In this document: positions 1 to 64,000 of the stretch, one piece after another
How positions within the stretch are numbered: the first letter of the stretch is position 1
How the letters are laid out: every line of letters begins with the position of its first letter
Assembly (NCBI RefSeq): GCF_900110215.1
Contig: NZ_FOCX01000003.1
Coordinates: forward strand, 1 to 64,000
Direction: 5' to 3'
DNA: 64,000 nucleotides
Source of the DNA: Halorientalis persicus
GTDB lineage: Archaea > Halobacteriota > Halobacteria > Halobacteriales > Haloarculaceae
Notes under the pieces: model-generated
The model's database searches: none
Told to the model about the DNA's origin: nothing
What the model saw: only the letters and a program-made list of their open reading frames with translations
Position numbers and translations under genes: made by a program

Positions 1-2
1 TC

Positions 3-86
3 TCAAACTGTTTCAGCAACGCCGAGCGAGAAACAGCCGACGACTGGCTCCAATCGTTCGCCTTCGCATGGAATCAGCTAATCTGA
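3..86 (+). pseudogene. 3' end of a transposase gene, cut by the window edge
   Basis: An open frame enters from the left edge and stops with TGA at 84-86. Its last residues read ETADDWLQSFAFAWNQLI, which resembles the C-terminus of haloarchaeal IS transposases, possibly IS6-type; that family call is from memory and not certain. The stop lies a few bases before CTGAAC at about 83-88, which would be the terminal end of the element if it is IS6-like. Only 27 codons are visible, so it cannot be said whether the upstream gene is intact. Confidence 0.4.
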
Positions 87-109
87 ACACTACCCCCTAG
101 ACGTGCTGA

Positions 110-2041
110 ATGGGCGAAAATTCGTATCGCGAGGCGATCTACGATGTCTTCGCCGATACGACACGTGCGACGGACGAGAAGGTCGACCGCGCGCTCGACC
201 TCGGCACCGAGTACCTCGGGCTCTCCATCGGCTTTCTCACGCGGATCGACGACGGAGCCCAGGAGATCGTCCAGGCGACGGGCGACCACGAGTTGCTCCA
301 GCCGGGCGAGACGTGTCCGCTCGACGAGGCCTACTGCCGCCGGACGATCGAAACCGACAGCCCGCTGGCCGTGGGTGACGCGGCAGCCTCGCCGGCGATC
401 ACGGACACCGCCGTCCGGACCTTCGGGCTCGGAACCTACCTCGGCGCGAAAGTCGTCGTCGACGACGCCGTCTACGGCACGATCTGTTTCGCCGACCGGG
501 ACGAACGCGACGTACCGTTTTCCGAGGCCGAGGAGTTGTTCATCGAACTGGTCGCGAAGCTGATCGGCCAGGCCATCGAACGCCGACGCCACGAGCGGGA
601 ACTGCGCGAGGAGAAACGCCGGTTCGAGGGCATCGCGGAGACGAGTTTCGACGTCCTCTTTCGGATCGACCGCGACGGCATCTTCACCTACGTCTCGGCC
701 GCCGTCCAACGAGTGCTGGGGTACGAGCCGGCGACGCTGGTCGGCACCGCCTTCGCCGAGTTTCTCGCCCCGTCGGCGGTCGAACCGGCGATGGAGGCCT
801 ACTCGCAGGTGCTCGGCGGCGAGACGGTCGAGGCACTCGAAGTGGAGTTTCTGGACACCGACGACGCGGTCGTAGTCCTCGAGATCAACGGCACACCGAT
901 CACCGAGGACGGCGCGGTCGTCGGCGTGCAGGGCGTGGGCCGTGACGTGACCGCACGCCGGGAGCGCGAGCGGGAACTCCGGATCAAAAACCGGGCGATG
1001 GACGAGGCCGACATCGGCATCTCCATCGCCGACGCCCGCGAGGGCGACAACTCGCTGGTCTACGTCAACGACGGGTTCCAGCGGCTGACCGGCTACGACG
1101 AGGCCGAACTGCTGGGGCAGAACTGCCGCTTTCTCCAGGGCGAGGCGACCGATCCCGACACCGTCGCGACGCTGGCCGAGCGGATCGACGCCCGGGAGCC
1201 CGTGACCGTCGAGATCCTCAACTACCGGGCCGACGGCTCCCCCTTCTGGAACCGGGTCCGTGTCAGCCCCATCGAGAACGGCCGCGGCGAGGTGACGCAC
1301 TACCTGGGATTTCAGGACGACGTGACCGAGCGCAAACGCACCGAGCGACTCATCGAGTTGCTCAACCGGGTCCTCCGGCACAACCTGCGCAACGACATGA
1401 ACGCCCTCCTCCTGTTCGGTGATCAGCTGCAGGAGGGTACCGTCCCGGACACGGAAGCCATGGGCGGCCGCATCCGGGCGACCGCCGAGCGACTCACCGA
1501 GTTGAGCGAGCAGGCCCGCCGCCTCGAACAGTACGCCCGCCAGGAGCGTCTCCCGCGCCGGCTCGATCCATCGACGGTGCTGGACGACGTGGCCTCAGCC
1601 GTCCGCTCGGGGCATCCGGACGCGACCGTCGAGGAGTCCGTCCGGACCGACCGCGGGATCTGTGCCGGGGCGGAACTCGAACGGGCGATCACGGAACTCG
1701 TCGAGAACGCCCTGAAACACGATCCCGCACCCGAACCGCGGGTCGCGGTCGACGCCGTCGACGACGACGAGTGGATCGAAATCACCGTCACCGACGACGG
1801 CGCGGGCATCAGCGAACAGGAGACCGCCATGATCACACAGGGCGAGGAGACGGCCCTCGAACACGGGTCCGGGCTCGGACTCTGGCTCGTCAACTGGATC
1901 GTGACGCGCTACGGTGGGTCCTTTCAGGTCCGGCCCCGCGAGGCGGACGACGGCACCGTCGCGACCGTTCGCGTCCCCGCGATCGCGGACGACCAGTCGA
2001 TCGAGGACGTGGCTCGCCCTCCGACCGTCCTGTTTCGGTGA
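110..2041 (+). CDS. GAF-PAS-LOV sensor histidine kinase
   Basis: Soluble sensor kinase of 643 residues with no membrane segment. Order seen: a GAF domain (about 20-160), a PAS domain (about 165-285), a second PAS domain with LOV signatures (about 290-405), a DHp helix with the phosphoacceptor in VLRHNLRND (His424), and an HATPase domain ending in the GSGLGLWLVNW box. The LOV domain has GQNCRFLQG, with the candidate photoactive Cys at 339, followed by ILNYRADGSPFWN and GFQDDVTE. These supply the Asn, Asn and Gln that bind flavin in known LOV proteins. Blue-light sensing is therefore likely but not proven. No response regulator is adjacent. The ATG lies about 20 bp from the probable IS end, so its native promoter may have been displaced. 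Confidence 0.93.
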   Translation: MGENSYREAIYDVFADTTRATDEKVDRALDLGTEYLGLSIGFLTRIDDGAQEIVQATGDHELLQPGETCPLDEAYCRRTIETDSPLAVGDAAASPAITDTAVRTFGLGTYLGAKVVVDDAVYGTICFADRDERDVPFSEAEELFIELVAKLIGQAIERRRHERELREEKRRFEGIAETSFDVLFRIDRDGIFTYVSAAVQRVLGYEPATLVGTAFAEFLAPSAVEPAMEAYSQVLGGETVEALEVEFLDTDDAVVVLEINGTPITEDGAVVGVQGVGRDVTARRERERELRIKNRAMDEADIGISIADAREGDNSLVYVNDGFQRLTGYDEAELLGQNCRFLQGEATDPDTVATLAERIDAREPVTVEILNYRADGSPFWNRVRVSPIENGRGEVTHYLGFQDDVTERKRTERLIELLNRVLRHNLRNDMNALLLFGDQLQEGTVPDTEAMGGRIRATAERLTELSEQARRLEQYARQERLPRRLDPSTVLDDVASAVRSGHPDATVEESVRTDRGICAGAELERAITELVENALKHDPAPEPRVAVDAVDDDEWIEITVTDDGAGISEQETAMITQGEETALEHGSGLGLWLVNWIVTRYGGSFQVRPREADDGTVATVRVPAIADDQSIEDVARPPTVLFR

Positions 2042-2113
2042 GGGCCGGTCCTCCCGGTTCGCCGATACACCGTCGACCCACAGGTACAACCGGCTCAAGC
2101 CCCTAGCCGTACC

Positions 2114-2401
2114 GTGACTGACCCGCAGGCCTACCGCTGTCTGAACTGCCTCGACAACGACGTTACACGTCCGTTCAACGTGTCCCACCTCTCGCGGACC
2201 TGCGACGCCTGTGGCGAGTTCGGGCGGTTCGCCAACGCGGCCGTCCTCGACCAGTTCGACCGATTCGAGACTGACCCGCCCGCGGAGCTGGAGTGGGACC
2301 GCCTCGACCGCCCGAAGAAACTGTTCGTCGCCGAGCGCCTCGTCCGTCACGGGTACACGCTGGCCGATTTCGAGATCGAACCCACCGACGAGGCCGAGTG
2401 A
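2114..2401 (+). CDS. small zinc-binding haloarchaeal protein
   Basis: A 95-residue protein starting with GTG. Two pairs of cysteines, CLNC near residue 9 and CDAC near residue 30, would bind one zinc ion in a ribbon-like fold. The C-terminal half is acidic and predicted helical, with no catalytic motif. The family looks conserved in haloarchaea, but I do not know its role. It follows the kinase gene on the same strand after a 72-bp gap and runs convergently towards thiE. Confidence 0.75.
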   Translation: MTDPQAYRCLNCLDNDVTRPFNVSHLSRTCDACGEFGRFANAAVLDQFDRFETDPPAELEWDRLDRPKKLFVAERLVRHGYTLADFEIEPTDEAE

Positions 2402-2442
2402 ACTGCTCGGCCGCCCGAACGCCTGTCCCGCCACGCGGCCGC

Positions 2443-3081
2443 TCACCTCGACTCGCGGCCCCGCTCGACCGCCGCGCCGAGTTCACGAGTCGCCGCCGCT
2501 GGATCGTCGGCCGCCGTGATCGCCGAGATGACCGCCACGCCGTCGGCTCCAGCCCCGATCACCGCCGCGGCGTTGTCCGGTTTCACGCCACCGATCCCGA
2601 CGATCGGAATCTCGACCGCCTCGGCCACCGCCTCGATCCGGTCGAGACCGATCTCCGTCCCCTCTGGATTCGTGTCTTTCGAGTCCGTGGGATACACCGC
2701 ACCGACGCCGAGGTAGTCCGCCCCCGCCCGCTCGGCCTCGCGGGCGGCCTCGGCCGTCGAGACCGACCGGCCGACGATGGCCGCCTCGCCCAACTGTTCG
2801 CGTGCGACCGCGATCGGCAGGTCCTCGTCGCCCAGGTGGACGCCGTCGGCGTCGATGGCCGCCGCGAGGCCGATCCGGTCGTTGACGATCAGCGGGACGC
2901 CCGCCGCCCGGGTCAGTTCGCGGAGTTCCTGCCCGAGGTCGTAGCGGTCCCGTGCAGGCATTTCTTTCTCGCGCAACTGCACCAGATCGATCCCCCCGTC
3001 GATGGCCGACTCGACGATCTCGACCGTGGAGCGGTCTTCCGAGAGCCGCTCGGCCGTCACGAGGTACGTGTCGAGGTTCAT
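2443..3081 (-). CDS. thiE: thiamine phosphate synthase
   Basis: Couples HMP-pyrophosphate with HET-phosphate to make thiamine phosphate. The 212 residues form a full single TIM-barrel ThiE. Visible signatures are VQLREKEMPARD (pyrophosphate contact), LIVNDRIGLA, DGVHLGDEDLP, the phosphate-binding GRSVST, GVGAVYPTDSKD and the C-terminal IGGVKPDNAA with VISAI. The ATG at 3081 gives the expected N-terminus. No other thi genes are adjacent, and the neighbours are the zinc protein (convergent) and the HNH gene (divergent). Confidence 0.95.
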   Translation of the reverse strand: MNLDTYLVTAERLSEDRSTVEIVESAIDGGIDLVQLREKEMPARDRYDLGQELRELTRAAGVPLIVNDRIGLAAAIDADGVHLGDEDLPIAVAREQLGEAAIVGRSVSTAEAAREAERAGADYLGVGAVYPTDSKDTNPEGTEIGLDRIEAVAEAVEIPIVGIGGVKPDNAAAVIGAGADGVAVISAITAADDPAAATRELGAAVERGRESR

Positions 3082-3170
3082 GGCTGTATCCTCGGTGCGC
3101 CGGTGCCATGTGGATTGGGTTCGGTGGCGGCCACACGCTGAAATACGGTGCCGGGACCAGCGCGGGACGG

Positions 3171-3818
3171 ATGGTCACCGAAGACGACTGTATTCGAGCG
3201 CTCAAGGAGGCCGCCCAGTTGCTCGGTGACTCGCCGACGAAGGCACAGTACGAGGCACTCGACCTGACGCCGGCGGCGTCGACGATTCTCCGGCAGTGCG
3301 GCGGGTGGACCGACGCCAAGCGACTGGCCGGACTGGAGACGAACCACTCGCGAGGGTCGCGGGTCGCACCGAAACCCGACGGCGTCGACCTGCCCGAGGG
3401 GCTGGTGTGGGACGAGTTGAGCCAGGACCAGCGCTGGCACTACCGGAACCGGAAGTGGAACACCGAGCGGTCACTGGAGCGACGGCGGCGGTTACGTCTG
3501 TGGGTGAACGAACGGAAGGAAGAACGTGGCTGTAAGAACTGCGAGGAGAGCGACCCCGCGTGTCTGGACTACCACCATCGCGATGCCGAACAAAAGGTCA
3601 TGAAGGTCTCCAAAGTGGTCACCTGGGGATACAGCCGGGAGAATCTCCAGGCGGAGATGAACAAGTGCGATGTACTCTGCGCGAATTGTCACCGATTAAA
3701 ACACCATACCGTACCGGACGGTATTACGGCTGACACGGAAAGCTCGCCCGAAACATACTGCGAACCGGCAAGTCACCTTACGGCCCGCCAGCGAGCTACC
3801 GTTCATCGATTCAATTGA
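3171..3818 (+). CDS. HNH endonuclease with a homing-endonuclease-associated repeat
   Basis: A 215-residue protein. Residues 1-55 form the HNH-associated repeat (CIRALKEAAQLLGDSPTKAQYE then GGWTDAKRLAGL). Then comes a basic linker and an HNH core with CKNC, CLDYHH, and LCANCHRLKHH as the second metal-binding half. The ATG at 3171 is chosen because a TATA-like GAAATAC lies about 27 bases upstream; an in-frame ATG at 3108 would add 21 poorly coding residues. The tail after residue 190 (SHLTARQRATVHRFN) resembles the start of another HNH core, so the present stop may sit inside a decayed second copy (see next entry). Such genes are common in haloarchaea and most act on unknown targets. Confidence 0.85.
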   Translation: MVTEDDCIRALKEAAQLLGDSPTKAQYEALDLTPAASTILRQCGGWTDAKRLAGLETNHSRGSRVAPKPDGVDLPEGLVWDELSQDQRWHYRNRKWNTERSLERRRRLRLWVNERKEERGCKNCEESDPACLDYHHRDAEQKVMKVSKVVTWGYSRENLQAEMNKCDVLCANCHRLKHHTVPDGITADTESSPETYCEPASHLTARQRATVHRFN

Positions 3819-4025
3819 TAGGAGGGATGTAGCCGCTGTTCCGAATCCAGGCCGGGCTGTCTCGATCTCCACCACGACGATGGGACAACCAAAGTCGAAT
3901 CGATCTCTCACCTCATCTCGAACAGCTGCTCAGTCACCGAACTCCGGGGCGAACTTCGAAAATGTATCGTCCTCTGCGCGAACTGCCATCGGCGTGAACA
4001 CTATCAGGGGCCGCTGCCCGAGTGA
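3819..4025 (+). pseudogene. remnant of a second HNH nuclease core
   Basis: Directly after the HNH gene, in the same reading frame and behind two consecutive stops (TGA TAG, 3816-3821), the sequence reads EGCSRCSESRPGCLDLHHDDG, then ELRGELRKCIVLCANCHRREHY, and ends at TGA 4023-4025. This is a complete HNH core with both CxxC pairs, the HH and the CANCH motif. It aligns with residues of the upstream gene from RGCKNC onwards. There is no plausible start codon for it, so I read it as the surviving 3' half of a tandem copy, disabled by nonsense mutations. Confidence 0.75.
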
Positions 4026-4193
4026 GCCCGCTGTGTTCTCGCCTCTCCCGCCCAAGCACCTGTCCGGAACCCGACTTTGCTCTGTCCGGTGTCTTTCGTC
4101 CCGCTCATTCCGGAATGTCGTGGTTTGGTAACAATGCTGTTTGTTGCCTCACTCCGCAACACATATTAGCAGCAGTGGCCAACCATCAGGTAG

Positions 4194-4230
4194 CCCGTTG
4201 ACGTAACCCCCGTCTCGGGGGTTTGACGGG
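4194..4230 (+). other. strong hairpin just upstream of tRNA-Gln
   Basis: AACCCCC (4205-4211) pairs with GGGGGTT (4217-4223) around the loop GTCTC, and the outer arms CCCGT (4194-4198) and ACGGG (4226-4230) can also pair. The hairpin lies 8 bases before the tRNA. It could be a terminator for transcription entering from upstream or a processing signal for the tRNA precursor. The sequence does not decide which. Confidence 0.55.
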
Positions 4231-4238
4231 AGCAAAAC

Positions 4239-4311
4239 AGTCCATTGGGGTAGTGGCCAATCCTGAAGCCTTCTGGGGGCTTCGACCCTGGTTCGAATCC
4301 AGGATGGACTA
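4239..4311 (+). tRNA. tRNA-Gln (anticodon CTG)
   Basis: 73 nt without an encoded CCA. The acceptor arms AGTCCAT and ATGGACT pair fully, with discriminator A at 4311. The anticodon stem AAGCC/GGCTT encloses loop TTCTGGG, giving anticodon CTG. The T arm is CCTGG-TTCGAAT-CCAGG, five perfect pairs. The D arm contains TAGTGGCCAA. All features fit an archaeal glutamine tRNA, read through the Glu-tRNA(Gln) amidotransferase route in this group. No intron is seen. Confidence 0.93.
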
Positions 4312-4380
4312 TTCTCGTCGTGATCGCCTCGTGAGCGACGGCATCGTCACTGGCTCGAACCCTGGGAGATGAACGCAGCG

Positions 4381-4413
4381 AGTCTGGCTCCGGTTCGAAT
4401 CCTGTGGGGACTA
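4381..4413 (+). pseudogene. tRNA-like 3' fragment (degenerate T arm and acceptor end)
   Basis: CGGTTCGAATCC at about 4391-4402 is followed by GTGGGGACTA, matching the T loop and 3' acceptor end of the tRNA-Gln located 80 bases upstream (GGTTCGAATCC ... GGACTA). The T stem is mispaired and no 5' half is present, so this is not a functional tRNA. It may be a decayed duplicate or an old attachment-site relic. Confidence 0.4.
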
Positions 4414-4562
4414 CTTCTTCGCAACCAACCGCCGAGCAGCACAGCGTGGCGGCCATCCAGGAACGACCGGAGCCCGACTGTGCCCGTGCTGTGGCCTGTC
4501 GTCCCATCGCAATATCGGTGTGAACCGACGGGTTTTGAAGCGGGAATCGACTCGGGACAGAC

Positions 4563-4817
4563 ATGAGCGCGTTCGTCTGGGTCGCCGTGGCGACGCTCGC
4601 ACTCGCCCCGTACTACCTCTACCGGGGGTGGAAACACGGCGACCCGCTGCTGTCGGAGACCAGCGCCTACGGGATCGCTCGCGCCGAGTCCCGTGCGGGA
4701 TCACACCTCGACCTGGATTTCGGCGGGACCGACGACGAGGTGCAGTGTCTGAACTGCGGAACCGAAAACCGGCCGGCCTTCTCCTTCTGTCGGCAGTGCG
4801 AGACGCCGCTCTGTTGA
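4563..4817 (+). CDS. small membrane-anchored zinc-ribbon protein
   Basis: An 84-residue protein. The N-terminal segment VWVAVATLALAPYYLY can span the membrane once. The C-terminal 30 residues hold CLNCG ... FCRQCETPLC, a zinc ribbon with two CxxC pairs. The layout suggests a membrane-tethered cytoplasmic zinc ribbon, but I recognise no function. It ends 2 bases from the convergent membrane gene. Confidence 0.75.
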   Translation: MSAFVWVAVATLALAPYYLYRGWKHGDPLLSETSAYGIARAESRAGSHLDLDFGGTDDEVQCLNCGTENRPAFSFCRQCETPLC

Positions 4818-4819
4818 GA

Positions 4820-5635
4820 TCAGTCGTCGGCCGGCTGTTCGTTGGCCGGCGGGTCCTCGGCTGACGGGTCTCGCGCCGCTGGCCCGTCCTCGCCGGCCCG
4901 TCGCCAGGTCGTCGGGTCGTAGAGGCGCTGAACCTCGCCGCCCTGCTGGCGGATGGCGACGGCGGTGGTAAACAGGAACGCGCCGGCCAGGACGGTGCTG
5001 ACGAGCCCGAGGCCGTCGCCGAGCGGTGCGCCGGGGAGCGAGAGCGCGACAGTGTGGTCGGCGACGGCGACGACGGCGAACGCGAGCAACGCCGGCGTGA
5101 ACTGCCGGGTAAACGCGGCGATGCTGGTCCCCTCCTCGGCGCGGACGGTGCCGACGGCGTGGTAGAGAGTGTAGACGGTGGCCAGCAGGAGGCCGACGAC
5201 TTCGAGGCCGGCGACGGCGGTGGCGCTGGCGAAGAGGTAGGTCAGCCACCAGGCGGCGACGAAACCGGCGACGAACGTCGGGCCGACCCACTGGAGGGTC
5301 TCGTCGCTGAGCAGTGCCGGGCCGCCGACCGAGCGGTGGATGGCCCGGACGCCGATGGCGGCAAAGAGGAACACGAACAGCGTCGCGCCGCGACGGAAGG
5401 AGTCGGCGGGGGCGACGCCGGCGGTTTCGGCGATGCCTGCGAGGCCGTAGACGGCGGCCGCGCCGATGCCGACGGCGAGGTAGCGCCACCGCTCGCGGTA
5501 GGGGCCAGCCAGAATCTGCCGCGCGTACTGCCTGAGATACCAGAGCAAACAGCCGGCGGCGGCCACGACGGTCAGATAGCCGAGATAGCGTGCGACCGAA
5601 AGCGTCGCCGCCGGATCGGTCTGTGCGGGGGGCAT
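4820..5635 (-). CDS. polytopic membrane protein, function unknown
   Basis: About 271 residues from the ATG at 5635; a tandem ATG at 5665/5662 would add ten residues. Seven hydrophobic stretches are visible, from YLGYLTVVAAAGCLLWYL to VLAGAFLFTTAVAI. They are followed by a cytoplasmic tail rich in Ala, Pro, Asp and Glu (last 40 residues). No transport or enzyme signature is seen. It is convergent with the zinc-ribbon gene and the last gene of a leftward run. Confidence 0.75.
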   Translation of the reverse strand: MPPAQTDPAATLSVARYLGYLTVVAAAGCLLWYLRQYARQILAGPYRERWRYLAVGIGAAAVYGLAGIAETAGVAPADSFRRGATLFVFLFAAIGVRAIHRSVGGPALLSDETLQWVGPTFVAGFVAAWWLTYLFASATAVAGLEVVGLLLATVYTLYHAVGTVRAEEGTSIAAFTRQFTPALLAFAVVAVADHTVALSLPGAPLGDGLGLVSTVLAGAFLFTTAVAIRQQGGEVQRLYDPTTWRRAGEDGPAARDPSAEDPPANEQPADD

Positions 5636-5746
5636 ACCCTGACTGACGGGTCGGACGGGCATCAACGAGTCGTGTGTTCCCAGTTTCCGACAACCAGCCG
5701 CGAAAGAAAGGGGTCGGTGGGGAGCTGTGGGTGGCTGCCCGGACCG

Positions 5747-6469
5747 TTACAGCGAGACGGTCGCGAGGTCGGATTCGAGGTCGGCGACGTGCTCGTTGTA
5801 GGCCTCGACGAACCCGGAGAACTGTGGCGCGTACTCCCGGAGGTCGGGCGCGGCGGGTGGAGCGTACTGCGAGAGCAGGTAGATGCCGCCCTCGCCGCCG
5901 ACGCGGAGATACGAGGTCCCGTCCTCGTCCCACTTGAGTTCCCAGCGGGTGCCGTCGACGCGGACGCTGAAGGTGCCGTAATCGCCGCCCTCGTACCGCT
6001 GCAGGGCGCGGGCGATGGCGTCGCAGGTGTCACGGATCGCGCTCACGATGCGGTCACGCTCGGCGACGACGCCGTCCACGGGTGCGGGGGCTGGGAACTC
6101 GGTGGGCGCGTCGTCGAGGATCCCTTCCAGACTCGTCACGTGCTCGTCGAACGCGGCGACGAAGGCGTCGTAGTCGGCCAGCGCGGTCGCCAGCGGTTCG
6201 GGTTCGGGCGGCTGTTTCGTCGAGACGACGTAGATTTCGCTCCCCGATTTCGGGTCGAACCGGAGGTACTGCAGGTCGCCGGCCTCGTACTTGACCGTCC
6301 ACGCACCGCCGTCGGTGTCGAAGGTGCGCTGGCCGTAGTCGCCGCCCTGGAGGCGTGCGAGGGCGTAGGCGATCTGCCCCGCGTGGTCGCGAACCGCGGC
6401 CATCACGTCGTCGCGGCGGTCGGCCACTGCCTCGGCGTCCGTCGGGTCGATGTCGGGCCAGCCGGTCAT
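5747..6469 (-). CDS. conserved haloarchaeal protein with two repeated domains
   Basis: About 240 residues made of two copies of one domain. Unit 1 (about 15-112) contains RDDVMAAVRDHAGQIAYAL, GGDYGQRTFD, WTVKYEAGDLQYLRF and FDEHVTSLE. Unit 2 (about 140-238) contains RDRIVSAIRDTCDAIARAL, GGDYGTFSV, WELKWDEDGTSYLRV and YNEHVADLE. Each unit is a helix, a beta-rich centre and a closing helix. No catalytic residues stand out and I do not recognise the family. ATG 6469 is preferred over 6496 because the extra residues look non-coding. Confidence 0.8.
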   Translation of the reverse strand: MTGWPDIDPTDAEAVADRRDDVMAAVRDHAGQIAYALARLQGGDYGQRTFDTDGGAWTVKYEAGDLQYLRFDPKSGSEIYVVSTKQPPEPEPLATALADYDAFVAAFDEHVTSLEGILDDAPTEFPAPAPVDGVVAERDRIVSAIRDTCDAIARALQRYEGGDYGTFSVRVDGTRWELKWDEDGTSYLRVGGEGGIYLLSQYAPPAAPDLREYAPQFSGFVEAYNEHVADLESDLATVSL

Positions 6470-6529
6470 CACCGACGGGAGGGGGCCGGCGGGCATAACG
6501 GCTGTGTTCGCGGCGGTCGGCGACGCGGG

Positions 6530-6859
6530 TCACAGGTCGCTTTTCTTGCGGTACCACACTCGTTCGCCCACGGGGGATGCGCCCGGGGAGATATCGAGGC
6601 GGGAGACGAACAGGTCCCGGACGGCGACCGTGACGAGCAGGTCGATGTCGGTGCCGTCGTCGTCGACGGTGACCACGCAGTGGCCGTCCCGCTCGTCGAG
6701 GGCGGTGATCCGGCCTGCTCGCGGGCCGCTGGCCCGCTCGCTCTTTCGGCGACGCTCCCGTCGGTCACGTCGCCCACCGGTCGCCCACCGGTCGTGGGTC
6801 GGCTCGCGGGCGTGGATCCGGTCGTGGTTCACACCGGTCCATTGGGGTCGCTGGCTCAA
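6530..6859 (-). CDS. conserved haloarchaeal hypothetical protein
   Basis: A 109-residue protein with a recognisable N-terminus (MSQRPQWTGVNHDRIHAREPTHDRW), an Arg-rich stretch (about 28-50), and a beta-rich C-terminal domain (GRITALDERDGHCVVTVDDDG ... LFVSRLDISPGASPVGERVWYRKK). The Arg-rich stretch begins where an 11-bp unit is tandemly duplicated (6771-6792), so the linker may be a recent insertion. Its role is unknown. Confidence 0.7.
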   Translation of the reverse strand: MSQRPQWTGVNHDRIHAREPTHDRWATGGRRDRRERRRKSERASGPRAGRITALDERDGHCVVTVDDDGTDIDLLVTVAVRDLFVSRLDISPGASPVGERVWYRKKSDL

Positions 6860-6868
6860 GAGTCTCTC

Positions 6869-7669
6869 TCAGTAGTCGCCCAGCACCCCGAGCCGTCGCG
6901 CCCGGCGGGTCGCGCGCTGGAAAATCAAATAACCCAGGCCGAGGTAGCCGACTGCGGTCCCGACCAGCACGGCGACGTCAACGAGCGGGAACTCCCAGAG
7001 GCGGGTGCCGTCGATCATGGCGCGCTGGAGGAGCGCGCTCCCCTGGGCCAGCGGCAGGAAGCGGGTCCAGCCGAGATCGAACGCGGGGGCCGAGATCAGG
7101 ACGATGAAGCCGAACTGGAGCAGGTTGAGCCAGTTGCCGATGCGTTTGTACAGCACCGAGACGCCGCCGGCGGCGAAGCCCAGCCCCAGCACGGAGGTGA
7201 TGCTCAGGACGGCGACGAGGACGGTCGTCAGGAGGTGCAACTGGAGAGTCGTCCCCGTGATCGCGAGCATGACCGCGAGGATCACCGTCGAGATCAGGAA
7301 GGTGCGGACGACCTTCGCGACGCCTTTCAGCAGGGCGACGGGGGCGAACCCGAAGGGGGTCATGATGTGTCGTTCGAGGGTGCCCCACTGGACCTCGCTG
7401 CCGATGTCGTTCGAGATCGAGGAGTACGCGCCGACCGACAGGGTCCACAGGAAGTAGCCGACGACGATGCCCTCGATGGAGTCGGTGAGCGCCTGCCCGG
7501 CGAGCATCCGCCCGCCGTAGAACAGCAAGGCGAAAAAGACGAGCGAGAAGACGAGGCCGCCGGCCGCGTTGGCGGGATAGCGGACGAAGATCAGATACTC
7601 GCGGTAGAGGACCGCCTTCGCCAGATCGAGGTAGCCGGCGGGGCGGCTCCCGGCGGGTGCGTCGCTCAT
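6869..7669 (-). CDS. ABC-2 type transporter, membrane subunit
   Basis: Membrane half of an ABC exporter, 266 residues with about six hydrophobic segments and the ABC-2 permease pattern (GGLVFSLVFFALLFYGG; a cytoplasmic region with LERHIMTPFGFAPVALLKG, a probable coupling helix; LISAPAFDLGWTRFLPLAQGSALLQRAMIDG). Substrate not predictable. Its start overlaps the last 4 bases of the ATPase gene (ATGA), indicating translational coupling in one operon. Confidence 0.9.
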   Translation of the reverse strand: MSDAPAGSRPAGYLDLAKAVLYREYLIFVRYPANAAGGLVFSLVFFALLFYGGRMLAGQALTDSIEGIVVGYFLWTLSVGAYSSISNDIGSEVQWGTLERHIMTPFGFAPVALLKGVAKVVRTFLISTVILAVMLAITGTTLQLHLLTTVLVAVLSITSVLGLGFAAGGVSVLYKRIGNWLNLLQFGFIVLISAPAFDLGWTRFLPLAQGSALLQRAMIDGTRLWEFPLVDVAVLVGTAVGYLGLGYLIFQRATRRARRLGVLGDY

Positions 7670-8721
7670 CGGGAGCCACCGCCAGTGCGCCCGGTTTTGC
7701 CCTCGCCGGTCAACTCGACGAACACGTCCTCCAGGTCCGGTTCGACCGTCGCGACGCTGGTGAGGGTCACGCTCCGCTCCCGGAGCAGGGCGGCCAGTTC
7801 GTAGAACCCGTCGCTGTCGGTCGCGACTTCGACGGTGGTGGTTCCGTCCCGGGAGGTCACGTCGGTCACGTCGAAGCGGTCGCGGACGGCCGCCAGCGTG
7901 TCGGCGTCGAGGTCGGGACTCGTGAGTCGGAACGCGCTGGTCTCGAAGCCCTGCCGGAGGTTCGCCACGGTGTCGTCGGCGACGATTCGGCCGTCGTTCA
8001 TGATGATTACGCGGTCACAGACGGCCTCGATCACGTCCATGTCGTGGCTGCTGATGACGGCTGTCAGCCCGCGTTCCTCGACGATCCGTCGGAGTTCCCG
8101 GCGCAGGGTCAGCGAACTCTCCACGTCTAGCCCTAGCGTGGGCTCGTCGAGAAAGACCACGTCGGCGTCGCTGGCGAGGACGCTGGCCAGCGACACCTTC
8201 TGTTTCATGCCCCGCGAGAGGTTCCGGACGGGCACGTCGGCCTTCTCTGCGAGGTCGAACTGGTCGAGCAGGCGGTCGTGGCGGTCGGCCACGGAGTCGG
8301 GGGCGACGCCGCCGATGGTGGCGAAGTAGCGCAGGTTCTCCCGGACGGTGAGCCGCCAGTAATCGTTGCGCGCGCCCTCCAGCATCGCGTCGACGTGGGC
8401 GTAGGCCTGCCGGGGGTCCTCGGCCACGTCGATCCCCTGGATCCGGACACGGCCCGCGTCGGGCACCACCATTCCCAGGATCGATTTGATCGTCGTCGTC
8501 TTCCCGGCCCCGTTCGGGCCGAGCAGGCCGACGACCGAGCCCGGTTCGATCCGGACCGACACGTCGTCGACCGCCGTGACGGCGTCGTCACCGCTTCCGA
8601 ACCGCTTGGTGAGCCCCTCGACGGCGATGGCCGCGGGCGCGTCGCCGTCCCGTACTTCCTCGCCATCGCTCGCTGTCTCCGGCCGAGCGCTCACCCCGGC
8701 CGTTCCCTGTCGGCTGGTCAC
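7666..8721 (-). CDS. ABC-2 type transporter, ATP-binding subunit
   Basis: ATPase partner of the downstream membrane gene. Visible are Walker A (GLLGPNGAGKTTTIKSI), Q-loop region, signature LSRGMKQKVSLA, Walker B VVFLDEPTLGLD and the H-loop ISSHD. Beyond the core, a C-terminal extension of about 100 residues resembles the regulatory domain common in drug/lipid-type ABC-2 ATPases. GTG at 8721 (VTSRQ) is taken as start; GTG 8694 is possible, while the upstream ATG at 8778 gives an implausible leader. Confidence 0.92.
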   Translation of the reverse strand: MTSRQGTAGVSARPETASDGEEVRDGDAPAAIAVEGLTKRFGSGDDAVTAVDDVSVRIEPGSVVGLLGPNGAGKTTTIKSILGMVVPDAGRVRIQGIDVAEDPRQAYAHVDAMLEGARNDYWRLTVRENLRYFATIGGVAPDSVADRHDRLLDQFDLAEKADVPVRNLSRGMKQKVSLASVLASDADVVFLDEPTLGLDVESSLTLRRELRRIVEERGLTAVISSHDMDVIEAVCDRVIIMNDGRIVADDTVANLRQGFETSAFRLTSPDLDADTLAAVRDRFDVTDVTSRDGTTTVEVATDSDGFYELAALLRERSVTLTSVATVEPDLEDVFVELTGEGKTGRTGGGSR

Positions 8722-8800
8722 TGCGCGCCCGTACGTGTGGCACGGAGAAAAGAAGCCCGCTGTGTGGTAGGGATTCACTAACGTAATGAAAGACCATGAG

Positions 8801-8810
8801 GTTTATTATC
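8801..8810 (+). promoter_or_regulatory. TATA-like box before the small ORF at 8858
   Basis: GTTTATTATC is an AT-rich block in GC-rich surroundings. Transcription would start near 8830 and give a leader of about 27 bases carrying the hairpin described at 8827-8854. Confidence 0.4.
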
Positions 8811-8826
8811 CCGGATGTCTCACGTT

Positions 8827-8854
8827 GGTGTACGGACGGAAGTCCGTGAGTACC
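8827..8854 (+). other. hairpin in the leader of the small ORF
   Basis: ACGGAC (8832-8837) and GTCCGT (8842-8847) form a perfect stem with a GGAA tetraloop. GGTGT (8827-8831) and GTACC (8850-8854) can extend it with wobble pairs and a two-base bulge. It ends 3 bases before the ATG at 8858, so it could mask translation initiation. Confidence 0.5.
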
Positions 8855-8857
8855 ACA

Positions 8858-9022
8858 ATGACAGATCGACAGCGGACAGACGCCGACGGTCGACCAGCCC
8901 CGATGGTTCCGGAGACGCCCACGCGACGCGTCCAGCCCGACGGCGGGCGCGCGGAGACGGCATCGAACGGCAAAGTGGTACTCGCGGAACGCGACGCACC
9001 CATCGTCCCGGAGCTCTCCTGA
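8858..9022 (+). CDS. small hypothetical protein
   Basis: A 54-residue frame (MTDRQRTDADGRPAPMVPETPTRR ... VVLAERDAPIVPELS) rich in Arg, Asp and Pro. It is supported only by position: an isolated intergenic stretch, a TATA-like box and a structured leader in front. An ATG further upstream at 8786 would remove the leader, but its extra residues look non-coding. No homologue recognised. Confidence 0.4.
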   Translation: MTDRQRTDADGRPAPMVPETPTRRVQPDGGRAETASNGKVVLAERDAPIVPELS

Positions 9023-9040
9023 GGCGTCTCGCACCGACTT

Positions 9041-9439
9041 TCACTCCCGATCACCAAGTCCCGGCAGCGCCGCCAGCGGGTTCCCGACCCCGAGGAGAAC
9101 ACAGGCTAACAGGACGAGATAGGTCATCAGTCCCCACGTCAGCGCGCCGAGGAGCCACGGCACGCGCCACAGCGCCAGCACGCCGAGGCCGGCCACCGCA
9201 CCGACGCCGACGAGCGCGACCGCCGGCCGCGCCCACAGTGCGAGCAGTCGGTCGGGATAGCGGAGGAAGGCCGCCTCGATGGCGAGCGCCCCGCCGACGC
9301 CGACGACGGGGGCTCGCGGATCGAGGAACGGGTCGCCGCCGATCAGCGTGCCGGCGGCGATGAGGGCCACCAGCGCACCGCCGGCCAGCACGCCGTCGCG
9401 CCGGAGCGTGGCACCCGCCGCGGCGGGCGGGTCGGTCAC
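9041..9439 (-). CDS. small four-helix membrane protein
   Basis: 132 residues from GTG 9439. Four to five hydrophobic segments (VLAGGALVALIAAGTLIGG; AVALVGVGAVAGLGVLALW; LTWGLMTYLVLLACVLLG). No motif recognised. The start overlaps the stop of the zinc-ribbon gene by 4 bases (GTGA), so the two are translationally coupled. Confidence 0.7.
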   Translation of the reverse strand: MTDPPAAAGATLRRDGVLAGGALVALIAAGTLIGGDPFLDPRAPVVGVGGALAIEAAFLRYPDRLLALWARPAVALVGVGAVAGLGVLALWRVPWLLGALTWGLMTYLVLLACVLLGVGNPLAALPGLGDRE

Positions 9440-9714
9440 CGTTCGGCCATCGGCGTCGAACACCGCAGACAGAGGGTCTGGCCGGCGACCCAGTTCACGT
9501 CCGTCGCCGCACAGGCCGGACAGCGGTAAGTCGCGTTGCCGTACTCGGTGGTGCCCCGGGGTGCGGCCAGATGGCCGTCGGCGACGACGCGCTCGACGAG
9601 TTCGGGGAACCGCTGGCGCTTGTACCGCGCCCGGTGGGCGAGGAACCGGCCGGGATCGGACGGGTCCGGACCGTGGAGGTCTTCCCAGGCGATGGCGATC
9701 TCGCCGTCGGCCAC
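9436..9714 (-). CDS. zinc-ribbon protein
   Basis: About 92 residues with a helical basic N-terminal part (FLAHRARYKRQRFPELVERVVADG) and a C-terminal ribbon (YRCPACAATDV ... TLCLRCSTPMAER), two CxxC pairs. GTG 9714 is the first standard start. However, the frame is open back to the upstream gene's stop at 9772 and reads TPLFEAAAAPLQQTARS, which looks coding, so the real start may be a non-standard codon further up. Probably an operon with its two neighbours. Confidence 0.65.
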   Translation of the reverse strand: MADGEIAIAWEDLHGPDPSDPGRFLAHRARYKRQRFPELVERVVADGHLAAPRGTTEYGNATYRCPACAATDVNWVAGQTLCLRCSTPMAER

Positions 9715-9771
9715 GCTCCGGGCCGTCTGCTGGAGCGGCGCGGCGGCGGCCTCGAACAGCGGCGTCGTCCC

Positions 9772-10200
9772 CTAGCGCTGGGGACTGTCGACCGTCTCGG
9801 CGGCCGCCTCGTAGGCCTCGGCGGCCTCGTCGTAGGCCGTGGCGGCGTCGTCCAGCCCGCCGGCGACCCGACAGTCCGCGACGAGCTCGTCGAGACAGGC
9901 CCGCTGGACCGGGTGATCGAGCGCCCGGTCGAGATCGCGGGCGACTGCGACCCCCTCCACGCCGCGGTGGGTGGCTGGCGAGGGCCGGTCCGCGACGCGG
10001 TAGGCGACCGCGGCGATCACGAACGACGCGAGGCCGTTCCCGACCCAGCCGTTCTCGTCGGCCTCGAACGGGTCCTGTCCCTCCCGTGGCTCCGCCAGGC
10101 ACGCCCACGCGGCTCGCGTGAACGCGTCACCGGCCCGTTCGTACTCCCGTTCGGCGAGCGCGGCGACGGCCCGTGCCCGGTGGTCGTCGGCAGTCGACAT
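9772..10200 (-). CDS. helical repeat-like hypothetical protein
   Basis: 142 residues, almost all helix: ARAVAALAEREYERAGDAFTRAAW at the N-terminus and DDAATAYDEAAEAYEAAAET at the C-terminus resemble TPR-type helices. It may be a small adaptor. First gene of a leftward trio (helical protein, zinc ribbon, membrane protein) that faces away from the nuclease-like gene at 10288; the 87-bp gap would hold both promoters. Confidence 0.7.
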   Translation of the reverse strand: MSTADDHRARAVAALAEREYERAGDAFTRAAWACLAEPREGQDPFEADENGWVGNGLASFVIAAVAYRVADRPSPATHRGVEGVAVARDLDRALDHPVQRACLDELVADCRVAGGLDDAATAYDEAAEAYEAAAETVDSPQR

Positions 10201-10287
10201 ACCCCATCCAGGGGCCGGGCCGGCACAAACGTTGCGTGCCCGGCGAGCGGTCCCAGTCTTCAAGTCGGGACTCGCCGAAGGTTGGCC

Positions 10288-11535
10288 ATGGCAACCGCGG
10301 CGCTGACGGAACCGCACGTCCTCGCGGGCGCGAAAGCGCGCCTGTTCCCCGAGGACGGCACCGATGCCTACGCCGTCGTCGACACCCAGTTCGCCCAGAA
10401 TCGCTGGATCGACGACCAGCCGATCGACCCCGACGTGCAGGCCCTGCTCGCCCCGTTCAACCACGTACGGGTGGGGTCGGGCTACCCCGATCTGGTGGGG
10501 GTCCCCGCGGTCGAAAACGATCTGCTGGCGGTCGACCGCGTGGGCGACCGCCCGCCCCTGCTGGCCGTCGAGGCGAAGGGACGGACGACGACGGGGACCG
10601 CCGACGTGGAGCGGGGGATCGTCCAGGCGTACGACCGACTGCACGAGGCCAACGTCGCGATGGTCGCCGCGCCCGCGGGCTCGATCCCACAGTCGGCGCG
10701 GACGCTGGCCCGCGAGCTGAACGTCGGGATTCTGGCCGTCGCCGAGGACGGGGCGGTGACGCCGGAAGTCCGGCCCCGCGTCGTGGGCGCGCGGCCGACC
10801 GGTGAGGCCGACGCCATCCGCTTCCAGGCCAGCGCACAGGGCGTCGCCGACCGGAACTTCGGGCTGAACCACCCGAAGAACTACCTCGCCTACCCGCTGG
10901 CGCTGGTCCACGAGGGCGACACCGAGGCCCTGATCGAGGAGCGGGTCGTCGGCGCGACCGACGCGGCCCGGGCCGGCGCGACCTTCCTCGACCTGATCGA
11001 GGACCGACCCACCGACACGCGGCTGACCGCGCTGGGTGAGGAAGTCGTCCGGTTCGCCCTCCGGGAGTACGGGAGCGTCGACGCGGCGCTCGAACAGTTC
11101 CGCGAGTGGAAACGCTCGCGCACGCGGTTCTGTGACCTCGCGCCGCGCTGGGGCCAGCTCACTCGTCGCGTCGTCTACCAGTACCCCGCCACGCAGTTGC
11201 TGGTCGAGCGGCTCCAGCGGCTGGCCGACGACGGCCAGCCCGAGCCGTCGCTGGTGCAACTGGTCGAGTACTGCCACGGGACGCACCCGACGTTCACCGT
11301 CGAGTTGTTCCTCCGGGGGACCGACGACGTGCGCCAGCGGGTCCTCACCGCCGAGGGCGATCTCCGGCGGGACGCGCTGACCGAGGGCGGCGTGTACCAC
11401 TCGCCGACCGTGTTCCAGTTGAAGACGATGCTGTACCACGCCGGGCTCGTCACGACGACGGGTGTGGAGCCCGCGACCCTCGATCCCGAGACCGACGAGT
11501 GGGCGCTCCGGGAGCCGCTCGCCCGGTTCCGATAA
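10288..11535 (+). CDS. PD-(D/E)xK nuclease-like protein
   Basis: 415 residues. Residues 65-97 match the catalytic core of the restriction-endonuclease-like fold: GYPDLVGV (P67-D68), a linker, then PPLLAVEAKGR (E95-A-K97). Next comes VERGIVQAYDRLHEANVAMVAAP, typical of the helix and strand after the ExK. The remaining 240 residues contain a helical region with FREWKRSRTRFCDLAPRWGQL and a C-terminal winged-helix-like end. It could act on DNA in repair or defence, but the partner genes give no clear lead. ATG 10288 gives a natural start; the frame is open further upstream but only as antisense of the neighbour. Confidence 0.8.
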   Translation: MATAALTEPHVLAGAKARLFPEDGTDAYAVVDTQFAQNRWIDDQPIDPDVQALLAPFNHVRVGSGYPDLVGVPAVENDLLAVDRVGDRPPLLAVEAKGRTTTGTADVERGIVQAYDRLHEANVAMVAAPAGSIPQSARTLARELNVGILAVAEDGAVTPEVRPRVVGARPTGEADAIRFQASAQGVADRNFGLNHPKNYLAYPLALVHEGDTEALIEERVVGATDAARAGATFLDLIEDRPTDTRLTALGEEVVRFALREYGSVDAALEQFREWKRSRTRFCDLAPRWGQLTRRVVYQYPATQLLVERLQRLADDGQPEPSLVQLVEYCHGTHPTFTVELFLRGTDDVRQRVLTAEGDLRRDALTEGGVYHSPTVFQLKTMLYHAGLVTTTGVEPATLDPETDEWALREPLARFR

Positions 11536-11575
11536 CGGTCGGGCAACTAATGTGGCCACGAGCCGACTCGACCGT

Positions 11576-12640
11576 ATGTCCAGTTCCTACTCGGGCGATC
11601 TCGACCCGGCCGTCTTCGAGGAGATGGTGGAGGCGGTCGGTGTCGGCGTCGCGATTTACGACGCTGAAGGGGTGTTTCGGTACGTCAACGCCGCGTACGC
11701 GGATCTGCTGGAGACCACTCGCGACGACCTCGTCGGCCGGCCCGTCTGGTCGGTCGCGACCGAACTCGAAGCCGACCGATTCGACGACTACTGGGACTCG
11801 TTCTCGGAGGGTGAGACCCGGGCCGCAGACACCGAACACGCGGTGGGGGAGCGGACGGTCCCGGTCTCGACGGTGACGACCCGCCGCCGGATCGACGGCA
11901 CGCCGTACAACTTCGGGACGATCCGCGATCGGTCGGAGCTTCGGGCCCGCGAGCGCGAACTCGAAGCACAGAACGAGCGGCTCGACACCTTCGCCGGCAT
12001 CGTCGCCCACGACCTCCGCAATCCGCTGAACGTCGCCCACTCCTACCTCGAACTCCTGCGTGCCGACGGCGACAGCGACGAACTGGAGATGATCGACAGC
12101 GCCCTCTCGCGAATGGAAATCCTCATCGATGACCTCCTGACGCTAGCCCGGGAGGGGGAGATGGTCGGTGAACCCGAACCCGCCTCGCTCGCCACCGTCG
12201 CTCACGACGCCTGGTCGACTGTCGAGACCGGCGACGCCGACCTCACCGTCGCGGCCGACGCGGCCGTCGTCGCCGATCCGCGTCGGCTCCGGCAACTCTT
12301 CGAGAACCTCTTTCGCAACGCTGTCGAACACGGGTCCACGAGTCCCCGGACGCAAGCTCCCGATGACGCGGTCGAACACGGCGACCGGTCGGTCTCGGTC
12401 CGGGTCGACACCATCGACCACGGCTTCGTCGTCGCGGACGACGGGCCTGGATTGCCGGAGGGTGACCGTGACTGGCTGTTCGAGCCGGGCGAGTCCGGTG
12501 ACCCCGACGGCTCCGGGATCGGACTGGCCATCGTCGCCGAGATCGCGAAGGCACACGGCTGGTCTGTCACCGCGGCCGACCGCGAGGGGGACGACACGGG
12601 TGCGCGGTTCGTCTTCGAGGGCGTCGAGTTCGCGGACTGA
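11576..12640 (+). CDS. PAS-domain sensor histidine kinase
   Basis: 354-residue soluble kinase: one PAS domain (about 10-120), a short coiled linker (RARERELEAQNERLDTFA), DHp with VAHDLRNPLN (His145), and an HATPase domain with the N box ENLFRNAVEH, DDGPGLPEGDRDWLF and GSGIGLAIV. No membrane segment or receiver. It ends 2 bases from the convergent kinase at 12643. ATG 11576 chosen because upstream codons in the frame overlap the end of the nuclease gene. Confidence 0.92.
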   Translation: MSSSYSGDLDPAVFEEMVEAVGVGVAIYDAEGVFRYVNAAYADLLETTRDDLVGRPVWSVATELEADRFDDYWDSFSEGETRAADTEHAVGERTVPVSTVTTRRRIDGTPYNFGTIRDRSELRARERELEAQNERLDTFAGIVAHDLRNPLNVAHSYLELLRADGDSDELEMIDSALSRMEILIDDLLTLAREGEMVGEPEPASLATVAHDAWSTVETGDADLTVAADAAVVADPRRLRQLFENLFRNAVEHGSTSPRTQAPDDAVEHGDRSVSVRVDTIDHGFVVADDGPGLPEGDRDWLFEPGESGDPDGSGIGLAIVAEIAKAHGWSVTAADREGDDTGARFVFEGVEFAD

Positions 12641-12642
12641 GA

Positions 12643-15558
12643 TCACCGCGGGAGCGTAATCGCGACCGTCGTGCCGCCCTCGTTCTCTTCGAGCGTCAGC
12701 TCGCCGCTGTGTTTGTCGACGACCCAGCGCACGAGCCACAGTCCCAGTCCCTGGGTGTGCTGGAGCTGGGTGATCTCCTGGTCGCCGGCCACCACGTCCC
12801 ACTCGGACTCGGGGAGGCCGGGGCCGTCGTCGCTGACCCGGATGGTGACGGTGTCCGGGCTCGGCCCGTCCGCGAGCTCGACCTCGACGCTCGTCCGGTC
12901 GCCGTGCTCGACGGCGTTCTCGACGAGTTCCTCGATCCCGACCAGCAGGTGGTGGCTAAAGGCGACGGTGCCGTCGGTCGCGGTCGTGAGGCCGGCCTCG
13001 GGGTAGCCCGCAACGACCTCCTCTCGGATTTGCTCGCCGGCCTCCGTGACGGGGATCGAGGTCACTTCGTCACCGTCCATCCGGAGGACGCGCTGGATCG
13101 TCCGGGCGGTGTCGGAGGCGTCGACCAGCGACGAACTCGCCTCGAAGATCCGCTGGGCGAACTCGTCGATCCGGTCGCTGGTGTCGCTCTGCAGGAGCGT
13201 CTCGGCGTACCCCTGGATGACGGTCGTCTCGTTGCGGAGGTTGTGCCGGAGCAGGCGGTGGAGCACCTGCAGGTGGGTCTCGCGCTGGGCCAGATCGGTC
13301 ACGTCGGTCAGGACGACGAACGCTCGCTGGCCGTCGGCACTCTCGTAGGGCACCGTCTTGAGGATGTACTGCTTGCGCTCGGTGCCGGTCTGGGTGGTCA
13401 CTTCGCGCTCGATACTCGCGCCCGGCGTCGTGACGGGTGCCATGGCCTCGGCGACGCCGTCGGGCACGGCCGACCGCACGTCCGCGAGGGGCCGGTCGGT
13501 GAGGTAGCGGTCGGTCTCGTCACAGAGGGCGGCGAAGGCGGCGTTGGCCCGGCTGACGACCGCGCCGTCGTCGGTGTACTCCACGTCGGCGACCGGATCG
13601 GACAGCGTCTCGAACAGTTCGGTGAACCGCTGGCGGTTGCGCGAGGCGGCCTGCTGGGCCGACCGCAACGCCGAGAGATCCCGCACCGTGCCGACGACGC
13701 CGTCCCCGTAGGCACTGGAGAACGGGGCCGTCCGAATCCGACTGGGGACGCGGTCGCCGTCACGGCTCCGGAGGTCGGTCTCCACGTCGGTCGGGCGGTC
13801 CAGATCGGCGATTTCGGCGGCGATCGCCTCCGGGACGAACTTCCCGATGTCGTGGCCGGTTAGCGCCTCGCGGTCGTACCCGACGGCGGTCGCGAACTGG
13901 TCGGTCGCGAGCGTGATCGTCCCGTCGGCATCGAGCGTGAACAGCTTGTCCTCGGCGGCCTCGACGACGGCCTCGTAGCGGCGGAGTTCCTCCTCGCGGG
14001 TGACCATCTCGAAGGCCGCGGCGGCGGTCTCGGCGAGCAGTTCCACCAGCCGGAGTTCGTCGTCGGTGAACGCCTCGTCGTCGCGGGTGCCGAAGCTGAG
14101 CGTGCGTCGCTCGCCGAGCGGGCAGTAGCCGCCGATATCGATCCCGCCGCGGTCGTAGTCGTCGGTCTGCTCGCCGAGATCATCGCGGACGACGAGTCGC
14201 TGTTCGGTGTAGGCGGTCCCGACCGGTCCCTCGTCGGGGTCGTAGTCGGGGCGCTCGCCCATCACGCCCGCCACCGCCTCGGAGGTGGCGATGGGCACGA
14301 GCTGGTCGGTCTCGGAGTCGTGTTCGCGGACGGCGGCCAGATCGAACTCGAAGACCTCGCGGATGGTCTCGACGACGAGTTTGGCCACCTCGTCGGTCGT
14401 GGTCGCGGCCATCATGTCCTGCGTACTTTCGAGGATCCCGCTGAGGATGTTCTGGCGGCGGCGCTGGCGGCTGATATCCCGGAGGGTCCCGACGGTCCCG
14501 GTGAACTCGCCGTCCTCCGAGAGGGGGCGGAGGGTCATCCGATCGGTCGCCGGAAGGCGCTTGCCGTCCTTGGTGATCAGTTCCACGTCGAGTTTGGCGA
14601 TGGGCATCCCCTCGTGGTCGGCCTGTTTCCGGAGCAGGTCACGGAGCGCGTCCTCGGCTTCGGCGACGGTCTGGTCGTCTTTGATGATGTGGACCGACGA
14701 GCCGAGCAGTTCCTCGCGGTCGTACCCCGTCATCTCACAGAGGGCGTCGTTGACGAAGGTGAACCGGCCCGCCGGGTCGAGGATGTAGACGGCGTCACCG
14801 ACGGTCTCGACCAGGTGTTCGTAGCGGGCCTGCTGGGCCTCGCGCTCTTTGCGCTCGGTGACTTCCCGGCCGTACAGCGACAGCCCCTCGGCCGAGGGGT
14901 AGGCGGTCACCTCGAACCACTGTTCGGTCGCCGCCGTCTGGACCTCCGTCGTGACGGTCGCACCCTCCGCCATCGCCCCTTCGAGCGCCGGCCGGAGCTG
15001 CTCGGCCATGGTCGGCGAGAGGTGCTCCCAGAACGGATCGCCGCGAACGTCGCCGTCCACGTCCTGCAGGACCGACGCCATCGCGTTGTTCAGGTAGGTG
15101 ATCCGGAACTCGTCGTCCAGTGCCAGCACCCCGTCACTGATCCGCTGGAGTGCCTGTTCGGGCACCGCTCGCTCGTCGGCCGACCGTGGGCGCTCGTCCA
15201 GCCGATGCTGGAGCTTCACCTCGAGCATCTCCCAGCCGTCCGCGGGTTCCCAGTTGAACACGTCCGTGACGCCGCGTTCGATCCCGGCCGTCACCACGTC
15301 CGCCGTCGTCGTCACCCAGATCGCGGGCCGATCGGTCAGCCCGCCGTGATCCGGCACGGTATCGGTGAACACGAGCGTCAACCGCCCGTCCTCGGGTGTG
15401 GGGCCCCGCTCGTCGAGTGGCCCGAACTGCTCGACCGACAGCGACGACAACGACCGGAGTCCGCGCCGCAACGCCTCGGCCGCCACCGGATACCGCTCGT
15501 CGTAGTAGACGACCGCTTCCGGGAGTATTTCGCGTGATACCGACTCCGGTACCGTCAT
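12643..15558 (-). CDS. multi-PAS/GAF sensor histidine kinase
   Basis: 971 residues from ATG 15558. N-terminal 130 residues resemble a pseudo-receiver (VVYYDERYPVAAEALRRGL ... LTLVFTDTVPDHGGL, no phosphoacceptor pocket recognised). Then come PAS (about 140-240), PAS (about 245-365), GAF (about 375-540), PAS (about 545-655) and PAS (about 660-765). DHp has LHRLLRHNLRNETTVIQGY (His772), and the HATPase ends in GLGLWLVRWVVDKHSG. Soluble, many ligand slots, signal unknown. The ATG ten codons upstream (15585) is possible but less likely. No response regulator next to it. Confidence 0.92.
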   Translation of the reverse strand: MTVPESVSREILPEAVVYYDERYPVAAEALRRGLRSLSSLSVEQFGPLDERGPTPEDGRLTLVFTDTVPDHGGLTDRPAIWVTTTADVVTAGIERGVTDVFNWEPADGWEMLEVKLQHRLDERPRSADERAVPEQALQRISDGVLALDDEFRITYLNNAMASVLQDVDGDVRGDPFWEHLSPTMAEQLRPALEGAMAEGATVTTEVQTAATEQWFEVTAYPSAEGLSLYGREVTERKEREAQQARYEHLVETVGDAVYILDPAGRFTFVNDALCEMTGYDREELLGSSVHIIKDDQTVAEAEDALRDLLRKQADHEGMPIAKLDVELITKDGKRLPATDRMTLRPLSEDGEFTGTVGTLRDISRQRRRQNILSGILESTQDMMAATTTDEVAKLVVETIREVFEFDLAAVREHDSETDQLVPIATSEAVAGVMGERPDYDPDEGPVGTAYTEQRLVVRDDLGEQTDDYDRGGIDIGGYCPLGERRTLSFGTRDDEAFTDDELRLVELLAETAAAAFEMVTREEELRRYEAVVEAAEDKLFTLDADGTITLATDQFATAVGYDREALTGHDIGKFVPEAIAAEIADLDRPTDVETDLRSRDGDRVPSRIRTAPFSSAYGDGVVGTVRDLSALRSAQQAASRNRQRFTELFETLSDPVADVEYTDDGAVVSRANAAFAALCDETDRYLTDRPLADVRSAVPDGVAEAMAPVTTPGASIEREVTTQTGTERKQYILKTVPYESADGQRAFVVLTDVTDLAQRETHLQVLHRLLRHNLRNETTVIQGYAETLLQSDTSDRIDEFAQRIFEASSSLVDASDTARTIQRVLRMDGDEVTSIPVTEAGEQIREEVVAGYPEAGLTTATDGTVAFSHHLLVGIEELVENAVEHGDRTSVEVELADGPSPDTVTIRVSDDGPGLPESEWDVVAGDQEITQLQHTQGLGLWLVRWVVDKHSGELTLEENEGGTTVAITLPR

Positions 15559-15664
15559 TACTGGACACAGGACCCCGACGTACATCAGCGTTCGCCGCCG
15601 TTACCACAATTGATACCGAATCGGGGGGACGGCGCTGGACGCCGCCCCGGACCGTGGAAGATAC

Positions 15665-15675
15665 CTTTTTGTATT
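15665..15675 (+). promoter_or_regulatory. promoter of the queDEC operon
   Basis: The T-rich TATA-like element CTTTTTGTATT is centred about 25 bases before the ATG at 15695, placing transcription start at or next to the start codon, as expected for a leaderless haloarchaeal mRNA. Confidence 0.55.
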
Positions 15676-15694
15676 CGCCCGGTAATCCTGTGGT

Positions 15695-16156
15695 ATGACC
15701 GATACCGTCGCAGGGGAGCGACGCGACGCCGACGCTCTCACGGACGCGGGCGAGCGGACGCTACACGTCGGCCGGGATCGGCCGATTCGCATCAGTACGG
15801 GCCATCGAATCCGGCATCACGACGGGAAGTGTGCGCGGCCACACGGTCACAACTACGAGATCAGCGTGGCCGTGACCGGCGACCTGACCGAAGAAGGGTG
15901 GGTCGTCGACAAGGGCGATATTACTCAGATAATCTCCGAGTGGGATCACCGCTTCCTCGTCGAGCGGGACGATCCGCTGGTCGAGGCCTTCGAGGAAAGC
16001 GGCGACGGCGACGCACTGGTCGTCCTCGATCACCCGCCGACCGCCGAGGTGATGAGCGTCGTCCTCGAACGCCGACTCGCCGAACGCCTCCCCGACACGG
16101 TCTCGGACGTGGCCGTCGAGGTGGCCGAGACCGGCGAACTCTGTGCGGGGTACTGA
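15695..16156 (+). CDS. queD: 6-carboxytetrahydropterin synthase
   Basis: Second step of preQ0 synthesis: turns dihydroneopterin triphosphate into 6-carboxytetrahydropterin. The 153 residues show the zinc-binding set STGHRI and RPHGHNYEI, the catalytic Cys in GKCARPHGH, and WDHRFL. In archaea preQ0 feeds archaeosine in the tRNA D loop. First gene of queD-queE-queC; its TGA overlaps the ATG of queE (TGATG). Confidence 0.95.
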   Translation: MTDTVAGERRDADALTDAGERTLHVGRDRPIRISTGHRIRHHDGKCARPHGHNYEISVAVTGDLTEEGWVVDKGDITQIISEWDHRFLVERDDPLVEAFEESGDGDALVVLDHPPTAEVMSVVLERRLAERLPDTVSDVAVEVAETGELCAGY

Positions 16157-16980
16157 TGCCGGTCGACGCCGACCCCGCGGACCCGGCCAGCGAGGACGAC
16201 GCCGGGTCCGACGGAGCCGACCCGTCCGCCGACGATGCCCTCCCGATCAACGAACTGTTCCACTCCCTGCAGGGCGAGGGCCGACTCGCGGGCGTCCCGA
16301 GCGTGTTCGTCCGTACCAGCGGCTGTAACCTCCGGTGCTGGTTCTGTGACTCCTATCACACCTCCTGGGAGCCGTCCCACGCCTGGCTCGGTCTGGACGA
16401 GATCGTCGCCGAGGTCGAGAACTACGGGGCCGACCACGTCGTCCTCACGGGCGGCGAACCCCTCATGCACGACGAATCGGTAACCCTGCTGGACCGCCTC
16501 GACGCCGCGGGCTATCACACCACCGTCGAGACCAACGGGACGATCTACCGGGACGCCCCCATCGACCTCGCCAGCGTCAGCCCGAAACTGGCGAGCAGTA
16601 CGCCCTCGGCCGATCTGGTCGCAGAGGGGACGCCCCGCCCCGACGGCGAACCGGTCGACGCCGCGGCCGCAGAGCGCCACGAGGCCGACCGGCTCGATCT
16701 GGACGCGCTGGCCCGACTCGTCGAGACCTACGACACCCAGCTGAAGTTCGTCGTCACTGGTCCCGACGATATGGCCGAGATCGACCAGCTGGTCGACCGC
16801 GTCCGCGACGCCGCCAGCGCCACCGTCGCCGACACCGACGTGCTGTTGATGCCCGAGGGGACGACCCGGGACGCACTCGACGGGACCCGCGGGACCGTCG
16901 CCGAACTGGCCCTCGAACGGGGCTACCGCTACACCCCTCGGCTCCACGTCGACCTCTGGAACGACGCGCCCGGGACCTGA
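16156..16980 (+). CDS. queE: 7-carboxy-7-deazaguanine synthase (radical SAM)
   Basis: Third step of preQ0 synthesis, rearranging 6-carboxytetrahydropterin to CDG. The SAM-cluster motif is SGCNLRCWFCDSYHT with Cys57, Cys61 and Cys64, followed by VLTGGEPLM and VETNGTIY. An acidic low-complexity N-terminal stretch (about 2-28) precedes the core, LPINELFHSLQGEG. 274 residues, slightly long because of that stretch. Translationally coupled to queD. Confidence 0.95.
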   Translation: MPVDADPADPASEDDAGSDGADPSADDALPINELFHSLQGEGRLAGVPSVFVRTSGCNLRCWFCDSYHTSWEPSHAWLGLDEIVAEVENYGADHVVLTGGEPLMHDESVTLLDRLDAAGYHTTVETNGTIYRDAPIDLASVSPKLASSTPSADLVAEGTPRPDGEPVDAAAAERHEADRLDLDALARLVETYDTQLKFVVTGPDDMAEIDQLVDRVRDAASATVADTDVLLMPEGTTRDALDGTRGTVAELALERGYRYTPRLHVDLWNDAPGT

Positions 16981-16999
16981 CCGATCGCCACACCGACCC

Positions 17000-17743
17000 A
17001 TGACCGAAGACACACCACCCGACGACTCGACCGCCGACGCATCGACCACCGACCGTGACCGCCGCGCCGTGATCCTCGTCTCCGGCGGGATGGACAGCGC
17101 GACCGCCGTCTACGAGGCCATCGACCGCGGCTACGACCCCTACCTCCTGCACACCTCCTACGGGCAGGAGACCGAAGACAGGGAACGCGAGTGCGCCGAG
17201 GCGCTGGCCGCCGAGATCGCGGCCCCGAACTTTCTCCACGTCGAGACGGGCCACCTCGCGGCCATCGGTGCCTCCAGCCTCACCGACGACGAGATCGAGG
17301 TCGACGACGCCGATCCCGACAGCGACGAGATCCCGAGTTCCTACGTCCCGTTCCGCAACGCGAACCTGCTCGCGATGGCCGTCTCCTACGCCGAAGCCAA
17401 CGACTGCGAGGCCGTGTTCATCGGCGCGCACAGCGAGGACTTCTCGGGGTACCCCGACTGCCGGCCCGCCTTCTTCGACGCGTTCCAGACCGTGATCGAC
17501 GCCGGGACGAAACCCGACACGGAGATCGCCCTCGTCGCGCCGTTCGTCGAGTGGTCGAAAACCGACATCGCCGAGCGCGGCCTGGAACTGGGCGTGCCCT
17601 ACGACCTGACCTGGAGCTGTTACCGCGACGACGCGCCGGCCTGTGGCACCTGTGACGCCTGTGCCTTCCGGCTAGAGGCCTTCCAGAACTGCGGCGTCGA
17701 AGACCCGATCGACTACGCCGAGCGTCCCGACTACGCCGACTGA
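17000..17743 (+). CDS. queC: 7-cyano-7-deazaguanine (preQ0) synthase
   Basis: Last step to preQ0: ATP-dependent conversion of the CDG carboxylate to nitrile. The PP-loop SGGMDSATA lies near residue 28. Further motifs are YVPFRNANLLAMA, GAHSEDFSGYPDCRP, and the zinc site WSCY ... CGTCDAC near the C-terminus. 247 residues, family-typical. Lies 19 bases after queE in the same operon. Confidence 0.95.
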   Translation: MTEDTPPDDSTADASTTDRDRRAVILVSGGMDSATAVYEAIDRGYDPYLLHTSYGQETEDRERECAEALAAEIAAPNFLHVETGHLAAIGASSLTDDEIEVDDADPDSDEIPSSYVPFRNANLLAMAVSYAEANDCEAVFIGAHSEDFSGYPDCRPAFFDAFQTVIDAGTKPDTEIALVAPFVEWSKTDIAERGLELGVPYDLTWSCYRDDAPACGTCDACAFRLEAFQNCGVEDPIDYAERPDYAD

Positions 17744-17810
17744 GCGGGCGACGCCACACGCCCTTCTCGCAAGCACTCGGTAACTACAACGCCTGTTTGT
17801 CAATCGAGGA

Positions 17811-17820
17811 GATTTATGAG
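17811..17820 (+). promoter_or_regulatory. TATA-like box for the small membrane gene
   Basis: GATTTATGAG lies about 28 bases before the ATG at 17844, the spacing of a leaderless start. Confidence 0.4.
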
Positions 17821-17843
17821 ACCATCCGTGGATAGTTCTGGTG

Positions 17844-18038
17844 ATGCCGTCGACCCTCCGCCCCGCTCTGCGTGCCCTCCCCCTGTCCGCGGTCGATCTC
17901 ATCGCGGCCGCCGCCCTCTACGAGTTCGTCAGTCCCGCGATCGGCGTTCTGCTCGCCGTCGTCGGCGCGCTCGTCCTCGGCGTCGTCCTCGTGCGGCTCT
18001 ACCGCGTCGCCTCCCAGCGCGTCCCCGCGCGGCACTAG
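17844..18038 (+). CDS. small membrane protein
   Basis: 64 residues; the middle (VDLIAAAALYEFVSPAIGVLLAVVGALVLGVVLVRLY) forms two membrane helices with a positively charged C-terminal end. No function recognised. The stop overlaps the convergent gene at 18035 by four bases. Confidence 0.6.
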   Translation: MPSTLRPALRALPLSAVDLIAAAALYEFVSPAIGVLLAVVGALVLGVVLVRLYRVASQRVPARH

Positions 18039-19645
18039 CCCGCGCCGGCCGTCGCGTTCCCACCCGGCCCGGTCTGTGAGACGACGTACCGCCGTCCGGC
18101 CATCGGCTCCAGCAGCGCGTCCACCGGCGCCCTGTCGTCGGTGAGGACCGGCACGTCGCCGGTCTCGACCTCGGCCTGGTAGTCGGCCAACTCCGTCGAG
18201 AGTCCGATCCCGATGTCCCGACGCTCGTCGCGGGCTTCCAGTTGGGCCTGACTGACCCGCTCGTCGGATTTCGTCGCGACCACCTCGATGTTCTGGACGA
18301 CCGACCCGCCGGTCGTCGGGAAGCTGTACACCTGGGGGTACACCTGATTTATCGTCTTGTACTCCGCGCGGTAGAACTGCGAGGCCGGCCCCGTCGGCGC
18401 GGAGATCAGGTTCGCCAGCAGGATGCCGTCCTCGTCGAGTCGGTTGGCGGTCAACTGCATGAACTCCCGCGTGGTGAGCTGGAAGGGTACCTTGTCTTTC
18501 TTGTAGGCGTCCAGTACGATCAGGTCGTAGGTCTCGTCCGTGTTCCGGAGGAACTCCCGGCCCTCGGCGTTGTAGATGTTCGTGTTCGGCCCTTCCTCGA
18601 CGCCGAAGTGCGCTTTCGCCACGCGGATCACCTCGGGGTCGATCTCCACCACGTCGACGGTCACGTCGTAGTCGTTCACGAACCGCTTGGGGCCGGTGAA
18701 CCCGCCCCCGCCGATAAAGAGGACGCGGTCGATGTCGCCCGAGCGGTGGGGCGCGTTCGTGGTCGTCTCGTTGGGCCAGTCGGCCAGCAGGAAGGGGACG
18801 TGGAAGTAGCGAGTGTACTCGAAGACGTGGCGGTTCCGATACTCCAGGTCCATCGCGCTGTGGGGCTGGCCGTCCAGATACAGCGTCCGGGTGTCGCCCA
18901 GGTCCGCGACGACGAGTTCCTGATACGGCGTCTGGGTCTGGTAGACGGTCTCGCCGCGAACCGAATAGCCCGCCGAGGGCACCGCGACCGCGCCGACCAG
19001 CAACACGCCGACGAACGCCGTCGCCAGCACCGTCCGCCGCGGGAACGTCGGTGCGAGGATCACCAGCGACGTGCCCACGAGCAGGAGGCCGAACACCAGC
19101 CCGATCAGCGACACCGAAAGTGATGGAATCAACAGGAAGGTCGCGCCGAACGCGCCGACGATGCTCCCGATGGTCCCGACCGCGTAGACGTGCCCCGAGG
19201 CCGCGCCTTTGCTCTCCTTTCTGGACAGTTCCGCGCCGTAGGGACTGATGAACCCCAGCAGGTAGGTCGGCGGGCCGAAAAGCACCGTCACCGCGGGGAG
19301 AGAGGCAAACCGCGGCGGCAGGGGGAATCCCGAGAGGCCCGCCAGCAGGAGGTCGCCGGCCAGGATGAGGACGGCGACGAACGCACCCGTCGCCAGCAGG
19401 ATCCGGACGAGTCGCTCCTCGGTGGCCCGCCGGCTCGCTCGCTTCCCACCCTGATAGTAGCCCAGGCTCAGCGCGGCCAGGAAGACGCCGATGATCGACC
19501 CCCAGGTGTAGATGCTGCTCCCGAACTGCGGGGCGACCATCCGGCCCGCCAGGATCTCGAGGCCCATGCTGACGACGCCGGAGACGAACACCGCCAGTTC
19601 CGGACTCGACACCCGCCCCGAGACCCGCTGGGACAGCGCACTCAT
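18035..19645 (-). CDS. spermidine-synthase-like methyltransferase fold fused to a membrane domain
   Basis: 536 residues. The N-terminal 220 contain about seven membrane helices (GVVSMGLEILAGRMVAPQFGSS, typical of fused transporter-like domains). The C-terminal 300 form a spermidine-synthase/SAM-binding domain: RVLFIGGGGFTGPKRF, VDVVEIDPEVIRVAKAHFG, YDLIVLDAYKKDKVPFQLTTREF. The DAY motif carries an Asp where polyamine synthases have their catalytic Asp. The exact product is unknown; such fusions are widespread. Convergent with the small membrane gene, 4-bp overlap. Confidence 0.88.
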   Translation of the reverse strand: MSALSQRVSGRVSSPELAVFVSGVVSMGLEILAGRMVAPQFGSSIYTWGSIIGVFLAALSLGYYQGGKRASRRATEERLVRILLATGAFVAVLILAGDLLLAGLSGFPLPPRFASLPAVTVLFGPPTYLLGFISPYGAELSRKESKGAASGHVYAVGTIGSIVGAFGATFLLIPSLSVSLIGLVFGLLLVGTSLVILAPTFPRRTVLATAFVGVLLVGAVAVPSAGYSVRGETVYQTQTPYQELVVADLGDTRTLYLDGQPHSAMDLEYRNRHVFEYTRYFHVPFLLADWPNETTTNAPHRSGDIDRVLFIGGGGFTGPKRFVNDYDVTVDVVEIDPEVIRVAKAHFGVEEGPNTNIYNAEGREFLRNTDETYDLIVLDAYKKDKVPFQLTTREFMQLTANRLDEDGILLANLISAPTGPASQFYRAEYKTINQVYPQVYSFPTTGGSVVQNIEVVATKSDERVSQAQLEARDERRDIGIGLSTELADYQAEVETGDVPVLTDDRAPVDALLEPMAGRRYVVSQTGPGGNATAGAG

Positions 19646-19722
19646 TCTCAGTTGCTATGGCGAGCAGCGTCTAAAGTTCGGCGGACGGCTCGGTGGGTCG
19701 CCGGTACCACTCGCTCCGATCG

Positions 19723-20952
19723 TCACGCTCGGACCAGCCCACGAGCCAGCAATCCGGCGCTCGCCAGCAGGCAGACCGCGAGGCCGGTGAGGGCGACGGT
19801 GTAGTCGGCCACGGCCGCGACCGACCCCATGTAGACGGGACCGAACGCCCCGGCGCCCTGAAACAGCGCCCGGGCGGCGCCGAGGTCGCCGCCGGTGTTG
19901 TCGTCGGGTGCGGCGTCGAGCAACACGGCGTCGGTGACCGGGAACAGCGACTTGTAGCCCAGGGCGAACAGGACGATGGCACCGGTCACGGCCCACAGCG
20001 CCGACGCGAGGACGAGGCCGGAAAGCGCCACCACGGCCAGCGAGAGGCCGGCAACACCGACCGCCCGGCGGGGGAACCGGTCCGAGACGAGACCGGCCAG
20101 CGGCTTCGCACCGATGCCGACGACGAACATGACCGCGAACAGCCCCGCCGCCAGCGCCTCGCTCGTGCCCTTCCCCTGTGCGAGGTAGGTCGGCAGGAAG
20201 TTGACCCACGCGCCGACGACGAAGAAGAAAATCGAGAAGGCCACGAGCCCTTCCCGCTGGCCACGGGTCGCCCCGAGCCGCCGCACGGTCGCGCCGAGCC
20301 CGAGGTCCATCCGGCCGAGCCGGTAGGGATCGCGGTTCCAGCGGACGTAGACCACGCCGAGGACGAAGAGCGCCACGGCCACGGGGAGGAACGGGGCCCG
20401 CCAGCTGAGACCCGGAACGGTCGGAACGAGCGTGCCCACGGGGCCGAGCCCGGCCGCGCCGGCGCCCGTAACCACCAGCGCCGCGAGCGAGGCGAGGACA
20501 CCGCCCACGTCGGTCCCGGCGGCGTACAGCCCGAGCGCCTGCCCGCGGCGCTCGACGAACAGGTCCGACAGCAGGGCCCGGGACGGGATGGCGTACAGCC
20601 CCTTCCCGAGTCCGAGCGCGAGCGCGCCGCCGGCGAACAGGAGCGGTGAGACGGCACTCGCGAGCAGCAGACAGGCGGCGGTCAGCGCCGCGAGACCGGG
20701 GACGATCAGCGCCGCCCGGGAGAATCGGTCCGAGAGCCGACCGCTGGGGTACTGGACGACCGCGTAGACCGCCTGAAACCCGCCGAGGACGAACCCGGCG
20801 GTCACGGTGGTGATGCCCAGGTCGTCGATGATGGCGGGTAAAAGCGGCGAGAGCAGGAAGCGGCCGAGCTGGAGGACCGCCCAGGCGAGGGCGAGACTGC
20901 CGAGCATCCGACCGCCGTAGCCGGCGAACAGCGACTCGTCGCGTGTCGTCAC
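19723..20952 (-). CDS. MFS transporter
   Basis: 409 residues from a GTG start, 12 hydrophobic segments. The loop 2-3 signature appears as YPSGRLSDRFSRAALI and a second, related motif as GLVSDRFPRRAVGV in the second half. Substrate not predictable. Stands alone between the synthase fusion and the acyl-CoA dehydrogenase. Confidence 0.92.
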   Translation of the reverse strand: MTTRDESLFAGYGGRMLGSLALAWAVLQLGRFLLSPLLPAIIDDLGITTVTAGFVLGGFQAVYAVVQYPSGRLSDRFSRAALIVPGLAALTAACLLLASAVSPLLFAGGALALGLGKGLYAIPSRALLSDLFVERRGQALGLYAAGTDVGGVLASLAALVVTGAGAAGLGPVGTLVPTVPGLSWRAPFLPVAVALFVLGVVYVRWNRDPYRLGRMDLGLGATVRRLGATRGQREGLVAFSIFFFVVGAWVNFLPTYLAQGKGTSEALAAGLFAVMFVVGIGAKPLAGLVSDRFPRRAVGVAGLSLAVVALSGLVLASALWAVTGAIVLFALGYKSLFPVTDAVLLDAAPDDNTGGDLGAARALFQGAGAFGPVYMGSVAAVADYTVALTGLAVCLLASAGLLARGLVRA

Positions 20953-20991
20953 GACTCGGCTCAGCCTCCGGAAAAACTTGGGTGACTCGTT

Positions 20992-22128
20992 CTAGAGCCG
21001 GTCGGCGATGATGTTCTTCTGGATCTCGCTGGTGCCCTCGTAGATCTTGGTAATCCGGGCGTCGCGGTAGTAGCGCTCGACCGGGTGGTCGGTGACGTAG
21101 CCCGCACCGCCGTGGACCTGGATGGCCTCGTCGGCCACGTCGACGGCGTGTTCGGAGGCGAACAGCTTCGCCATACTGGCGAACTTCGCGGCGGTCTGGT
21201 CACGGCCGGCCTCGACCGTACTCGCGGCGCGGTAGGTCAGCGAGCGGGCGGCCTCGACGTTGGTCGCCATCTCGGCGAGCTTGTGCTGGATGGCCTGGAA
21301 CCCGTCGATTGTCTGGCCGAACTGCTCGCGCTCGCTGGCGTACTCGATGGCGGCGTCGAGGGCTCCCTCTGCCGCACCGACGGCCTGGGCGGCCACGCTG
21401 GTCCGGCCGGAGGCGAAGAAGTCCATCAGCTGGTAGAAGCCCTTGTCGACCTCGCCGATCACGTTGTCCTCCGGGACGCGCACGTCGTCCAGCACGACCT
21501 CCGCCAGATCCGAGGCGCGGATGCCGAGCTTGTTGTCGATCTTCTCGGTCTGGACGCCGTCGGTGTCCATCGGCACGAGGAAGGCGGTGATGCCGCCGTG
21601 ACCCTCGCCGGGTGTCGTCTTGGTCATGCAGACGCCCACGTCGGCGACGGTGCCGTTGGTGATCCACATCTTGTTGCCGTTGATGACCCACTCGTCACCG
21701 TCTTTCTCGGCTTTCGTCTCGATGCCGGCGACGTTGCTCCCGTGGGCCGGCTCGGAGATCATCGAACAGGACGCCGAATCACCGTTGGCGATCGGCGGCA
21801 GGTACTCCTCTTTCATCCACTCGTCGCCGTACTCGACGATCATGTCCGTCCCGAAGCCGGCCGAGCCGACGGCGCTCCCGATGCCGGGGTCGGCCCGCCA
21901 GAGTTCCTCCGTGACGATGGTCGAGGACAGCTTGTCCATCCCCGCACCGCCGTACTCCAGAGGGATGTTCGGCGCGACGAAGTCGGCCTCGGCGGCCTTC
22001 CGCCGGATCTCCTCGGGATACTCCTTGTTCTGGTCGTGCTCTTTGGCGACCGGCTGCATCTCCTCCTCGCCGAACTCGCGAACGGCCTTCCTGATCGCGC
22101 GGTGTTCGTCCGATAGCTGGAACGACAT
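20992..22128 (-). CDS. acyl-CoA dehydrogenase
   Basis: FAD enzyme that introduces the alpha-beta double bond in acyl-CoA; 378 residues, usual for the family. Motifs: SCSMISEPAHGSNVAGIET (FAD/substrate), WITNGTVADVGVCMTK, RVPEDNVIG, AIQHKLAEMATNVEAAR, QVHGGAGYVTDHPVERYYRDARI with the IYEGTSEIQ helix. The Glu of IYEGTSE is the likely catalytic base. One of two dehydrogenases in the window; this one has no beta-oxidation neighbour. Confidence 0.95.
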   Translation of the reverse strand: MSFQLSDEHRAIRKAVREFGEEEMQPVAKEHDQNKEYPEEIRRKAAEADFVAPNIPLEYGGAGMDKLSSTIVTEELWRADPGIGSAVGSAGFGTDMIVEYGDEWMKEEYLPPIANGDSASCSMISEPAHGSNVAGIETKAEKDGDEWVINGNKMWITNGTVADVGVCMTKTTPGEGHGGITAFLVPMDTDGVQTEKIDNKLGIRASDLAEVVLDDVRVPEDNVIGEVDKGFYQLMDFFASGRTSVAAQAVGAAEGALDAAIEYASEREQFGQTIDGFQAIQHKLAEMATNVEAARSLTYRAASTVEAGRDQTAAKFASMAKLFASEHAVDVADEAIQVHGGAGYVTDHPVERYYRDARITKIYEGTSEIQKNIIADRL

Positions 22129-22151
22129 ACGCCACCCTAATGCCTGTCCTG

Positions 22152-22162
22152 TAAAATATATT
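22152..22162 (-). promoter_or_regulatory. TATA box of the acyl-CoA dehydrogenase gene
   Basis: AATATATTTTA on the minus strand is centred about 28 bases before the ATG at 22128, so the mRNA is probably leaderless. Confidence 0.6.
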
Positions 22163-22227
22163 CCGGCATCAGGTTACGGTGTTAAGAATACACTCGGCTT
22201 CGAAGCTGTCTGTAAATAAACCTCTTT

Positions 22228-22833
22228 TCAGGCCATCGAAATTTCCGGGTAGGACTGGCGCTGTCCGGTCGAGTTGCGGGCCAGCACGCGGGCGGTCGCG
22301 CCCCGCCGGCCGTCGCGGCGTTCGGTGCGCTCGTCGTAGTGGACCACTGTGAGATCCAGACAGGCCCGCAGGAGTTCGTTGGCGGCGAAGCGGTAGCGGT
22401 CCGTGCTGGGGCCGAGCGCGACCGGATCCGCGGTTCGGAGGTGGTGCTGGACGAACAGGTAGCCGCCGGGCTCTAACGCAGATTTGATGTCCGAGAGGCG
22501 GTCGATGGCCCGGTAGAAGCTGATGGTGATCACGGCGTACGCCGATGCCGGGAACCCGTGGCTCGGTACGTCGGTCTGGATCGGTTCGATCCGGTCGGCG
22601 ACACCTCGCTCGCGGGCGTTCTCGCGGGTAATCTCTAGCCCCGCCCGTGACTGGTCGAGGGCGTCGACGCGGTAGCCTTTCTCGGCGAGGAAGACGGCGT
22701 TGCGGCCGGTCCCCGTCGCCACGTCCAGCGCCCGGCCCTCGGGGAAGGCGTCGACGGCACGTTCGAGTAACGGATCGGGCTCGGGGTCCTGCGGGTACTC
22801 GCCCGCGCGGAACCGCTCGTCCCAGTTCGACAT
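22228..22833 (-). CDS. class I SAM-dependent methyltransferase
   Basis: 201 residues from ATG 22833 (MSNWDERFRAGEYP). The Rossmann fold is plain: ALDVATGTGRNAVFLAEKGYRVDALDQS (motif I and acidic loop), AYAVITISFYRAID, ALEPGGYLFVQHH. Closest in style to the TehB/tellurite-thiopurine group, but the substrate is open. The upstream ATG at 22863 adds ten unlikely residues. Confidence 0.9.
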   Translation of the reverse strand: MSNWDERFRAGEYPQDPEPDPLLERAVDAFPEGRALDVATGTGRNAVFLAEKGYRVDALDQSRAGLEITRENARERGVADRIEPIQTDVPSHGFPASAYAVITISFYRAIDRLSDIKSALEPGGYLFVQHHLRTADPVALGPSTDRYRFAANELLRACLDLTVVHYDERTERRDGRRGATARVLARNSTGQRQSYPEISMA

Positions 22834-22943
22834 ACCAGAACCGAGGGCCGCCGGCACCGTCAAGGCCGGGGTCGGCGGTTCCGGAACCGGCCCGTCTCGC
22901 CGCGAGCGTCGGCGCTTTCCCCGGCAGACACGTCCAGTTCGTG

Positions 22944-24041
22944 ATGACCGACGACCTCTTTACGCCGCTGCCGCTCTCGGAAACGACACTCTCCAATCGC
23001 GTGATGGTCTCGCCGATGTGCCAGTACTCCTGTGACGCCCGCGACGGCCTCGCGACGGACTGGCACTTCCAGCATCTGGCCAGCCGTGCCGTCGGCGGCG
23101 CGGGCGTCGTGATGACCGAAGCCACCGCCGTCGAACTCCGGGGTCGCATCTCTCCCGAGGACCTGGGGATCTGGAGCGACGACCACGCCGACGCCCTCGC
23201 CGACATCACCGACTTCGTCCGCGAGCAGGGGAGCCGGCCCGGGATCCAGCTCGCCCACGCCGGCCGGAAGGCCGCCACGTCCCGCCCGTGGGAGGGCCAC
23301 GACCCCCTCCAGCCCGAGGAGGGCGGCTGGGAGACCCTCGCGCCGACCGACGAGCCCTACCCCTACGACGACGACGCGCCGCCGACCCGTGCGATGACCG
23401 AGGCCGACCTCGCGGACGTGCGCGATGCCTTCGCCGACGCCGCCCGCCGCGCGCTCGACGCGGGCTTCGAGATCGCCGAGGTCCACGCCGCCCACGGCTA
23501 CCTCCTCCACGAGTTCCTCTCGCCGGTGACGAACACCCGCGAGGACGCCTATGGCGGCGATTTCGAGTCCCGCATCCGGTTCCCCCTCGAAGTCATCGAG
23601 GCCGTCCGCGAGGTCTGGCCCGACGAGAAACCCGTCTTCGTCCGTATCTCCGCGACTGACTGGCTCCCCGACCGGGAGTCCTGGACTGTCGACGACTCGA
23701 TCCGCTTCGCCGACCGGGCCAGCGAGGCCGGCGTCGACCTGATCGACGTTTCGGCGGGTGGCATCCACCCCGACCAGCAGATCCCGTCCGGTGGCCCCGG
23801 CTACCAGATCCGGTACGGTCGCCGGGTCCGGGAGGGCGTCGACACCGACCTGAAGGTCGGAGCCGTCGGCGGGATCACGACGCCCGAACAGGCCGATTCC
23901 CTCGTGCGAAACGGACGGGCCGACCTCGCTATCGTCGGCCGCGAACACCTGCGCGATCCGTACTTCACGCTCCACGCCGCACAGAAACTGGGGCGGGACG
24001 ACGAGGTGGACGTGCCGCCGCAGTACCACCGGGCGTTCTGA
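22944..24041 (+). CDS. old yellow enzyme family NADH:flavin oxidoreductase
   Basis: 365-residue FMN-binding TIM barrel of the YqjM-like branch. Motifs: MVSPMCQYSCD (with the branch-typical Cys), QLAHAGRKA, EVHAAHGYLLHEFLSPVTNTREDAYGG (His-His active-site pair replaced by HAAH), AVGGITTPEQAD and DLAIVGREHLRDPYF. Reduces activated C=C bonds; physiological substrate unknown. Divergent from the methyltransferase gene. Confidence 0.95.
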   Translation: MTDDLFTPLPLSETTLSNRVMVSPMCQYSCDARDGLATDWHFQHLASRAVGGAGVVMTEATAVELRGRISPEDLGIWSDDHADALADITDFVREQGSRPGIQLAHAGRKAATSRPWEGHDPLQPEEGGWETLAPTDEPYPYDDDAPPTRAMTEADLADVRDAFADAARRALDAGFEIAEVHAAHGYLLHEFLSPVTNTREDAYGGDFESRIRFPLEVIEAVREVWPDEKPVFVRISATDWLPDRESWTVDDSIRFADRASEAGVDLIDVSAGGIHPDQQIPSGGPGYQIRYGRRVREGVDTDLKVGAVGGITTPEQADSLVRNGRADLAIVGREHLRDPYFTLHAAQKLGRDDEVDVPPQYHRAF

Positions 24042-24191
24042 ATCGGTCGCTTATTTTGGGCGGGCACACGTTCCGCCATGATCGCATCCCCAAAACAGGG
24101 TGCTAATCCAAACGAATGACTATTTAAAAATATTATGGATTTTATAATAAAATAGAATTTATAAAATTGGCTTTCGGAGCTATAGTGTAGG
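24042..24191. other. AT-rich intergenic segment
   Basis: From about 24115 to 24175 the sequence is dominated by A and T (TATTTAAAAATATTATGG, then TTTATAATAAAATAG), in sharp contrast to the GC-rich flanks. It probably carries the promoter of the small ORF at 24192 and marks foreign DNA. No terminal repeats or second gene are visible. Confidence 0.6.
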
Positions 24192-24449
24192 ATGTCTGCT
24201 ACCGATATTGATGCACATGATGCGGTGAAGAGAGCGGTTGAACGTGCAGTAGACGAATACACGGAAGCAATCAGTGCAGTTGACACCGGGTTTTTGAACC
24301 CGAACACGATGGGCATTGGTGAATCAGAAATTGCAGAGTATTATTCAAAGAACCACAATGAGCGAACTCATCAAGCGAAAATTGAGTTAACAAAGACAGA
24401 AGATGCGAAGTTCCAGGCAGAAGTACTAGGTGTGAAGGAACTACAGTGA
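24192..24449 (+). CDS. small AT-rich hypothetical protein
   Basis: 85 residues, helical, starting MSATDIDAHDAVKRAVERAVDEY. Codons such as ATT, GAA, AAA, TTA and AGA are frequent, quite unlike every neighbour, which prefer GC-ending codons; this points to recent acquisition. No motif or homologue recognised. The 132 bases after it, up to the glyoxalase gene, show nothing definable. Confidence 0.55.
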   Translation: MSATDIDAHDAVKRAVERAVDEYTEAISAVDTGFLNPNTMGIGESEIAEYYSKNHNERTHQAKIELTKTEDAKFQAEVLGVKELQ

Positions 24450-24581
24450 GACTGTCTTACGTGGATCGTTCGCCAAAGACACGCTCTAAGTCTCGCACGT
24501 CGTTCCTGGCGGGAGTCGGATAGATCCGTGATTCAGCGCGCCACGTCGCTCACATTTTCGACTGGGCGTCTCTGTCTTGCT

Positions 24582-25193
24582 TCAGAACTTCGACCCGCTC
24601 GGCGCGTCCGGCAGTTCCACCTTGTCGTACTCGATGCCGAGTTCGTTGAGGGCCGCTTCCACGTCCTCTTCGCGGGCGAAGTCAGCGCCGGCTTCCTCGC
24701 GGATGCGCTGGGCGGTCGCGAGCACCTCGCCCTTGCGCTCGTCGGGGATCGAGAACTTGTCGGTCGAGAGTTCCAGGAGGAAGCCGTTGTGGTCGCGGGT
24801 GTACAGCGAGTGGAAGATGCCCCGATCGAACTCGTTGTAGTGGCGGTCGGCGTCGTCGAGGGCCTCGCGAATCTCGACGAACCGCTCGGGGTCGATCGAC
24901 AGGGCGAGGTGGTGGACGCCGCCGACGCCGCCCCGTGGCGGTTGCTGGTTCGAGGGCCGGTCGCCGACGAAGAAGGTGATGATACGACCGTCGCCGGTGT
25001 CGAAAAACAGGTGGGTCGAGGAGGGGTCGTCGAGGTTGGGCTGGCGCAGGACCAGCGGCATCCCCAGGAGATCGCGGTAGAATTCGATGGTGTCCTCCTC
25101 GTTGCTGCCGACCAGCGTGATGTGGTCGGTGCCGGTGGTGTGGATGGGGCTGTCCGGGAGGTCCGCGGTCACGTCGGGGGTGTCGTCTGCCAT
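24582..25193 (-). CDS. VOC-family (glyoxalase/extradiol dioxygenase fold) protein
   Basis: 203 residues from ATG 25193. The first paired-beta unit has DHITLVGSNEEDTIEFYRDLLGMPLVLRQ and the second GGVHHLALSIDP ... DHNGFLLELSTD. The metal ligands of the fold are in place (His of DHITL, His of HHLAL, Glu of LLELST). A C-terminal helical extension of about 50 residues follows. Substrate unknown. Confidence 0.88.
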   Translation of the reverse strand: MADDTPDVTADLPDSPIHTTGTDHITLVGSNEEDTIEFYRDLLGMPLVLRQPNLDDPSSTHLFFDTGDGRIITFFVGDRPSNQQPPRGGVGGVHHLALSIDPERFVEIREALDDADRHYNEFDRGIFHSLYTRDHNGFLLELSTDKFSIPDERKGEVLATAQRIREEAGADFAREEDVEAALNELGIEYDKVELPDAPSGSKF

Positions 25194-25257
25194 GGTCCCC
25201 TGTACGGGCGGGATTCGCTTGGGCCTGTCGGCGATCCGGCCCCTGTCGGCCCGGGGG

Positions 25258-26889
25258 TCACTCCGAGAGGACGCCTTGTATGTGACCCTCTGGCTGTGTG
25301 TCGTCGGTGACGGTGAACGCGTCGAGCAGGTCACGCAGGTCCCGGGCGCGCTCGGACAGGCCGGTCACGTCGTCACGCACACCGCTGACGGCGGTGGTCT
25401 GTTCGCGGGTCACGTCGGCGGCCTCGTCGGCCCGTGTCGCGGTTTCCTCGCTGATTCCCCCCACGTCGTCGACCATCGCGACGACCTCCTCGGCGGAGGC
25501 CGCCTGATCGTCGGTCGTCGTCGCGATCGACTGGACGCCGTCGTTGGTCTCCTCGACGTGGGTGACGATGTCGCCCAGCGTCTCGGCGGTCTCTTCGACG
25601 GCCTCGACGCCCTCGTCGATGCGGTCGTCGGCCCGGCGGATGTCCGTCACCGCCGTCTCCGTCGCGGTCTGGACGTCCGTGATGAGTCCCTCGATCTCCT
25701 CGGTCGCCTCGGCGGTCTCGGTCGCCAGTTGCTTGACTTCGTCGGCGACGACGGCGAACCCCTCCCCCGCTTCGCCGGCGCGGGCGGCCTCGATGGAGGC
25801 GTTCAGCGCGAGGATGTTCGTCTGCTCGGCGATGTCGTCGATCAGGTCCACGATCGACTCGATCTCGTCCATCTCGGCCCGGAGCGCTTCGATCTCCTCG
25901 ACGGCCGTCCGGGCCGCCTCCCCGACGGCAGTGATCTTCTCGACGGCGTCTGTCGCACGCTCGCGGCCCTCCTCGCCGAGGGCGGCAGCCGCCTCGGACT
26001 GGTCGGCGATCTCGTCGGTCGAGGACGCCACCTCCTCGATGGTCGCCGACAGGTTCGTCAGCTCGTCGGCGGCCTGCTGGACGCTCTCGCGCTGTCGTTC
26101 GGCGTCCTCCGCGATCCGTTCGACCGTCTGGCTCACCGACTGGCTGGTGTCGGTCACGCGGTCGCTTTCCTCGGCGATGGTGCCGCTCTCCTCGTCGACA
26201 GTGACGGCGAACTCCCGGATTCGGACGACCGTCGATTCCAGTTCGTCGACCATCTCGTTGAACGCGGTCGCGATCTCGGCCATCGCCTCGCTGTCCTGGT
26301 CGGTGTCCAGTCGGCGGGTCAGGTCGCCGTCGGCGGCCGCCGCCATGACCTCGCCGAACTCGCGGGCCCGGGACTCCAGGTCGGCCGCGAGCGCCTGTGC
26401 CTCCTCGTGGGCCTGCTCGGCCTCCGCCTGTGCCTGTCGCGCCCTGGCGCTGGCGTCTTCTGCCTCCTCGCGTGCCCGTTCCGACTCGTCGATGGTCTCG
26501 CCCAGCGACTTGGCGGTCCGTTCGAGCGAGTCGAATACGCGCCCGATCTCGTCGTAGCGGTCCACGTCGAAGGTGATGTCGTAGGTTCCGTCGTCGACCT
26601 CGCCGACTTTCCGGTCGAGGACGACCAGCGAGTGGTACATCTCCGCGTAGGCGAGAAAGCCGGTGAGGATGGTCACTGCCGAGACGCCCAGCGCCGCGAG
26701 CAACGGGTCCTCGACTGTCAGCCCGAACACGAACGGACTGATCCCGAGCGACAGGACCGCCATCCCGAGCAACCGGGCCCCGAGGTTCCGCCGGACGACC
26801 GCCGGAAAGTACGGCTCGATCTGCACCGCGATCGACCCAAACCAGGTCATGATCCGCTCTGAAACGCTCGTCGAACGTGTGGCTGTCAT
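25258..26889 (-). CDS. methyl-accepting chemotaxis transducer
   Basis: 543 residues. Two hydrophobic segments (about 38-80) are joined by only a few residues, so there is no extracellular sensor domain. HAMP-type regions and a long coiled coil follow, then the signalling tip with [34 protein letters not shown] near residue 350, which binds CheA/CheW. Probable Gln/Glu methylation pairs flank it. It may sense membrane or cytoplasmic state, or work with a separate binding partner. Confidence 0.93.
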
Positions 26890-26924
26890 AGATCGAGCAA
26901 CTCCACTATACTATCCCCCTGTTC

Positions 26925-26937
26925 AGCCACAGTGGCT
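26925..26937. promoter_or_regulatory. palindrome upstream of the transducer gene
   Basis: AGCCACAGTGGCT is a 13-base perfect dyad about 35-48 bases before the ATG at 26889, just beyond a TATA-like ACTATACTAT (26905-26914). Position suits an operator for either divergent gene; no regulator is identified. Confidence 0.35.
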
Positions 26938-27051
26938 AAAACGCTCGGGCGTGGTTATCAGGGTTGATATCTTGGCACAGTAACACGTTCCCGGACAGGT
27001 GGTCACGGCGGACCCGAACACTCAACAGGGAGACGCCCGTCGCACTGGGAC

Positions 27052-28062
27052 ATGGCTGGCACCAACCGGCAGTGGATTCTCGAGAGCCGACCGACCGGCG
27101 AACCGACGATGGACAACTTCGAACTGCGCGAGAGTGAGGTTCCCGAACCGGACCACGGCGAGGTCCTCGTCGAGTCCCGCTATCTTTCGGTCGACCCGTA
27201 TATGCGTGGCCGGATGCGCGACGCCGAGTCCTACGCGGAACCGTGGGACGTGGGCGACGTGATGCAGGCCGGGGTCGTCGGTGCGGTAGTCGAATCCAAC
27301 CACCCGGACTTCGAGGAAGGCGACGTGGCAACGGGGAACCTCCGCTGGGCCGAGTACGCCGTCGCCGACGGCGACGAACTCCAGCCCGTCGACCCGGACC
27401 TCGCACCGGTTTCGACGGCGCTGGGCGTGCTGGGAATGCCCGGCCGGACGGCCTACTTCGGGACGCTGGAAGTCGCCGAACCCGAACCCGGCGACACCGT
27501 GCTGGTCTCGGGTGCGGCGGGTGCGGTCGGCTCGGTCGTCGGCCAGATCAGCAAGCTCGCGGGCGCTCGCGTCGTCGGCATCGCCGGGGCCGAGGAGAAG
27601 ACCGACTGGCTCACCGAGGAGCTGGGCTTCGACGCGGCGATCAACTACAAGGAGGCAGACAACCTCTACGCCGCGGTCGGGGAGGCCTGCCCCGACGGCG
27701 TCGATGCTTACTTCGACAACGTGGGCGGCGAGATCACCGACGCCGCGTTCGCCCACCTGAACGTCCGGGCTCGCGTCGCCGTCTGTGGTCAGATCTCCCT
27801 CTATAACGCCACCGAACGCCCGATGGGCCCCCGGAAGCTGGCGGGGCTGATCGAGACCCGCGCCCGCGTGCAGGGCCTGCTCGTCCGGGACTGGGCGGGG
27901 CGGTTCGGCGAGGCGACCGAACAGCTGGCCGAGTGGGTCCAGAACGGCGACGTCCAGTACCGCGAGACCGTCACCGAGGGCTTCGAGAATATGCCCGAGG
28001 CCTTCTTGGGGCTGTTCGACGGCGTCAACATCGGCAAGCAACTCGTGAAAGTCGAAGACTGA
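27052..28062 (+). CDS. NADP-dependent medium-chain oxidoreductase
   Basis: 336-residue zinc-free MDR enzyme of the leukotriene B4 dehydrogenase/CurA type. N-terminal substrate domain with SVDPYMRGRM; nucleotide domain with VLVSGAAGAVGSVVGQISK, YFDNVGGEITDAAF and the C-terminal VQGLLVRDW. Reduces enones or similar using NADPH; natural substrate unknown. Confidence 0.93.
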   Translation: MAGTNRQWILESRPTGEPTMDNFELRESEVPEPDHGEVLVESRYLSVDPYMRGRMRDAESYAEPWDVGDVMQAGVVGAVVESNHPDFEEGDVATGNLRWAEYAVADGDELQPVDPDLAPVSTALGVLGMPGRTAYFGTLEVAEPEPGDTVLVSGAAGAVGSVVGQISKLAGARVVGIAGAEEKTDWLTEELGFDAAINYKEADNLYAAVGEACPDGVDAYFDNVGGEITDAAFAHLNVRARVAVCGQISLYNATERPMGPRKLAGLIETRARVQGLLVRDWAGRFGEATEQLAEWVQNGDVQYRETVTEGFENMPEAFLGLFDGVNIGKQLVKVED

Positions 28063-28100
28063 GCCGGCGAAGGACCGGGCGTGACTACCCCGGTCGCTAC

Positions 28101-28116
28101 CGGGCGAATTCGCCCG
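28101..28116. promoter_or_regulatory. 16-bp perfect palindrome in the site-2 protease promoter region
   Basis: CGGGCGAATTCGCCCG is perfectly symmetrical and lies 15 bases before the TATA-like GTATTTAG (28132-28139). A neighbouring smaller dyad CCGGT/ACCGG (28090-28101) overlaps it. Could bind a dimeric regulator, or act as terminator for the oxidoreductase gene ending at 28062. Confidence 0.45.
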
Positions 28117-28131
28117 TTTGCAGGCGAACAG

Positions 28132-28139
28132 GTATTTAG
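28132..28139 (+). promoter_or_regulatory. TATA box of the site-2 protease gene
   Basis: GTATTTAG is centred 27 bases before the ATG at 28163, the spacing of a leaderless start. Confidence 0.5.
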
Positions 28140-28162
28140 TGCTCGCAGCCCTAGGCCCGCCG

Positions 28163-29299
28163 ATGTCGACCCCTCCGTCGTCGAGGCCAGCGTCCCTGCC
28201 GTCGGAGCTTCCCGACCCCGAATCGCTGTCCGAAATCTTTCACGTCTACGATGTCGAGATGGCCGACGGGGACGCCCGGTACTACGGCGAACCGATGGCT
28301 GCGCAGGACGCCGTCGTGCAGAAACTCGCCCCGCGCTTCCGGGAACGGGGCTACCGCGTCCGACTGGCCCGCGAGACCGGCGAGCACGTCCTGGTGGTGA
28401 CCGAGCGGTCTACGGGCGTCGAGGGGATCCCCTGGACCAACGTCGCGCTGTTCGGCCTCACCGTCGCGACGACGCTGTTCGCAGGTGCCCGATGGTACGG
28501 ATTTTCCCTCGAAGGTAGCCCGGCCGCGTTGCTCGGGGCCTGGCCGTTCGCTCTCTCCGTCCTGTCTGTGCTGGCGGTCCACGAGTTCGGTCACTACGCC
28601 CTCTCGCGGTACCACGGCGTCGAGGTTTCCCTGCCGTACTTCATCCCGATTCCGAACGTCCTCGGGACGCTGGGCGCGGTGATCCGGATGCGCGATCACA
28701 TCCCGAGTCGTCGCGCACTTTTCGACATCGGCGTCGCTGGCCCGCTGGCCGGGCTCGCCGCGACCGTCGTGGTCACCGCCGTCGGCGTCTCGCTTCCGCC
28801 GGTCGACGTCGGGGCCGCCGCCGGCACCTCCTTCGCCCAGCAGTACCAGCTGGGCTACCCGCCGCTGATCCAGGGGATCGCGCTGTTGCTGGGCGAACAG
28901 CTCTACTACAGCGATCCGTCGCTGATCGCCAACCCCGTCGTCATCGGCGGCTGGGTCGGCGCGTTCGTCACGTTCCTGAATCTGCTCCCGGTCGGGCAAC
29001 TCGACGGCGCGCACGTCCTCCGGGCGCTGATCGGCGACCACCTCGACACCGCACAGTTGCTGGTGCCCGTCGGCCTGCTCGGGCTGGCGGCGTACGTCCA
29101 CGTCGTCGAGGGTGCCACGATGGTCGCCGTCCTCTGGGGGTTCTGGGCGGTTCTGGCGTTGCTTTTCACCCGAATCGGCGGGGCCGAACCGCTCGACACG
29201 ACGCCGGTCGACCCCCGTCGTCGAGCGGTCGCGGCCGTCACGCTCGCGCTGGCGGTCCTGACGTTCACGCCGATGCCTATCGTCTTCACCGGGCTCTGA
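28163..29299 (+). CDS. site-2 protease (M50) family membrane metalloprotease
   Basis: 378 residues. A soluble N-terminal domain (about 1-90, a ferredoxin-like alpha/beta unit) precedes six or so membrane helices. The zinc site is AVHEFGHYALSRYHGV (His140, Glu141, His144) with the third ligand in NLLPVGQLDGAHVLRAL. The layout matches archaeal and plant EGY1-like proteases that lack a PDZ domain. ATG 28163 is supported by the TATA spacing. Ends 3 bases from the convergent membrane gene. Confidence 0.92.
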   Translation: MSTPPSSRPASLPSELPDPESLSEIFHVYDVEMADGDARYYGEPMAAQDAVVQKLAPRFRERGYRVRLARETGEHVLVVTERSTGVEGIPWTNVALFGLTVATTLFAGARWYGFSLEGSPAALLGAWPFALSVLSVLAVHEFGHYALSRYHGVEVSLPYFIPIPNVLGTLGAVIRMRDHIPSRRALFDIGVAGPLAGLAATVVVTAVGVSLPPVDVGAAAGTSFAQQYQLGYPPLIQGIALLLGEQLYYSDPSLIANPVVIGGWVGAFVTFLNLLPVGQLDGAHVLRALIGDHLDTAQLLVPVGLLGLAAYVHVVEGATMVAVLWGFWAVLALLFTRIGGAEPLDTTPVDPRRRAVAAVTLALAVLTFTPMPIVFTGL

Positions 29300-29302
29300 G
29301 CG

Positions 29303-29785
29303 CTACTGGAGGTATCCCGAACCGATGGCGACGAGCGGCACCAGGATCGCGAGGTACGCCGCTGCGGAAAGTGCCCAGTCGAGACGGATTCGTTCGATCC
29401 GACTGCGTCCCAGGCCCCGCGCCTGGGGGAGGACGACGACGGTGAAAAAGCCGACCATGGCGAGGTACATGACTGCCGCCGTGAACAGGTACGTGCTCAC
29501 GGAGACACCGAGCAACGCCTCGCCGAACAGCAAGAGAGTGACGTACAGCGGTCCGCTGGCTCCGCCGGCCAGGTAGTGAGCGACCGCGGCCAGTCGGGGG
29601 TGAGCGTCCCCGGGTCGACGGTCAGTGAGGACGCCGGCGGCGACCAGCGGTGGCGTCATCCCCTCCGGGAGACGCGTCATCACGCCGTCCATCGCGAACG
29701 TGGCGATCGTGCCGGCCACGACGCCGACCACGAGTCGAAGCGGTACCGCAAACGACGGTGTGGCGACCAGCGGCTCCATACCCAT
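29303..29785 (-). CDS. four-helix membrane protein
   Basis: 160 residues, four hydrophobic segments. Recognisable start LRLVVGVVAGTIATFAMDGVMTRLPEGMTPP and end LDWALSAAAYLAILVPLVAIG. Seems to be a conserved haloarchaeal type, function unknown. ATG 29785; ATG 29779 two codons later is equally possible. Divergent from the photolyase gene with 74 bases between. Confidence 0.75.
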   Translation of the reverse strand: MGMEPLVATPSFAVPLRLVVGVVAGTIATFAMDGVMTRLPEGMTPPLVAAGVLTDRRPGDAHPRLAAVAHYLAGGASGPLYVTLLLFGEALLGVSVSTYLFTAAVMYLAMVGFFTVVVLPQARGLGRSRIERIRLDWALSAAAYLAILVPLVAIGSGYLQ

Positions 29786-29859
29786 ATTCGGGGGTGTGGC
29801 CACTTCGGCGTTCCCGTTCGGGTGGCAAAGTCCAAGCCGTCGCAGGCCCTGGCATGGGT

Positions 29860-31233
29860 ATGCGTCTGTTCTGGCACCGCCGCGACCTGCGCACCCGTGA
29901 CAACGTCGGCCTGGCCGCCGCCGCGACCGACACCGTCGTCCCCGTCTTCGTCGTCGACGAGGCCCTGTTCGATGCCGTCGGCGACCGCCAGCAGGCCTTC
30001 TTCCTGCGCGGCGTCGAGCGACTGCGCGAGCGCTACCGCGACCTGGGAAGCGACCTGGTCGTCCGGGCCGGCGACCCCGAGTCGGTCCTCCCGGCGCTCG
30101 CCGCCCAGTTCGACGCCGACGGCGTGACCTGGAACGAACACTATCGCCCCGAGCGCCGGGCCCGGACCCGACGGGTGCGCGAGGCGCTCGACATCGACAC
30201 CGCCGAACACACGGACCACGTGCTGGTCGATCCCGGCCGTCTGGAACCGACCTATCCCAATCACAGTCAGTTCCACGACGACTGGCAGGCGGTGTCCAAA
30301 CACGATCCCGTGGCGGAACCCGACCCGGCCGACCTGGCCGACGTGCGCGACGACGGCGAGATTCCGACGGCCGAGGCCGACATCGACCTGCCTGCGGCCG
30401 GCTACGACGCCGCCAGCGAGCGGTACGACGCGTTCCTCCAGGACGGCATCGACACGTACAGCGACACCCGCGACGACCTCGCCGCGGCCGTCGACCGGCC
30501 GACACAGGCGGTCTCGCGCGTATCGCCGTACCTCGCCGCCGGGATGATCGGGATCCGGGAGGTGTGGCGTGACGCGACCCGTATCTACGATGCCGTCGAC
30601 GGCGACCGGCGTCGCAACGTCTCGAAGTACCGCTACGAACTCTCCTGGCGGGAGCAGAACTACCACCTGCTGTACTACAACCGAAACCTGGCGACGGAGA
30701 ACTACGAGTCGATGCCCAACGGCATCGCGTGGCGCGACGACCCCGAGGCCGTCGCGGCCTGGAAAGCCGGCGAGACGGGCTATCCGCTGGTCGACGCCGG
30801 GATGCGCCAGCTGAACCGGGAGGGGTACGTCCACAACCGGCCCCGGCAGGTCGTGGCCTCGTTCCTGACGAAACACCTGCTGATCGACTGGCGCAAGGGG
30901 GCTCGCTACTTCACCGAACAACTGGTGGATCACGATCCAGCCTCGAACCACGGCAACTGGCAGTGGATCGCTGGCACCGGCACCGATTCCGTCGACGTGC
31001 GCATCTTCGATCCGGTGAGCCAGATGGCGAAGTACGACGACGGTGCCGACTTCGTGCAAGCCTACGTTCCCGAACTCCGGGACGTGCCCGCGGGAAAAAT
31101 CGTCGACTGGCCGAATCTGTCGGCCGACGAGCGCGACGAACTGGCACCGGACTACCCCGACCCTATCGTCGGCCGCGACGAGGGGTACGAGCGCGCCCAG
31201 CGCACCTTCGAGCGGGCGCTTGGCAAGCGCTAG
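29860..31233 (+). CDS. phr: deoxyribodipyrimidine photolyase (class I)
   Basis: Light-driven repair of UV pyrimidine dimers. 457 residues. N-terminal antenna domain (MRLFWHRRDLRTRDN). FAD domain with SYL-type SPYLAAGMIG, ELSWREQNYHLLYY, AGETGYPLVDAGMRQLN, and the diagnostic DHDPASNHGNWQWIAGTGTDS followed by RIFDPVSQMAKYD. The Glu of SWRE and Asn/Trp residues of the active site are intact. ATG 29860 preferred; ATG 29854 adds two residues. Confidence 0.95.
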   Translation: MRLFWHRRDLRTRDNVGLAAAATDTVVPVFVVDEALFDAVGDRQQAFFLRGVERLRERYRDLGSDLVVRAGDPESVLPALAAQFDADGVTWNEHYRPERRARTRRVREALDIDTAEHTDHVLVDPGRLEPTYPNHSQFHDDWQAVSKHDPVAEPDPADLADVRDDGEIPTAEADIDLPAAGYDAASERYDAFLQDGIDTYSDTRDDLAAAVDRPTQAVSRVSPYLAAGMIGIREVWRDATRIYDAVDGDRRRNVSKYRYELSWREQNYHLLYYNRNLATENYESMPNGIAWRDDPEAVAAWKAGETGYPLVDAGMRQLNREGYVHNRPRQVVASFLTKHLLIDWRKGARYFTEQLVDHDPASNHGNWQWIAGTGTDSVDVRIFDPVSQMAKYDDGADFVQAYVPELRDVPAGKIVDWPNLSADERDELAPDYPDPIVGRDEGYERAQRTFERALGKR

Positions 31234-31238
31234 CGCAT

Positions 31239-31331
31239 CGGGATCATCCTCGTGCGTGCTACCGCAGTGAAAAACGATCGTCAGTGCCGATGGTTCGGAG
31301 CCGAAATCGGCGGCTGGCGACGATGATCCCG
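31239..31331. terminator. nested inverted repeats between convergent genes
   Basis: Outer arms CGGGATCATC (31239-31248) and GATGATCCCG (31322-31331) are perfect inverted copies. Inside, GCCGAT (31286-31291) pairs with ATCGGC (31306-31311) and TTCGG with CCGAA around a 2-base centre. The structure fills the gap between the photolyase and GMC stops and reads the same on both strands, so a two-way terminator is plausible. Confidence 0.55.
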
Positions 31332-31332
31332 C

Positions 31333-32889
31333 TCAGTCGTCGCCGGCGGGGACCGCCCGGTCGCTGGTGACCATGTCCGCGGCCTTCTCCGCGATGGCGA
31401 TGGTCGGCGCGTTCGTGTTCCCGCTACTGATCGTCGGCATGACCGACGCGTCGACGACGCGGAGGCCGTCGACGCCGTGGACGCGCAGGCGCTCGTCGAC
31501 GACGGCCATGTCGTCGTCGCCCATCTTGCAGGTGCCGACGGGGTGGTAGACGGTGTGGGCCGTCTCGCGGACGTGGGCCTCGATCTCGGCGTCGGTCTGG
31601 ACGTCCTCGCCGGGCCAGACCTCCTCACCGCGGAACTCGTCGAGCGGGTCGGCCTGCGCGATCTCCCGCGACCGTTTGACGCCCTCGATCAGGACCTCCA
31701 GGTCACGGTCCTCGCTGAAGTACTGCGGGTCGATCACCGGGTCCTCGTGCGGGTCCGCCGAGGCCAGCTCGATCCGGCCGCGGCTCTCCGGGCGGACCTG
31801 TGTCGCACCGATGGAAAAGCCCATGCCTTCCTCGGGGTTGGCGAACCCGTGTTCCATGTAGTAGACGGGTGCGAAGTGGAACTGGAGGTTCGGCGCGTCC
31901 AGGTCCGGGTCCGTCCGGACGAAGCCGCCGCTCTCGGCGATGTTGGTCGTCGCCGCGGGCTCGGGCGGCCCATCGGTCCGCTCGTAGACGGTGAACGCGA
32001 ACAGGTGATCCTGCAGGTTCCGACCGACGCCGGGCAGGTCGACCGCGACGTCGATGTCGTGGTCTGCCAGATGGTCGGCCGGCCCGATGCCCGAGCACAT
32101 GAGCAACTGCGGGGAGTTGACCGCGCCGGCGCTCAGGATCACTTCGGCGTCGGCGGCGGCCTCGCGACGGTCGCCGTCCTGTTCGTAGACGACACCGGTC
32201 GCCCGGCCGTCCCCGACGGTGACCTCGGTGACCTGTGCACCCGTCTCGACGGTCAGGTTGTCACGCTCCATCGCCGGCTTGACGTAGGCTGCGGCCGCGC
32301 TACACCGGACGCCGTCTTTCTGCGTGACGTGGTAGTAGCCGACGCCCTCCTGCTCGGCCCCGTTGAAGTCGTCGTTGCGGGGGATGCCGACGGACTCGGC
32401 GGCCTCGATCATCGCCGCCGAGGTGGGGTGGGGATCGAGTTGGCCGGTCACGTTCAGCGGCCCACCCTCGCCGTGGAACTCGTCGGCGCCCGGCTCGAAG
32501 TTCTCGGCACGTTTGAAGTACTCCAGCATATCCTCGTATCCCCAGCCCTCGTTGCCCTGCTCGGCCCAGGTGTCGTAGTCGAGTTCGTTGCCCCGGATGT
32601 AGATCATCGCGTTGATCGAACTCGACCCGCCCAGTACCTTCCCGCGGGGCCAGTACAGCGCCCGGTCGTTCATCTCCGTCTGTGGCTCGGTGTAGTACTC
32701 CCAGTCCACGTCGCTCTTGAACAGCTCCCCGAACAGTGCAGGGACGTGAATCTCGTCTTTCTCGTCCGGTGTCCCCGCTTCCAGCAACAGGACATCGGCG
32801 TCGCCGTCGGCCGAGAGGCGGTGGGCCATCGCGCAACCGGCCGATCCGGCACCGACCACGATATAGTCGTGCGTGTGGGTGGTTCCCAT
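31333..32889 (-). CDS. GMC-family FAD oxidoreductase (choline-dehydrogenase-like)
   Basis: 518 residues. N-terminal dinucleotide motif YIVVGAGSAGCAMAHRLS, GMC signature YWPRGKVLGGSSSINAMIYIRG, second signature ILSAGAVNSPQLLMCSGIGP, and the C-terminal active site VYHPVGTCKMG with DASVMPTISSGNTNAPTIAIAEKAADM. Oxidises a primary alcohol, maybe choline or a long-chain alcohol given the lipid genes nearby. A leaderless promoter lies upstream. Confidence 0.93.
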   Translation of the reverse strand: MGTTHTHDYIVVGAGSAGCAMAHRLSADGDADVLLLEAGTPDEKDEIHVPALFGELFKSDVDWEYYTEPQTEMNDRALYWPRGKVLGGSSSINAMIYIRGNELDYDTWAEQGNEGWGYEDMLEYFKRAENFEPGADEFHGEGGPLNVTGQLDPHPTSAAMIEAAESVGIPRNDDFNGAEQEGVGYYHVTQKDGVRCSAAAAYVKPAMERDNLTVETGAQVTEVTVGDGRATGVVYEQDGDRREAAADAEVILSAGAVNSPQLLMCSGIGPADHLADHDIDVAVDLPGVGRNLQDHLFAFTVYERTDGPPEPAATTNIAESGGFVRTDPDLDAPNLQFHFAPVYYMEHGFANPEEGMGFSIGATQVRPESRGRIELASADPHEDPVIDPQYFSEDRDLEVLIEGVKRSREIAQADPLDEFRGEEVWPGEDVQTDAEIEAHVRETAHTVYHPVGTCKMGDDDMAVVDERLRVHGVDGLRVVDASVMPTISSGNTNAPTIAIAEKAADMVTSDRAVPAGDD

Positions 32890-32911
32890 GACACGCTACA
32901 CGGGTGATTAA

Positions 32912-32920
32912 CTATTAAAG
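32912..32920 (-). promoter_or_regulatory. TATA box of the GMC oxidoreductase gene
   Basis: CTTTAATAG on the minus strand is centred 27 bases before the ATG at 32889. Confidence 0.6.
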
Positions 32921-33032
32921 ATGAATGGTAACGAATCTCAACCCGGAAGCCGAGTGCTGGCATCGGTGTGAATACCGGCTGGGTCACGGCTGACCCCAAG
33001 GAGTAATGTGGCGACCCGCCGGTACTCCGGGT

Positions 33033-33761
33033 ATGGCTGAGGCGAGACAGCGAGCGCTCGTGGTGGGTGCGTCTTCGGGGATCGGCGAGGCGCTGGCGCG
33101 CGAACTCGCGGACGCGGGCTACGACGTGGGCCTCACCGCCCGCCGACGGGAACTGCTGGAGGACCTGGGACGCGTCCTCCCGACGAAGGCGTACGTGACG
33201 CGGATGGACGTGACAGACCTCGACGCGGCCCGGGCGAGTTTCCACGAGGTCGTCGACGCGATGGGCGGGGTCGACGTGGTCGTGCTCAACGCCGGCGTCG
33301 CGTTCGAGAACCCCGACCTGGAATGGGAGCCCGAACGGGATACCATCGACACGAACGTCCGCGGGTTCACCGCGCTGGCGACCGCCGCGATGGACCGCTT
33401 CGAAGACCAGGGCCACGGCCACCTCGTGGGCCTCTCCTCGGTCGCGGCCCGCTTTGGCAACGGCGAAGCGCCGGCCTACGGGGCCTCCAAGGCCTTCGTC
33501 TCGAACTATCTGGAGGGTCTGCGCTACCGGGCGGGCCGGATCGACGCCGACGTGGACGTGACGACTATCGAACCCGGCTACGTCGACACCGACCTGGCCG
33601 GCGGCGACTTCTGGAAGGCCGACCGGGAGACGGCCGCCGAACAGATCCGCCGCGCCATCGAGAAGAACCGTCGGCACGCCTTCGTTACGCGCCGGTGGGT
33701 GCTGGTCGCGAAACTCATCGACTACCTGCCCGACGTGCTGAAACGCCGGCTGTTCCGCTGA
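33033..33761 (+). CDS. short-chain dehydrogenase/reductase
   Basis: 242 residues. Nucleotide motif VVGASSGIGEALAREL, NAGVA (structural), catalytic Ser in GLSSVAARFG and YGASKAF (Tyr-x3-Lys), and EPGYVDTDL. Two starts are possible: ATG 33033 gives a canonical SDR N-terminus, whereas ATG 33006 has an AAGGAG just before it and would add nine residues. Substrate unknown. Confidence 0.9.
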   Translation: MAEARQRALVVGASSGIGEALARELADAGYDVGLTARRRELLEDLGRVLPTKAYVTRMDVTDLDAARASFHEVVDAMGGVDVVVLNAGVAFENPDLEWEPERDTIDTNVRGFTALATAAMDRFEDQGHGHLVGLSSVAARFGNGEAPAYGASKAFVSNYLEGLRYRAGRIDADVDVTTIEPGYVDTDLAGGDFWKADRETAAEQIRRAIEKNRRHAFVTRRWVLVAKLIDYLPDVLKRRLFR

Positions 33762-33783
33762 TCGGATTGCGCGCCGAGTTCGC

Positions 33784-34218
33784 TCAATCGAGTGCGTAGC
33801 CGATGTCCTCGGTCAACTCCACGTCGCTCTTCCGGAAGGTGCCCGTCCCGCGAGCCAGTTCGTTGCCCTCGTCGTCGGTGGCGACTGCACCCGCGATCAA
33901 CTGGCTGGGGTTGTCGTTCAGTACCTGCCCCTCGGCGTGGATCGCGCCGGTCGAGACGGGGCGTTCGAGATAGAGGTTGAAGTCCGTCGTCAACACGAAC
34001 ACGTCCTCGACCAGCGAGTTGGCGGCGAAGAAGGCCGCGTCGTCGAGCGCCTTGAAGTACAGCGAGCCGTGGACCGCCCCGAGCGCGTGGTGGTACTCCT
34101 CGTCGACCGGGATTTCGAGGGTGGCCTCGCCCTCCCGGATGGACAGCTCGCCGGGGACGTGGTCGTTGACCTTCGCGCCGTGGTACATCGCCTCCAGTTT
34201 CCGGTAGTGGTCCGACAT
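33784..34218 (-). CDS. PaaI-type hotdog thioesterase
   Basis: 144-residue hotdog-fold protein. The family signature GAVHGSLYFKALDDAAFFAANSL holds the substrate-binding helix, followed by TTDFNLYLERPVSTG and the final strands with EGNELARGTGTFRKS. Likely hydrolyses an acyl- or aryl-CoA. It overlaps the end of a leftward pair with the lactonase-like gene, 66 bases apart. Confidence 0.88.
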   Translation of the reverse strand: MSDHYRKLEAMYHGAKVNDHVPGELSIREGEATLEIPVDEEYHHALGAVHGSLYFKALDDAAFFAANSLVEDVFVLTTDFNLYLERPVSTGAIHAEGQVLNDNPSQLIAGAVATDDEGNELARGTGTFRKSDVELTEDIGYALD

Positions 34219-34284
34219 GGCCCGTCACAGACGCGGGTGGGGCAAAAACGGTCGGATCGGTCGCGCCGGCCGAACCGCGCTGGA

Positions 34285-35088
34285 TCAGGGCAACGCCTCG
34301 CGCATCCGCGCTACGTCGTCGCTGTCGTGGCCACAGAAGACGGCGGCGTCGGTCCGCCGTTGCAGGTCGTTCAGGAACTGCAAACTGTCGAACCAGTCGC
34401 GTTTGCTCCACATGAGTGCCCCGCCCATCGGCTGCTCGTCGTCGAAGTTCGCGCGGGTGTAGGCCTCGTCCCCGATGAACAGGGCCGTGCCGAACCCGTC
34501 GAGGTCGAGTTTCGTCCCCAGCAGACCGGGCGTGTGCCCCGGGAGGTGGAGCAGTTCGAGGTCCGCAAACAGTTCCGTCCGGTCGCGGTGAACGACCGCC
34601 CAGTTCAGGTCGTGATCGAAGTCGCCGCGGACGTAGGCCGTCGAGCCCTCGTCGGTCTCGGTGCTGTAGTAGGCGTATTTCAACTCGTCCTCGTGGACGT
34701 AGATCGGCACGTCGGTGCCGGCGAAGTGCTGGAGGCCGCCGGCGTGGTCGAGGTGGAGGTGGGTCTGGACGACGGCGTCGATGTCGTCGAGGGCGTACCC
34801 GGCTTCCTCCAGCGCGTCCGGGAGGGCGTGCTCGGCGGCGTCGTAGTGCTCGAAGGCGTCGTACAGCGCCGACGGCCAGTGGCCGTCACCGGCCTCGGGG
34901 TGGGAGCCGGTGTCCCACAGCACGGTGGCCTCCGGGTGGTCGATCACCAGGTTGTACACCGGCCCCTCACCCATCATCGTGTCGGGGTTGGGCTCGGTGG
35001 CGGTGCCGACCGAGAAGTTCTCGACGATGTGGTTCACGTCCGTCCGGAGAGTCCCCCGGTCGACGACCGTCACGGTCGCGTCTACCAT
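34285..35088 (-). CDS. metallo-beta-lactamase fold hydrolase, N-acyl homoserine lactonase-like
   Basis: 267 residues. Di-metal site: THLHLDHAGG (HxHxDH), LPGHTPG, FIGDEA and the C-terminal CGHDS, all in the expected order. Overall layout resembles AHL lactonases of the AiiA type, but lactonase activity on signal molecules cannot be read from sequence; other lactones or esters are as likely. ATG 35088. Followed on the same strand by the thioesterase. Confidence 0.88.
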   Translation of the reverse strand: MVDATVTVVDRGTLRTDVNHIVENFSVGTATEPNPDTMMGEGPVYNLVIDHPEATVLWDTGSHPEAGDGHWPSALYDAFEHYDAAEHALPDALEEAGYALDDIDAVVQTHLHLDHAGGLQHFAGTDVPIYVHEDELKYAYYSTETDEGSTAYVRGDFDHDLNWAVVHRDRTELFADLELLHLPGHTPGLLGTKLDLDGFGTALFIGDEAYTRANFDDEQPMGGALMWSKRDWFDSLQFLNDLQRRTDAAVFCGHDSDDVARMREALP

Positions 35089-35206
35089 GGCCGAGAGTGC
35101 GAGCGGGAGGTGTTAAAATTTCGTCCAGTTCTCGTTCCGGTGTGGTACCGAGTTCCGGGGAAACGTGTATCACGGTGCCGTCTGAATCGAGACTGGTTAC
35201 CAACCT

Positions 35207-36931
35207 ATGTCACGTGGCAATCGTCTCGACGCCTACCACTTCTACGAGGACGACTGGGACAGCTACGAGCAGTTGCGCGAGGCCTTCGAGTGGGCGGTAC
35301 CCGACCAGTTCAACATGGCGACCTACGTCTGTGACCGCTGGGCCACGGACAAGCGCCGGGTGGCCCTGTTCGGCGAACACGAGGCAGGCGACGGGTCGTC
35401 GACGCCGACCGACGCGACGGGCATCCCCGCGGGCCAGCGCGAGACCTACACCTTCTGGCAGTTTCAGACCATCACGAACCGGCTGGCGAACTACCTGCGC
35501 GACCAGGGGGTCGAGCGGGGCGACCGCGTCGGCGTGAACGCGCCCCAGCGCCCGGCGACGATGTTCGCCCACGTCGCGGCCTGGAAACTCGGGGCGGTCT
35601 CGGTGCCGCTGTCGACGCTGTTCGGCCCCGACGCCGTCGAGTACCGCCTCGACGACTGTGACGCCGTCGCCGCGGTGGTCGACGCGTCGAACCTCGACAC
35701 CGTCCGGGAGGCCCGTGAGTCCCTGCCCGCGCTGGAGACGGTCGTGACCGTCGGCGACGCCGAGCCGCAGGCCGACGAAGTGGCCTTTCAGGACGCCGTG
35801 GCCGACCAGTCCCGGACCTTCGAGACCGTCGCCACCGACGCCGAGGACGACGCCATCATCATCTACACGTCGGGGACGACCGGCGATCCCAAGGGCGTCC
35901 GGCACGCCCACCGGATGTTGCTCGGTCACCTCCCCTTGTTCGTCACGACGATGCTGAACATGGACCTACAGGACGGCGACGTGTTCTGGACCCCGGCCGA
36001 GTGGGCCTGGATCGCCTCGCTGTTCGACGTGGTGGTCCCTGCGCTCTTCTACGGTCAGCCGGTCGTCGCCTACAACGGCGGGCAGTTCGACCCGGAGACG
36101 GCCTTCGAGATCGTCGAGCGCTACGGCGTCTCGAACTTCTTCGCGCCGCCGACGGCCCTGCGCATGATGATGCAGGTCGAAGACACCGACCGGTTCGACG
36201 TGGACACGCTCCGCACCATCGCCAGCGGTGGCGAGTCACTCGGCCAGAACATCGTCGACTGGGCGGCCGACACGTTCGGCGGGACGACCGTCCACGAGGG
36301 GTACGGCCAGACCGAGGCGAACCTGCTCGTCGGCGGCTGTACCGCCCTCACGGAGTTCCGGGAGGGATTCATGGGCCGGCCCGGCCCCGGGCACGAGGTG
36401 GCCATCGTCGACCCCGACACCGCCGAGCCGACCGTCGACCGCGGCGAGGTCGGCGAGATCGCCGTCCGGTACGAGGACGATCCGGTCTGTTTCGTGGAGT
36501 ACTGGAACAAGCCCGAGAAGACCGCGGGCAAAGTCAAGAACGGCTGGCTGCTCACCGAGGACCTCGGGCTGATGGACGAGGACGGGTACGTCCAGTTCAA
36601 GAGCCGCAAAGACGACGTGATCATCTCGGCGGGCTATCGCATCGGGCCCGAAGAAGTCGAGGACAGCGTCGCCGGCCACCCGGCCGCCGCCGACGCCGCC
36701 GTCATCGGCGTCCCGGACGACGAGCGCGGGACGGTCCCGAAGGCCTTCGTCGTCCTCGCCGACGGGTACGACCCGACCGACGACACCCGCCAGGCCCTCC
36801 GCCAGCACGTCCGCGATCGACTGGCCAAGTACGAGTATCCCCGCGACATCGAGTTCGTCGACACCCTCCCAAAGACCGCGACGGGGAAGGTCAGGCGTGC
36901 GTCCCTGCGCGACCGGGAGGGGCTGGAGTGA
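35207..36931 (+). CDS. AMP-forming acyl-CoA synthetase
   Basis: 574 residues. Activates a carboxylic acid to its CoA ester via an acyl-adenylate. Motifs: IIYTSGTTGDPKGVRHAH (P-loop like), VHEGYGQTEANLLVG, WLLTEDLGLMDEDGYVQFKSRKDDVIISAGYRIGPEEVE, and PKTATGKVRRASLRD with the catalytic Lys. Resembles medium-chain synthetases (ACSM type). Sits between the lactonase-like gene (divergent) and an acyl-CoA dehydrogenase (convergent, 3-base gap), fitting acid activation for oxidation. Confidence 0.94.
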   Translation: MSRGNRLDAYHFYEDDWDSYEQLREAFEWAVPDQFNMATYVCDRWATDKRRVALFGEHEAGDGSSTPTDATGIPAGQRETYTFWQFQTITNRLANYLRDQGVERGDRVGVNAPQRPATMFAHVAAWKLGAVSVPLSTLFGPDAVEYRLDDCDAVAAVVDASNLDTVREARESLPALETVVTVGDAEPQADEVAFQDAVADQSRTFETVATDAEDDAIIIYTSGTTGDPKGVRHAHRMLLGHLPLFVTTMLNMDLQDGDVFWTPAEWAWIASLFDVVVPALFYGQPVVAYNGGQFDPETAFEIVERYGVSNFFAPPTALRMMMQVEDTDRFDVDTLRTIASGGESLGQNIVDWAADTFGGTTVHEGYGQTEANLLVGGCTALTEFREGFMGRPGPGHEVAIVDPDTAEPTVDRGEVGEIAVRYEDDPVCFVEYWNKPEKTAGKVKNGWLLTEDLGLMDEDGYVQFKSRKDDVIISAGYRIGPEEVEDSVAGHPAAADAAVIGVPDDERGTVPKAFVVLADGYDPTDDTRQALRQHVRDRLAKYEYPRDIEFVDTLPKTATGKVRRASLRDREGLE

Positions 36932-36934
36932 CGG

Positions 36935-38152
36935 TCAGCCGTCGTACCGCGTGAGCGCGTCGAGTTCCTCCGCGGGCACGTCCTCGAAGGCCTCGCGGGC
37001 GACGGTGCGCTTGTGGACCTCGTCGGCCCCGTCGACGATGCGGAACTGCCGGACGCTCTCGTAGAAGTCCGCGACGGGCAGATCCTTGGCGATGCCGTTG
37101 CCGCCGAGGAACTGGAGGGCGGTGTCGATGGCCTCCTGGGTGGCGTTGGCGGTGAACACCTTCGCCATCGAGACCTCGACGCGGGCCTCGTGGCCGGCGG
37201 AGATCCGGTCGGCGGCCTGGCGCACCAGCGACCGGGCGGCCGCCAGGTTGGTCTCCTGTTCGGCGATGACCATTCGGGGGTGCTGTTTCTCGGCCAACTT
37301 GGAGCCGAAAGCGTCGCGCTCGCTCATGTAGGCCTTGGTCACGTCCAGCGCTCGCTCGGCCATCCCCGAGTAGCGCATACAGTGGGTCAACCGGGCCGGA
37401 CCGAGCCGCTCCTGAACGTGCTCGAAGCCCTTGCCTTCCTCACCGAGCAGGTGTTCCTCGGGGACGCGCACGTCGTTATATTTGATCTCGGCGTGGCCCA
37501 TCCCGTGCACGTCGCTGCCGACGTGGGGGATGTTCCGGACGACCTCGACGCCGTCGGCGTCTTTGGGCACCAGAAAGACCGAACAGCCCTCGTAGGGGTG
37601 GGCCTCCTGGTCAGTCCGGGCGAACACGAGCAACACGTCGGCCTTGATGCCCTTGCTGGTCCACCACTTGTGCCCGTTGATGACCCACTCGTCGCCGTCT
37701 TTCTCCGCTGTCGTCTTGAGCATCTTCGGGTCCGAGCCGCCGCCCTGCATCGGTTCGGTCATCGAGAAGCCCGACGCGATCTCGCCCTCGACGAGCGGCT
37801 TCAGGTACTCCTCTTTCTGGAGCTCGGAGCCGTGCAGTTCCAGCAAGTGCATATTCCCCTCGTCGGGGGCGTCGACCCGCATCGCGATCTGGCCCAGCGT
37901 CGACCGTCCGGCCTCCTCGAAGGTCGGGAGTGTGTCACGGAAGTCGTAGCCCATTCCGCCGTACTCCTCGTCGATCTGGGGCGCGTAGACACCGTACTCG
38001 CGGGCCGCCTCGCGGAGTTCGTCGATCGTGCTGTCCGACACCGACATCCCGCCCGACAGTTCCCGCTCCTTGGGGAGGACGACTTCCTCCATCAGATCGT
38101 GTGCGCGGGACGCCAGTTCCTCGGCCGCCTCGGAGTCGTTGAACGTGAGCAT
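36935..38152 (-). CDS. acyl-CoA dehydrogenase
   Basis: 405 residues from ATG 38152. Motifs: YGVYAPQIDEEYGGMGYDFRD, SGFSMTEPMQGGGSDPKMLKT, WWTSKGIKADVLLVFARTD, EEHLLGEEGKGFEHVQERLG, and a C-terminus with LGGNGIAKDLPVADFYESVRQFRIVDGADEVHKRTVA. The last pattern (ADEVHKR instead of GTSEIQ) places it with ACAD10/11-like or long-chain branches. Probably acts after the convergent acyl-CoA synthetase. Confidence 0.93.
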   Translation of the reverse strand: MLTFNDSEAAEELASRAHDLMEEVVLPKERELSGGMSVSDSTIDELREAAREYGVYAPQIDEEYGGMGYDFRDTLPTFEEAGRSTLGQIAMRVDAPDEGNMHLLELHGSELQKEEYLKPLVEGEIASGFSMTEPMQGGGSDPKMLKTTAEKDGDEWVINGHKWWTSKGIKADVLLVFARTDQEAHPYEGCSVFLVPKDADGVEVVRNIPHVGSDVHGMGHAEIKYNDVRVPEEHLLGEEGKGFEHVQERLGPARLTHCMRYSGMAERALDVTKAYMSERDAFGSKLAEKQHPRMVIAEQETNLAAARSLVRQAADRISAGHEARVEVSMAKVFTANATQEAIDTALQFLGGNGIAKDLPVADFYESVRQFRIVDGADEVHKRTVAREAFEDVPAEELDALTRYDG

Positions 38153-38176
38153 ATCCCGATGGTCCCGCGGAACCAA

Positions 38177-38184
38177 CATAAATC
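38177..38184 (-). promoter_or_regulatory. TATA box of the second acyl-CoA dehydrogenase gene
   Basis: GATTTATG on the minus strand is centred 28 bases before the ATG at 38152. Farther out, two copies of C(A/G)ATGTTAG start at 38201 and 38232. Confidence 0.5.
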
Positions 38185-38297
38185 CCGGGTCGGAATCTCA
38201 CAATGTTAGAATATAGTCGGCAAGCGTCGCACGATGTTAGGTCTCCTGACCCCACGCGGGCGGAACCGCTTAGGGGATCGGCGTCGAGGCGTGGGGC

Positions 38298-38858
38298 GTG
38301 ACCACGGCGGAGCCGACGACGCGCGAGGCCTTGCTGTCGCGGGCGGCCGACTACGCGGCGACCGTGCCGATCGACCTCGACGTGGCCGAACTGGCGTGGG
38401 CGATCTCCGAGCGGGCCCGCCGGCGGGCCGGCTGTTGCCGGTACGACCCCGAAACCGGCGAGATCACCGTCGTCCTCACCTGGGACGCCTACCGCGAGTT
38501 CGGCTGGGCGGAGTTCCGGGGGACGATCAGACACGAACTCGTCCACGCCTGGGAGTTCCAGCAGTTCGGCGAGTCGGGCCACGGCGAGCGGTTCTACCGG
38601 AAAGCCGACGAGATCGACGCGCCACGACACTGTCGGTCGTTCACCGACGGCCGGCTCGAACTGGTCTGTACTGACGAGCACTGCGACTGGCGGCCCGAGC
38701 GCCACCGCGCCTCGAAGCCCGTTCGCCAGCCCGACGCGGGCTACCAGTGTGGCGACTGTGGCAGCGAGTACGTCGTTCGCCACCGCGAGTCGGGCCGGAC
38801 CTGGCGGACGACCGCCGGCTACGAGCGCGCCCGCGAGGCGCTGGGCGACGACTGGTAA
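38298..38858 (+). CDS. SprT-like zinc metalloprotein
   Basis: 186 residues from GTG 38298. The SprT core has TIRHELVHAWEFQQFGESGHGERFYRK (His79, Glu80, His83), followed by a C-terminal zinc ribbon with two CxxC-type pairs (LVCTDEHCDW, YQCGDCGSEY). Human SPRTN of this family removes DNA-protein crosslinks; whether the archaeal protein does so is inference. Divergent from the acyl-CoA dehydrogenase. Confidence 0.88.
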   Translation: MTTAEPTTREALLSRAADYAATVPIDLDVAELAWAISERARRRAGCCRYDPETGEITVVLTWDAYREFGWAEFRGTIRHELVHAWEFQQFGESGHGERFYRKADEIDAPRHCRSFTDGRLELVCTDEHCDWRPERHRASKPVRQPDAGYQCGDCGSEYVVRHRESGRTWRTTAGYERAREALGDDW

Positions 38859-39060
38859 CCAGTACATAGCCCTCCCGAGTCTACGGGGGTCCGTTTCGCC
38901 TGCCGCTGGGGATGGTCTGGATGCGGTGTTGTCCGTCGGTTCTCGACCCGAAGCGAGCGGGTTCTGTCGGATGCGACCCCGGATCGCCCCGTTGTGCTTC
39001 CGGCGGCCGGCCGTCGCCGAAGGGGGACGACTTATCCGGCAGATACCCTTACACGCGACC

Positions 39061-40236
39061 ATGGCAAGTGTTCGGATCGGTTCGGCGTTCGGTATCCCGA
39101 TTCGCCTGGGCGGATCGTTTCTGCTCGTTCTCCCGGTCCTGGTCTTCCTGATCGGGTCGCAGGTCGGCACGACCGCGGAGGTCCTCGGCGAGGCGCTCGG
39201 CACGACGATCGACGCGGCGGCACTCAGTGCTGGCTCACTCCCGTGGGTGCTGGGGCTGGCGGCCGCGCTCGGGCTGTTCGGTGGTGTGTTGATCCACGAG
39301 TTCGGCCACGCGCTGGTCGCCCAGCGGTACGGCGTTCACGTCGACTCGATCACCCTCTGGTTTCTCGGCGGACTGGCCCAGCTGGAGGAGTTCCCCGAGG
39401 ACTGGAAACAGGAGTTCACCATCGCCGTCGCCGGCCCCGTCGTCAGCGTCGGCGTCGGCGCGGTCTGTTACGCGGCCTTTCTGGCCTTCCCGGTCGGCCA
39501 GCCCGCGCCGCGGTTCGTCTTCGGCTATCTGGCCATCCTGAACGTCTTCCTGGCCGCGTTCAACCTCCTGCCAGGGTTCCCGATGGACGGCGGGCGCATC
39601 CTCCGGGCGATCCTCTCGCGCAACCGCTCGCGGCTGGACGCCACCCGCATCGCCGCCGGCGTCGGCAAAGGTTTCGCCGTCCTGCTCGGCCTCGGTGGCA
39701 TCCTGCTCGGTCAGCTGTTCTGGATCGCCATCGCCTTCTTCATCTACATCGGGGCGACCGGCGAGACCCGCCAGCTGATCCTCGAAGCCGCCTTCGAGGG
39801 GCTGTCCGTCGCCGACGTGATGACGCCCGCGGGCGACCTCTCGACGGTCACGCCCGAAACCAGCGTCGCCGACCTCGTCGACCGGATGGTCAAAGAGCGC
39901 CACACCGGCTACCCCGTCGTCACCGAGTCCGGCGACCTTCGGGGCATCGTGACACTCTCGGACGTCCAGCAGGTCGATCCCGTCGAGCGCGACGCGATGC
40001 GTGTCGAGGACGTGATGTCGACCGATCTGCGGACGGTCACACCCGAGACGGAGGCCGAGGACGCCGTGTCGACGATTCTCGGCCAGAACGTCGGTCGCCT
40101 GCTGGTCGTCGACGAGACCGGCGATCTCGCGGGGCTGGTCTCCCGGACCGACCTGATGACCGTCTTCCAGATCCTCCAGGAGAGCCGGTCGGCGGCGCTT
40201 GGCAAGCCGACGGGCGAGCCGCCCCTCCAGCGGTAG
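39061..40236 (+). CDS. site-2 protease with tandem CBS domains
   Basis: 391 residues. Six or so membrane helices with zinc site LIHEFGHALVAQRYGV (His79, Glu80, His83) and the Asp ligand in NLLPGFPMDGGRILRAI. Then two CBS motifs (VADVMTPAGDLSTVTPETSVAD and VEDVMSTDLRTVTPETEAED) that usually bind adenine nucleotides and could gate proteolysis. Matches the Methanocaldococcus-type S2P with CBS domains. A CTTATCC box about 30 bases upstream may be the promoter. Confidence 0.94.
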   Translation: MASVRIGSAFGIPIRLGGSFLLVLPVLVFLIGSQVGTTAEVLGEALGTTIDAAALSAGSLPWVLGLAAALGLFGGVLIHEFGHALVAQRYGVHVDSITLWFLGGLAQLEEFPEDWKQEFTIAVAGPVVSVGVGAVCYAAFLAFPVGQPAPRFVFGYLAILNVFLAAFNLLPGFPMDGGRILRAILSRNRSRLDATRIAAGVGKGFAVLLGLGGILLGQLFWIAIAFFIYIGATGETRQLILEAAFEGLSVADVMTPAGDLSTVTPETSVADLVDRMVKERHTGYPVVTESGDLRGIVTLSDVQQVDPVERDAMRVEDVMSTDLRTVTPETEAEDAVSTILGQNVGRLLVVDETGDLAGLVSRTDLMTVFQILQESRSAALGKPTGEPPLQR

Positions 40237-40328
40237 GCGGCCACCTGTCCGTGAACGGACCGCGTTCGCCGCGTGCAACCGAACAGTGATGTGGCTCGCG
40301 GTGCCAGAGGGGACAACGGCGAATTTCG

Positions 40329-42992
40329 ATGTCTCACCGCTACAACCCCTCGCAGGTCACGGAGTACTGGCAACACGTCTGGGAGGAGGAAGGGGTCTAC
40401 GACTGTCCCGACGACGCCGAGGACCCCACCTACGTCCTCGGGATGTTTCCCTACACCTCCGGGGCGCTCCACATGGGTCACGTCCGCAACTACGCGATCA
40501 CCGACGCCTACGCTCGCTACCGGCGGATGTGTGGCGACGACGTCCTCCACCCGATGGGCTGGGACGCGTTCGGCCTCCCCGCGGAGAACGCCGCCTTCGA
40601 GCGCGACACCGATCCCGAGTCCTGGACCCGCACCTGCATCGAGCGGATGCGCGACGAACTCGAACGGATGGGTTTCGGCTACGACTGGTCCCGGGAGATC
40701 ACGACCTGTGACCCCGAGTACTACCGCTGGAACCAGTGGCTGTTCACCCAGTTCTACGACGAGGGACTGGTCGACTACCGCGGCGCGGCAGTCAACTGGT
40801 GTCCCGACTGCGAGACGGTGTTGGCCGACGCACAGGTGAACGAGGTCGAGACCGAGTCCGGAACGGCGGAGGTCTGCTGGCGCTGTGAGACGCCCGTCGG
40901 CCGCCGGGAACTCGACCAGTGGTTCTTCACGATCACCGACTACGCCGCGGAACTCCACGCCGGCCTCGACGATCTGGAGGGATGGCCCGAGGGCGTCCGG
41001 GACATCCAGCGCAACTGGATCGGCCGGCAGGAGGGCGCACGGGTCACGTTCGAGATCGACGCACCGGCGGTCGACGCCCTCGACGGAGGGACCGTCGACG
41101 TGTTCACCACCCGGCTCGACACGGTCTTCGGCGCGACGTATCTGGCCCTCTCGCCGGGCCACGACCTCGCCGACGCGATCGCCGCCGAGGACGAGGCCGT
41201 CGCCGAGTACGTCGATCAGGTACGGGCGGCAGACCCCGGCGAGGCCGGGATGTCCGGCGTCGACACCGGGCTGACTGCGACCCACCCGCTGACCGGCGAG
41301 GCGATTCCCGTCTACGTCGCCGCCTACGTGCTGGACGACGTGGGCACGGGCGCGGTCATGGGCGTGCCCGCACACAACGAGCGCGACCACGCGTTCGCCA
41401 CCGAACAGGACCTCCCTGTAGAGCAGGTGATCGAACCCATCGGCGACGCGACGGCCGACCTGCCAGCCGAACCGTACACCGACGACGGGATGCTCACCGC
41501 GAGCGGCGAGTACGACGGGCTGGCCAGCGCCGCCGCCCACGAGCAGTTACAGGCTCACGAGGCCGTCGAGAGCGACGTGACCTACCGACTCCGGGACTGG
41601 CTCATCTCCCGCCAGCGCTACTGGGGGACGCCCATCCCTATCGTCCACTGCGACGAGTGTGGCCCCGTGCCGGTCCCCGAAGAGGACCTCCCCGTGGAAC
41701 TGCCCGAGTACGTCCAGACGACGGGCAACCCCCTCGCCGAAAACGAGGCGTTCGTCGAGACGACCTGTCCGGAGTGTGGCGGTCCGGCCGAGCGCGAGAC
41801 CGACACGATGGACACCTTCGTCGACTCCTCGTGGTACTTCCTGCGCTATCTCTCGCCCGATCTGGCGGATGCCCCCTTCGACACCGAGGTCGCCGACGAG
41901 TGGCTCCCGGTGGACGTGTACGTCGGCGGCGAGGAACACGCCATCCTCCACCTGCTGTACATCCGATTTTTCACGCGGGCGCTGGCCGATCTCGGCCTGC
42001 TCGACGCCCGCGAACCCGTCGAGCGGCTGGTCAACCAGGGGACGGTGTTGAAAGACGGCACGAAGATGTCCAAATCGAAGGGCAACGCCATCGCGCCCCA
42101 CGAGTACGGCGCGGAGACGACCCGTCTGTTCGTCCTCTCGGCGGCCCACCCCCAGCAGGACTTCGAGTGGACCGTCAAGAATGTCAGGACCGCCTACGAG
42201 TTCCAGCAGGAGCTGTACGGGATGGTCGCCGAGTTCTCGAACGACGAGATCGAGACCCGGACCGAGAGCGAACCGCACGACGCCTACCTCGAACGCGAGA
42301 TCGACCGGACGATCGCGGCGGTCTCCACCGAGTACGACCGCTTCCGGTTCCACCAGGTGGTGGGCGAACTCCGGCGGTTCGCTCGCCTGCTCCGGCGGTA
42401 TCGGGACTACGAGTCGCCCTACAGATACGCCTACAGCCGAGCGCTTCGCACGCTCGCGGCGCTGGTCGCGCCCATCGCACCGTATCTGGGTGAGGAGCTG
42501 TGGCACCTGCTCGGCGAGGAGGGACTGGCCGCCAGCGCCGACTGGCCGACCGCGCTGCACGACGTGGATGACTTCCGGATCGAGCGGGAACTCGTCCGGA
42601 ACACGCTCGACGACGTGCGCGATATCACGGACGTGGTCGACATCGCCGACCCCGAGCAAATCGAGATCGTCGTCGCCCAGGACTGGAAGTACCGGGCCTA
42701 CCAGATCGCTCGCGAGGCCGACGATGACACCGCCGTCGTCGGGCAGATCATGGACGACGAGACCGTCCGCGACCACGGCGAGGCGGCCGCCGACTTCGCC
42801 GCCGCGCTGGGCGAGCGCAGCGCCGAGCTGGAGCCGACGATGGCCCCGGACCGCGAGCGGGAGATTCTGGAACAGGCGGCCTGGCTCTTCGAGGACGAGT
42901 TCGGAGCCGGGGTCACGGTTCGGCAGGCCGACGACGGCGACGACCTCGCGTCGAAGGCCGAACCCAATCGCCCGGCGATTCACATCAACTGA
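40329..42992 (+). CDS. leuS: leucyl-tRNA synthetase, bacterial type
   Basis: Charges tRNA-Leu. 887 residues. HIGH motif YTSGALHMGHVRNY (His48-His51), editing domain with TGAVMGVPAHNERDHAFA, zinc-binding NWCPDCETVLADAQV, KMSKS loop GTKMSKSKGNAIAP (Lys579-Ser583). The N-terminus (YNPSQVTEYWQHVW ... MGWDAFGLPAENAA) and the motif spacing follow the bacterial LeuRS, not the archaeal/eukaryotic one, consistent with the reported lateral origin of this enzyme in haloarchaea. Encoded alone. Confidence 0.96.
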   Translation: MSHRYNPSQVTEYWQHVWEEEGVYDCPDDAEDPTYVLGMFPYTSGALHMGHVRNYAITDAYARYRRMCGDDVLHPMGWDAFGLPAENAAFERDTDPESWTRTCIERMRDELERMGFGYDWSREITTCDPEYYRWNQWLFTQFYDEGLVDYRGAAVNWCPDCETVLADAQVNEVETESGTAEVCWRCETPVGRRELDQWFFTITDYAAELHAGLDDLEGWPEGVRDIQRNWIGRQEGARVTFEIDAPAVDALDGGTVDVFTTRLDTVFGATYLALSPGHDLADAIAAEDEAVAEYVDQVRAADPGEAGMSGVDTGLTATHPLTGEAIPVYVAAYVLDDVGTGAVMGVPAHNERDHAFATEQDLPVEQVIEPIGDATADLPAEPYTDDGMLTASGEYDGLASAAAHEQLQAHEAVESDVTYRLRDWLISRQRYWGTPIPIVHCDECGPVPVPEEDLPVELPEYVQTTGNPLAENEAFVETTCPECGGPAERETDTMDTFVDSSWYFLRYLSPDLADAPFDTEVADEWLPVDVYVGGEEHAILHLLYIRFFTRALADLGLLDAREPVERLVNQGTVLKDGTKMSKSKGNAIAPHEYGAETTRLFVLSAAHPQQDFEWTVKNVRTAYEFQQELYGMVAEFSNDEIETRTESEPHDAYLEREIDRTIAAVSTEYDRFRFHQVVGELRRFARLLRRYRDYESPYRYAYSRALRTLAALVAPIAPYLGEELWHLLGEEGLAASADWPTALHDVDDFRIERELVRNTLDDVRDITDVVDIADPEQIEIVVAQDWKYRAYQIAREADDDTAVVGQIMDDETVRDHGEAAADFAAALGERSAELEPTMAPDREREILEQAAWLFEDEFGAGVTVRQADDGDDLASKAEPNRPAIHIN

Positions 42993-43077
42993 GCCGCCCG
43001 TCCCGCCGCCGGCCGTGTCTCGCGCGGCCGAGTCGACCGTTACGTATTTCTGACAGCTTCTCGACGCATCAGACAGG

Positions 43078-43833
43078 ATGGCAGTTTCGGTCCGAAGTAC
43101 GGTACGTGGCATGGGGACACGGGCGAATCCGGCGTTCGCGGTCGGGGCGGTGGCCGTCCCGCTCGCGCTACTGGTTTACGCGGTGACACTCGGGACACTC
43201 CAGCAACACACCTACGTTCACGTCATGGCGGGTGTGCTGTGGACGGGGACGGACCTGTTCATGGCGCTCGTGCTGGGGCCGGTACTGGGCGGGCTGGCGG
43301 TCGAGGAGCGGGCGAACGTCTTCCGGCGGCTCACGCCGAAGACTTCGTTCCTGCTGCCCTCGCTGGCGCTGGTGACCATCGTGGGCGGGATCACGCTCGT
43401 GCTTCGCAGTCCGGTCTGGCCGTTCCCGCACGCGCACGCCTGGCTGGCGCTGTTGACTGCCGCGACGCTGCTGCCCGCGCTCGCGCTGATCGGCTGGCAG
43501 TTCGACGCCTTCCGTGACTGGCGGTGGCTCGCGGCCTTCGGCGTCGCGCTCGTCGGCAGCGGGGCCTATCTCGCCGTCGCCCTGCCGAACTTCGGGATGA
43601 CCCGGCCGGTGTTCGTGGTCATCCTGGCCATCGTCACCCTCCTCAGCGTGCTGGGATTCGGCGTGTTGATGCCCGGCGAGGTGCGGATGTACCTGGAGAT
43701 GCAGTCGGCGAATCCGGACGCGGACCTCATCAGCGAGATCGGGATGCGAAACGCGAAACTCAGCGCGGTGCAGGGACTCGGCCAGCTCGCGATCATCGTC
43801 GCGATGGTCTACCTGCGCTGGGGCGGTTTCTAG
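43078..43833 (+). CDS. polytopic membrane protein
   Basis: 251 residues, about six to seven hydrophobic segments. The region YVHVMAGVLWTGTDLFMALVLGPVLGG ... FRRLTPKTSFLLPSLALVTIVGG resembles CopD/DUF2269-like proteins, in which a conserved His and Trp lie in the first helices. Role unknown. ATG 43078 with a TACGTATTTC box about 32 bases ahead; ATG 43111 is the alternative. Confidence 0.75.
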   Translation: MAVSVRSTVRGMGTRANPAFAVGAVAVPLALLVYAVTLGTLQQHTYVHVMAGVLWTGTDLFMALVLGPVLGGLAVEERANVFRRLTPKTSFLLPSLALVTIVGGITLVLRSPVWPFPHAHAWLALLTAATLLPALALIGWQFDAFRDWRWLAAFGVALVGSGAYLAVALPNFGMTRPVFVVILAIVTLLSVLGFGVLMPGEVRMYLEMQSANPDADLISEIGMRNAKLSAVQGLGQLAIIVAMVYLRWGGF

Positions 43834-43865
43834 GTTTTTTCACGTCTCGGCTCTTCTGCGGTGTC

Positions 43866-46280
43866 ATGGATCGCGAACGAACCCGCCGCGCCGTCCTCGG
43901 GGCGGTGCTGGCGGGCGGCGTCGCCGGGGCCGTCGGGACGCCGATCCGGCGGTATCTCGACCGGTTCGCGCCGTTCAGCGGCGCCCTCTGGGACACCGTC
44001 GACGACGATCTCCCGGAGACCGTCGAGAGTCCCTACGGCGCGGCGACGCTGCGCTACGACGACCACGGCGTGCCCCACGTCTCGGCCGACGACGAGCGGG
44101 CGCTGTACTTCGCGGTCGGCTACGTGCAGGGGGCCGACCGCCTCTTCCAGATGGACCTCCAGCGCCGGCAGATGCGGGGCGAACTCTCGGCAGTCGTCGG
44201 CGAGGCGACCCTCGATTCCGACCGCTTTCACGTCGCCATGGACTTCGCCGGCGCGGCCGAGGCCACGTGGAACCGTCTGGAGGGGTCCGAGACCGGCGAC
44301 CTCGTCGAGGCCTACACCGAGGGCGTCAACCGCCACGTCGGTGGCGACCACCCACTCCCCGCCGAGTACGACCTGCTCGGGTTCGAGCCCGAGCCCTGGG
44401 GGCCGGCCGACGCCATGCTCGCCGAGAAACAGATCGGCTGGACGCTGACGGGGAGTTTTCGAACACTTCGGCGCGAGACAGTCCGGGCCGCGGGCATCGA
44501 GGGGCTGTACCCGAGCCGGCTCGACCACGACGCGGCGATCCTGGGTCACGAGGCGGGCGACGGCGCGGAACCTGCAGTCCGGCAGACGACTGTCCCCTCC
44601 GGAACGGACAGCCAGCGTGAGACCCATCCCGACCTCGAGGGCTGGCTCTCGGGATTCGAGTCGCCACCCGGCGTCGGGTCGAACTCCTGGGTCGTGTCTG
44701 GCGAGCACACCGCCTCGGGCGCGCCCCTGCTGGCGAACGACCCGCACCTCTCGCTGATGGCCCCGCCCGTGTGGTACGAGATGGGACTGGACGGCCCGGA
44801 GACGACGGTTCGCGGGGTCACCTTCCCGGGCGTCCCCTTCGTCGTCATCGGCGAGAACGACGGCGGCGCGTGGGGGTTCACGAACGCCGGCGCGGACGTG
44901 ATCGACTTCTACGAGTACGAGACCCGCGACGGGCAGTACCGCTACGGCGACGAGTGGCGCGAGTTCGAGACCGAGGAGCGGACGATCGCCGTCGCCGACG
45001 GCGAGGACCGAACCGTGACCGTCCGCAAGACCGTCCACGGCCCGATGCTCGGCGTCGAGGCCGACGGCGACGAATTTCGGACCGAGGTCGGCGTCGCCTG
45101 GACCGGGTTCTGCGCGACCCGGACGACCGAGGCTGTCCGCGACCTCAACCGGAGCGATGGGCTCGAGGACGCGCTCGCCGCCCTGGAGCGGTTCGACCTG
45201 CCGACCCAGAACTGCGTCTACGCCGACCGCGAGGGGAACACCCACTACCGGGTCGTCGGCAAGGTCCCGATCCGACGGACCGACGGCGAGCAGGTTCCCG
45301 GGGATCGGGTCTTCGACGGCTCGGCGAAGGAGGGCGAGTGGGCCGGCTACACCCCCTACGGCGAGACCGACTGGACGGGTGAGGGGTTCATCCCGTTCGC
45401 GGAGATGCCCCACGCCGACCAGCCCGGCTATCTCGGCACCGCCAACCAGCGCGTCGTCGACGACGCCGACTACCCCTACTACTTCGCGGAGGCCTACGGC
45501 GACCCCTACCGGGGCCTGCGGCTCTGGGACCGGCTGGACCGCCGGGTCGCGAGCGACGACCCCGCCGATCCCGCGTTCATACGAGACCTCCAGCGGGACA
45601 CGTACGACGCCCGGGCCGCGCAGTTCGTCCCGGTTATGCAGGAAGCAGCGTCGGCCGTCGACGGCGACGCCGCGGCGTTGCTCGCCGACCTCGACGGCTG
45701 GGACTACCGGATGGACCGCGATTCCCGGGCGGCGCTGGTGTTCGCCCGCTTCGTCGATCACTACCGGGACGTGGTGTTCGAGCCACGCCTCGCCGACGCC
45801 CTGGGCGACCGCCGCGACGTGTCCGAGTACTACGGCGGCGACTGGGTGTTGTTCGGGCTCGACCCCGACGCTGCGTGGTTCCCCGACGGGCGGGCGGCGG
45901 CCATCGCCGAGGCCCTCGCCCGGACCGCGACGGAACTCGACGAGGAAGGCTGGGAGACCTACGGCGACTACAACACCACGGCGATCGACCACCCGTTCGA
46001 CCGGTCGTGGCTGAACTACCCCCGCCATCCGACCGACGGCTCGGCGGCCTCGCTGAACAACTTCCGCCACGAGGAATCGGTTGGCAGTAGCTGGCGCATG
46101 ATCTGCCCGATGGGCGAGTCGGCCCGGTCACAGGGTGCCTTCCCCGGCGGCAACGACGGCTCGGTCTTCTCCGAGCACTACCACGACCAGTTGCGCGCCT
46201 GGGCCGACGGCGAGTACAAGCCGATCCCGCTCGGAACGAACGGCGAGGTCGCCGTGCGGTTCGAGGAGGGCGAGCGATGA
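43866..46280 (+). CDS. penicillin acylase family (Ntn hydrolase) protein
   Basis: 804 residues. The N-terminus (RTRRAVLGAVLAGGVAGAVG) looks like a Tat-type signal, suggesting export in folded form. An alpha-chain region holds GVPHVSADDERALYFAVGYVQGADRLFQMDLQRRQMRG. The autocatalytic cleavage point precedes the nucleophile Ser272 in GVGSNSWVV, with LANDPHL following. Asn and Arg residues of the oxyanion region are in FTNAGADVID. Hydrolyses an amide such as an acyl-homoserine lactone or acylated amino compound; substrate open. Overlaps the next gene by 4 bases. Confidence 0.92.
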   Translation: MDRERTRRAVLGAVLAGGVAGAVGTPIRRYLDRFAPFSGALWDTVDDDLPETVESPYGAATLRYDDHGVPHVSADDERALYFAVGYVQGADRLFQMDLQRRQMRGELSAVVGEATLDSDRFHVAMDFAGAAEATWNRLEGSETGDLVEAYTEGVNRHVGGDHPLPAEYDLLGFEPEPWGPADAMLAEKQIGWTLTGSFRTLRRETVRAAGIEGLYPSRLDHDAAILGHEAGDGAEPAVRQTTVPSGTDSQRETHPDLEGWLSGFESPPGVGSNSWVVSGEHTASGAPLLANDPHLSLMAPPVWYEMGLDGPETTVRGVTFPGVPFVVIGENDGGAWGFTNAGADVIDFYEYETRDGQYRYGDEWREFETEERTIAVADGEDRTVTVRKTVHGPMLGVEADGDEFRTEVGVAWTGFCATRTTEAVRDLNRSDGLEDALAALERFDLPTQNCVYADREGNTHYRVVGKVPIRRTDGEQVPGDRVFDGSAKEGEWAGYTPYGETDWTGEGFIPFAEMPHADQPGYLGTANQRVVDDADYPYYFAEAYGDPYRGLRLWDRLDRRVASDDPADPAFIRDLQRDTYDARAAQFVPVMQEAASAVDGDAAALLADLDGWDYRMDRDSRAALVFARFVDHYRDVVFEPRLADALGDRRDVSEYYGGDWVLFGLDPDAAWFPDGRAAAIAEALARTATELDEEGWETYGDYNTTAIDHPFDRSWLNYPRHPTDGSAASLNNFRHEESVGSSWRMICPMGESARSQGAFPGGNDGSVFSEHYHDQLRAWADGEYKPIPLGTNGEVAVRFEEGER

Positions 46281-46630
46281 GCGAGCACCTAGCGACAGTC
46301 GGCGACCGCCTCGACGCGCTCCGGGCGGCCCCGCGTCACCGCCGACTGGCGGCCACGGGCGCGGTCGTCGTCGGGCTGGTTGTCGTCCCGTTCCACTGGT
46401 TCGGGTTCGTCCTCGGCGGGGCGCTGATCGCGCTCACCCAGCCCTCGCTCGGCCGGGGCCTGCTCGCCGGCCTCGCCTTCGGTGTCCTCTCGTGGCTCGT
46501 CTTCGCCCTCTGGCTCGCGGGCACTGGCAATCTCACGCTCTTTTTCGGGATGGGGCAGGTCTTCGCGGTCAGCACCGCCATCCCGCTGGCCGGGGGTCTG
46601 CTGGGTGCGCTGGCTCGCGGCATCCGCTAG
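46277..46630 (+). CDS. small membrane protein coupled to the acylase gene
   Basis: 117 residues with three to four hydrophobic segments (TGAVVVGLVVVPFHWFGFVLGGALIAL; LLAGLAFGVLSWLVFALWLAG; VFAVSTAIPLAGGLLGALA). ATGA overlap with the acylase stop indicates coupled translation. No motif known. Confidence 0.7.
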   Translation: MSEHLATVGDRLDALRAAPRHRRLAATGAVVVGLVVVPFHWFGFVLGGALIALTQPSLGRGLLAGLAFGVLSWLVFALWLAGTGNLTLFFGMGQVFAVSTAIPLAGGLLGALARGIR

Positions 46631-46730
46631 CGGCCGGTTCCTCGACGGCGGTGCCGCGGCCGTGTCGGTGGGGCAGTGGAGCCACGGGCCACCCGCCGCC
46701 CGGTTCGTTTCACGGGTCAGTACGTTGCGA

Positions 46731-46741
46731 GTATTTTTATT
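46731..46741 (+). promoter_or_regulatory. TATA box of the acetyltransferase gene
   Basis: GTATTTTTATT stands out in GC-rich DNA and lies about 37 bases before the ATG at 46773, giving a leader of about 10 bases. Confidence 0.55.
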
Positions 46742-46772
46742 CGCGGCTTCGCTATCCCGGACAGGTTCCCCG

Positions 46773-47501
46773 ATGTCGGACGTGCGTTTCCGTCGAGCCA
46801 GGCCGGGCGACGCCGAGGAGATCCTCTCGATCAAGCGGGCCGCGATCGAGGATCTCGAACACTGGCAGTACAGTCCCGAACAGGTCGACGCCTGGAAACC
46901 GAAAGACAGCTACCTCGACACGTTCGAGGAGGCCATCGACGACGACCGGTTTATCGTCCACGTCGGGGAACGCGACGACCGGATCGTCGGGTACGGGGCG
47001 CTGAACGTCCCCGACGAGCGCATCGACGCCGTCTACGTCCACCCCGACCACCACGGCCACGGCGTCGCGACCGCGCTGGTCAAGCAACTCGAACTCTCCG
47101 CGCAGTTCCAGGGCATCGAGACGATCGACATCGTCGCGGCGCGCAACGCCGTCCCCTTCTACGAGTCGGTCGGCTACTGGCGACTCGACGACGAAGTGAC
47201 CACCATCGAGGACGTGGACGTGGTGTTCGTCCGGATGCGGAAACACCTCGCCGACGACCCGGACCCGTTCGACGCCGACGATCACGAACTCGGCGACGCG
47301 GTGGCGTCCGACGCCGACCGCGACCCCGGTGACACGGCCAACGCTGGCGACGACACGCCCGCGGGATCGGCCGAGGGGCCGTCGACTCCGCGACTTGCCG
47401 ACTCCGAAGCCCCCGAGTGGTTCCAGCTCGACGAGTGGCTCGACGACGACACCGGCGACGTGGACGAACTGTTCGAGTCAACCGAGGAATCCGACGGTTA
47501 A
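46773..47501 (+). CDS. GNAT N-acetyltransferase
   Basis: 242 residues. The GNAT fold fills the first 155: VRFRRARPGDAEEILSIKRAAIE, AVYVHPDHHGHGVATALVKQLE (acetyl-CoA pyrophosphate loop Q/H-x-x-G-x-A), IDIVAARNAVPFYESVGYW. The last 85 residues are a highly acidic, disordered tail. Acceptor unknown. A T-rich run follows the stop (CTTCTTTT, 47504-47511), a possible terminator. Confidence 0.9.
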   Translation: MSDVRFRRARPGDAEEILSIKRAAIEDLEHWQYSPEQVDAWKPKDSYLDTFEEAIDDDRFIVHVGERDDRIVGYGALNVPDERIDAVYVHPDHHGHGVATALVKQLELSAQFQGIETIDIVAARNAVPFYESVGYWRLDDEVTTIEDVDVVFVRMRKHLADDPDPFDADDHELGDAVASDADRDPGDTANAGDDTPAGSAEGPSTPRLADSEAPEWFQLDEWLDDDTGDVDELFESTEESDG

Positions 47502-47615
47502 CCTTCTTTTCGACTGGAACCGATCATCGCGTTCGTCCCACTCACAGTGACCGTTCGTGCAGTCGAAACGAAGGGGTGTTGTAGGACCGGTGACAGGTGC
47601 GTGGTTGGACAGTCT

Positions 47616-48365
47616 TCACCGCTGGGCGACCGGCGCGAACACGTCCTCGTGGAGGCGCTCGGCGACGGTGTCGGTGAGCGTCCGGAGGTTGACGGCGTCC
47701 TCACGGTTGTACGAGACGAGCGTTTCGAGTGCGCCGTCGCGGCCGCGCTGGTGTTCCGTCCAGAGGCGGACGGCGTCCTCCCCGGAGATGTCCGGGCGGT
47801 CGCGCTCGACGCCGATCTCCTGTTCGATCACTTTGAGTCCGCCCGTGAGCCCGAGTTGCTTGCAGGGGTACATCAGGTCGAGGTGGGGATGATCGAGCGA
47901 GAGGTCGAAGGACGTCTCGAGGAAGGGCACGTCGAAGCGTTTCCCGTTGAACGTCACGAGTATGGCGGCGTCCTCGAATTGCGCCCGCAGGGCGTCGGCG
48001 GTGAGGTCGTCGCCCCGGACGAGCGTGGTGGTCTCGCCACCCTGGTGGAAACTCACCGTCGTCACTTTGTCGCGTTCCTGGGAGAGCCCGGTGGTCTCGA
48101 TGTCGAAAAAACAGGCCTCCTCGCGGAAGTTCTCGTACATCCGCCAGCGCTCGCCGCTGGGGAACTGCTCGCCGAAGTAGCGGGCGTCGCCGTTTTCCAG
48201 TCGGTCCCGTGCCGTGTCGATGAACGACTGGATGCGGTCGGCCGTGGTCTCCCCGACGACGGAGCCGTCGAACTCGTCCCAGTGGGTGACGCCGGCCTCC
48301 CAGAGCCGGCGCTCGGTCGTCTCGCCCACGCCCCGGACCGGGATGAAGCTGTTCTCGATTCGCAC
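47616..48365 (-). CDS. RNase H-like 3'-5' exonuclease-type protein (YprB family)
   Basis: 249 residues from GTG 48365. N-terminal helix-hairpin-helix (FIPVRGVGETTERRLWEAGV), then the exonuclease-like core: FFDIETTGLSQERDKVTTVSF (D-E of Exo I), ILVTFNGKRFDVPFLET (Exo II), and VSYNREDAVNLRTL (Exo III-like Asp). Acidic residues for two-metal catalysis are present. Function in nucleic-acid maintenance is probable, precise role unknown. Confidence 0.88.
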   Translation of the reverse strand: MRIENSFIPVRGVGETTERRLWEAGVTHWDEFDGSVVGETTADRIQSFIDTARDRLENGDARYFGEQFPSGERWRMYENFREEACFFDIETTGLSQERDKVTTVSFHQGGETTTLVRGDDLTADALRAQFEDAAILVTFNGKRFDVPFLETSFDLSLDHPHLDLMYPCKQLGLTGGLKVIEQEIGVERDRPDISGEDAVRLWTEHQRGRDGALETLVSYNREDAVNLRTLTDTVAERLHEDVFAPVAQR

Positions 48366-48420
48366 ACCGACAGGGGTGGGCCGGGCGGACAAAACGCTGT
48401 CGCCTGCCGAGTCCCGTGAC

Positions 48421-48428
48421 GATTTATG
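48421..48428 (+). promoter_or_regulatory. TATA box of the universal-stress gene
   Basis: GATTTATG is centred 29 bases before the ATG at 48453, a leaderless spacing. Confidence 0.45.
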
Positions 48429-48452
48429 TCGCTCGCACCCGCAGTCGAACGC

Positions 48453-48833
48453 ATGACCACCTTCCTCGTGGCCACCGCGTCGGTCCACACGACCGCGGCC
48501 GCCTGTGACTACCTCGGTGAGCGCGTCACCGCCGACGACACCGTGATCGCCGTCAGCGTCACCGAACCCGACGGCGACCCCCGTGATGCCGGTGATGCGA
48601 CCAACGTCGCCCGCACGCGACTCGTGGACCCGACCGTCGAGACGATCACCGAGGACGGCCACCCGAGCGAGGTCGTCCAGTCGCTGGTCGCCGAGCGCGA
48701 CATCGACGAGGTCCTGATCGGCGCACGCCGCGGCGACCCCGACGCCACGCCCGGACTGGGCGGGACCGCCGCCGACCTGCTGGTGAGTCTGGACGTGCCC
48801 GTCGTGGTCGTGCCGTTGCCGGAGCTGTCCTGA
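48453..48833 (+). CDS. universal stress protein (UspA domain)
   Basis: 126 residues, a compact Usp. It starts TTFLVATASVHTT, has EVVQSLVAERDIDEVLIGARRGDP and ends LLVSLDVPVVVVP. The ATP-binding GxxG loop is recognisable only loosely (GARRGDPDATPGLGGTAADLL). ATG 48453 chosen over 48426, which overlaps the TATA box. Confidence 0.85.
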   Translation: MTTFLVATASVHTTAAACDYLGERVTADDTVIAVSVTEPDGDPRDAGDATNVARTRLVDPTVETITEDGHPSEVVQSLVAERDIDEVLIGARRGDPDATPGLGGTAADLLVSLDVPVVVVPLPELS

Positions 48834-48873
48834 GACCCCCGCGCTTTTCACCGAGGCCGGCACAGGGGGGCGT

Positions 48874-50451
48874 ATGTCCGGCTCCGAGCTCGCGGCACAG
48901 GTCAGGGAGGCGCTTACTGTCGACGCCGAGGCGTTCCAGGAGCGCGCCGAGGCCGAAGCCGAGGAACTGATCGAGGAGGTCTACGACGGGACCTTCGACA
49001 ACTCCCAGGCCATCATCGGGCTGGAGCAGGAACTGTACGCCGTCGACGACCGCACTGACGCCCTCAGGCGGGTCCCCCGCCAGCTCCTGGACCGCATCGG
49101 CTTCGAGAAGGAACTCGGCCTGCACAACGCCGAACTCCAGACCTCGCCCGTCCCACTCTCCCGGTACGGCCTGGAACAACAGGAGGCGGAACTCCAGGCT
49201 CACATCGACGCCGCCGAGAAGGCCGTCGGCCGCGAGAACATCCAACTCGTCGCCGACGGGATGTGGACCGTCCCGCCCAACGGCGAGACCGCCACCGACT
49301 ACCTCCGTGACAGCATCGAGGCCGACGGGGTCCTCGCGAGTGAGACGAGCGAGGGCTCGAAAGACGACCGGGGGGAGTCTTTCGGTGTGCGAGTGGCGAC
49401 CAATATGTCCGACACCGTGCGGTACCACACGATGGCCAACACCGACTACCCCTCCGGCCTGCGGATCGACGCCCCCCACGTCACGCTGGAGGCCGACACG
49501 GTGATGCCCGAGAGCCTCATCACCTCCATCCAGCCCCACTACCAGGTCCCCCACGCCCCCGACCTGCCCGAACACTTCACCTACGCCCTGCGCGTGGCCG
49601 GCCCGCTCGCGGCCCTCGGTGCCAACTCCCCCTTTTTCCCGCCGGAGATGTACGACGACGTGCCCGCGGGACAGATCCTGGCCGACGCCTGGATGGAACA
49701 CCGCATCACGGTCTTCGAGGACGTGCTCAACCCGCCGACCGGCGAGGGCGACCCCAAGGTCTGTTTCCCGCCCGACTTCGACACCGTCGAGGACGCTATC
49801 CACGACATCGCCCAGGACCGGACCATCGTCCCGATGGACGTGCCCGACGGCCAGCGGTTCGACGACCGGTTCCGGCACCTCCGGCACAAACACGGCTCCT
49901 ACTGGCGGTGGGTCCGCCCCGTCTTCGACGGCGCCTCCCGCTCGGCGGCCAACGCCCGCATCGAGTTCCGCCCGCTCGCGGCCCAGCCGACCATCCGGGA
50001 CGCCGTCGCCTTCCAGGCCCTCTTTGCCGGCCTCATGGAGAGCCTGCCCCGCCGGGAACACCCCGTCCGGAATCTCGACTGGCAGACCGCCAAGGCCAAC
50101 TTCTACGCCGCCGTCTGTGACGGTCTCGACGCCGAGTTCACCTGGCTTACCGCCGACGCCGCCGAGACGGGTGCCGTCGACGAGATCTACGGTGAGATCT
50201 TCGAGTACGCCCGCGACGGCCTCGAACTGCGCGGCCTCTCCACCGAGGAAGCCCGCCGGTACATCCGCCCCCTGCGGGAACGGGTCGACCGCCGGACGAC
50301 ACCCGCCCGCTGGAAACACGGCCTCGTCGAACGGCAGGTCGAACGCGGCGTCCCACTGACCGAGGCCATCTGGGGGATGCAGGCCCGCTACGTCGAGCAA
50401 CAGACCGAGACCCTTATCGAGGGCTCGTTCGCCGACTGGCTGGACGACTAA
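48874..50451 (+). CDS. glutamate-cysteine ligase-like (GCS2 superfamily) protein
   Basis: 525 residues. The carboxylate-amine ligase pattern is visible near the N-terminus: IIGLEQELYAVDD, LGLHNAELQTSPVPLS, then LVADGMWTVPPNG. Further on, VRVATNMSDTVRYHTMANTDYPSGLRIDAPHVTLE and ARIEFRPLAAQPTIRDAVAFQALF fit the ATP/metal-binding half. It is longer than the usual 360-400 residue YbdK/GshA proteins, having extra C-terminal helices. It may make a peptide-like bond to an amino acid; substrate unknown. Lies 40 bases downstream of the Usp gene. Confidence 0.75.
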   Translation: MSGSELAAQVREALTVDAEAFQERAEAEAEELIEEVYDGTFDNSQAIIGLEQELYAVDDRTDALRRVPRQLLDRIGFEKELGLHNAELQTSPVPLSRYGLEQQEAELQAHIDAAEKAVGRENIQLVADGMWTVPPNGETATDYLRDSIEADGVLASETSEGSKDDRGESFGVRVATNMSDTVRYHTMANTDYPSGLRIDAPHVTLEADTVMPESLITSIQPHYQVPHAPDLPEHFTYALRVAGPLAALGANSPFFPPEMYDDVPAGQILADAWMEHRITVFEDVLNPPTGEGDPKVCFPPDFDTVEDAIHDIAQDRTIVPMDVPDGQRFDDRFRHLRHKHGSYWRWVRPVFDGASRSAANARIEFRPLAAQPTIRDAVAFQALFAGLMESLPRREHPVRNLDWQTAKANFYAAVCDGLDAEFTWLTADAAETGAVDEIYGEIFEYARDGLELRGLSTEEARRYIRPLRERVDRRTTPARWKHGLVERQVERGVPLTEAIWGMQARYVEQQTETLIEGSFADWLDD

Positions 50452-50466
50452 ATTTTCACTTCGTCG

Positions 50467-50580
50467 GGTTGCGCGCCCCCGGCGCGCAACCACTCCTCGC
50501 AACAATTTAGTATAAAAACTATCTTCACGCTCGGCTCTCCGAGCCTCGCGTGAAGTGAACCGGCGCGCCGAGCGCGCCGG
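50467..50580. terminator. three hairpins between convergent genes
   Basis: First: GGTTGCGCGCC (50467-50477) and GGCGCGCAACC (50481-50491), 11 perfect pairs, loop CCC. Second: CTTCACGC and GGCTC against GAGCC and GCGTGAAG (50523-50555) with a central mismatch pair. Third: CCGGCGCGC (50560-50568) and GCGCGCCGG (50572-50580), 9 perfect pairs, loop CGA. The first lies next to AT-rich sequence. They may act as terminators for both genes or be members of a repeated hairpin family. Confidence 0.6.
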
Positions 50581-50594
50581 ATGCTCGTGTCCTC

Positions 50595-51044
50595 CTACTG
50601 TCCGCCGGCCGCCGACTCGACGTGATCCACGGCGGCCACGGGCGTCTCGACCGCTTCGATACCCTCGATGTCGTGGGTTTCGATCCCCGCGACGGGGCGG
50701 CCGAAATCGAGGGCGTGGCCGATCTCCGACAGTGTCCCCGTCGACCCGTCGATGGCGATGGTCGCGTCGCCGTTGAGGACGACGAGGACGTTCCGGGCGT
50801 TGCCCAGGTCCGTCGCGATGGCGGTGTCGACGTACTCGTTGGCCGCTGCCCGGTCCGGACCGGGGACGATCCCGATGGTGTGGCCGCCCGTCTCCCGTGC
50901 GCCCTCACAGACGGCCTCCATCACGCCGCCGAGGCCGCCACAGACGACCGTGTGGCCCCGATTCGCGAGTTCACGGCCCACCGCTCGGGCGGTGTCGGCC
51001 GTCTCGCGGTCGATCACGCCGCCGCCGATCACGCTGACGCGCAC
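50595..51044 (-). CDS. TIGR00725-type LOG-like nucleotide-binding protein
   Basis: 149 residues with a Rossmann-like fold: MRVSVIGGGVIDRE, the family motif CGGLGGVMEAVCEGARETGG and GIVPGPD, and a C-terminal half with VLVVLNGDATIAIDGSTGTLSEIGHALDFGRPV. Related to lysine-decarboxylase-like (LOG) proteins, but this short form has no proven activity. It is the last gene of the PHA run, 1 base after the reductase gene. Confidence 0.85.
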   Translation of the reverse strand: MRVSVIGGGVIDRETADTARAVGRELANRGHTVVCGGLGGVMEAVCEGARETGGHTIGIVPGPDRAAANEYVDTAIATDLGNARNVLVVLNGDATIAIDGSTGTLSEIGHALDFGRPVAGIETHDIEGIEAVETPVAAVDHVESAAGGQ

Positions 51045-51045
51045 C

Positions 51046-51786
51046 TCACCACTCCATACCGCCGTTGACGGCCAGCACCTGACCGGTCATGTAACTGGAC
51101 TCCCGACTCGACAGGAAGCGCACGATCCCCGCGATGTCTTCGACCTCGGCGAACCGGTTGAGGGGAATCCGGTCGATGATCTTCTGCTGGACGCGCTCGG
51201 GCACGTCTTCGAGCATATCCGTCTTGACGAACCCGGGCGCGACGCAGTTGGCGGTCGACCCCGTCGAAGCGAGTTCGAGCGCGAGCGTCCGGGTGAAGCC
51301 AAAGAGCCCGGACTTGGTGGTCGCGTAGTTGGCCTGCCCGTAGTTGCCCTGCTGGCCGACGACCGAGGAGATGTTGATCAGTCGGCCCTGATCGGAGGCC
51401 TTGATGTCGTCGAACAGGCAGTGCGTGCAGTTGAACACGCCGCCGAGGTTCACGTCCATCACCGTCTCCCAGTCGTCTTTGGTCATGTTCTCGAACTTCT
51501 TGTCGATGGTGATCCCCGCGTTGTTGACCAGCACGTCTACCTGTCCGAACGCGTCGTGGATCCGATCACACATCGACTCCACGTCGTCGTAGTCGGCCAC
51601 GTCGCCCTGGACGGCGATGGCCGTCCCGCCCTCGTCCTCGATGGCGTCGACGGCCTCGCCCGCCGCCGCCTCCGATGAGCGGTAGTTGACGACCACGTCG
51701 GCCCCGTGACGACCCAGTTCCTCCGCGATACCGCGGCCGATGCCGCGTGAACTCCCAGTGACCAGGCAGGTCTGTCCGTCGAGCAT
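51046..51786 (-). CDS. phaB: beta-ketoacyl-CoA/ACP reductase (FabG/PhaB-like)
   Basis: 246 residues from ATG 51786. SDR motifs: LVTGSSRGIGRGIAEELG, NNAGITID, INISSVVGQQGNYGQANYATTKSG (Ser-Tyr-Lys), and the C-terminus VRFLSSRESSYMTGQVLAVNGGMEW characteristic of FabG. Its position after phaC suggests it supplies (R)-3-hydroxyacyl-CoA from 3-ketoacyl-CoA using NADPH. The symbol is by context; a role in another pathway cannot be excluded. Confidence 0.88.
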   Translation of the reverse strand: MLDGQTCLVTGSSRGIGRGIAEELGRHGADVVVNYRSSEAAAGEAVDAIEDEGGTAIAVQGDVADYDDVESMCDRIHDAFGQVDVLVNNAGITIDKKFENMTKDDWETVMDVNLGGVFNCTHCLFDDIKASDQGRLINISSVVGQQGNYGQANYATTKSGLFGFTRTLALELASTGSTANCVAPGFVKTDMLEDVPERVQQKIIDRIPLNRFAEVEDIAGIVRFLSSRESSYMTGQVLAVNGGMEW

Positions 51787-51855
51787 ACGCGACGTTCGGC
51801 CCCGGGGACCAAAAAGGATGTTCGCCCGCCGTCGCAATAATTGCCGTCGTGTGAA

Positions 51856-53307
51856 TCAGGCGACCTGGTCGATCCAGTCCTGGGCGCGTGACTCAGACAC
51901 TTCGGCGGCCTCGGCGACCGTGGCGGCGTCGGCCGCGGCCAGATCGGCGACCGTCTCGATGCCGGCGGCCTGCAGGCGTTCGGCGTAGGTCGGGCCGATG
52001 CCGTTGACCGTGTCCACACCGTCGGCACCCTCCTCGCCGGTGAGGGTGGCCTGTTCGCCGTCCTCGTTCTCGGTCGTCTCGACCTCGATCTCGTCGTCCT
52101 CGGCCGGCGGTTCGTCTGCTTCGGGTTCTTCTTCGGTCTCGACGGCCTCGTCGGTTCCCTCGCCGATCTCGATCTCGGTGGCTTCCTCCTCGATTCCCAC
52201 GTCTTCGCTTTGCTCGTGGAACCACTCGGCGGCGCGGGGCCAGACGTCCTCGTGGGAGGATCCCGAGACCGACAGGCCGATGTGGCCGGTCGGGTACTCG
52301 ATGGTCTCGATATCGTCGGAGCCGACCACGTCGTTGAACGGCTTGCTCGCCGCCGCCGGGATGAGGTGGTCGTACTCGCCCATGAGCTGGAGGATGGGCA
52401 TATCGATCTTGGAGACGTCGACGTGTTTCCCGTCCAGAGACAGCTCGTTCTTGTAGAGCTTGTTGTCCTGGTAGATGTCGCCCAGGAACTGCTCGTAGGC
52501 CGCGCCGGCGAGGTCGATCCCCTCGTCGAGCCAGCGCTCCATCCGGGCGAAGTTCTCGACGAAGGCCTCGTTCTCGAGGTTGTCGTACAGCCGGACGTAC
52601 TTCGAGACGAAGTTGTCGACGGGGTCCATCAGGGCGAAGCCGACGTCCAACATCCCCGCGGGGACGTTCCCGAACGCGTCGGTCACGTCCTCGGGGTCGT
52701 AGTACTCGTCGCTGCCCCACTCTTCGAGGACGCCCCCGGTCTCGTCGAAGTAGAGACCGGCAGCCATCAGGGCCAGCGCGTTGACCTTCTCGGGGTGGAG
52801 TGCGGCGTACATCGCCGTCATGGTCCCGCCCATGCAGTAGCCCAGAATGTTGATCTGCTCCTGTCCGGACCGCTCGGCGACCTCCTCGACGCAGTTGTGG
52901 ATGTACCGGTTGACGTAGTCGTCGAGCGTGAGGTACTGATCCATCCGGGACGGTTCGTTCCAGTCGATGAGGTACACGTCGTGGCCCGCCTCGAGCAGGC
53001 GGCGCACGACGGACCGCTCGGGCTGGAGGTCGAGGATGTACGGCTTGTTGATCAGCGCGTACACGATGAGGATCGGCACGTCACACTGCTCGTCCTCGGG
53101 CACCTCGATGCCGGCGTCCTCGGGCTTGTAGTGGAGCAGTTCCAGCTTGTTCTCGGTGTAGACGACCTCGCTGGGGGTCTCGCCGACCTCGATGTTCGCC
53201 AGCGGGCCGGCCCGTTCGGGGGCGACGCTGGCTTTCTCCAGACCGTCGGCCATCGCCTCGAACCCCTTGCGCTGGGCGTCCAGTGCGTTCGCGAACGGGT
53301 TGATCAT
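51856..53307 (-). CDS. phaC: class III-type PHA synthase, PhaC subunit, with C-terminal HhH extension
   Basis: Polymerises (R)-3-hydroxyacyl-CoA into PHA together with PhaE. 483 residues. Core about 1-360: lipase-like box [15 protein letters not shown] with nucleophile Cys158, then Asp313 (GEYDHLIPA) and His342 ([10 protein letters not shown]), the expected triad. Beyond 365 is a long acidic linker of Glu/Asp-rich residues, followed by a 50-residue tail ([23 protein letters not shown] ... [11 protein letters not shown]) that looks like helix-hairpin-helix units. Start overlaps the end of phaE by 4 bases. Confidence 0.96.
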
Positions 53308-53846
53308 AGTTCCTCGAGGATCTCGTCGAGCTTCTGCTCGACGGCGTGCTGGCGACGCTCCAGTTCGACGAGTCGCTCGCCGACCTCCATCACGTCGTCA
53401 CGGGTGGGCAGGCCCAGCTGCTGGATCGTGTCCTGGGTGACCTCGTCGGCCTCTTCCTGCATATCCATCATCGCCTCGACCAGTTGGCCGTTGGCGGCGG
53501 CAAAGGCGGAGGTGCCCATGACTTCCTTGAAGGCCTCGTTGGCCGACTGGAGCCAGATGTCACGCATCTCGGAGGGCTCGACGTCCTCGCCCTGGGCCGC
53601 GTCGGTCGTGCGCTCGAACATCTTCTCGGAGGCGTCCATCCAGACCTCGTAGGCGCGGTTGTACCCCTCGAAGCCTTCGGCGACTTCGTCTTCCTCGGGC
53701 ATCGAGCCCTCGACGGCCTCTGCCCAGGACTCCATGAAGGCCGCCTGGGCCTTCATGTTCTGCTCGACGGAGTCCGCGACCGCGTCGTTCATCTCCTCTA
53801 CCATCTCGTTCCAGTCGTCCATCGGGTCGTTGGTTGTATCGCTCAT
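53304..53846 (-). CDS. phaE: PHA synthase subunit PhaE
   Basis: 180 residues, all helix, acidic. Partner of PhaC in class III synthases. Recognisable regions are [58 protein letters not shown] and a C-terminal coiled coil [35 protein letters not shown]. The haloarchaeal form is shorter than bacterial PhaE. ATG of phaC overlaps its stop. Confidence 0.93.
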
Positions 53847-53897
53847 GGTGTATCGTTTGTAGCCGACAACAAAAATCGGGTTGGTCGTTCGTGCCGG

Positions 53898-54449
53898 TCA
53901 GGCCTCGAGGGATTCCTGGGCCTGCTCCTGGACTTCCTGGACCTGGTCCTGGACCTGCTCGACCTGGTCCTGCATCTGCTCGAGCTGGTCTTCGACCTGC
54001 TCGGCGGCTTCGATGGACTGGCCTTCGAGGTCCTCGTGGGCCTCCAGGACCATCTCGATCTGCTCGTCCATCGCGTCGAGGTAGTCCGTGGTCAGGTCCT
54101 CGTAGGCGTCGAGCCCGTCACGGGTCTCGGCTTCGATGTTCTCGAACAGTTCGGCGTGGTTCTCGAGGAGGAACTCGAACTGCTCGTCGACGGCTTCGCG
54201 GATCTCCTCGACGGAGCCGGCCGCGCCGGGCATGGTGCTCTCGATCGCGTCGAGGTAGCTGTCGAAGGCGGTCTTGGACAGTTCGACGGTGCGGCGCTGG
54301 GCCGACTCCTGACTGTCGAGGCTGTCGACGAAGGCCTCGCTGACGGTCTGCTGGAACTCGACGCCCTGCTCGACCGCGTTCTGACTCTGCTTGATCGCCT
54401 GGCGCTGCATCTCGAACGTCGTCGTAATGGGGGTGGTGTACTCTGTCAT
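53898..54449 (-). CDS. phaP: PHA granule-associated protein (phasin)
   Basis: 183 residues forming long amphipathic helices; the C-terminal half is a heptad-type coiled coil rich in Gln, Glu and Leu (EQVEDQLEQMQDQVEQVQ). It coats PHA granules and limits their size. Lies between phaR and phaE, 51 bases from phaE and 7 bases after phaR, in the order phaR-phaP-phaE-phaC known from Haloferax. Confidence 0.92.
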   Translation of the reverse strand: MTEYTTPITTTFEMQRQAIKQSQNAVEQGVEFQQTVSEAFVDSLDSQESAQRRTVELSKTAFDSYLDAIESTMPGAAGSVEEIREAVDEQFEFLLENHAELFENIEAETRDGLDAYEDLTTDYLDAMDEQIEMVLEAHEDLEGQSIEAAEQVEDQLEQMQDQVEQVQDQVQEVQEQAQESLEA

Positions 54450-54456
54450 AGTGGGT

Positions 54457-54768
54457 TCACTCCTGGGAACGCTTGCGCTTGACCGGAACCACGACAGTCT
54501 GGACGATGTCGCCCTCCTCGATGTCGAGCGCCTCGCGCTCGGCGTCGGGAATGCTGATGCGTCCGCCGCTCTGGACGCGGGTCTTGAACGTCGCCATCTG
54601 ACTCATCGCGCCCAACTGGGGGACGCCAACGCCCGACGTGCTGGCACCGAGCAGCTGCTGGATAAATTCCTGTTGCTGCTCCATCGCCTGCTCGCTGGCC
54701 TGCTGGAATCCCTTCATCATCTGCGGGGGCCACATGACGCCGTCCTCGCTGTCGTGTTGCTCGGTCAT
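54457..54768 (-). CDS. phaR: PhaR-like AbrB/SpoVT-domain regulator
   Basis: 103 residues from ATG 54768. N-terminal part (MWPPQMMKGFQQASEQAMEQQQEF) is amphipathic, like a phasin helix; the C-terminal 45 residues form an AbrB-type swapped-hairpin DNA-binding domain (ATFKTRVQSGGRISIPDAERE ... DIVQTVVVPVKRK). This fits a regulator that binds both granules and its own promoter, as described for Haloferax mediterranei PhaR. First gene of the leftward PHA operon. Confidence 0.92.
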   Translation of the reverse strand: MTEQHDSEDGVMWPPQMMKGFQQASEQAMEQQQEFIQQLLGASTSGVGVPQLGAMSQMATFKTRVQSGGRISIPDAEREALDIEEGDIVQTVVVPVKRKRSQE

Positions 54769-54796
54769 CCCTTCACTACTCTCTACGCCACTCGAC

Positions 54797-54855
54797 ACCA
54801 TAAGGGTTATGCTTCTGACCACTCATTACCATGTATTGGTAGCAAATGGTAGCAA
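54797..54855. promoter_or_regulatory. divergent phaR/phaJ control region with TGGTA repeats
   Basis: TTATG/CATAA dyad at 54799-54811 contains a TATA-like CTTATGG for phaR, about 30 bases before the ATG at 54768. Next to it TACCA (54827-54831) and TGGTA (54837-54841) form a 5-base inverted repeat, and TGGTAGCAA occurs twice as a direct repeat at 54837-54845 and 54847-54855. These are candidate PhaR sites by position only. Confidence 0.5.
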
Positions 54856-54971
54856 CTGAACCCGCGGGGGCCGATCGCCGACCCTCACCGGCCACGCCGA
54901 GCGCGCGCGATTCGTACAGAGCGGCCCGCAGATGCCGCTCTGGAGCCGACGGATCATGTGAACCACCACGC

Positions 54972-54978
54972 TTTAATA
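54972..54978 (+). promoter_or_regulatory. TATA box of the phaJ-like gene
   Basis: TTTAATA is centred 29 bases before the ATG at 55004, fitting a leaderless transcript. Confidence 0.6.
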
Positions 54979-55003
54979 CAGCCACTTCCAACAACTGGTG
55001 CCA

Positions 55004-55621
55004 ATGAGCTCCAACCCGCACCGGAGCGCGTTGCTGGACACGTGGACGGAGACCTCGTCGCACGTTTTCAACAGCGTTCTCGCGGCGAACAGAGCGGCGT
55101 TCGCGGCCTTCGGTGTCAACTCCGACGACGACACCGACGAGGACCCGACGCTGCCGCCGCGAGAGCGGATCGAACCCGACGAAGACCTCCCCGAGTGGAC
55201 CATCGAACGGACCGAAGACGACCGAACCGAACTCGGCGTCGGGGACCGCATCGAGTTCACCAAGACCATCTCCGAGGACGACGTTACCTCGTTCGCGGCT
55301 GCCAGCGGCGACACCAACCCGCTACACCTCGACGACGAGTACGCCTCCGAGACCCGGTTCCGGGGCCGGATCGCTCACGGGACGCTCGTCGGCGGCCTCA
55401 TCAGCGCCGCCCTCGCCCGCGTGCCCGGACTGGTCGTCTATCTCTCGCAGGATCTGGAATTCCACAACCCGGTCCGTATCGGTGATCGCCTCACCGCCGA
55501 GATCGAGATCGTCGAGGACCTGGGCAACGACCAGTTCCGGCTGACCACGCAGGTCAAGCAGGACGAGGAAGTCGTCATCGACGGCGAAGCCGTCATCCTG
55601 GTCGACGAACAGCCCGAGTAA
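55004..55621 (+). CDS. phaJ: (R)-specific enoyl-CoA hydratase-like MaoC protein
   Basis: 205 residues. The MaoC hydratase core (about 75-200) has FAAASGDTNPLHLDDEYASETRFRGRIAHGTLVGGLIS, including the Asp and His of the catalytic dyad. An N-terminal extension of about 75 residues is added: residues 8-35 (ALLDTWTETSSHVFNSVLAANRAAFAAF) form an amphipathic helix, then an acidic linker. Converts trans-2-enoyl-CoA to (R)-3-hydroxyacyl-CoA for the synthase. Divergent from phaR. GTG 54998 is an alternative start two codons upstream. Confidence 0.9.
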   Translation: MSSNPHRSALLDTWTETSSHVFNSVLAANRAAFAAFGVNSDDDTDEDPTLPPRERIEPDEDLPEWTIERTEDDRTELGVGDRIEFTKTISEDDVTSFAAASGDTNPLHLDDEYASETRFRGRIAHGTLVGGLISAALARVPGLVVYLSQDLEFHNPVRIGDRLTAEIEIVEDLGNDQFRLTTQVKQDEEVVIDGEAVILVDEQPE

Positions 55622-55642
55622 ACTTCAGCACGCGCGCTCCGC

Positions 55643-55665
55643 TTTCTGCCTGCATCGCGGCAGGA
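55643..55665. terminator. hairpin after the phaJ-like gene
   Basis: TTCTGCC and GGCAGGAA around TGCATCGC form a short stem 22 bases after the stop, followed by CCTTCTC. A weak candidate terminator. Confidence 0.3.
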
Positions 55666-55790
55666 ACCTTCTCTCGCCATCACACTCGTCGGTTTAATGA
55701 CATTTATCGCTGGCGGCCGACACGCTTCCAGTTGCTGGCGGCCATCGAATTTCGGTTACCAGTGTTCAGAATTCGCGCTTTTCGCTCCCG

Positions 55791-56669
55791 CTAGCTCGCC
55801 AGAAACTCCGCCAGCACGCGGTTGAACGTGGCTGGCCGTTCCCGGGGTGGCCAGTGGCCACAGTCTTCGAGGACGTGCAGGCGGCTGTCCGGCAGTCGGT
55901 CGTGGGCGCGCTCGGACCACGTCGTCGGCAGGAGGGTGTCGTCGTCGCCGTGGACGAGTAGCGTCGGGACGCCCAGCTCGGAGAGATCGTCGACGTAACA
56001 GGTCCGGAACCCGAAGGCACCGAACTCGCTGCGCTGCCAGCGCCGGAGGGTGCGACCGCAGGCGTCGTCCTGAAGAACCTCGTGGATCTCCGTGACGAAC
56101 TCCTCGGAGGCCTGGGTCATGTACCCGCGGAGCGTGTCCCGGACGGTCCCTTCGTTGACGCCCATCGTGTTCCAGACGAACTGGTCGACGACGGGCATCC
56201 GCAGGGCGACCGACGCCATCGGTCGCCAACCGGCGTCGGCTCCCAGTCCGTAGCTGTCGACCAGCGCCAGCCGTTCGACCTCCGCTTCCAGCGCGTAGCC
56301 CAGCGCGATCGCGCCGCCCATCGAGATGCCGGCGACGCTGGGCCGGTCGAGATCCAGTTCCTCGACCAGCCCCGACAGCACGTCGACGTAGTAGTCGGTC
56401 GTGTACCGGATGTTCGGCTTGTCGCTGGCCCCGTGGCCCGGCAGGTCCGGCGCGATCACGCGGTGGTCCTCGGCCAGGTGTGGGATCGCGTGTTTCCAGG
56501 AGATGTGTTTCGCGTCGAGACCGACGCCGTGTAACAACACCAGCGGTCGCCCCTCGCCCGTGTTTCTGTACCGGACGGTCGTCGTCGTTTCCCGTCCCGA
56601 CCCGTCTTCGGCCGTCACCTCGACCGCGCGTTGCCCGCCGGTTCCGGCGTCACTGCTCGAACTCGCCAT
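55791..56669 (-). CDS. alpha/beta hydrolase
   Basis: 292 residues. HGVGLDAKHISW (oxyanion), DLPGHGASDKP, nucleophile elbow VAGISMGGAIALGYA (G-I-S-M-G), acid loop LLVHGDDDTLLP and C-terminal His in EDCGHWPPRERP. All parts of the Ser-Asp-His triad are present. Substrate unknown; position near the PHA locus does not by itself imply PHA breakdown. Confidence 0.9.
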   Translation of the reverse strand: MASSSSDAGTGGQRAVEVTAEDGSGRETTTTVRYRNTGEGRPLVLLHGVGLDAKHISWKHAIPHLAEDHRVIAPDLPGHGASDKPNIRYTTDYYVDVLSGLVEELDLDRPSVAGISMGGAIALGYALEAEVERLALVDSYGLGADAGWRPMASVALRMPVVDQFVWNTMGVNEGTVRDTLRGYMTQASEEFVTEIHEVLQDDACGRTLRRWQRSEFGAFGFRTCYVDDLSELGVPTLLVHGDDDTLLPTTWSERAHDRLPDSRLHVLEDCGHWPPRERPATFNRVLAEFLAS

Positions 56670-56711
56670 TCACCATTACCTCGGGACGACAGACCTTGTG
56701 TCTTCGGAAAC

Positions 56712-57425
56712 TCACGACGCGTCGACCCGCCGATCCCACGGCGACGAACCGGTGAGGTTCGTCTCCGCGAGGCCGACGACGAGCAGGCTCCCGCCGGCGA
56801 ACGCCAGAGCCGCCACGTGCCCGGCCGGAGACAGGCCCAGCGTCCAAAGCCCGAGTGCGGTCACGCCCAGGCACCCGCCCAAGATAGAGACCGTGACGCC
56901 CGTCGCCCGTAGCCAGCCGTCGCCGCGCCCGACCGCCGCGTTGACCGTGACGTGTCCGGCCAGGACCGCCGCGCCGAGCAGGCCGACCAGCGATCCGGCG
57001 GCGTACCCGGCCGCCAGCGTCGCGCCGCCGACGCTCCGGCGTCCCAGCGCCGCCCGGTCGCTCCGGCCGGCGACACCGACGACGACCCACGCGAGGATCG
57101 TCCCGAACGCCGCCGCCACGCCCGCGACGCCAGGGTTCTCGCCGGCCGCCGTCAGCATCGCGACCGCCCCGAGACTCGACAGCAGGGGTCCGACCGCCAC
57201 CGCCAGCCAGTCGGTTGCCACCCCCTCGTGGTCGTCCAGTCGCTGGGTCGCCGCGATCCAGGCGACGAGCAACCCCGCGCTGACGGCCATGCCTGCGATG
57301 ATCGCGATGCCCAGCACCCCGTCGCCGGTCCCCGGCGTGGCCGCCGCGGCCCGGTCCACGGCCGCGTCGCTCCCGAGCACGGCGACACTCGACCCGACCG
57401 TCGCGACCCACCACGCGTCGCTCAT
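56712..57425 (-). CDS. polytopic membrane protein
   Basis: 237 residues, about seven hydrophobic segments with little charged loop sequence (VLGIAIIAGMAVSAGLLVAWIAATQ; AAFGTILAWVVVGVAG; TGVTVSILGGCLGVTALGLWTLGLS). No transporter motif. Unknown function. The next 217 bases up to the Cgi121 gene contain no recognisable gene. Confidence 0.7.
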   Translation of the reverse strand: MSDAWWVATVGSSVAVLGSDAAVDRAAAATPGTGDGVLGIAIIAGMAVSAGLLVAWIAATQRLDDHEGVATDWLAVAVGPLLSSLGAVAMLTAAGENPGVAGVAAAFGTILAWVVVGVAGRSDRAALGRRSVGGATLAAGYAAGSLVGLLGAAVLAGHVTVNAAVGRGDGWLRATGVTVSILGGCLGVTALGLWTLGLSPAGHVAALAFAGGSLLVVGLAETNLTGSSPWDRRVDAS

Positions 57426-57642
57426 GCGTGCGGTGTGTGTCCGGACGACTCGCGTTCACACCCGAGACCCCCCGTTCCGGCTCCGCCGAAACCCCTGTTA
57501 TCGTATAGCATACCTGCTGGTAGTTACGCCGTGGTACCGGCACGAACCACCGACTCTCGGTCGGCGCTCGCCCCCGTCGTCCACTGCGCTCCCCCGAGCG
57601 GACCGAGCGAGGCCGGTCGTTTCAAGCTTCCGACCAGACAGC

Positions 57643-58143
57643 TCACTTCTCGACGGCGAGCAGGGCCACCCGCTCGCGGACTAGCGCCGGCAGGCCGGCG
57701 TCCGTGGCCGCGAGTTCCCGGTCGGCCACGTCGAAGAACTCCCGGACGCGCTCCTCGTCGAACGCGCCGAGCGTCTCGGCCGCGTCCAGCAGGTCCGCCA
57801 CCGCCGCGGCCGCCTCGGCTTCGGCCGCTGTATCCGGCACACCGTGGACGACGACCGCGACCGGGCACTTCCCCTCGGTGACCCCCATCTCGAGTGCCCG
57901 CGAGATCTGCCGCCGACCGGCCGCGTACAGCAGGATCTCGACGGCGTGGTCGTCGGCGATGGCTTCGCCCCGTGCCCGGGCCCGGTCGGCACACGCGACC
58001 GCGCGTTCGAGGTGCTCGCGGTCGACGACGTACCGGGCGTCGAACGCCTGGACCGCACAGTCGTGTTCGTCACCGATCTCGCCCAGTTTCGCGACGAACG
58101 CGTCGACGTCCTCGACCGTCGCCGTGCCCTCGACCACCTGCAT
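57643..58143 (-). CDS. cgi121: KEOPS complex subunit Cgi121
   Basis: 166 residues. Part of the KEOPS complex that makes t6A37 on ANN-reading tRNAs; Cgi121 recruits the tRNA 3' end. Visible: VQAFDARYVVDREHLERAVACADRA, DDHAVEILLYAAGRRQISRALEMGVTEG and VAVVVHG. The start is directly downstream of the Hel308 stop (overlapping by one base), indicating cotranscription with the helicase, an arrangement I recall as common in haloarchaea. Confidence 0.9.
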   Translation of the reverse strand: MQVVEGTATVEDVDAFVAKLGEIGDEHDCAVQAFDARYVVDREHLERAVACADRARARGEAIADDHAVEILLYAAGRRQISRALEMGVTEGKCPVAVVVHGVPDTAAEAEAAAAVADLLDAAETLGAFDEERVREFFDVADRELAATDAGLPALVRERVALLAVEK

Positions 58144-60533
58144 CAGAAATCACCCAGGCTGGACTGGTCTTCGGGGTCGTCGGCCGTTCCGTTCGTGCCG
58201 TCCCCGCCGCCCGTCGTGGTCGCGCCGACACCGTCGATGTCGGCCGGTTCGACGCCGTCCATCGACGGGTCCTCCCGGCCGGCGTTTTCCAGCACGTTCT
58301 CGGCGGTCTTCTCCCGGCCCCGGAGCGCCCCGAGGACGACTGCCTTCTCGGCCTCCCGCAAGTCCGCGCGGGTCCGGATGCCGGCGTCGTAGAGCCGGCG
58401 GGCACGTTTCCGTCCGACCCCGCGGACGCTCGCCAGATCGACGAGTTCGCTCTTCACGCCGTGTTCGACGCGGGTCCGTGCCTCCCGGATCGCCGGCACG
58501 CAGTCCATGCCGAGCTCGCCCGCCAGCGACTCCGCGGCTCCCAGCAACCACTGGGTAGTCTCGACCTTCCCGCGGATGTCACCCGGGCCGACGGCGTAGC
58601 GGTCGGTGATCTCGTTCTCGTCGATCTCGCTGGCCCAGTCTTCGAGCAGGCGGGCGGTCTTCAGCGCCGACAGCCAGTCCTCGAAGCGGTCCTCCTCGTA
58701 CTCGCTGGGCATCGGGCCGAGAAACTCCGTCTCGCGCTCGTAGGCCAGTTGCGTGTACTCCTCTTCGTCGCCGCTCCGGAGGTAGAGTTCGTACATATCC
58801 GGCGTCCGCGCGACGAGATGGTAGAGCCCCAGCGCCGACGGCGGTTCTCGGGGCCCGTCGTCGCCGCCATCGTCGGCCGCGAGTTCGCTCGCCCGGGTGA
58901 AACCGGCGGATTCCGCGTCTTCGTCTGGCTCCCGCTCGCGCCCGGCGCTTTGCCCGCCCGCCCGCTCCCAGTCGCGCAGGCCGTCGATGATCTCGGCGGC
59001 ACTCATCGGGTCGAGGTAGAGCCGCGAGACCGTGTGCCCGAGTCCGGTCGCCTGCAATTGATCTCCGTCCCGCTCCAGGAAGTCGTTGACGTCCAGATAG
59101 TCGAGCATCCGGTCGGTGACCCGCTCCAGTTCGTTCCGGTCGGCGTTCTGGGTGGCGTGGAGCGTCCGTTCGAGGAACTCCAGGATCCCCTCGCGGGAAC
59201 TGGCGAAGCCGGACGCGACCGTCGCCAGCAGGTGGGTCCGGAGCGCGGGCTCGGCGGCGAGTTTCGACCGCACCGGCTCGGGGTCGGCCCAGACGTACCG
59301 CTCGAACAGTTCGTCGAGTTCGTCGTGGCTGTTGGCCAGCAGGACGGCCTCGCCGTAGGGATCGAGGCCGGGCCGCCCGGCCCGCCCCATCATCTGGTGG
59401 ACCTCCAGTACCGAGAGCGGAGCCATCCCGCCGGTCGACCCGTCGTAGCGTCGCCAGTCCCGGACGACCACCCGCCGGGAGGGCGTGTTGACGCCCGCCG
59501 CCAGCGTCGGCGTCGCACAGACGACTTTCAGCAGGCGGTCGCGGAAGGCCTCCTCGATCAGCGATCGGTGGTCGTTGGCGAGGCCAGCGTGGTGGAAGGC
59601 CGCGCCCCCTTCGACGGCGTCGGCCAGATCGTCGCTGGTCTCGGTGTCGCTCACGTCCCGGATCTCGGCGGCGATCTCCGCCAGTGTCTCACGCTCGTCG
59701 GCGTCGAGGAAGTCACGCGTCGTCCCGGACAGGCGGCGGGCCGCGGCCTCGGCGTTCCGGCGGGAGTTGACGAACACCAGCGTCGAGCCGTCGTCGGCCA
59801 GCGTGTCCCGGACGATGGCGGCCGTCTCGCTCTCGCTGTTGCGGACTTCCAGCCGTTGCTGACTGCCGTCTTCGAGGTGGAGCGCCTGCCCGTAGTGGAC
59901 CCCCTTCTGGAGTTCGATGGGCCGCCAGTTCGAGTCGACGAGTTCGGCGTCGAGCCAGTCGGCCAGCTCGTCGGCGTTGCCGATGGTGGCAGACAGCGCG
60001 ACGGTCTGGAGACCGGCGTTCAACTGCCGGAGTTTCGCGAGGGTGACCTCCAGGGTGGGGCCGCGCTGGCCGTCGTCGACGAGGTGGACCTCGTCGGCGA
60101 CGACGCAGGACAGCTCCGCGATCCAGTCGGCGTCGTTGCGGACCAGCGAGTCGACCTTCTCGCTGGTCGCGACGATGATGTCCTTGTCGGCGAGCCATCC
60201 GCCGTCGGAATCGTAGTTGCCCGTCGAGACGCCCACCTCGATTCCGTACTCCTCGAACTGTTCGAACTCCTCGGCCTTCTCGCTGGCCAGCGCCCGCAGG
60301 GGGACGATGTAGAGCGCCTTGCCACTCTCCTCGCCCGCCACCGCCGACAGCATCGCCAGCTCGGCGACCAGCGTCTTCCCGCTGGCGGTCGGCACGCTGG
60401 CGACGAGGTTCGCGCCCTCGGTGACGCCCGCCTCGACGGCCTCGGCCTGTGGCGGGTACAGCGCCTCGATACCCTCGTCCTGCAGGTGTCCGGACAGCCA
60501 GCCGGGAACCCCTGGAATCGCCGAAACGTCCAT
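58143..60533 (-). CDS. hel308: Hel308-type ATP-dependent DNA helicase
   Basis: 796 residues. Superfamily 2 helicase acting on stalled forks. Walker [15 protein letters not shown], motif [13 protein letters not shown], motif [16 protein letters not shown], motif IV-type [19 protein letters not shown], motif [21 protein letters not shown]-terminal winged helix and ratchet, ending in HhH ([26 protein letters not shown]) and an acidic tail. Length agrees with archaeal Hel308/Hjm. ATG 60533. Confidence 0.95.
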
Positions 60534-60673
60534 TACTGCCGTCTTTGCCCGTCACCGGGTTTAAATTGTCGTGTCCCGGGACCCGGCCGTTCGTCCGTTC
60601 GAAACCGGTGATACCTACAAGTGACAGTCAGCGAAAACGCCCCGTAACGCCCCCGCTTTCCCGACCCGTTCCC

Positions 60674-61765
60674 ATGACTCGTCACGCTCGAAGCGACGAC
60701 TGGCAACCCGGAGAGAACATCGTCGGGACGGTTGCTGCCCTCGACGACGAGGGTCGGGGCCGGATCGGTGGCCCCCGAAGCAGACTTCGGGTGACCGGCG
60801 CTGTCGACGAGGGTGATTACGTCACGGTACGGATCGCGTCGGTGACCGACGAGTACGTACTGGCCGAACGGGTCGACCGGGCCATGATCCAGGACGAACC
60901 CGTGTGGGTCCAGCAGACCGACGACGCGGACTCGGAGGTCTACTGGTCGCCGAAACATCCCCTCGGTACCTGGCCGCTCGTCTCCCACTACAACCTGTTC
61001 GAGGAGGTCCCGCCGGACTACATCTCGGCGGTGTCGACCGAGGAGGCGCCGCCGCTGTGGCGCTGGATCAACGGCACGGTGTCGGTCGTTCTCGCCGTGC
61101 TCGTGCTAGCTCTCGTCGCCTTGCCGCTGACGGGCGCGCTCGGCCCGAGTCCCCTCGCGGAATGGGGTGACGCGCTCCAGCGCTCGCCGATCGTACTCCC
61201 GCTTCTCGGCGTCGGCCTCGCCGTCACGTACGCTGGGTTCGCGACGTTCGAGTATCTGATCAAACTCGCCGGCGTCGTCCTCGGCGCTGTCATCGGGTTC
61301 GGCGTCGGTGGCTTTCTGGTCGCCACGCTCGGACTGGACGGACTCGCCAGCGTGTTCGTGTTCGTCACCGCCGTGAGCGTGTGCGCCAGTGTCGTCGGCG
61401 CACTCTTTCTCCTCTTGCACTGGCTCGGCATCGCAGTCGCTGGCTTCCTGTCGGTCGCCGGACCCACGTTCTACCTGCTGTCCGGCGGTGCGTTCCTCGC
61501 GGACGGCCTCCAGTCCCTGACGGTCTGGCTCGGCGTCGCGCTGGTGATCGCGACCGTGCTCGGCCTCGTCGCGGCCGTCGTCGCACTGCTCGCCTACCGG
61601 ATCGCGGTCGTTCTGACGACGGCGTTTCTCGGGTCCGCCTTCCTCGTCTACCTCCCGATGATCGCGCGCTCGTCGACGACCGCCGCCGACGTGACGTTTC
61701 CGAGCGTCTCGTTGCTCATCGTGTTCGTCACGGGCGTGGTGGTGCAGTTCTTGCTCGGCGGGTGA
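60674..61765 (+). CDS. membrane protein with N-terminal TRAM-like domain
   Basis: 363 residues. Residues about 10-70 resemble a TRAM/OB fold (GENIVGTVAALDDEGRGRIGG ... VTGAVDEGDYVTVRIASVTDEYVLAERV), usually RNA-binding. After a 60-residue linker come about nine hydrophobic segments, glycine- and alanine-rich (IKLAGVVLGAVIGFGVGGFLVATLG), reminiscent of TMEM198/DUF4203-like pores. The combination is unusual. No partner gene next to it; cheC follows 68 bases later. Confidence 0.8.
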   Translation: MTRHARSDDWQPGENIVGTVAALDDEGRGRIGGPRSRLRVTGAVDEGDYVTVRIASVTDEYVLAERVDRAMIQDEPVWVQQTDDADSEVYWSPKHPLGTWPLVSHYNLFEEVPPDYISAVSTEEAPPLWRWINGTVSVVLAVLVLALVALPLTGALGPSPLAEWGDALQRSPIVLPLLGVGLAVTYAGFATFEYLIKLAGVVLGAVIGFGVGGFLVATLGLDGLASVFVFVTAVSVCASVVGALFLLLHWLGIAVAGFLSVAGPTFYLLSGGAFLADGLQSLTVWLGVALVIATVLGLVAAVVALLAYRIAVVLTTAFLGSAFLVYLPMIARSSTTAADVTFPSVSLLIVFVTGVVVQFLLGG

Positions 61766-61824
61766 GACACGCCAGTCCTTCGACTGGCTGATGTCTCCCG
61801 TGGTTTCATGCCGATGGACGCGAA

Positions 61825-61844
61825 GGATTCCCTATGGATTCCCT
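61825..61844. repeat. 11-bp tandem duplication at the cheC start
   Basis: GGATTCCCT starts at 61825 and again at 61836, an 11-base period that places the present ATG (61834) across the two copies. Without the second copy, the frame from ATG 61808 would run through (MPMDAKDSLKVDV); with it, that frame stops at once. Confidence 0.55.
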
Positions 61845-62502
61845 GAAGGTCGACGTGCGGAAGCTCCACCTGTTCAACGGGCTGGCCAAAGAGGGGGCCG
61901 AAACCGTCGCCGATCACCTCCAGCAGATGAGCGGTCTCGAGACCGCCGCCTCGGTCTCGAAGCTGAACTTCCTCGATTTCGACGACGTTGGCACCCACCT
62001 CCGCACCGAGACCCACACCGACTCCCACGTCGGTATCTACACCGAACTCGAAGATCCGCCCCACGGTTATCTGCTCTTTCTGGTCTCACGGACGGAGGCC
62101 AAGCGGCTGGCAAACGCCATGCTCGGCCAGGGGGCCGAGGCCGAAGCCGACGGCAGCGGCTTCTCGGATATGCAGAAGTCGGCCATCCAGGAGGTCGGCA
62201 ACATCATGACCTCGGCGTTCATCGACGGCTGGGCCAACGTGCTGGGGACGACCATCGCCCACTCGCCGCCCCACTTCGCCTACGGCGACAGCCAGACGAT
62301 GCTCGACGAGATCACCGAGTGGCCCGACACCGACATCGTGTTCGTCATCGACTCGCAGATCACCGCCGCCGACGTGGACTTCTCGCTGACCTGTTACACC
62401 TTCCCCGAACTCGAACCGCTCGTCGACCTCATCCACGACATCGACGTCGACTCCATCGCCGAGGCCGAGACCTCTCCCTCCGACTTCTCCGAACTCGTCT
62501 AG
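61834..62502 (+). CDS. cheC: CheC-like CheY-phosphatase family protein
   Basis: 222 residues. The second half has the phosphatase motif S-x3-E-x2-N and the conserved Pro 22 residues later (QKSAIQEVGNIMTSAFIDGW ... AHSPPHF). In the first half the corresponding region (LFNGLAKEGAETVADHLQQ) lacks the Asn, so only one active centre is likely. CheC dephosphorylates CheY-P and binds CheD. Not adjacent to other che genes here. Confidence 0.88.
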   Translation: MDSLKVDVRKLHLFNGLAKEGAETVADHLQQMSGLETAASVSKLNFLDFDDVGTHLRTETHTDSHVGIYTELEDPPHGYLLFLVSRTEAKRLANAMLGQGAEAEADGSGFSDMQKSAIQEVGNIMTSAFIDGWANVLGTTIAHSPPHFAYGDSQTMLDEITEWPDTDIVFVIDSQITAADVDFSLTCYTFPELEPLVDLIHDIDVDSIAEAETSPSDFSELV

Positions 62503-63617
62503 ACTGTGGTCGCCGGTGGTTCCCGCGTCGTCCCGTCGCTGAGCCGCGCGACCCGCGCGTGCAGCGGCGGGTGTGCCGCGAAGGGCCCGGCGTGGGGCCC
62601 GGGCGTCGTCAGCAGAACCCGCTGGACCGCCAACTCCTCCAGCGCCGACGCCAGCGCCGGCCCGAGTCCCTGTCTGGCGGCGTAGGTGTCGGCCGCGTAC
62701 TCCGTGTGCCGGACGACGGCGAACGCGCCGACCGCGCCCGCGGCGGCCAGTCCGACCCCCGCCAACAGCACCGCCGTCCCGCCGATCTCCAGCGCGACCA
62801 GCAGCGGGACGACCGCCGCCAGGAACGCCCCGAACCGGAGCGGGACGTGGCCCCCCTCGTGGTGCCCGACCTCGTGGGCGACGACGCCCGCCAGTTCCCG
62901 TTCGTCGAGGCTCGAAAACAGCGACTCGGCGACGAAGACGTACCGCTGGCCCGGCAGGACGCCCGCCGCCAGGGCCACCCCGAACCGCGTCCGGTCGTCG
63001 ACGACCCGGAGCTGACAGTCCCCGGGCACCTGCGCGACCTCGCGCTCGCTGTCGGTCGCCGGCCGGTCCCGGACGGTGACACTGATCGCGTAGGGCGCGA
63101 GAACCGTCCCGAGCCCGCCGACGACGACGGCAACCGCGAACCGACCGACCGTCGACTCGGCGGCTGTGACGACCGTCGTCGCCGCCGCGAGCGCCAGCAC
63201 CGTCGCGGCGTACCGGCTGGTGAACCACCCCGTCACGTCCCGGTAGGTCAGGTCGAGTCGACGGGACGCCCGGCGGTGCCGGAGCGTGCCGAGCCGCACC
63301 GCCAGCAATCCCAGCAGGACCGGGCCAAGCAGGAGCACGGCGGCGGCGAGGACACCGACGAGTCCGGCGGGCAGTCCCGGCGAGACTCGCTGGATCGCCG
63401 CCGCGGCCAGCGGCAGGGTCCCGACTCTCACCGCGAGCACGAGCGTGGCGAGGGTGGCGACGACGGAGCCGATTTCCCGGAGCGTGCGGAGCCGTTCGGC
63501 GGTCCGGGCGGGGCCGCCGGTGAGCCGGTGGACGTAGCCGGCCGCGGTCCGCACAGCCAGGAAGACGACCGCCGCCAGCCAGCAGTGGGCGACGACTGCG
63601 ATGGACGGGGAGGGCAT
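62499..63617 (-). CDS. M48-type membrane metalloprotease
   Basis: 372 residues from ATG 63617. Several N-terminal membrane helices (about 5-170), then the protease domain: GVVAHEVGHHEGGHVPLRFG (His248, Glu249, His252), a further pair of helices, and the third ligand in HTEYAADTYAARQGL. The pattern resembles HtpX/Ste24 relatives. Stop overlaps cheC by 4 bases (convergent). Confidence 0.9.
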   Translation of the reverse strand: MPSPSIAVVAHCWLAAVVFLAVRTAAGYVHRLTGGPARTAERLRTLREIGSVVATLATLVLAVRVGTLPLAAAAIQRVSPGLPAGLVGVLAAAVLLLGPVLLGLLAVRLGTLRHRRASRRLDLTYRDVTGWFTSRYAATVLALAAATTVVTAAESTVGRFAVAVVVGGLGTVLAPYAISVTVRDRPATDSEREVAQVPGDCQLRVVDDRTRFGVALAAGVLPGQRYVFVAESLFSSLDERELAGVVAHEVGHHEGGHVPLRFGAFLAAVVPLLVALEIGGTAVLLAGVGLAAAGAVGAFAVVRHTEYAADTYAARQGLGPALASALEELAVQRVLLTTPGPHAGPFAAHPPLHARVARLSDGTTREPPATTV

Positions 63618-63702
63618 CGGTGTGGACTGCGATCCTGTCAGTGAAAAAAGTGTGGCTGGACCCGTCGTCACACTGAAGCCAGCGTCGGCCGAACGCTCGG
63701 CC

Positions 63703-63948
63703 ATGCGAATCGAGTTCGACCGGGACACCTGTATCGGGATGTTCCAGTGTACCGCCGAGTGGGACGGGTTCGAGGAGGACAACGACGCCGGCAAGGCCAT
63801 TCTCGTCGACGGCGAGGAAGTCGACGAGGACCTGTTCGCCCGCGAGATCCCCGAGGACGCCGAACTGGACGCGAAGTTCGCCGCCCGGTCCTGTCCCGTC
63901 GACGCCATCACGGTCTACGACGACGACGGGGAGCAGATCATCCCCTGA
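63703..63948 (+). CDS. ferredoxin with three-cysteine cluster site
   Basis: 81 residues, very acidic. Cys10 and Cys16 (DTCIGMFQC) with a Met where the middle Cys of a 4Fe-4S site would be, and a distal Cys in RSCPVDAI. Three cysteines fit a [3Fe-4S] cluster. ATG 63703; the last 52 bases of the window hold no recognisable gene. Confidence 0.85.
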   Translation: MRIEFDRDTCIGMFQCTAEWDGFEEDNDAGKAILVDGEEVDEDLFAREIPEDAELDAKFAARSCPVDAITVYDDDGEQIIP

Positions 63949-64000
63949 ACTACCGTTCCGCGGTCGAAAACCACAGGGGGCTCCGGTCCGTGGTGGCCGT

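Follow-up and report, generated by a model that had tools for sequence, protein, structure and literature searches.

The 64,000-nucleotide stretch of Halorientalis persicus DNA analysed here (the window) carries at 55004-55621, on the plus strand, a phaJ1-type gene for an (R)-specific enoyl-CoA hydratase of 205 amino acids plus stop, recognized from its open reading frame, Pfam and Foldseek. The ATG at 55004 opens the 205-residue frame, and a TATA-like box, TTTAATA, is read directly on the same strand at 54972-54978, 26-32 nt upstream; by the haloarchaeal promoter spacing rule, this placement presumably fits a leaderless transcript beginning at or next to that ATG. The corresponding protein of Halorientalis pallida is 98% identical. 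The encoded chain is divided into three parts: an N-terminal amphipathic helix (residues 7-36, 55022-55111), most conserved at W14, A28, N29, A31 and A35 and delimited by alignment, pN/pS and the AF2 model; an acidic, fast-evolving linker (residues 37-72, 55112-55219), delimited by charge, pN/pS and AF2; and the MaoC catalytic domain (residues 73-205, 55220-55618), supported by Pfam, alignment and AF2/Foldseek. Residues 86-178 match Pfam MaoC with 84.5 bits against a cut-off of 27, and the MaoC fold of the AF2 model retrieves 5cpg by Foldseek with an E-value of 1.7e-14. The Asp/His dyad, D103/H108, was assigned by the Asp31/His36 spacing of Aeromonas caviae PhaJ, as quoted in PMC4823750, and with its spacing of five is invariant in 51/51 aligned rows. 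Judged by its sequence, the product is a PhaJ1-type MaoC hydratase, whose R-specific activity is predicted from the ortholog discussed below. There are 11 MaoC matches in the host genome, and among the eight of these loci examined the helix was found on phaJ1 only.

The gene is divergent from a phaR-phaP-phaE-phaC group on the minus strand, a PHA gene order described as conserved in haloarchaea (PMC10948481; PMC9049629). phaR (54457-54822, start codon uncertain) encodes an N-terminal helix and an AbrB-like DNA-binding domain, the AbrB matches lying below curated cut-offs; phaP (53898-54449) encodes a haloarchaeal phasin, named from its position and its similarity to genes found between phaR and phaE elsewhere. 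Pfam/profile matches identify phaE (53304-53846), the class III PHA synthase subunit, and phaC (51856-53307), the class III PHA synthase, which extends at its C-terminus into an acidic segment closed by a helix-hairpin-helix domain. Between phaJ and phaR, a tandem 10-bp repeat, TGGTAGCAA(A/C), is situated at 54837-54856; the phaRP promoter of Hfx. mediterranei has four tandem repeats, thought to be the PhaR site (PMC9049629).

In the AF2 model (built from 60 rows), residues 7-35 form the helix, no regular structure follows up to residue 65, and the enzyme fold begins at 66. The helix block has mean pLDDT values of 40-45, which are low, and the MaoC fold is mostly above 90; this low confidence would suit a mobile tether, and is no proof of one. 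For residues 11-37 the hydrophobic moment amounts to 0.37, a value reached by 0.5% of shuffles; among shorter stretches, 11-28 gives p = 0.01, and 14-31 and 19-36 give p = 0.08 each. Averaged over 57 relatives, the hydrophobicity profile has its maximum at 100 degrees per residue (p = 0.009); taken singly, 47/57 rows are amphipathic at p < 0.05. Residues 38-70 carry a net charge of -10. Moment statistics, model and charge together confirm the initial annotation in its description of a MaoC domain preceded by an amphipathic helix (residues 8-35, approximately) and an acidic linker. In three divergent members of the family the distance from W to N is 22 instead of 15 residues, which equals one extra heptad.

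The conservation of the helix was followed in 101 loci, namely 100 related loci taken from the best MaoC/PhaJ matches together with the studied one. The helix was recognized by eye in 96/101 of them, a proportion not to be read as a frequency, since the selection started from the best matches and five loci (L064-L068) were chosen for missing the helix, their match starting downstream of it. The 57 non-redundant helix rows align over 34 columns free of gaps, with W14 present in 56/57, A28 in 53/57, and N29 and A31 in 57/57, although the fixation of the last two is partly circular, as the pattern selecting the rows demanded an N followed by A or S; five helix-bearing rows dropped by that pattern also present the N and the A, by eye. 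In a second set, comprising 80 named loci of the genome collection, a similar pattern was matched in 76, including L210, which has Q where N29 is expected and was matched at another N. As for the named loci without the pattern, L213 (Halorhabdus amylolytica) has no helix, L166 has a diverged helix with H in place of N, the helix is weak in L180, and in L173 it lies in a frame other than that of the best match. Uncorrected pN/pS values, from 22 sequences close to the studied one (231 non-independent pairs), are 0.365 for residues 2-9, 0.107 for the helix (10-37), 0.574 for the linker (38-72) and 0.274 for the enzyme (73-205). Purifying selection on the helix is stronger than on the enzyme domain, and the helix is conserved in many families of the order. 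The N-terminal helix stands out as an element of its own, specific in sequence and under strong selection, which we report as new: among the papers listed by our literature searches none describes a PhaJ1 helix, and the sections of PMC4823750 consulted, which deal with the ortholog, do not discuss it.

That ortholog is PhaJ1 of Hfx. mediterranei (HFX_5217), the sole granule-associated enzyme among five MaoC R-hydratases (PMC4823750, citing earlier work), so that a granule-bound hydratase is already known. By its description in the same paper, it resembles the studied protein in adjoining phaR-phaP-phaE-phaC, in its MaoC domain and in its length of 219 aa; its activity is R-specific and reversible, with hydration favored in vitro. 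HFX_5217 itself is absent from the best 30 of 77 tblastn matches in the plasmid collection; helix-bearing Haloferax relatives are those of Hfx. mucosum (L174), Hfx. larsenii (L239) and locus L081 (219 aa). PhaJ1 produced in Hfx. volcanii with an N-terminal His tag could be purified from the supernatant (PMC4823750), which indicates that the helix does not force insolubility. The MaoC domain is shared with bacterial hydratases, namely PhaJ1 of Pseudomonas aeruginosa (5cpg; 46% identity, rmsd 1.6) and PhaJ of A. caviae (1iq6; 36-37% identity, rmsd 1.3-1.4), but their chains, of 132-155 residues, have no counterpart of the helix and linker: the sequence match opens at residue 75-76 of the studied protein and at residue 5-9 of theirs. 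The top structural match, AF1124 of Archaeoglobus (2b3m, 3k67), has about 30 residues ahead of its domain.

Amphipathic helices are also a property of other granule-associated proteins, namely bacterial phasins, for which they have been proposed to mediate binding (PMC5658603), and haloarchaeal PhaP, the likeness residing in amphipathicity. An assignment of the helix as a Pfam phasin was discarded, as 0/57 helix rows matched any phasin profile, 34-residue pieces being short for such a test. A profile of the helix was run by hmmsearch against 74 PhaR, 74 PhaP, 77 PhaE and 77 PhaC sequences. Scores against PhaR, PhaP and PhaC stayed within the shuffled controls; against PhaE, 65/77 best matches begin at residues 60-69, around a W, and the maximum reaches 9.4 bits vs 4.8 for the best of 770 shuffles. 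Profile-profile comparison did not back PhaE, 33/200 column shuffles scoring equally high, and placed PhaR (first 80 columns) above 200/200 shuffles, at 13.7 vs 11.8; equally high shuffles numbered 5/200 for PhaP and 13/200 for PhaC (first 120 columns). Column shuffling destroys helical periodicity, and unrelated amphipathic helices may therefore beat this control. Homology of the helix to other Pha helices is consequently not claimed; the resemblance in style to the helices of PhaR and PhaP put forward in the initial annotation holds as far as amphipathicity is concerned.

The helix-only profile and PhaC were searched over the same 293 haloarchaeal genomes. At E <= 1e-3, a cut-off chosen post hoc with no genome falling between 5e-4 and 0.008, the helix is present in 146/293 genomes, PhaC in 167/293, and both in 145, the Fisher p of this pairing being phylogeny-blind. 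The sole genome with the helix and without PhaC (G048) is 64% complete, and 20 further strong helix-profile places, when fetched, were PhaJ genes in 20/20 cases. An initial figure of 22 PhaC genomes missing the helix was revised, because 9 of the 22 show a divergent helix by eye (G008, G015, G025, G030, G060, G102, G136, G199 and G260); with these included, the helix occurs in 154/167 PhaC genomes. Of the remaining 13, five genomes of genus g6 have a helix-less PhaJ, located in one of them (L065) 3.5 kb from phaR; in G075 (g6) and G109, G221, G262 and G277 (g7), PhaJ has no match at E <= 1e-8 anywhere in the genome; G187 offers at E <= 1e-20 only a hydratase with CBS domains (CBS-MaoC), on another contig; and G074 and G248 have one with a YHS domain (YHS-MaoC). 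A second match to the helix profile, at E <= 1, occurs in the host genome.

At the level of loci, phaC lies near phaJ in 77/101, the studied locus included, and in the 24/101 others the phaJ bears the helix while the few kilobases fetched contain no phaC (L052, L069, L076, L079 and 20 others); around the orphan phaJ of L171, L177 and L190, no PHA gene was recognized by eye among the larger frames. A published survey of 103 haloarchaeal species found phaC in 52/52 of those with phaJ (PMC4823750), and the genome-wide figure for helix and PhaC is therefore largely this known gene pairing. Evidence specific to the helix comes from selection and from two genomes of one genus, possibly a single event. 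In that genus (g4), the helix is found in 5/5 PhaC genomes, and the two genomes without PhaC (G148 and G289) lack a PhaE match as well. Both keep phaR beside an intact phaJ MaoC frame, and no helix-like sequence was found in any frame of either phaJ locus; in G289 a stop codon stands ahead of the domain's first ATG, and the helix-profile match of G148 (E = 0.019) is in the range seen for genomes devoid of PHA genes. The combination of phaR and an intact MaoC frame with no helix, in two genomes lacking phaE-phaC, is to our knowledge a new observation, though the two may represent a single event. Each also has three matches to phaP-like genes; since these persist although no PHA synthase is matched, some members of the haloarchaeal PhaP family may have other functions. 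Conversely, three clusters with no phaP at the locus retain the helix (L050, L059 and L061), phaP-like genes being located elsewhere in the genome. Taken with the g4 pair, these clusters suggest that the helix follows PhaE-PhaC or the polymer, and not PhaR or PhaP.

Genus g6 (Halorhabdus-like) provides a different situation, as its five genomes with phaRPEC and a helix-less PhaJ indicate that PHA genes can persist without the helix. A tree of 85 MaoC domains (143 columns, weakly resolved) requires at least two changes of helix state on its starred branches, and four on the best tree; the g6 MaoC domains group apart from their own family, so that gene replacement, instead of loss of the helix, is possible there. 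Acyl-CoA dehydrogenases (PF00441, scored on up to 12 candidates per genome) give 0 matches in six g6 genomes and one match each in G109, G221, G262 and G277, the g7 genomes having phaRPEC and no PhaJ; another g7 genome, G212, has eight matches and a helix-bearing PhaJ. There are counter-examples in both directions, namely G003, G265 and G275 (zero matches) and G060 (one) with the helix, and G187, G074 and G248 (6-8 matches) without it; PF00725 is present in 22/22 genomes tested. These few events, in two genera, are suggestive of retention of the helix where the polymer feeds beta-oxidation. Halorhabdus utahensis has been described as having phaC and lacking phaJ, and H. tiamatea as being without a full beta-oxidation set (PMC4823750).

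The interpretation we favor, with a probability of about 0.68, is that the helix is a sequence-specific docking element that would recruit PhaJ1 to the PHA granule, with either PhaE-PhaC or the polymer as its partner. In the g4 pair the helix is missing together with the PHA synthase, with the rest of the enzyme kept, and this suggests that it probably holds the enzyme on the granule; that the helix is the granule anchor, and what it binds, are our inferences. Mechanistically, the acidic, fast-evolving linker would carry the short amphipathic helix, which would dock on something present only together with the PHA synthase, whether PhaE-PhaC as a complex or the surface of the polymer; the hydratase so held would convert the (R)-3-hydroxyacyl-CoA derived from PHA mobilization to enoyl-CoA for beta-oxidation, and its reverse reaction could supply some monomer. 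The proposal of the initial annotation that the enzyme is held on the granule finds support in the granule residence of the ortholog (PMC4823750) and in the helix-less enzyme of genomes without phaE-phaC. A narrower and tentative version is that the helix is a docking motif for PhaE-PhaC, whereby synthase and hydratase would constitute one reversible machine at the granule surface; we regard it as rather unlikely in this specific form, to which we were led by elimination, as G148 and G289 keep phaR and phaP-like genes without phaE-phaC and without the helix.

Partly overlapping with the docking element is the possibility that the helix works as a miniature phasin, binding the polymer or granule surface directly with no protein partner. 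Its amphipathicity, on which phasin models also rest (PMC5658603), would fit, and the joint absence of helix and phaC is equally compatible with a polymer ligand; we nonetheless consider this possible rather than probable, as the near-identity at W14, A28, N29 and A31 and a pN/pS lower than in the enzyme go beyond the requirements of a generic amphipathic helix, and none of the 57 members matches a Pfam phasin. An oligomerization element, by which the hydratase would form a helix bundle with no targeting role, could account for the spacing of three to four between the conserved W14, S18, V21, V25, A28, A32 and A35, and for the W-N distance longer by one heptad in three divergent members; it leaves unexplained the loss of the helix together with phaE-phaC while the MaoC frame is intact, and is in our opinion unlikely. 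Quite unlikely too is the first reading of the locus, in which attachment to the granule through the helix would serve chiefly to supply PhaC with monomer during synthesis. The pairing of the helix with PhaC would favor such feeding, as would the reversible reaction, the preference for hydration in vitro and the small amount of PHV that PhaJ1 alone restored in a strain deprived of the other sources; against it, phaJ deletions hardly changed synthesis in Hfx. mediterranei, PhaJ4, which is off the granules, fed synthesis better than PhaJ1, and deletion of phaJ1 slowed PHA mobilization (PMC4823750). The same source assigns PhaJ1 mainly to mobilization, and feeding monomer directly to PhaC is therefore probably not its main job; furthermore, phaRPEC genomes with 0-1 acyl-CoA dehydrogenase matches (six of g6, 4/5 of g7) do without the helix or without PhaJ. 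Finally, a leftover or salt-adaptation tail with no specific function would be in line with the five g6 genomes that keep phaRPEC without the helix, yet it is very improbable for a segment under stronger selection than the catalytic domain and kept across many families of the order.

Little has been established about what recruits non-phasin enzymes to PHA granules, and no defined tag for granule targeting is known to us from archaea. Should the helix suffice for docking, a salt-tolerant tag of 30 residues could direct enzymes to archaeal granules; besides, the conserved W14, N29 and A31 open a mutational route to the coupling between polymer and beta-oxidation in haloarchaea.

Related MaoC proteins encoded near other phaC genes also have an N-terminal addition, differing from PhaJ1 in that a CBS or YHS domain stands where PhaJ1 has the helix. 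On plasmid pHME505 of Hfx. mediterranei (L240:2575-3468), a gene two positions from phaC encodes a MaoC domain combined with two CBS stretches; this hydratase, whose activity might be under the control of a nucleotide ligand, lacks the helix and is perhaps PhaJ5, described as not granule-associated (PMC4823750). YHS-MaoC was identified in L242 by Pfam, and in L246 and L270 by sequence likeness. In L242 and L246 its gene is directly upstream of phaC, with no phaR, phaP or phaE detected at the locus and no PhaE match in either genome, perhaps representing a second, PhaE-less type of PHA cluster. In the PhaC of the window, the C-terminal acidic linker is followed by a Pfam HHH_5 match at residues 432-481 (E 6e-12). 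Bacterial PhaM and PhaF tie granules to DNA, and the helix-hairpin-helix domain of PhaC might do likewise. PhaF is also presented as a granule-DNA link in PMC5658603. A helix-hairpin-helix domain is likewise present in the PhaC of a YHS-type cluster.
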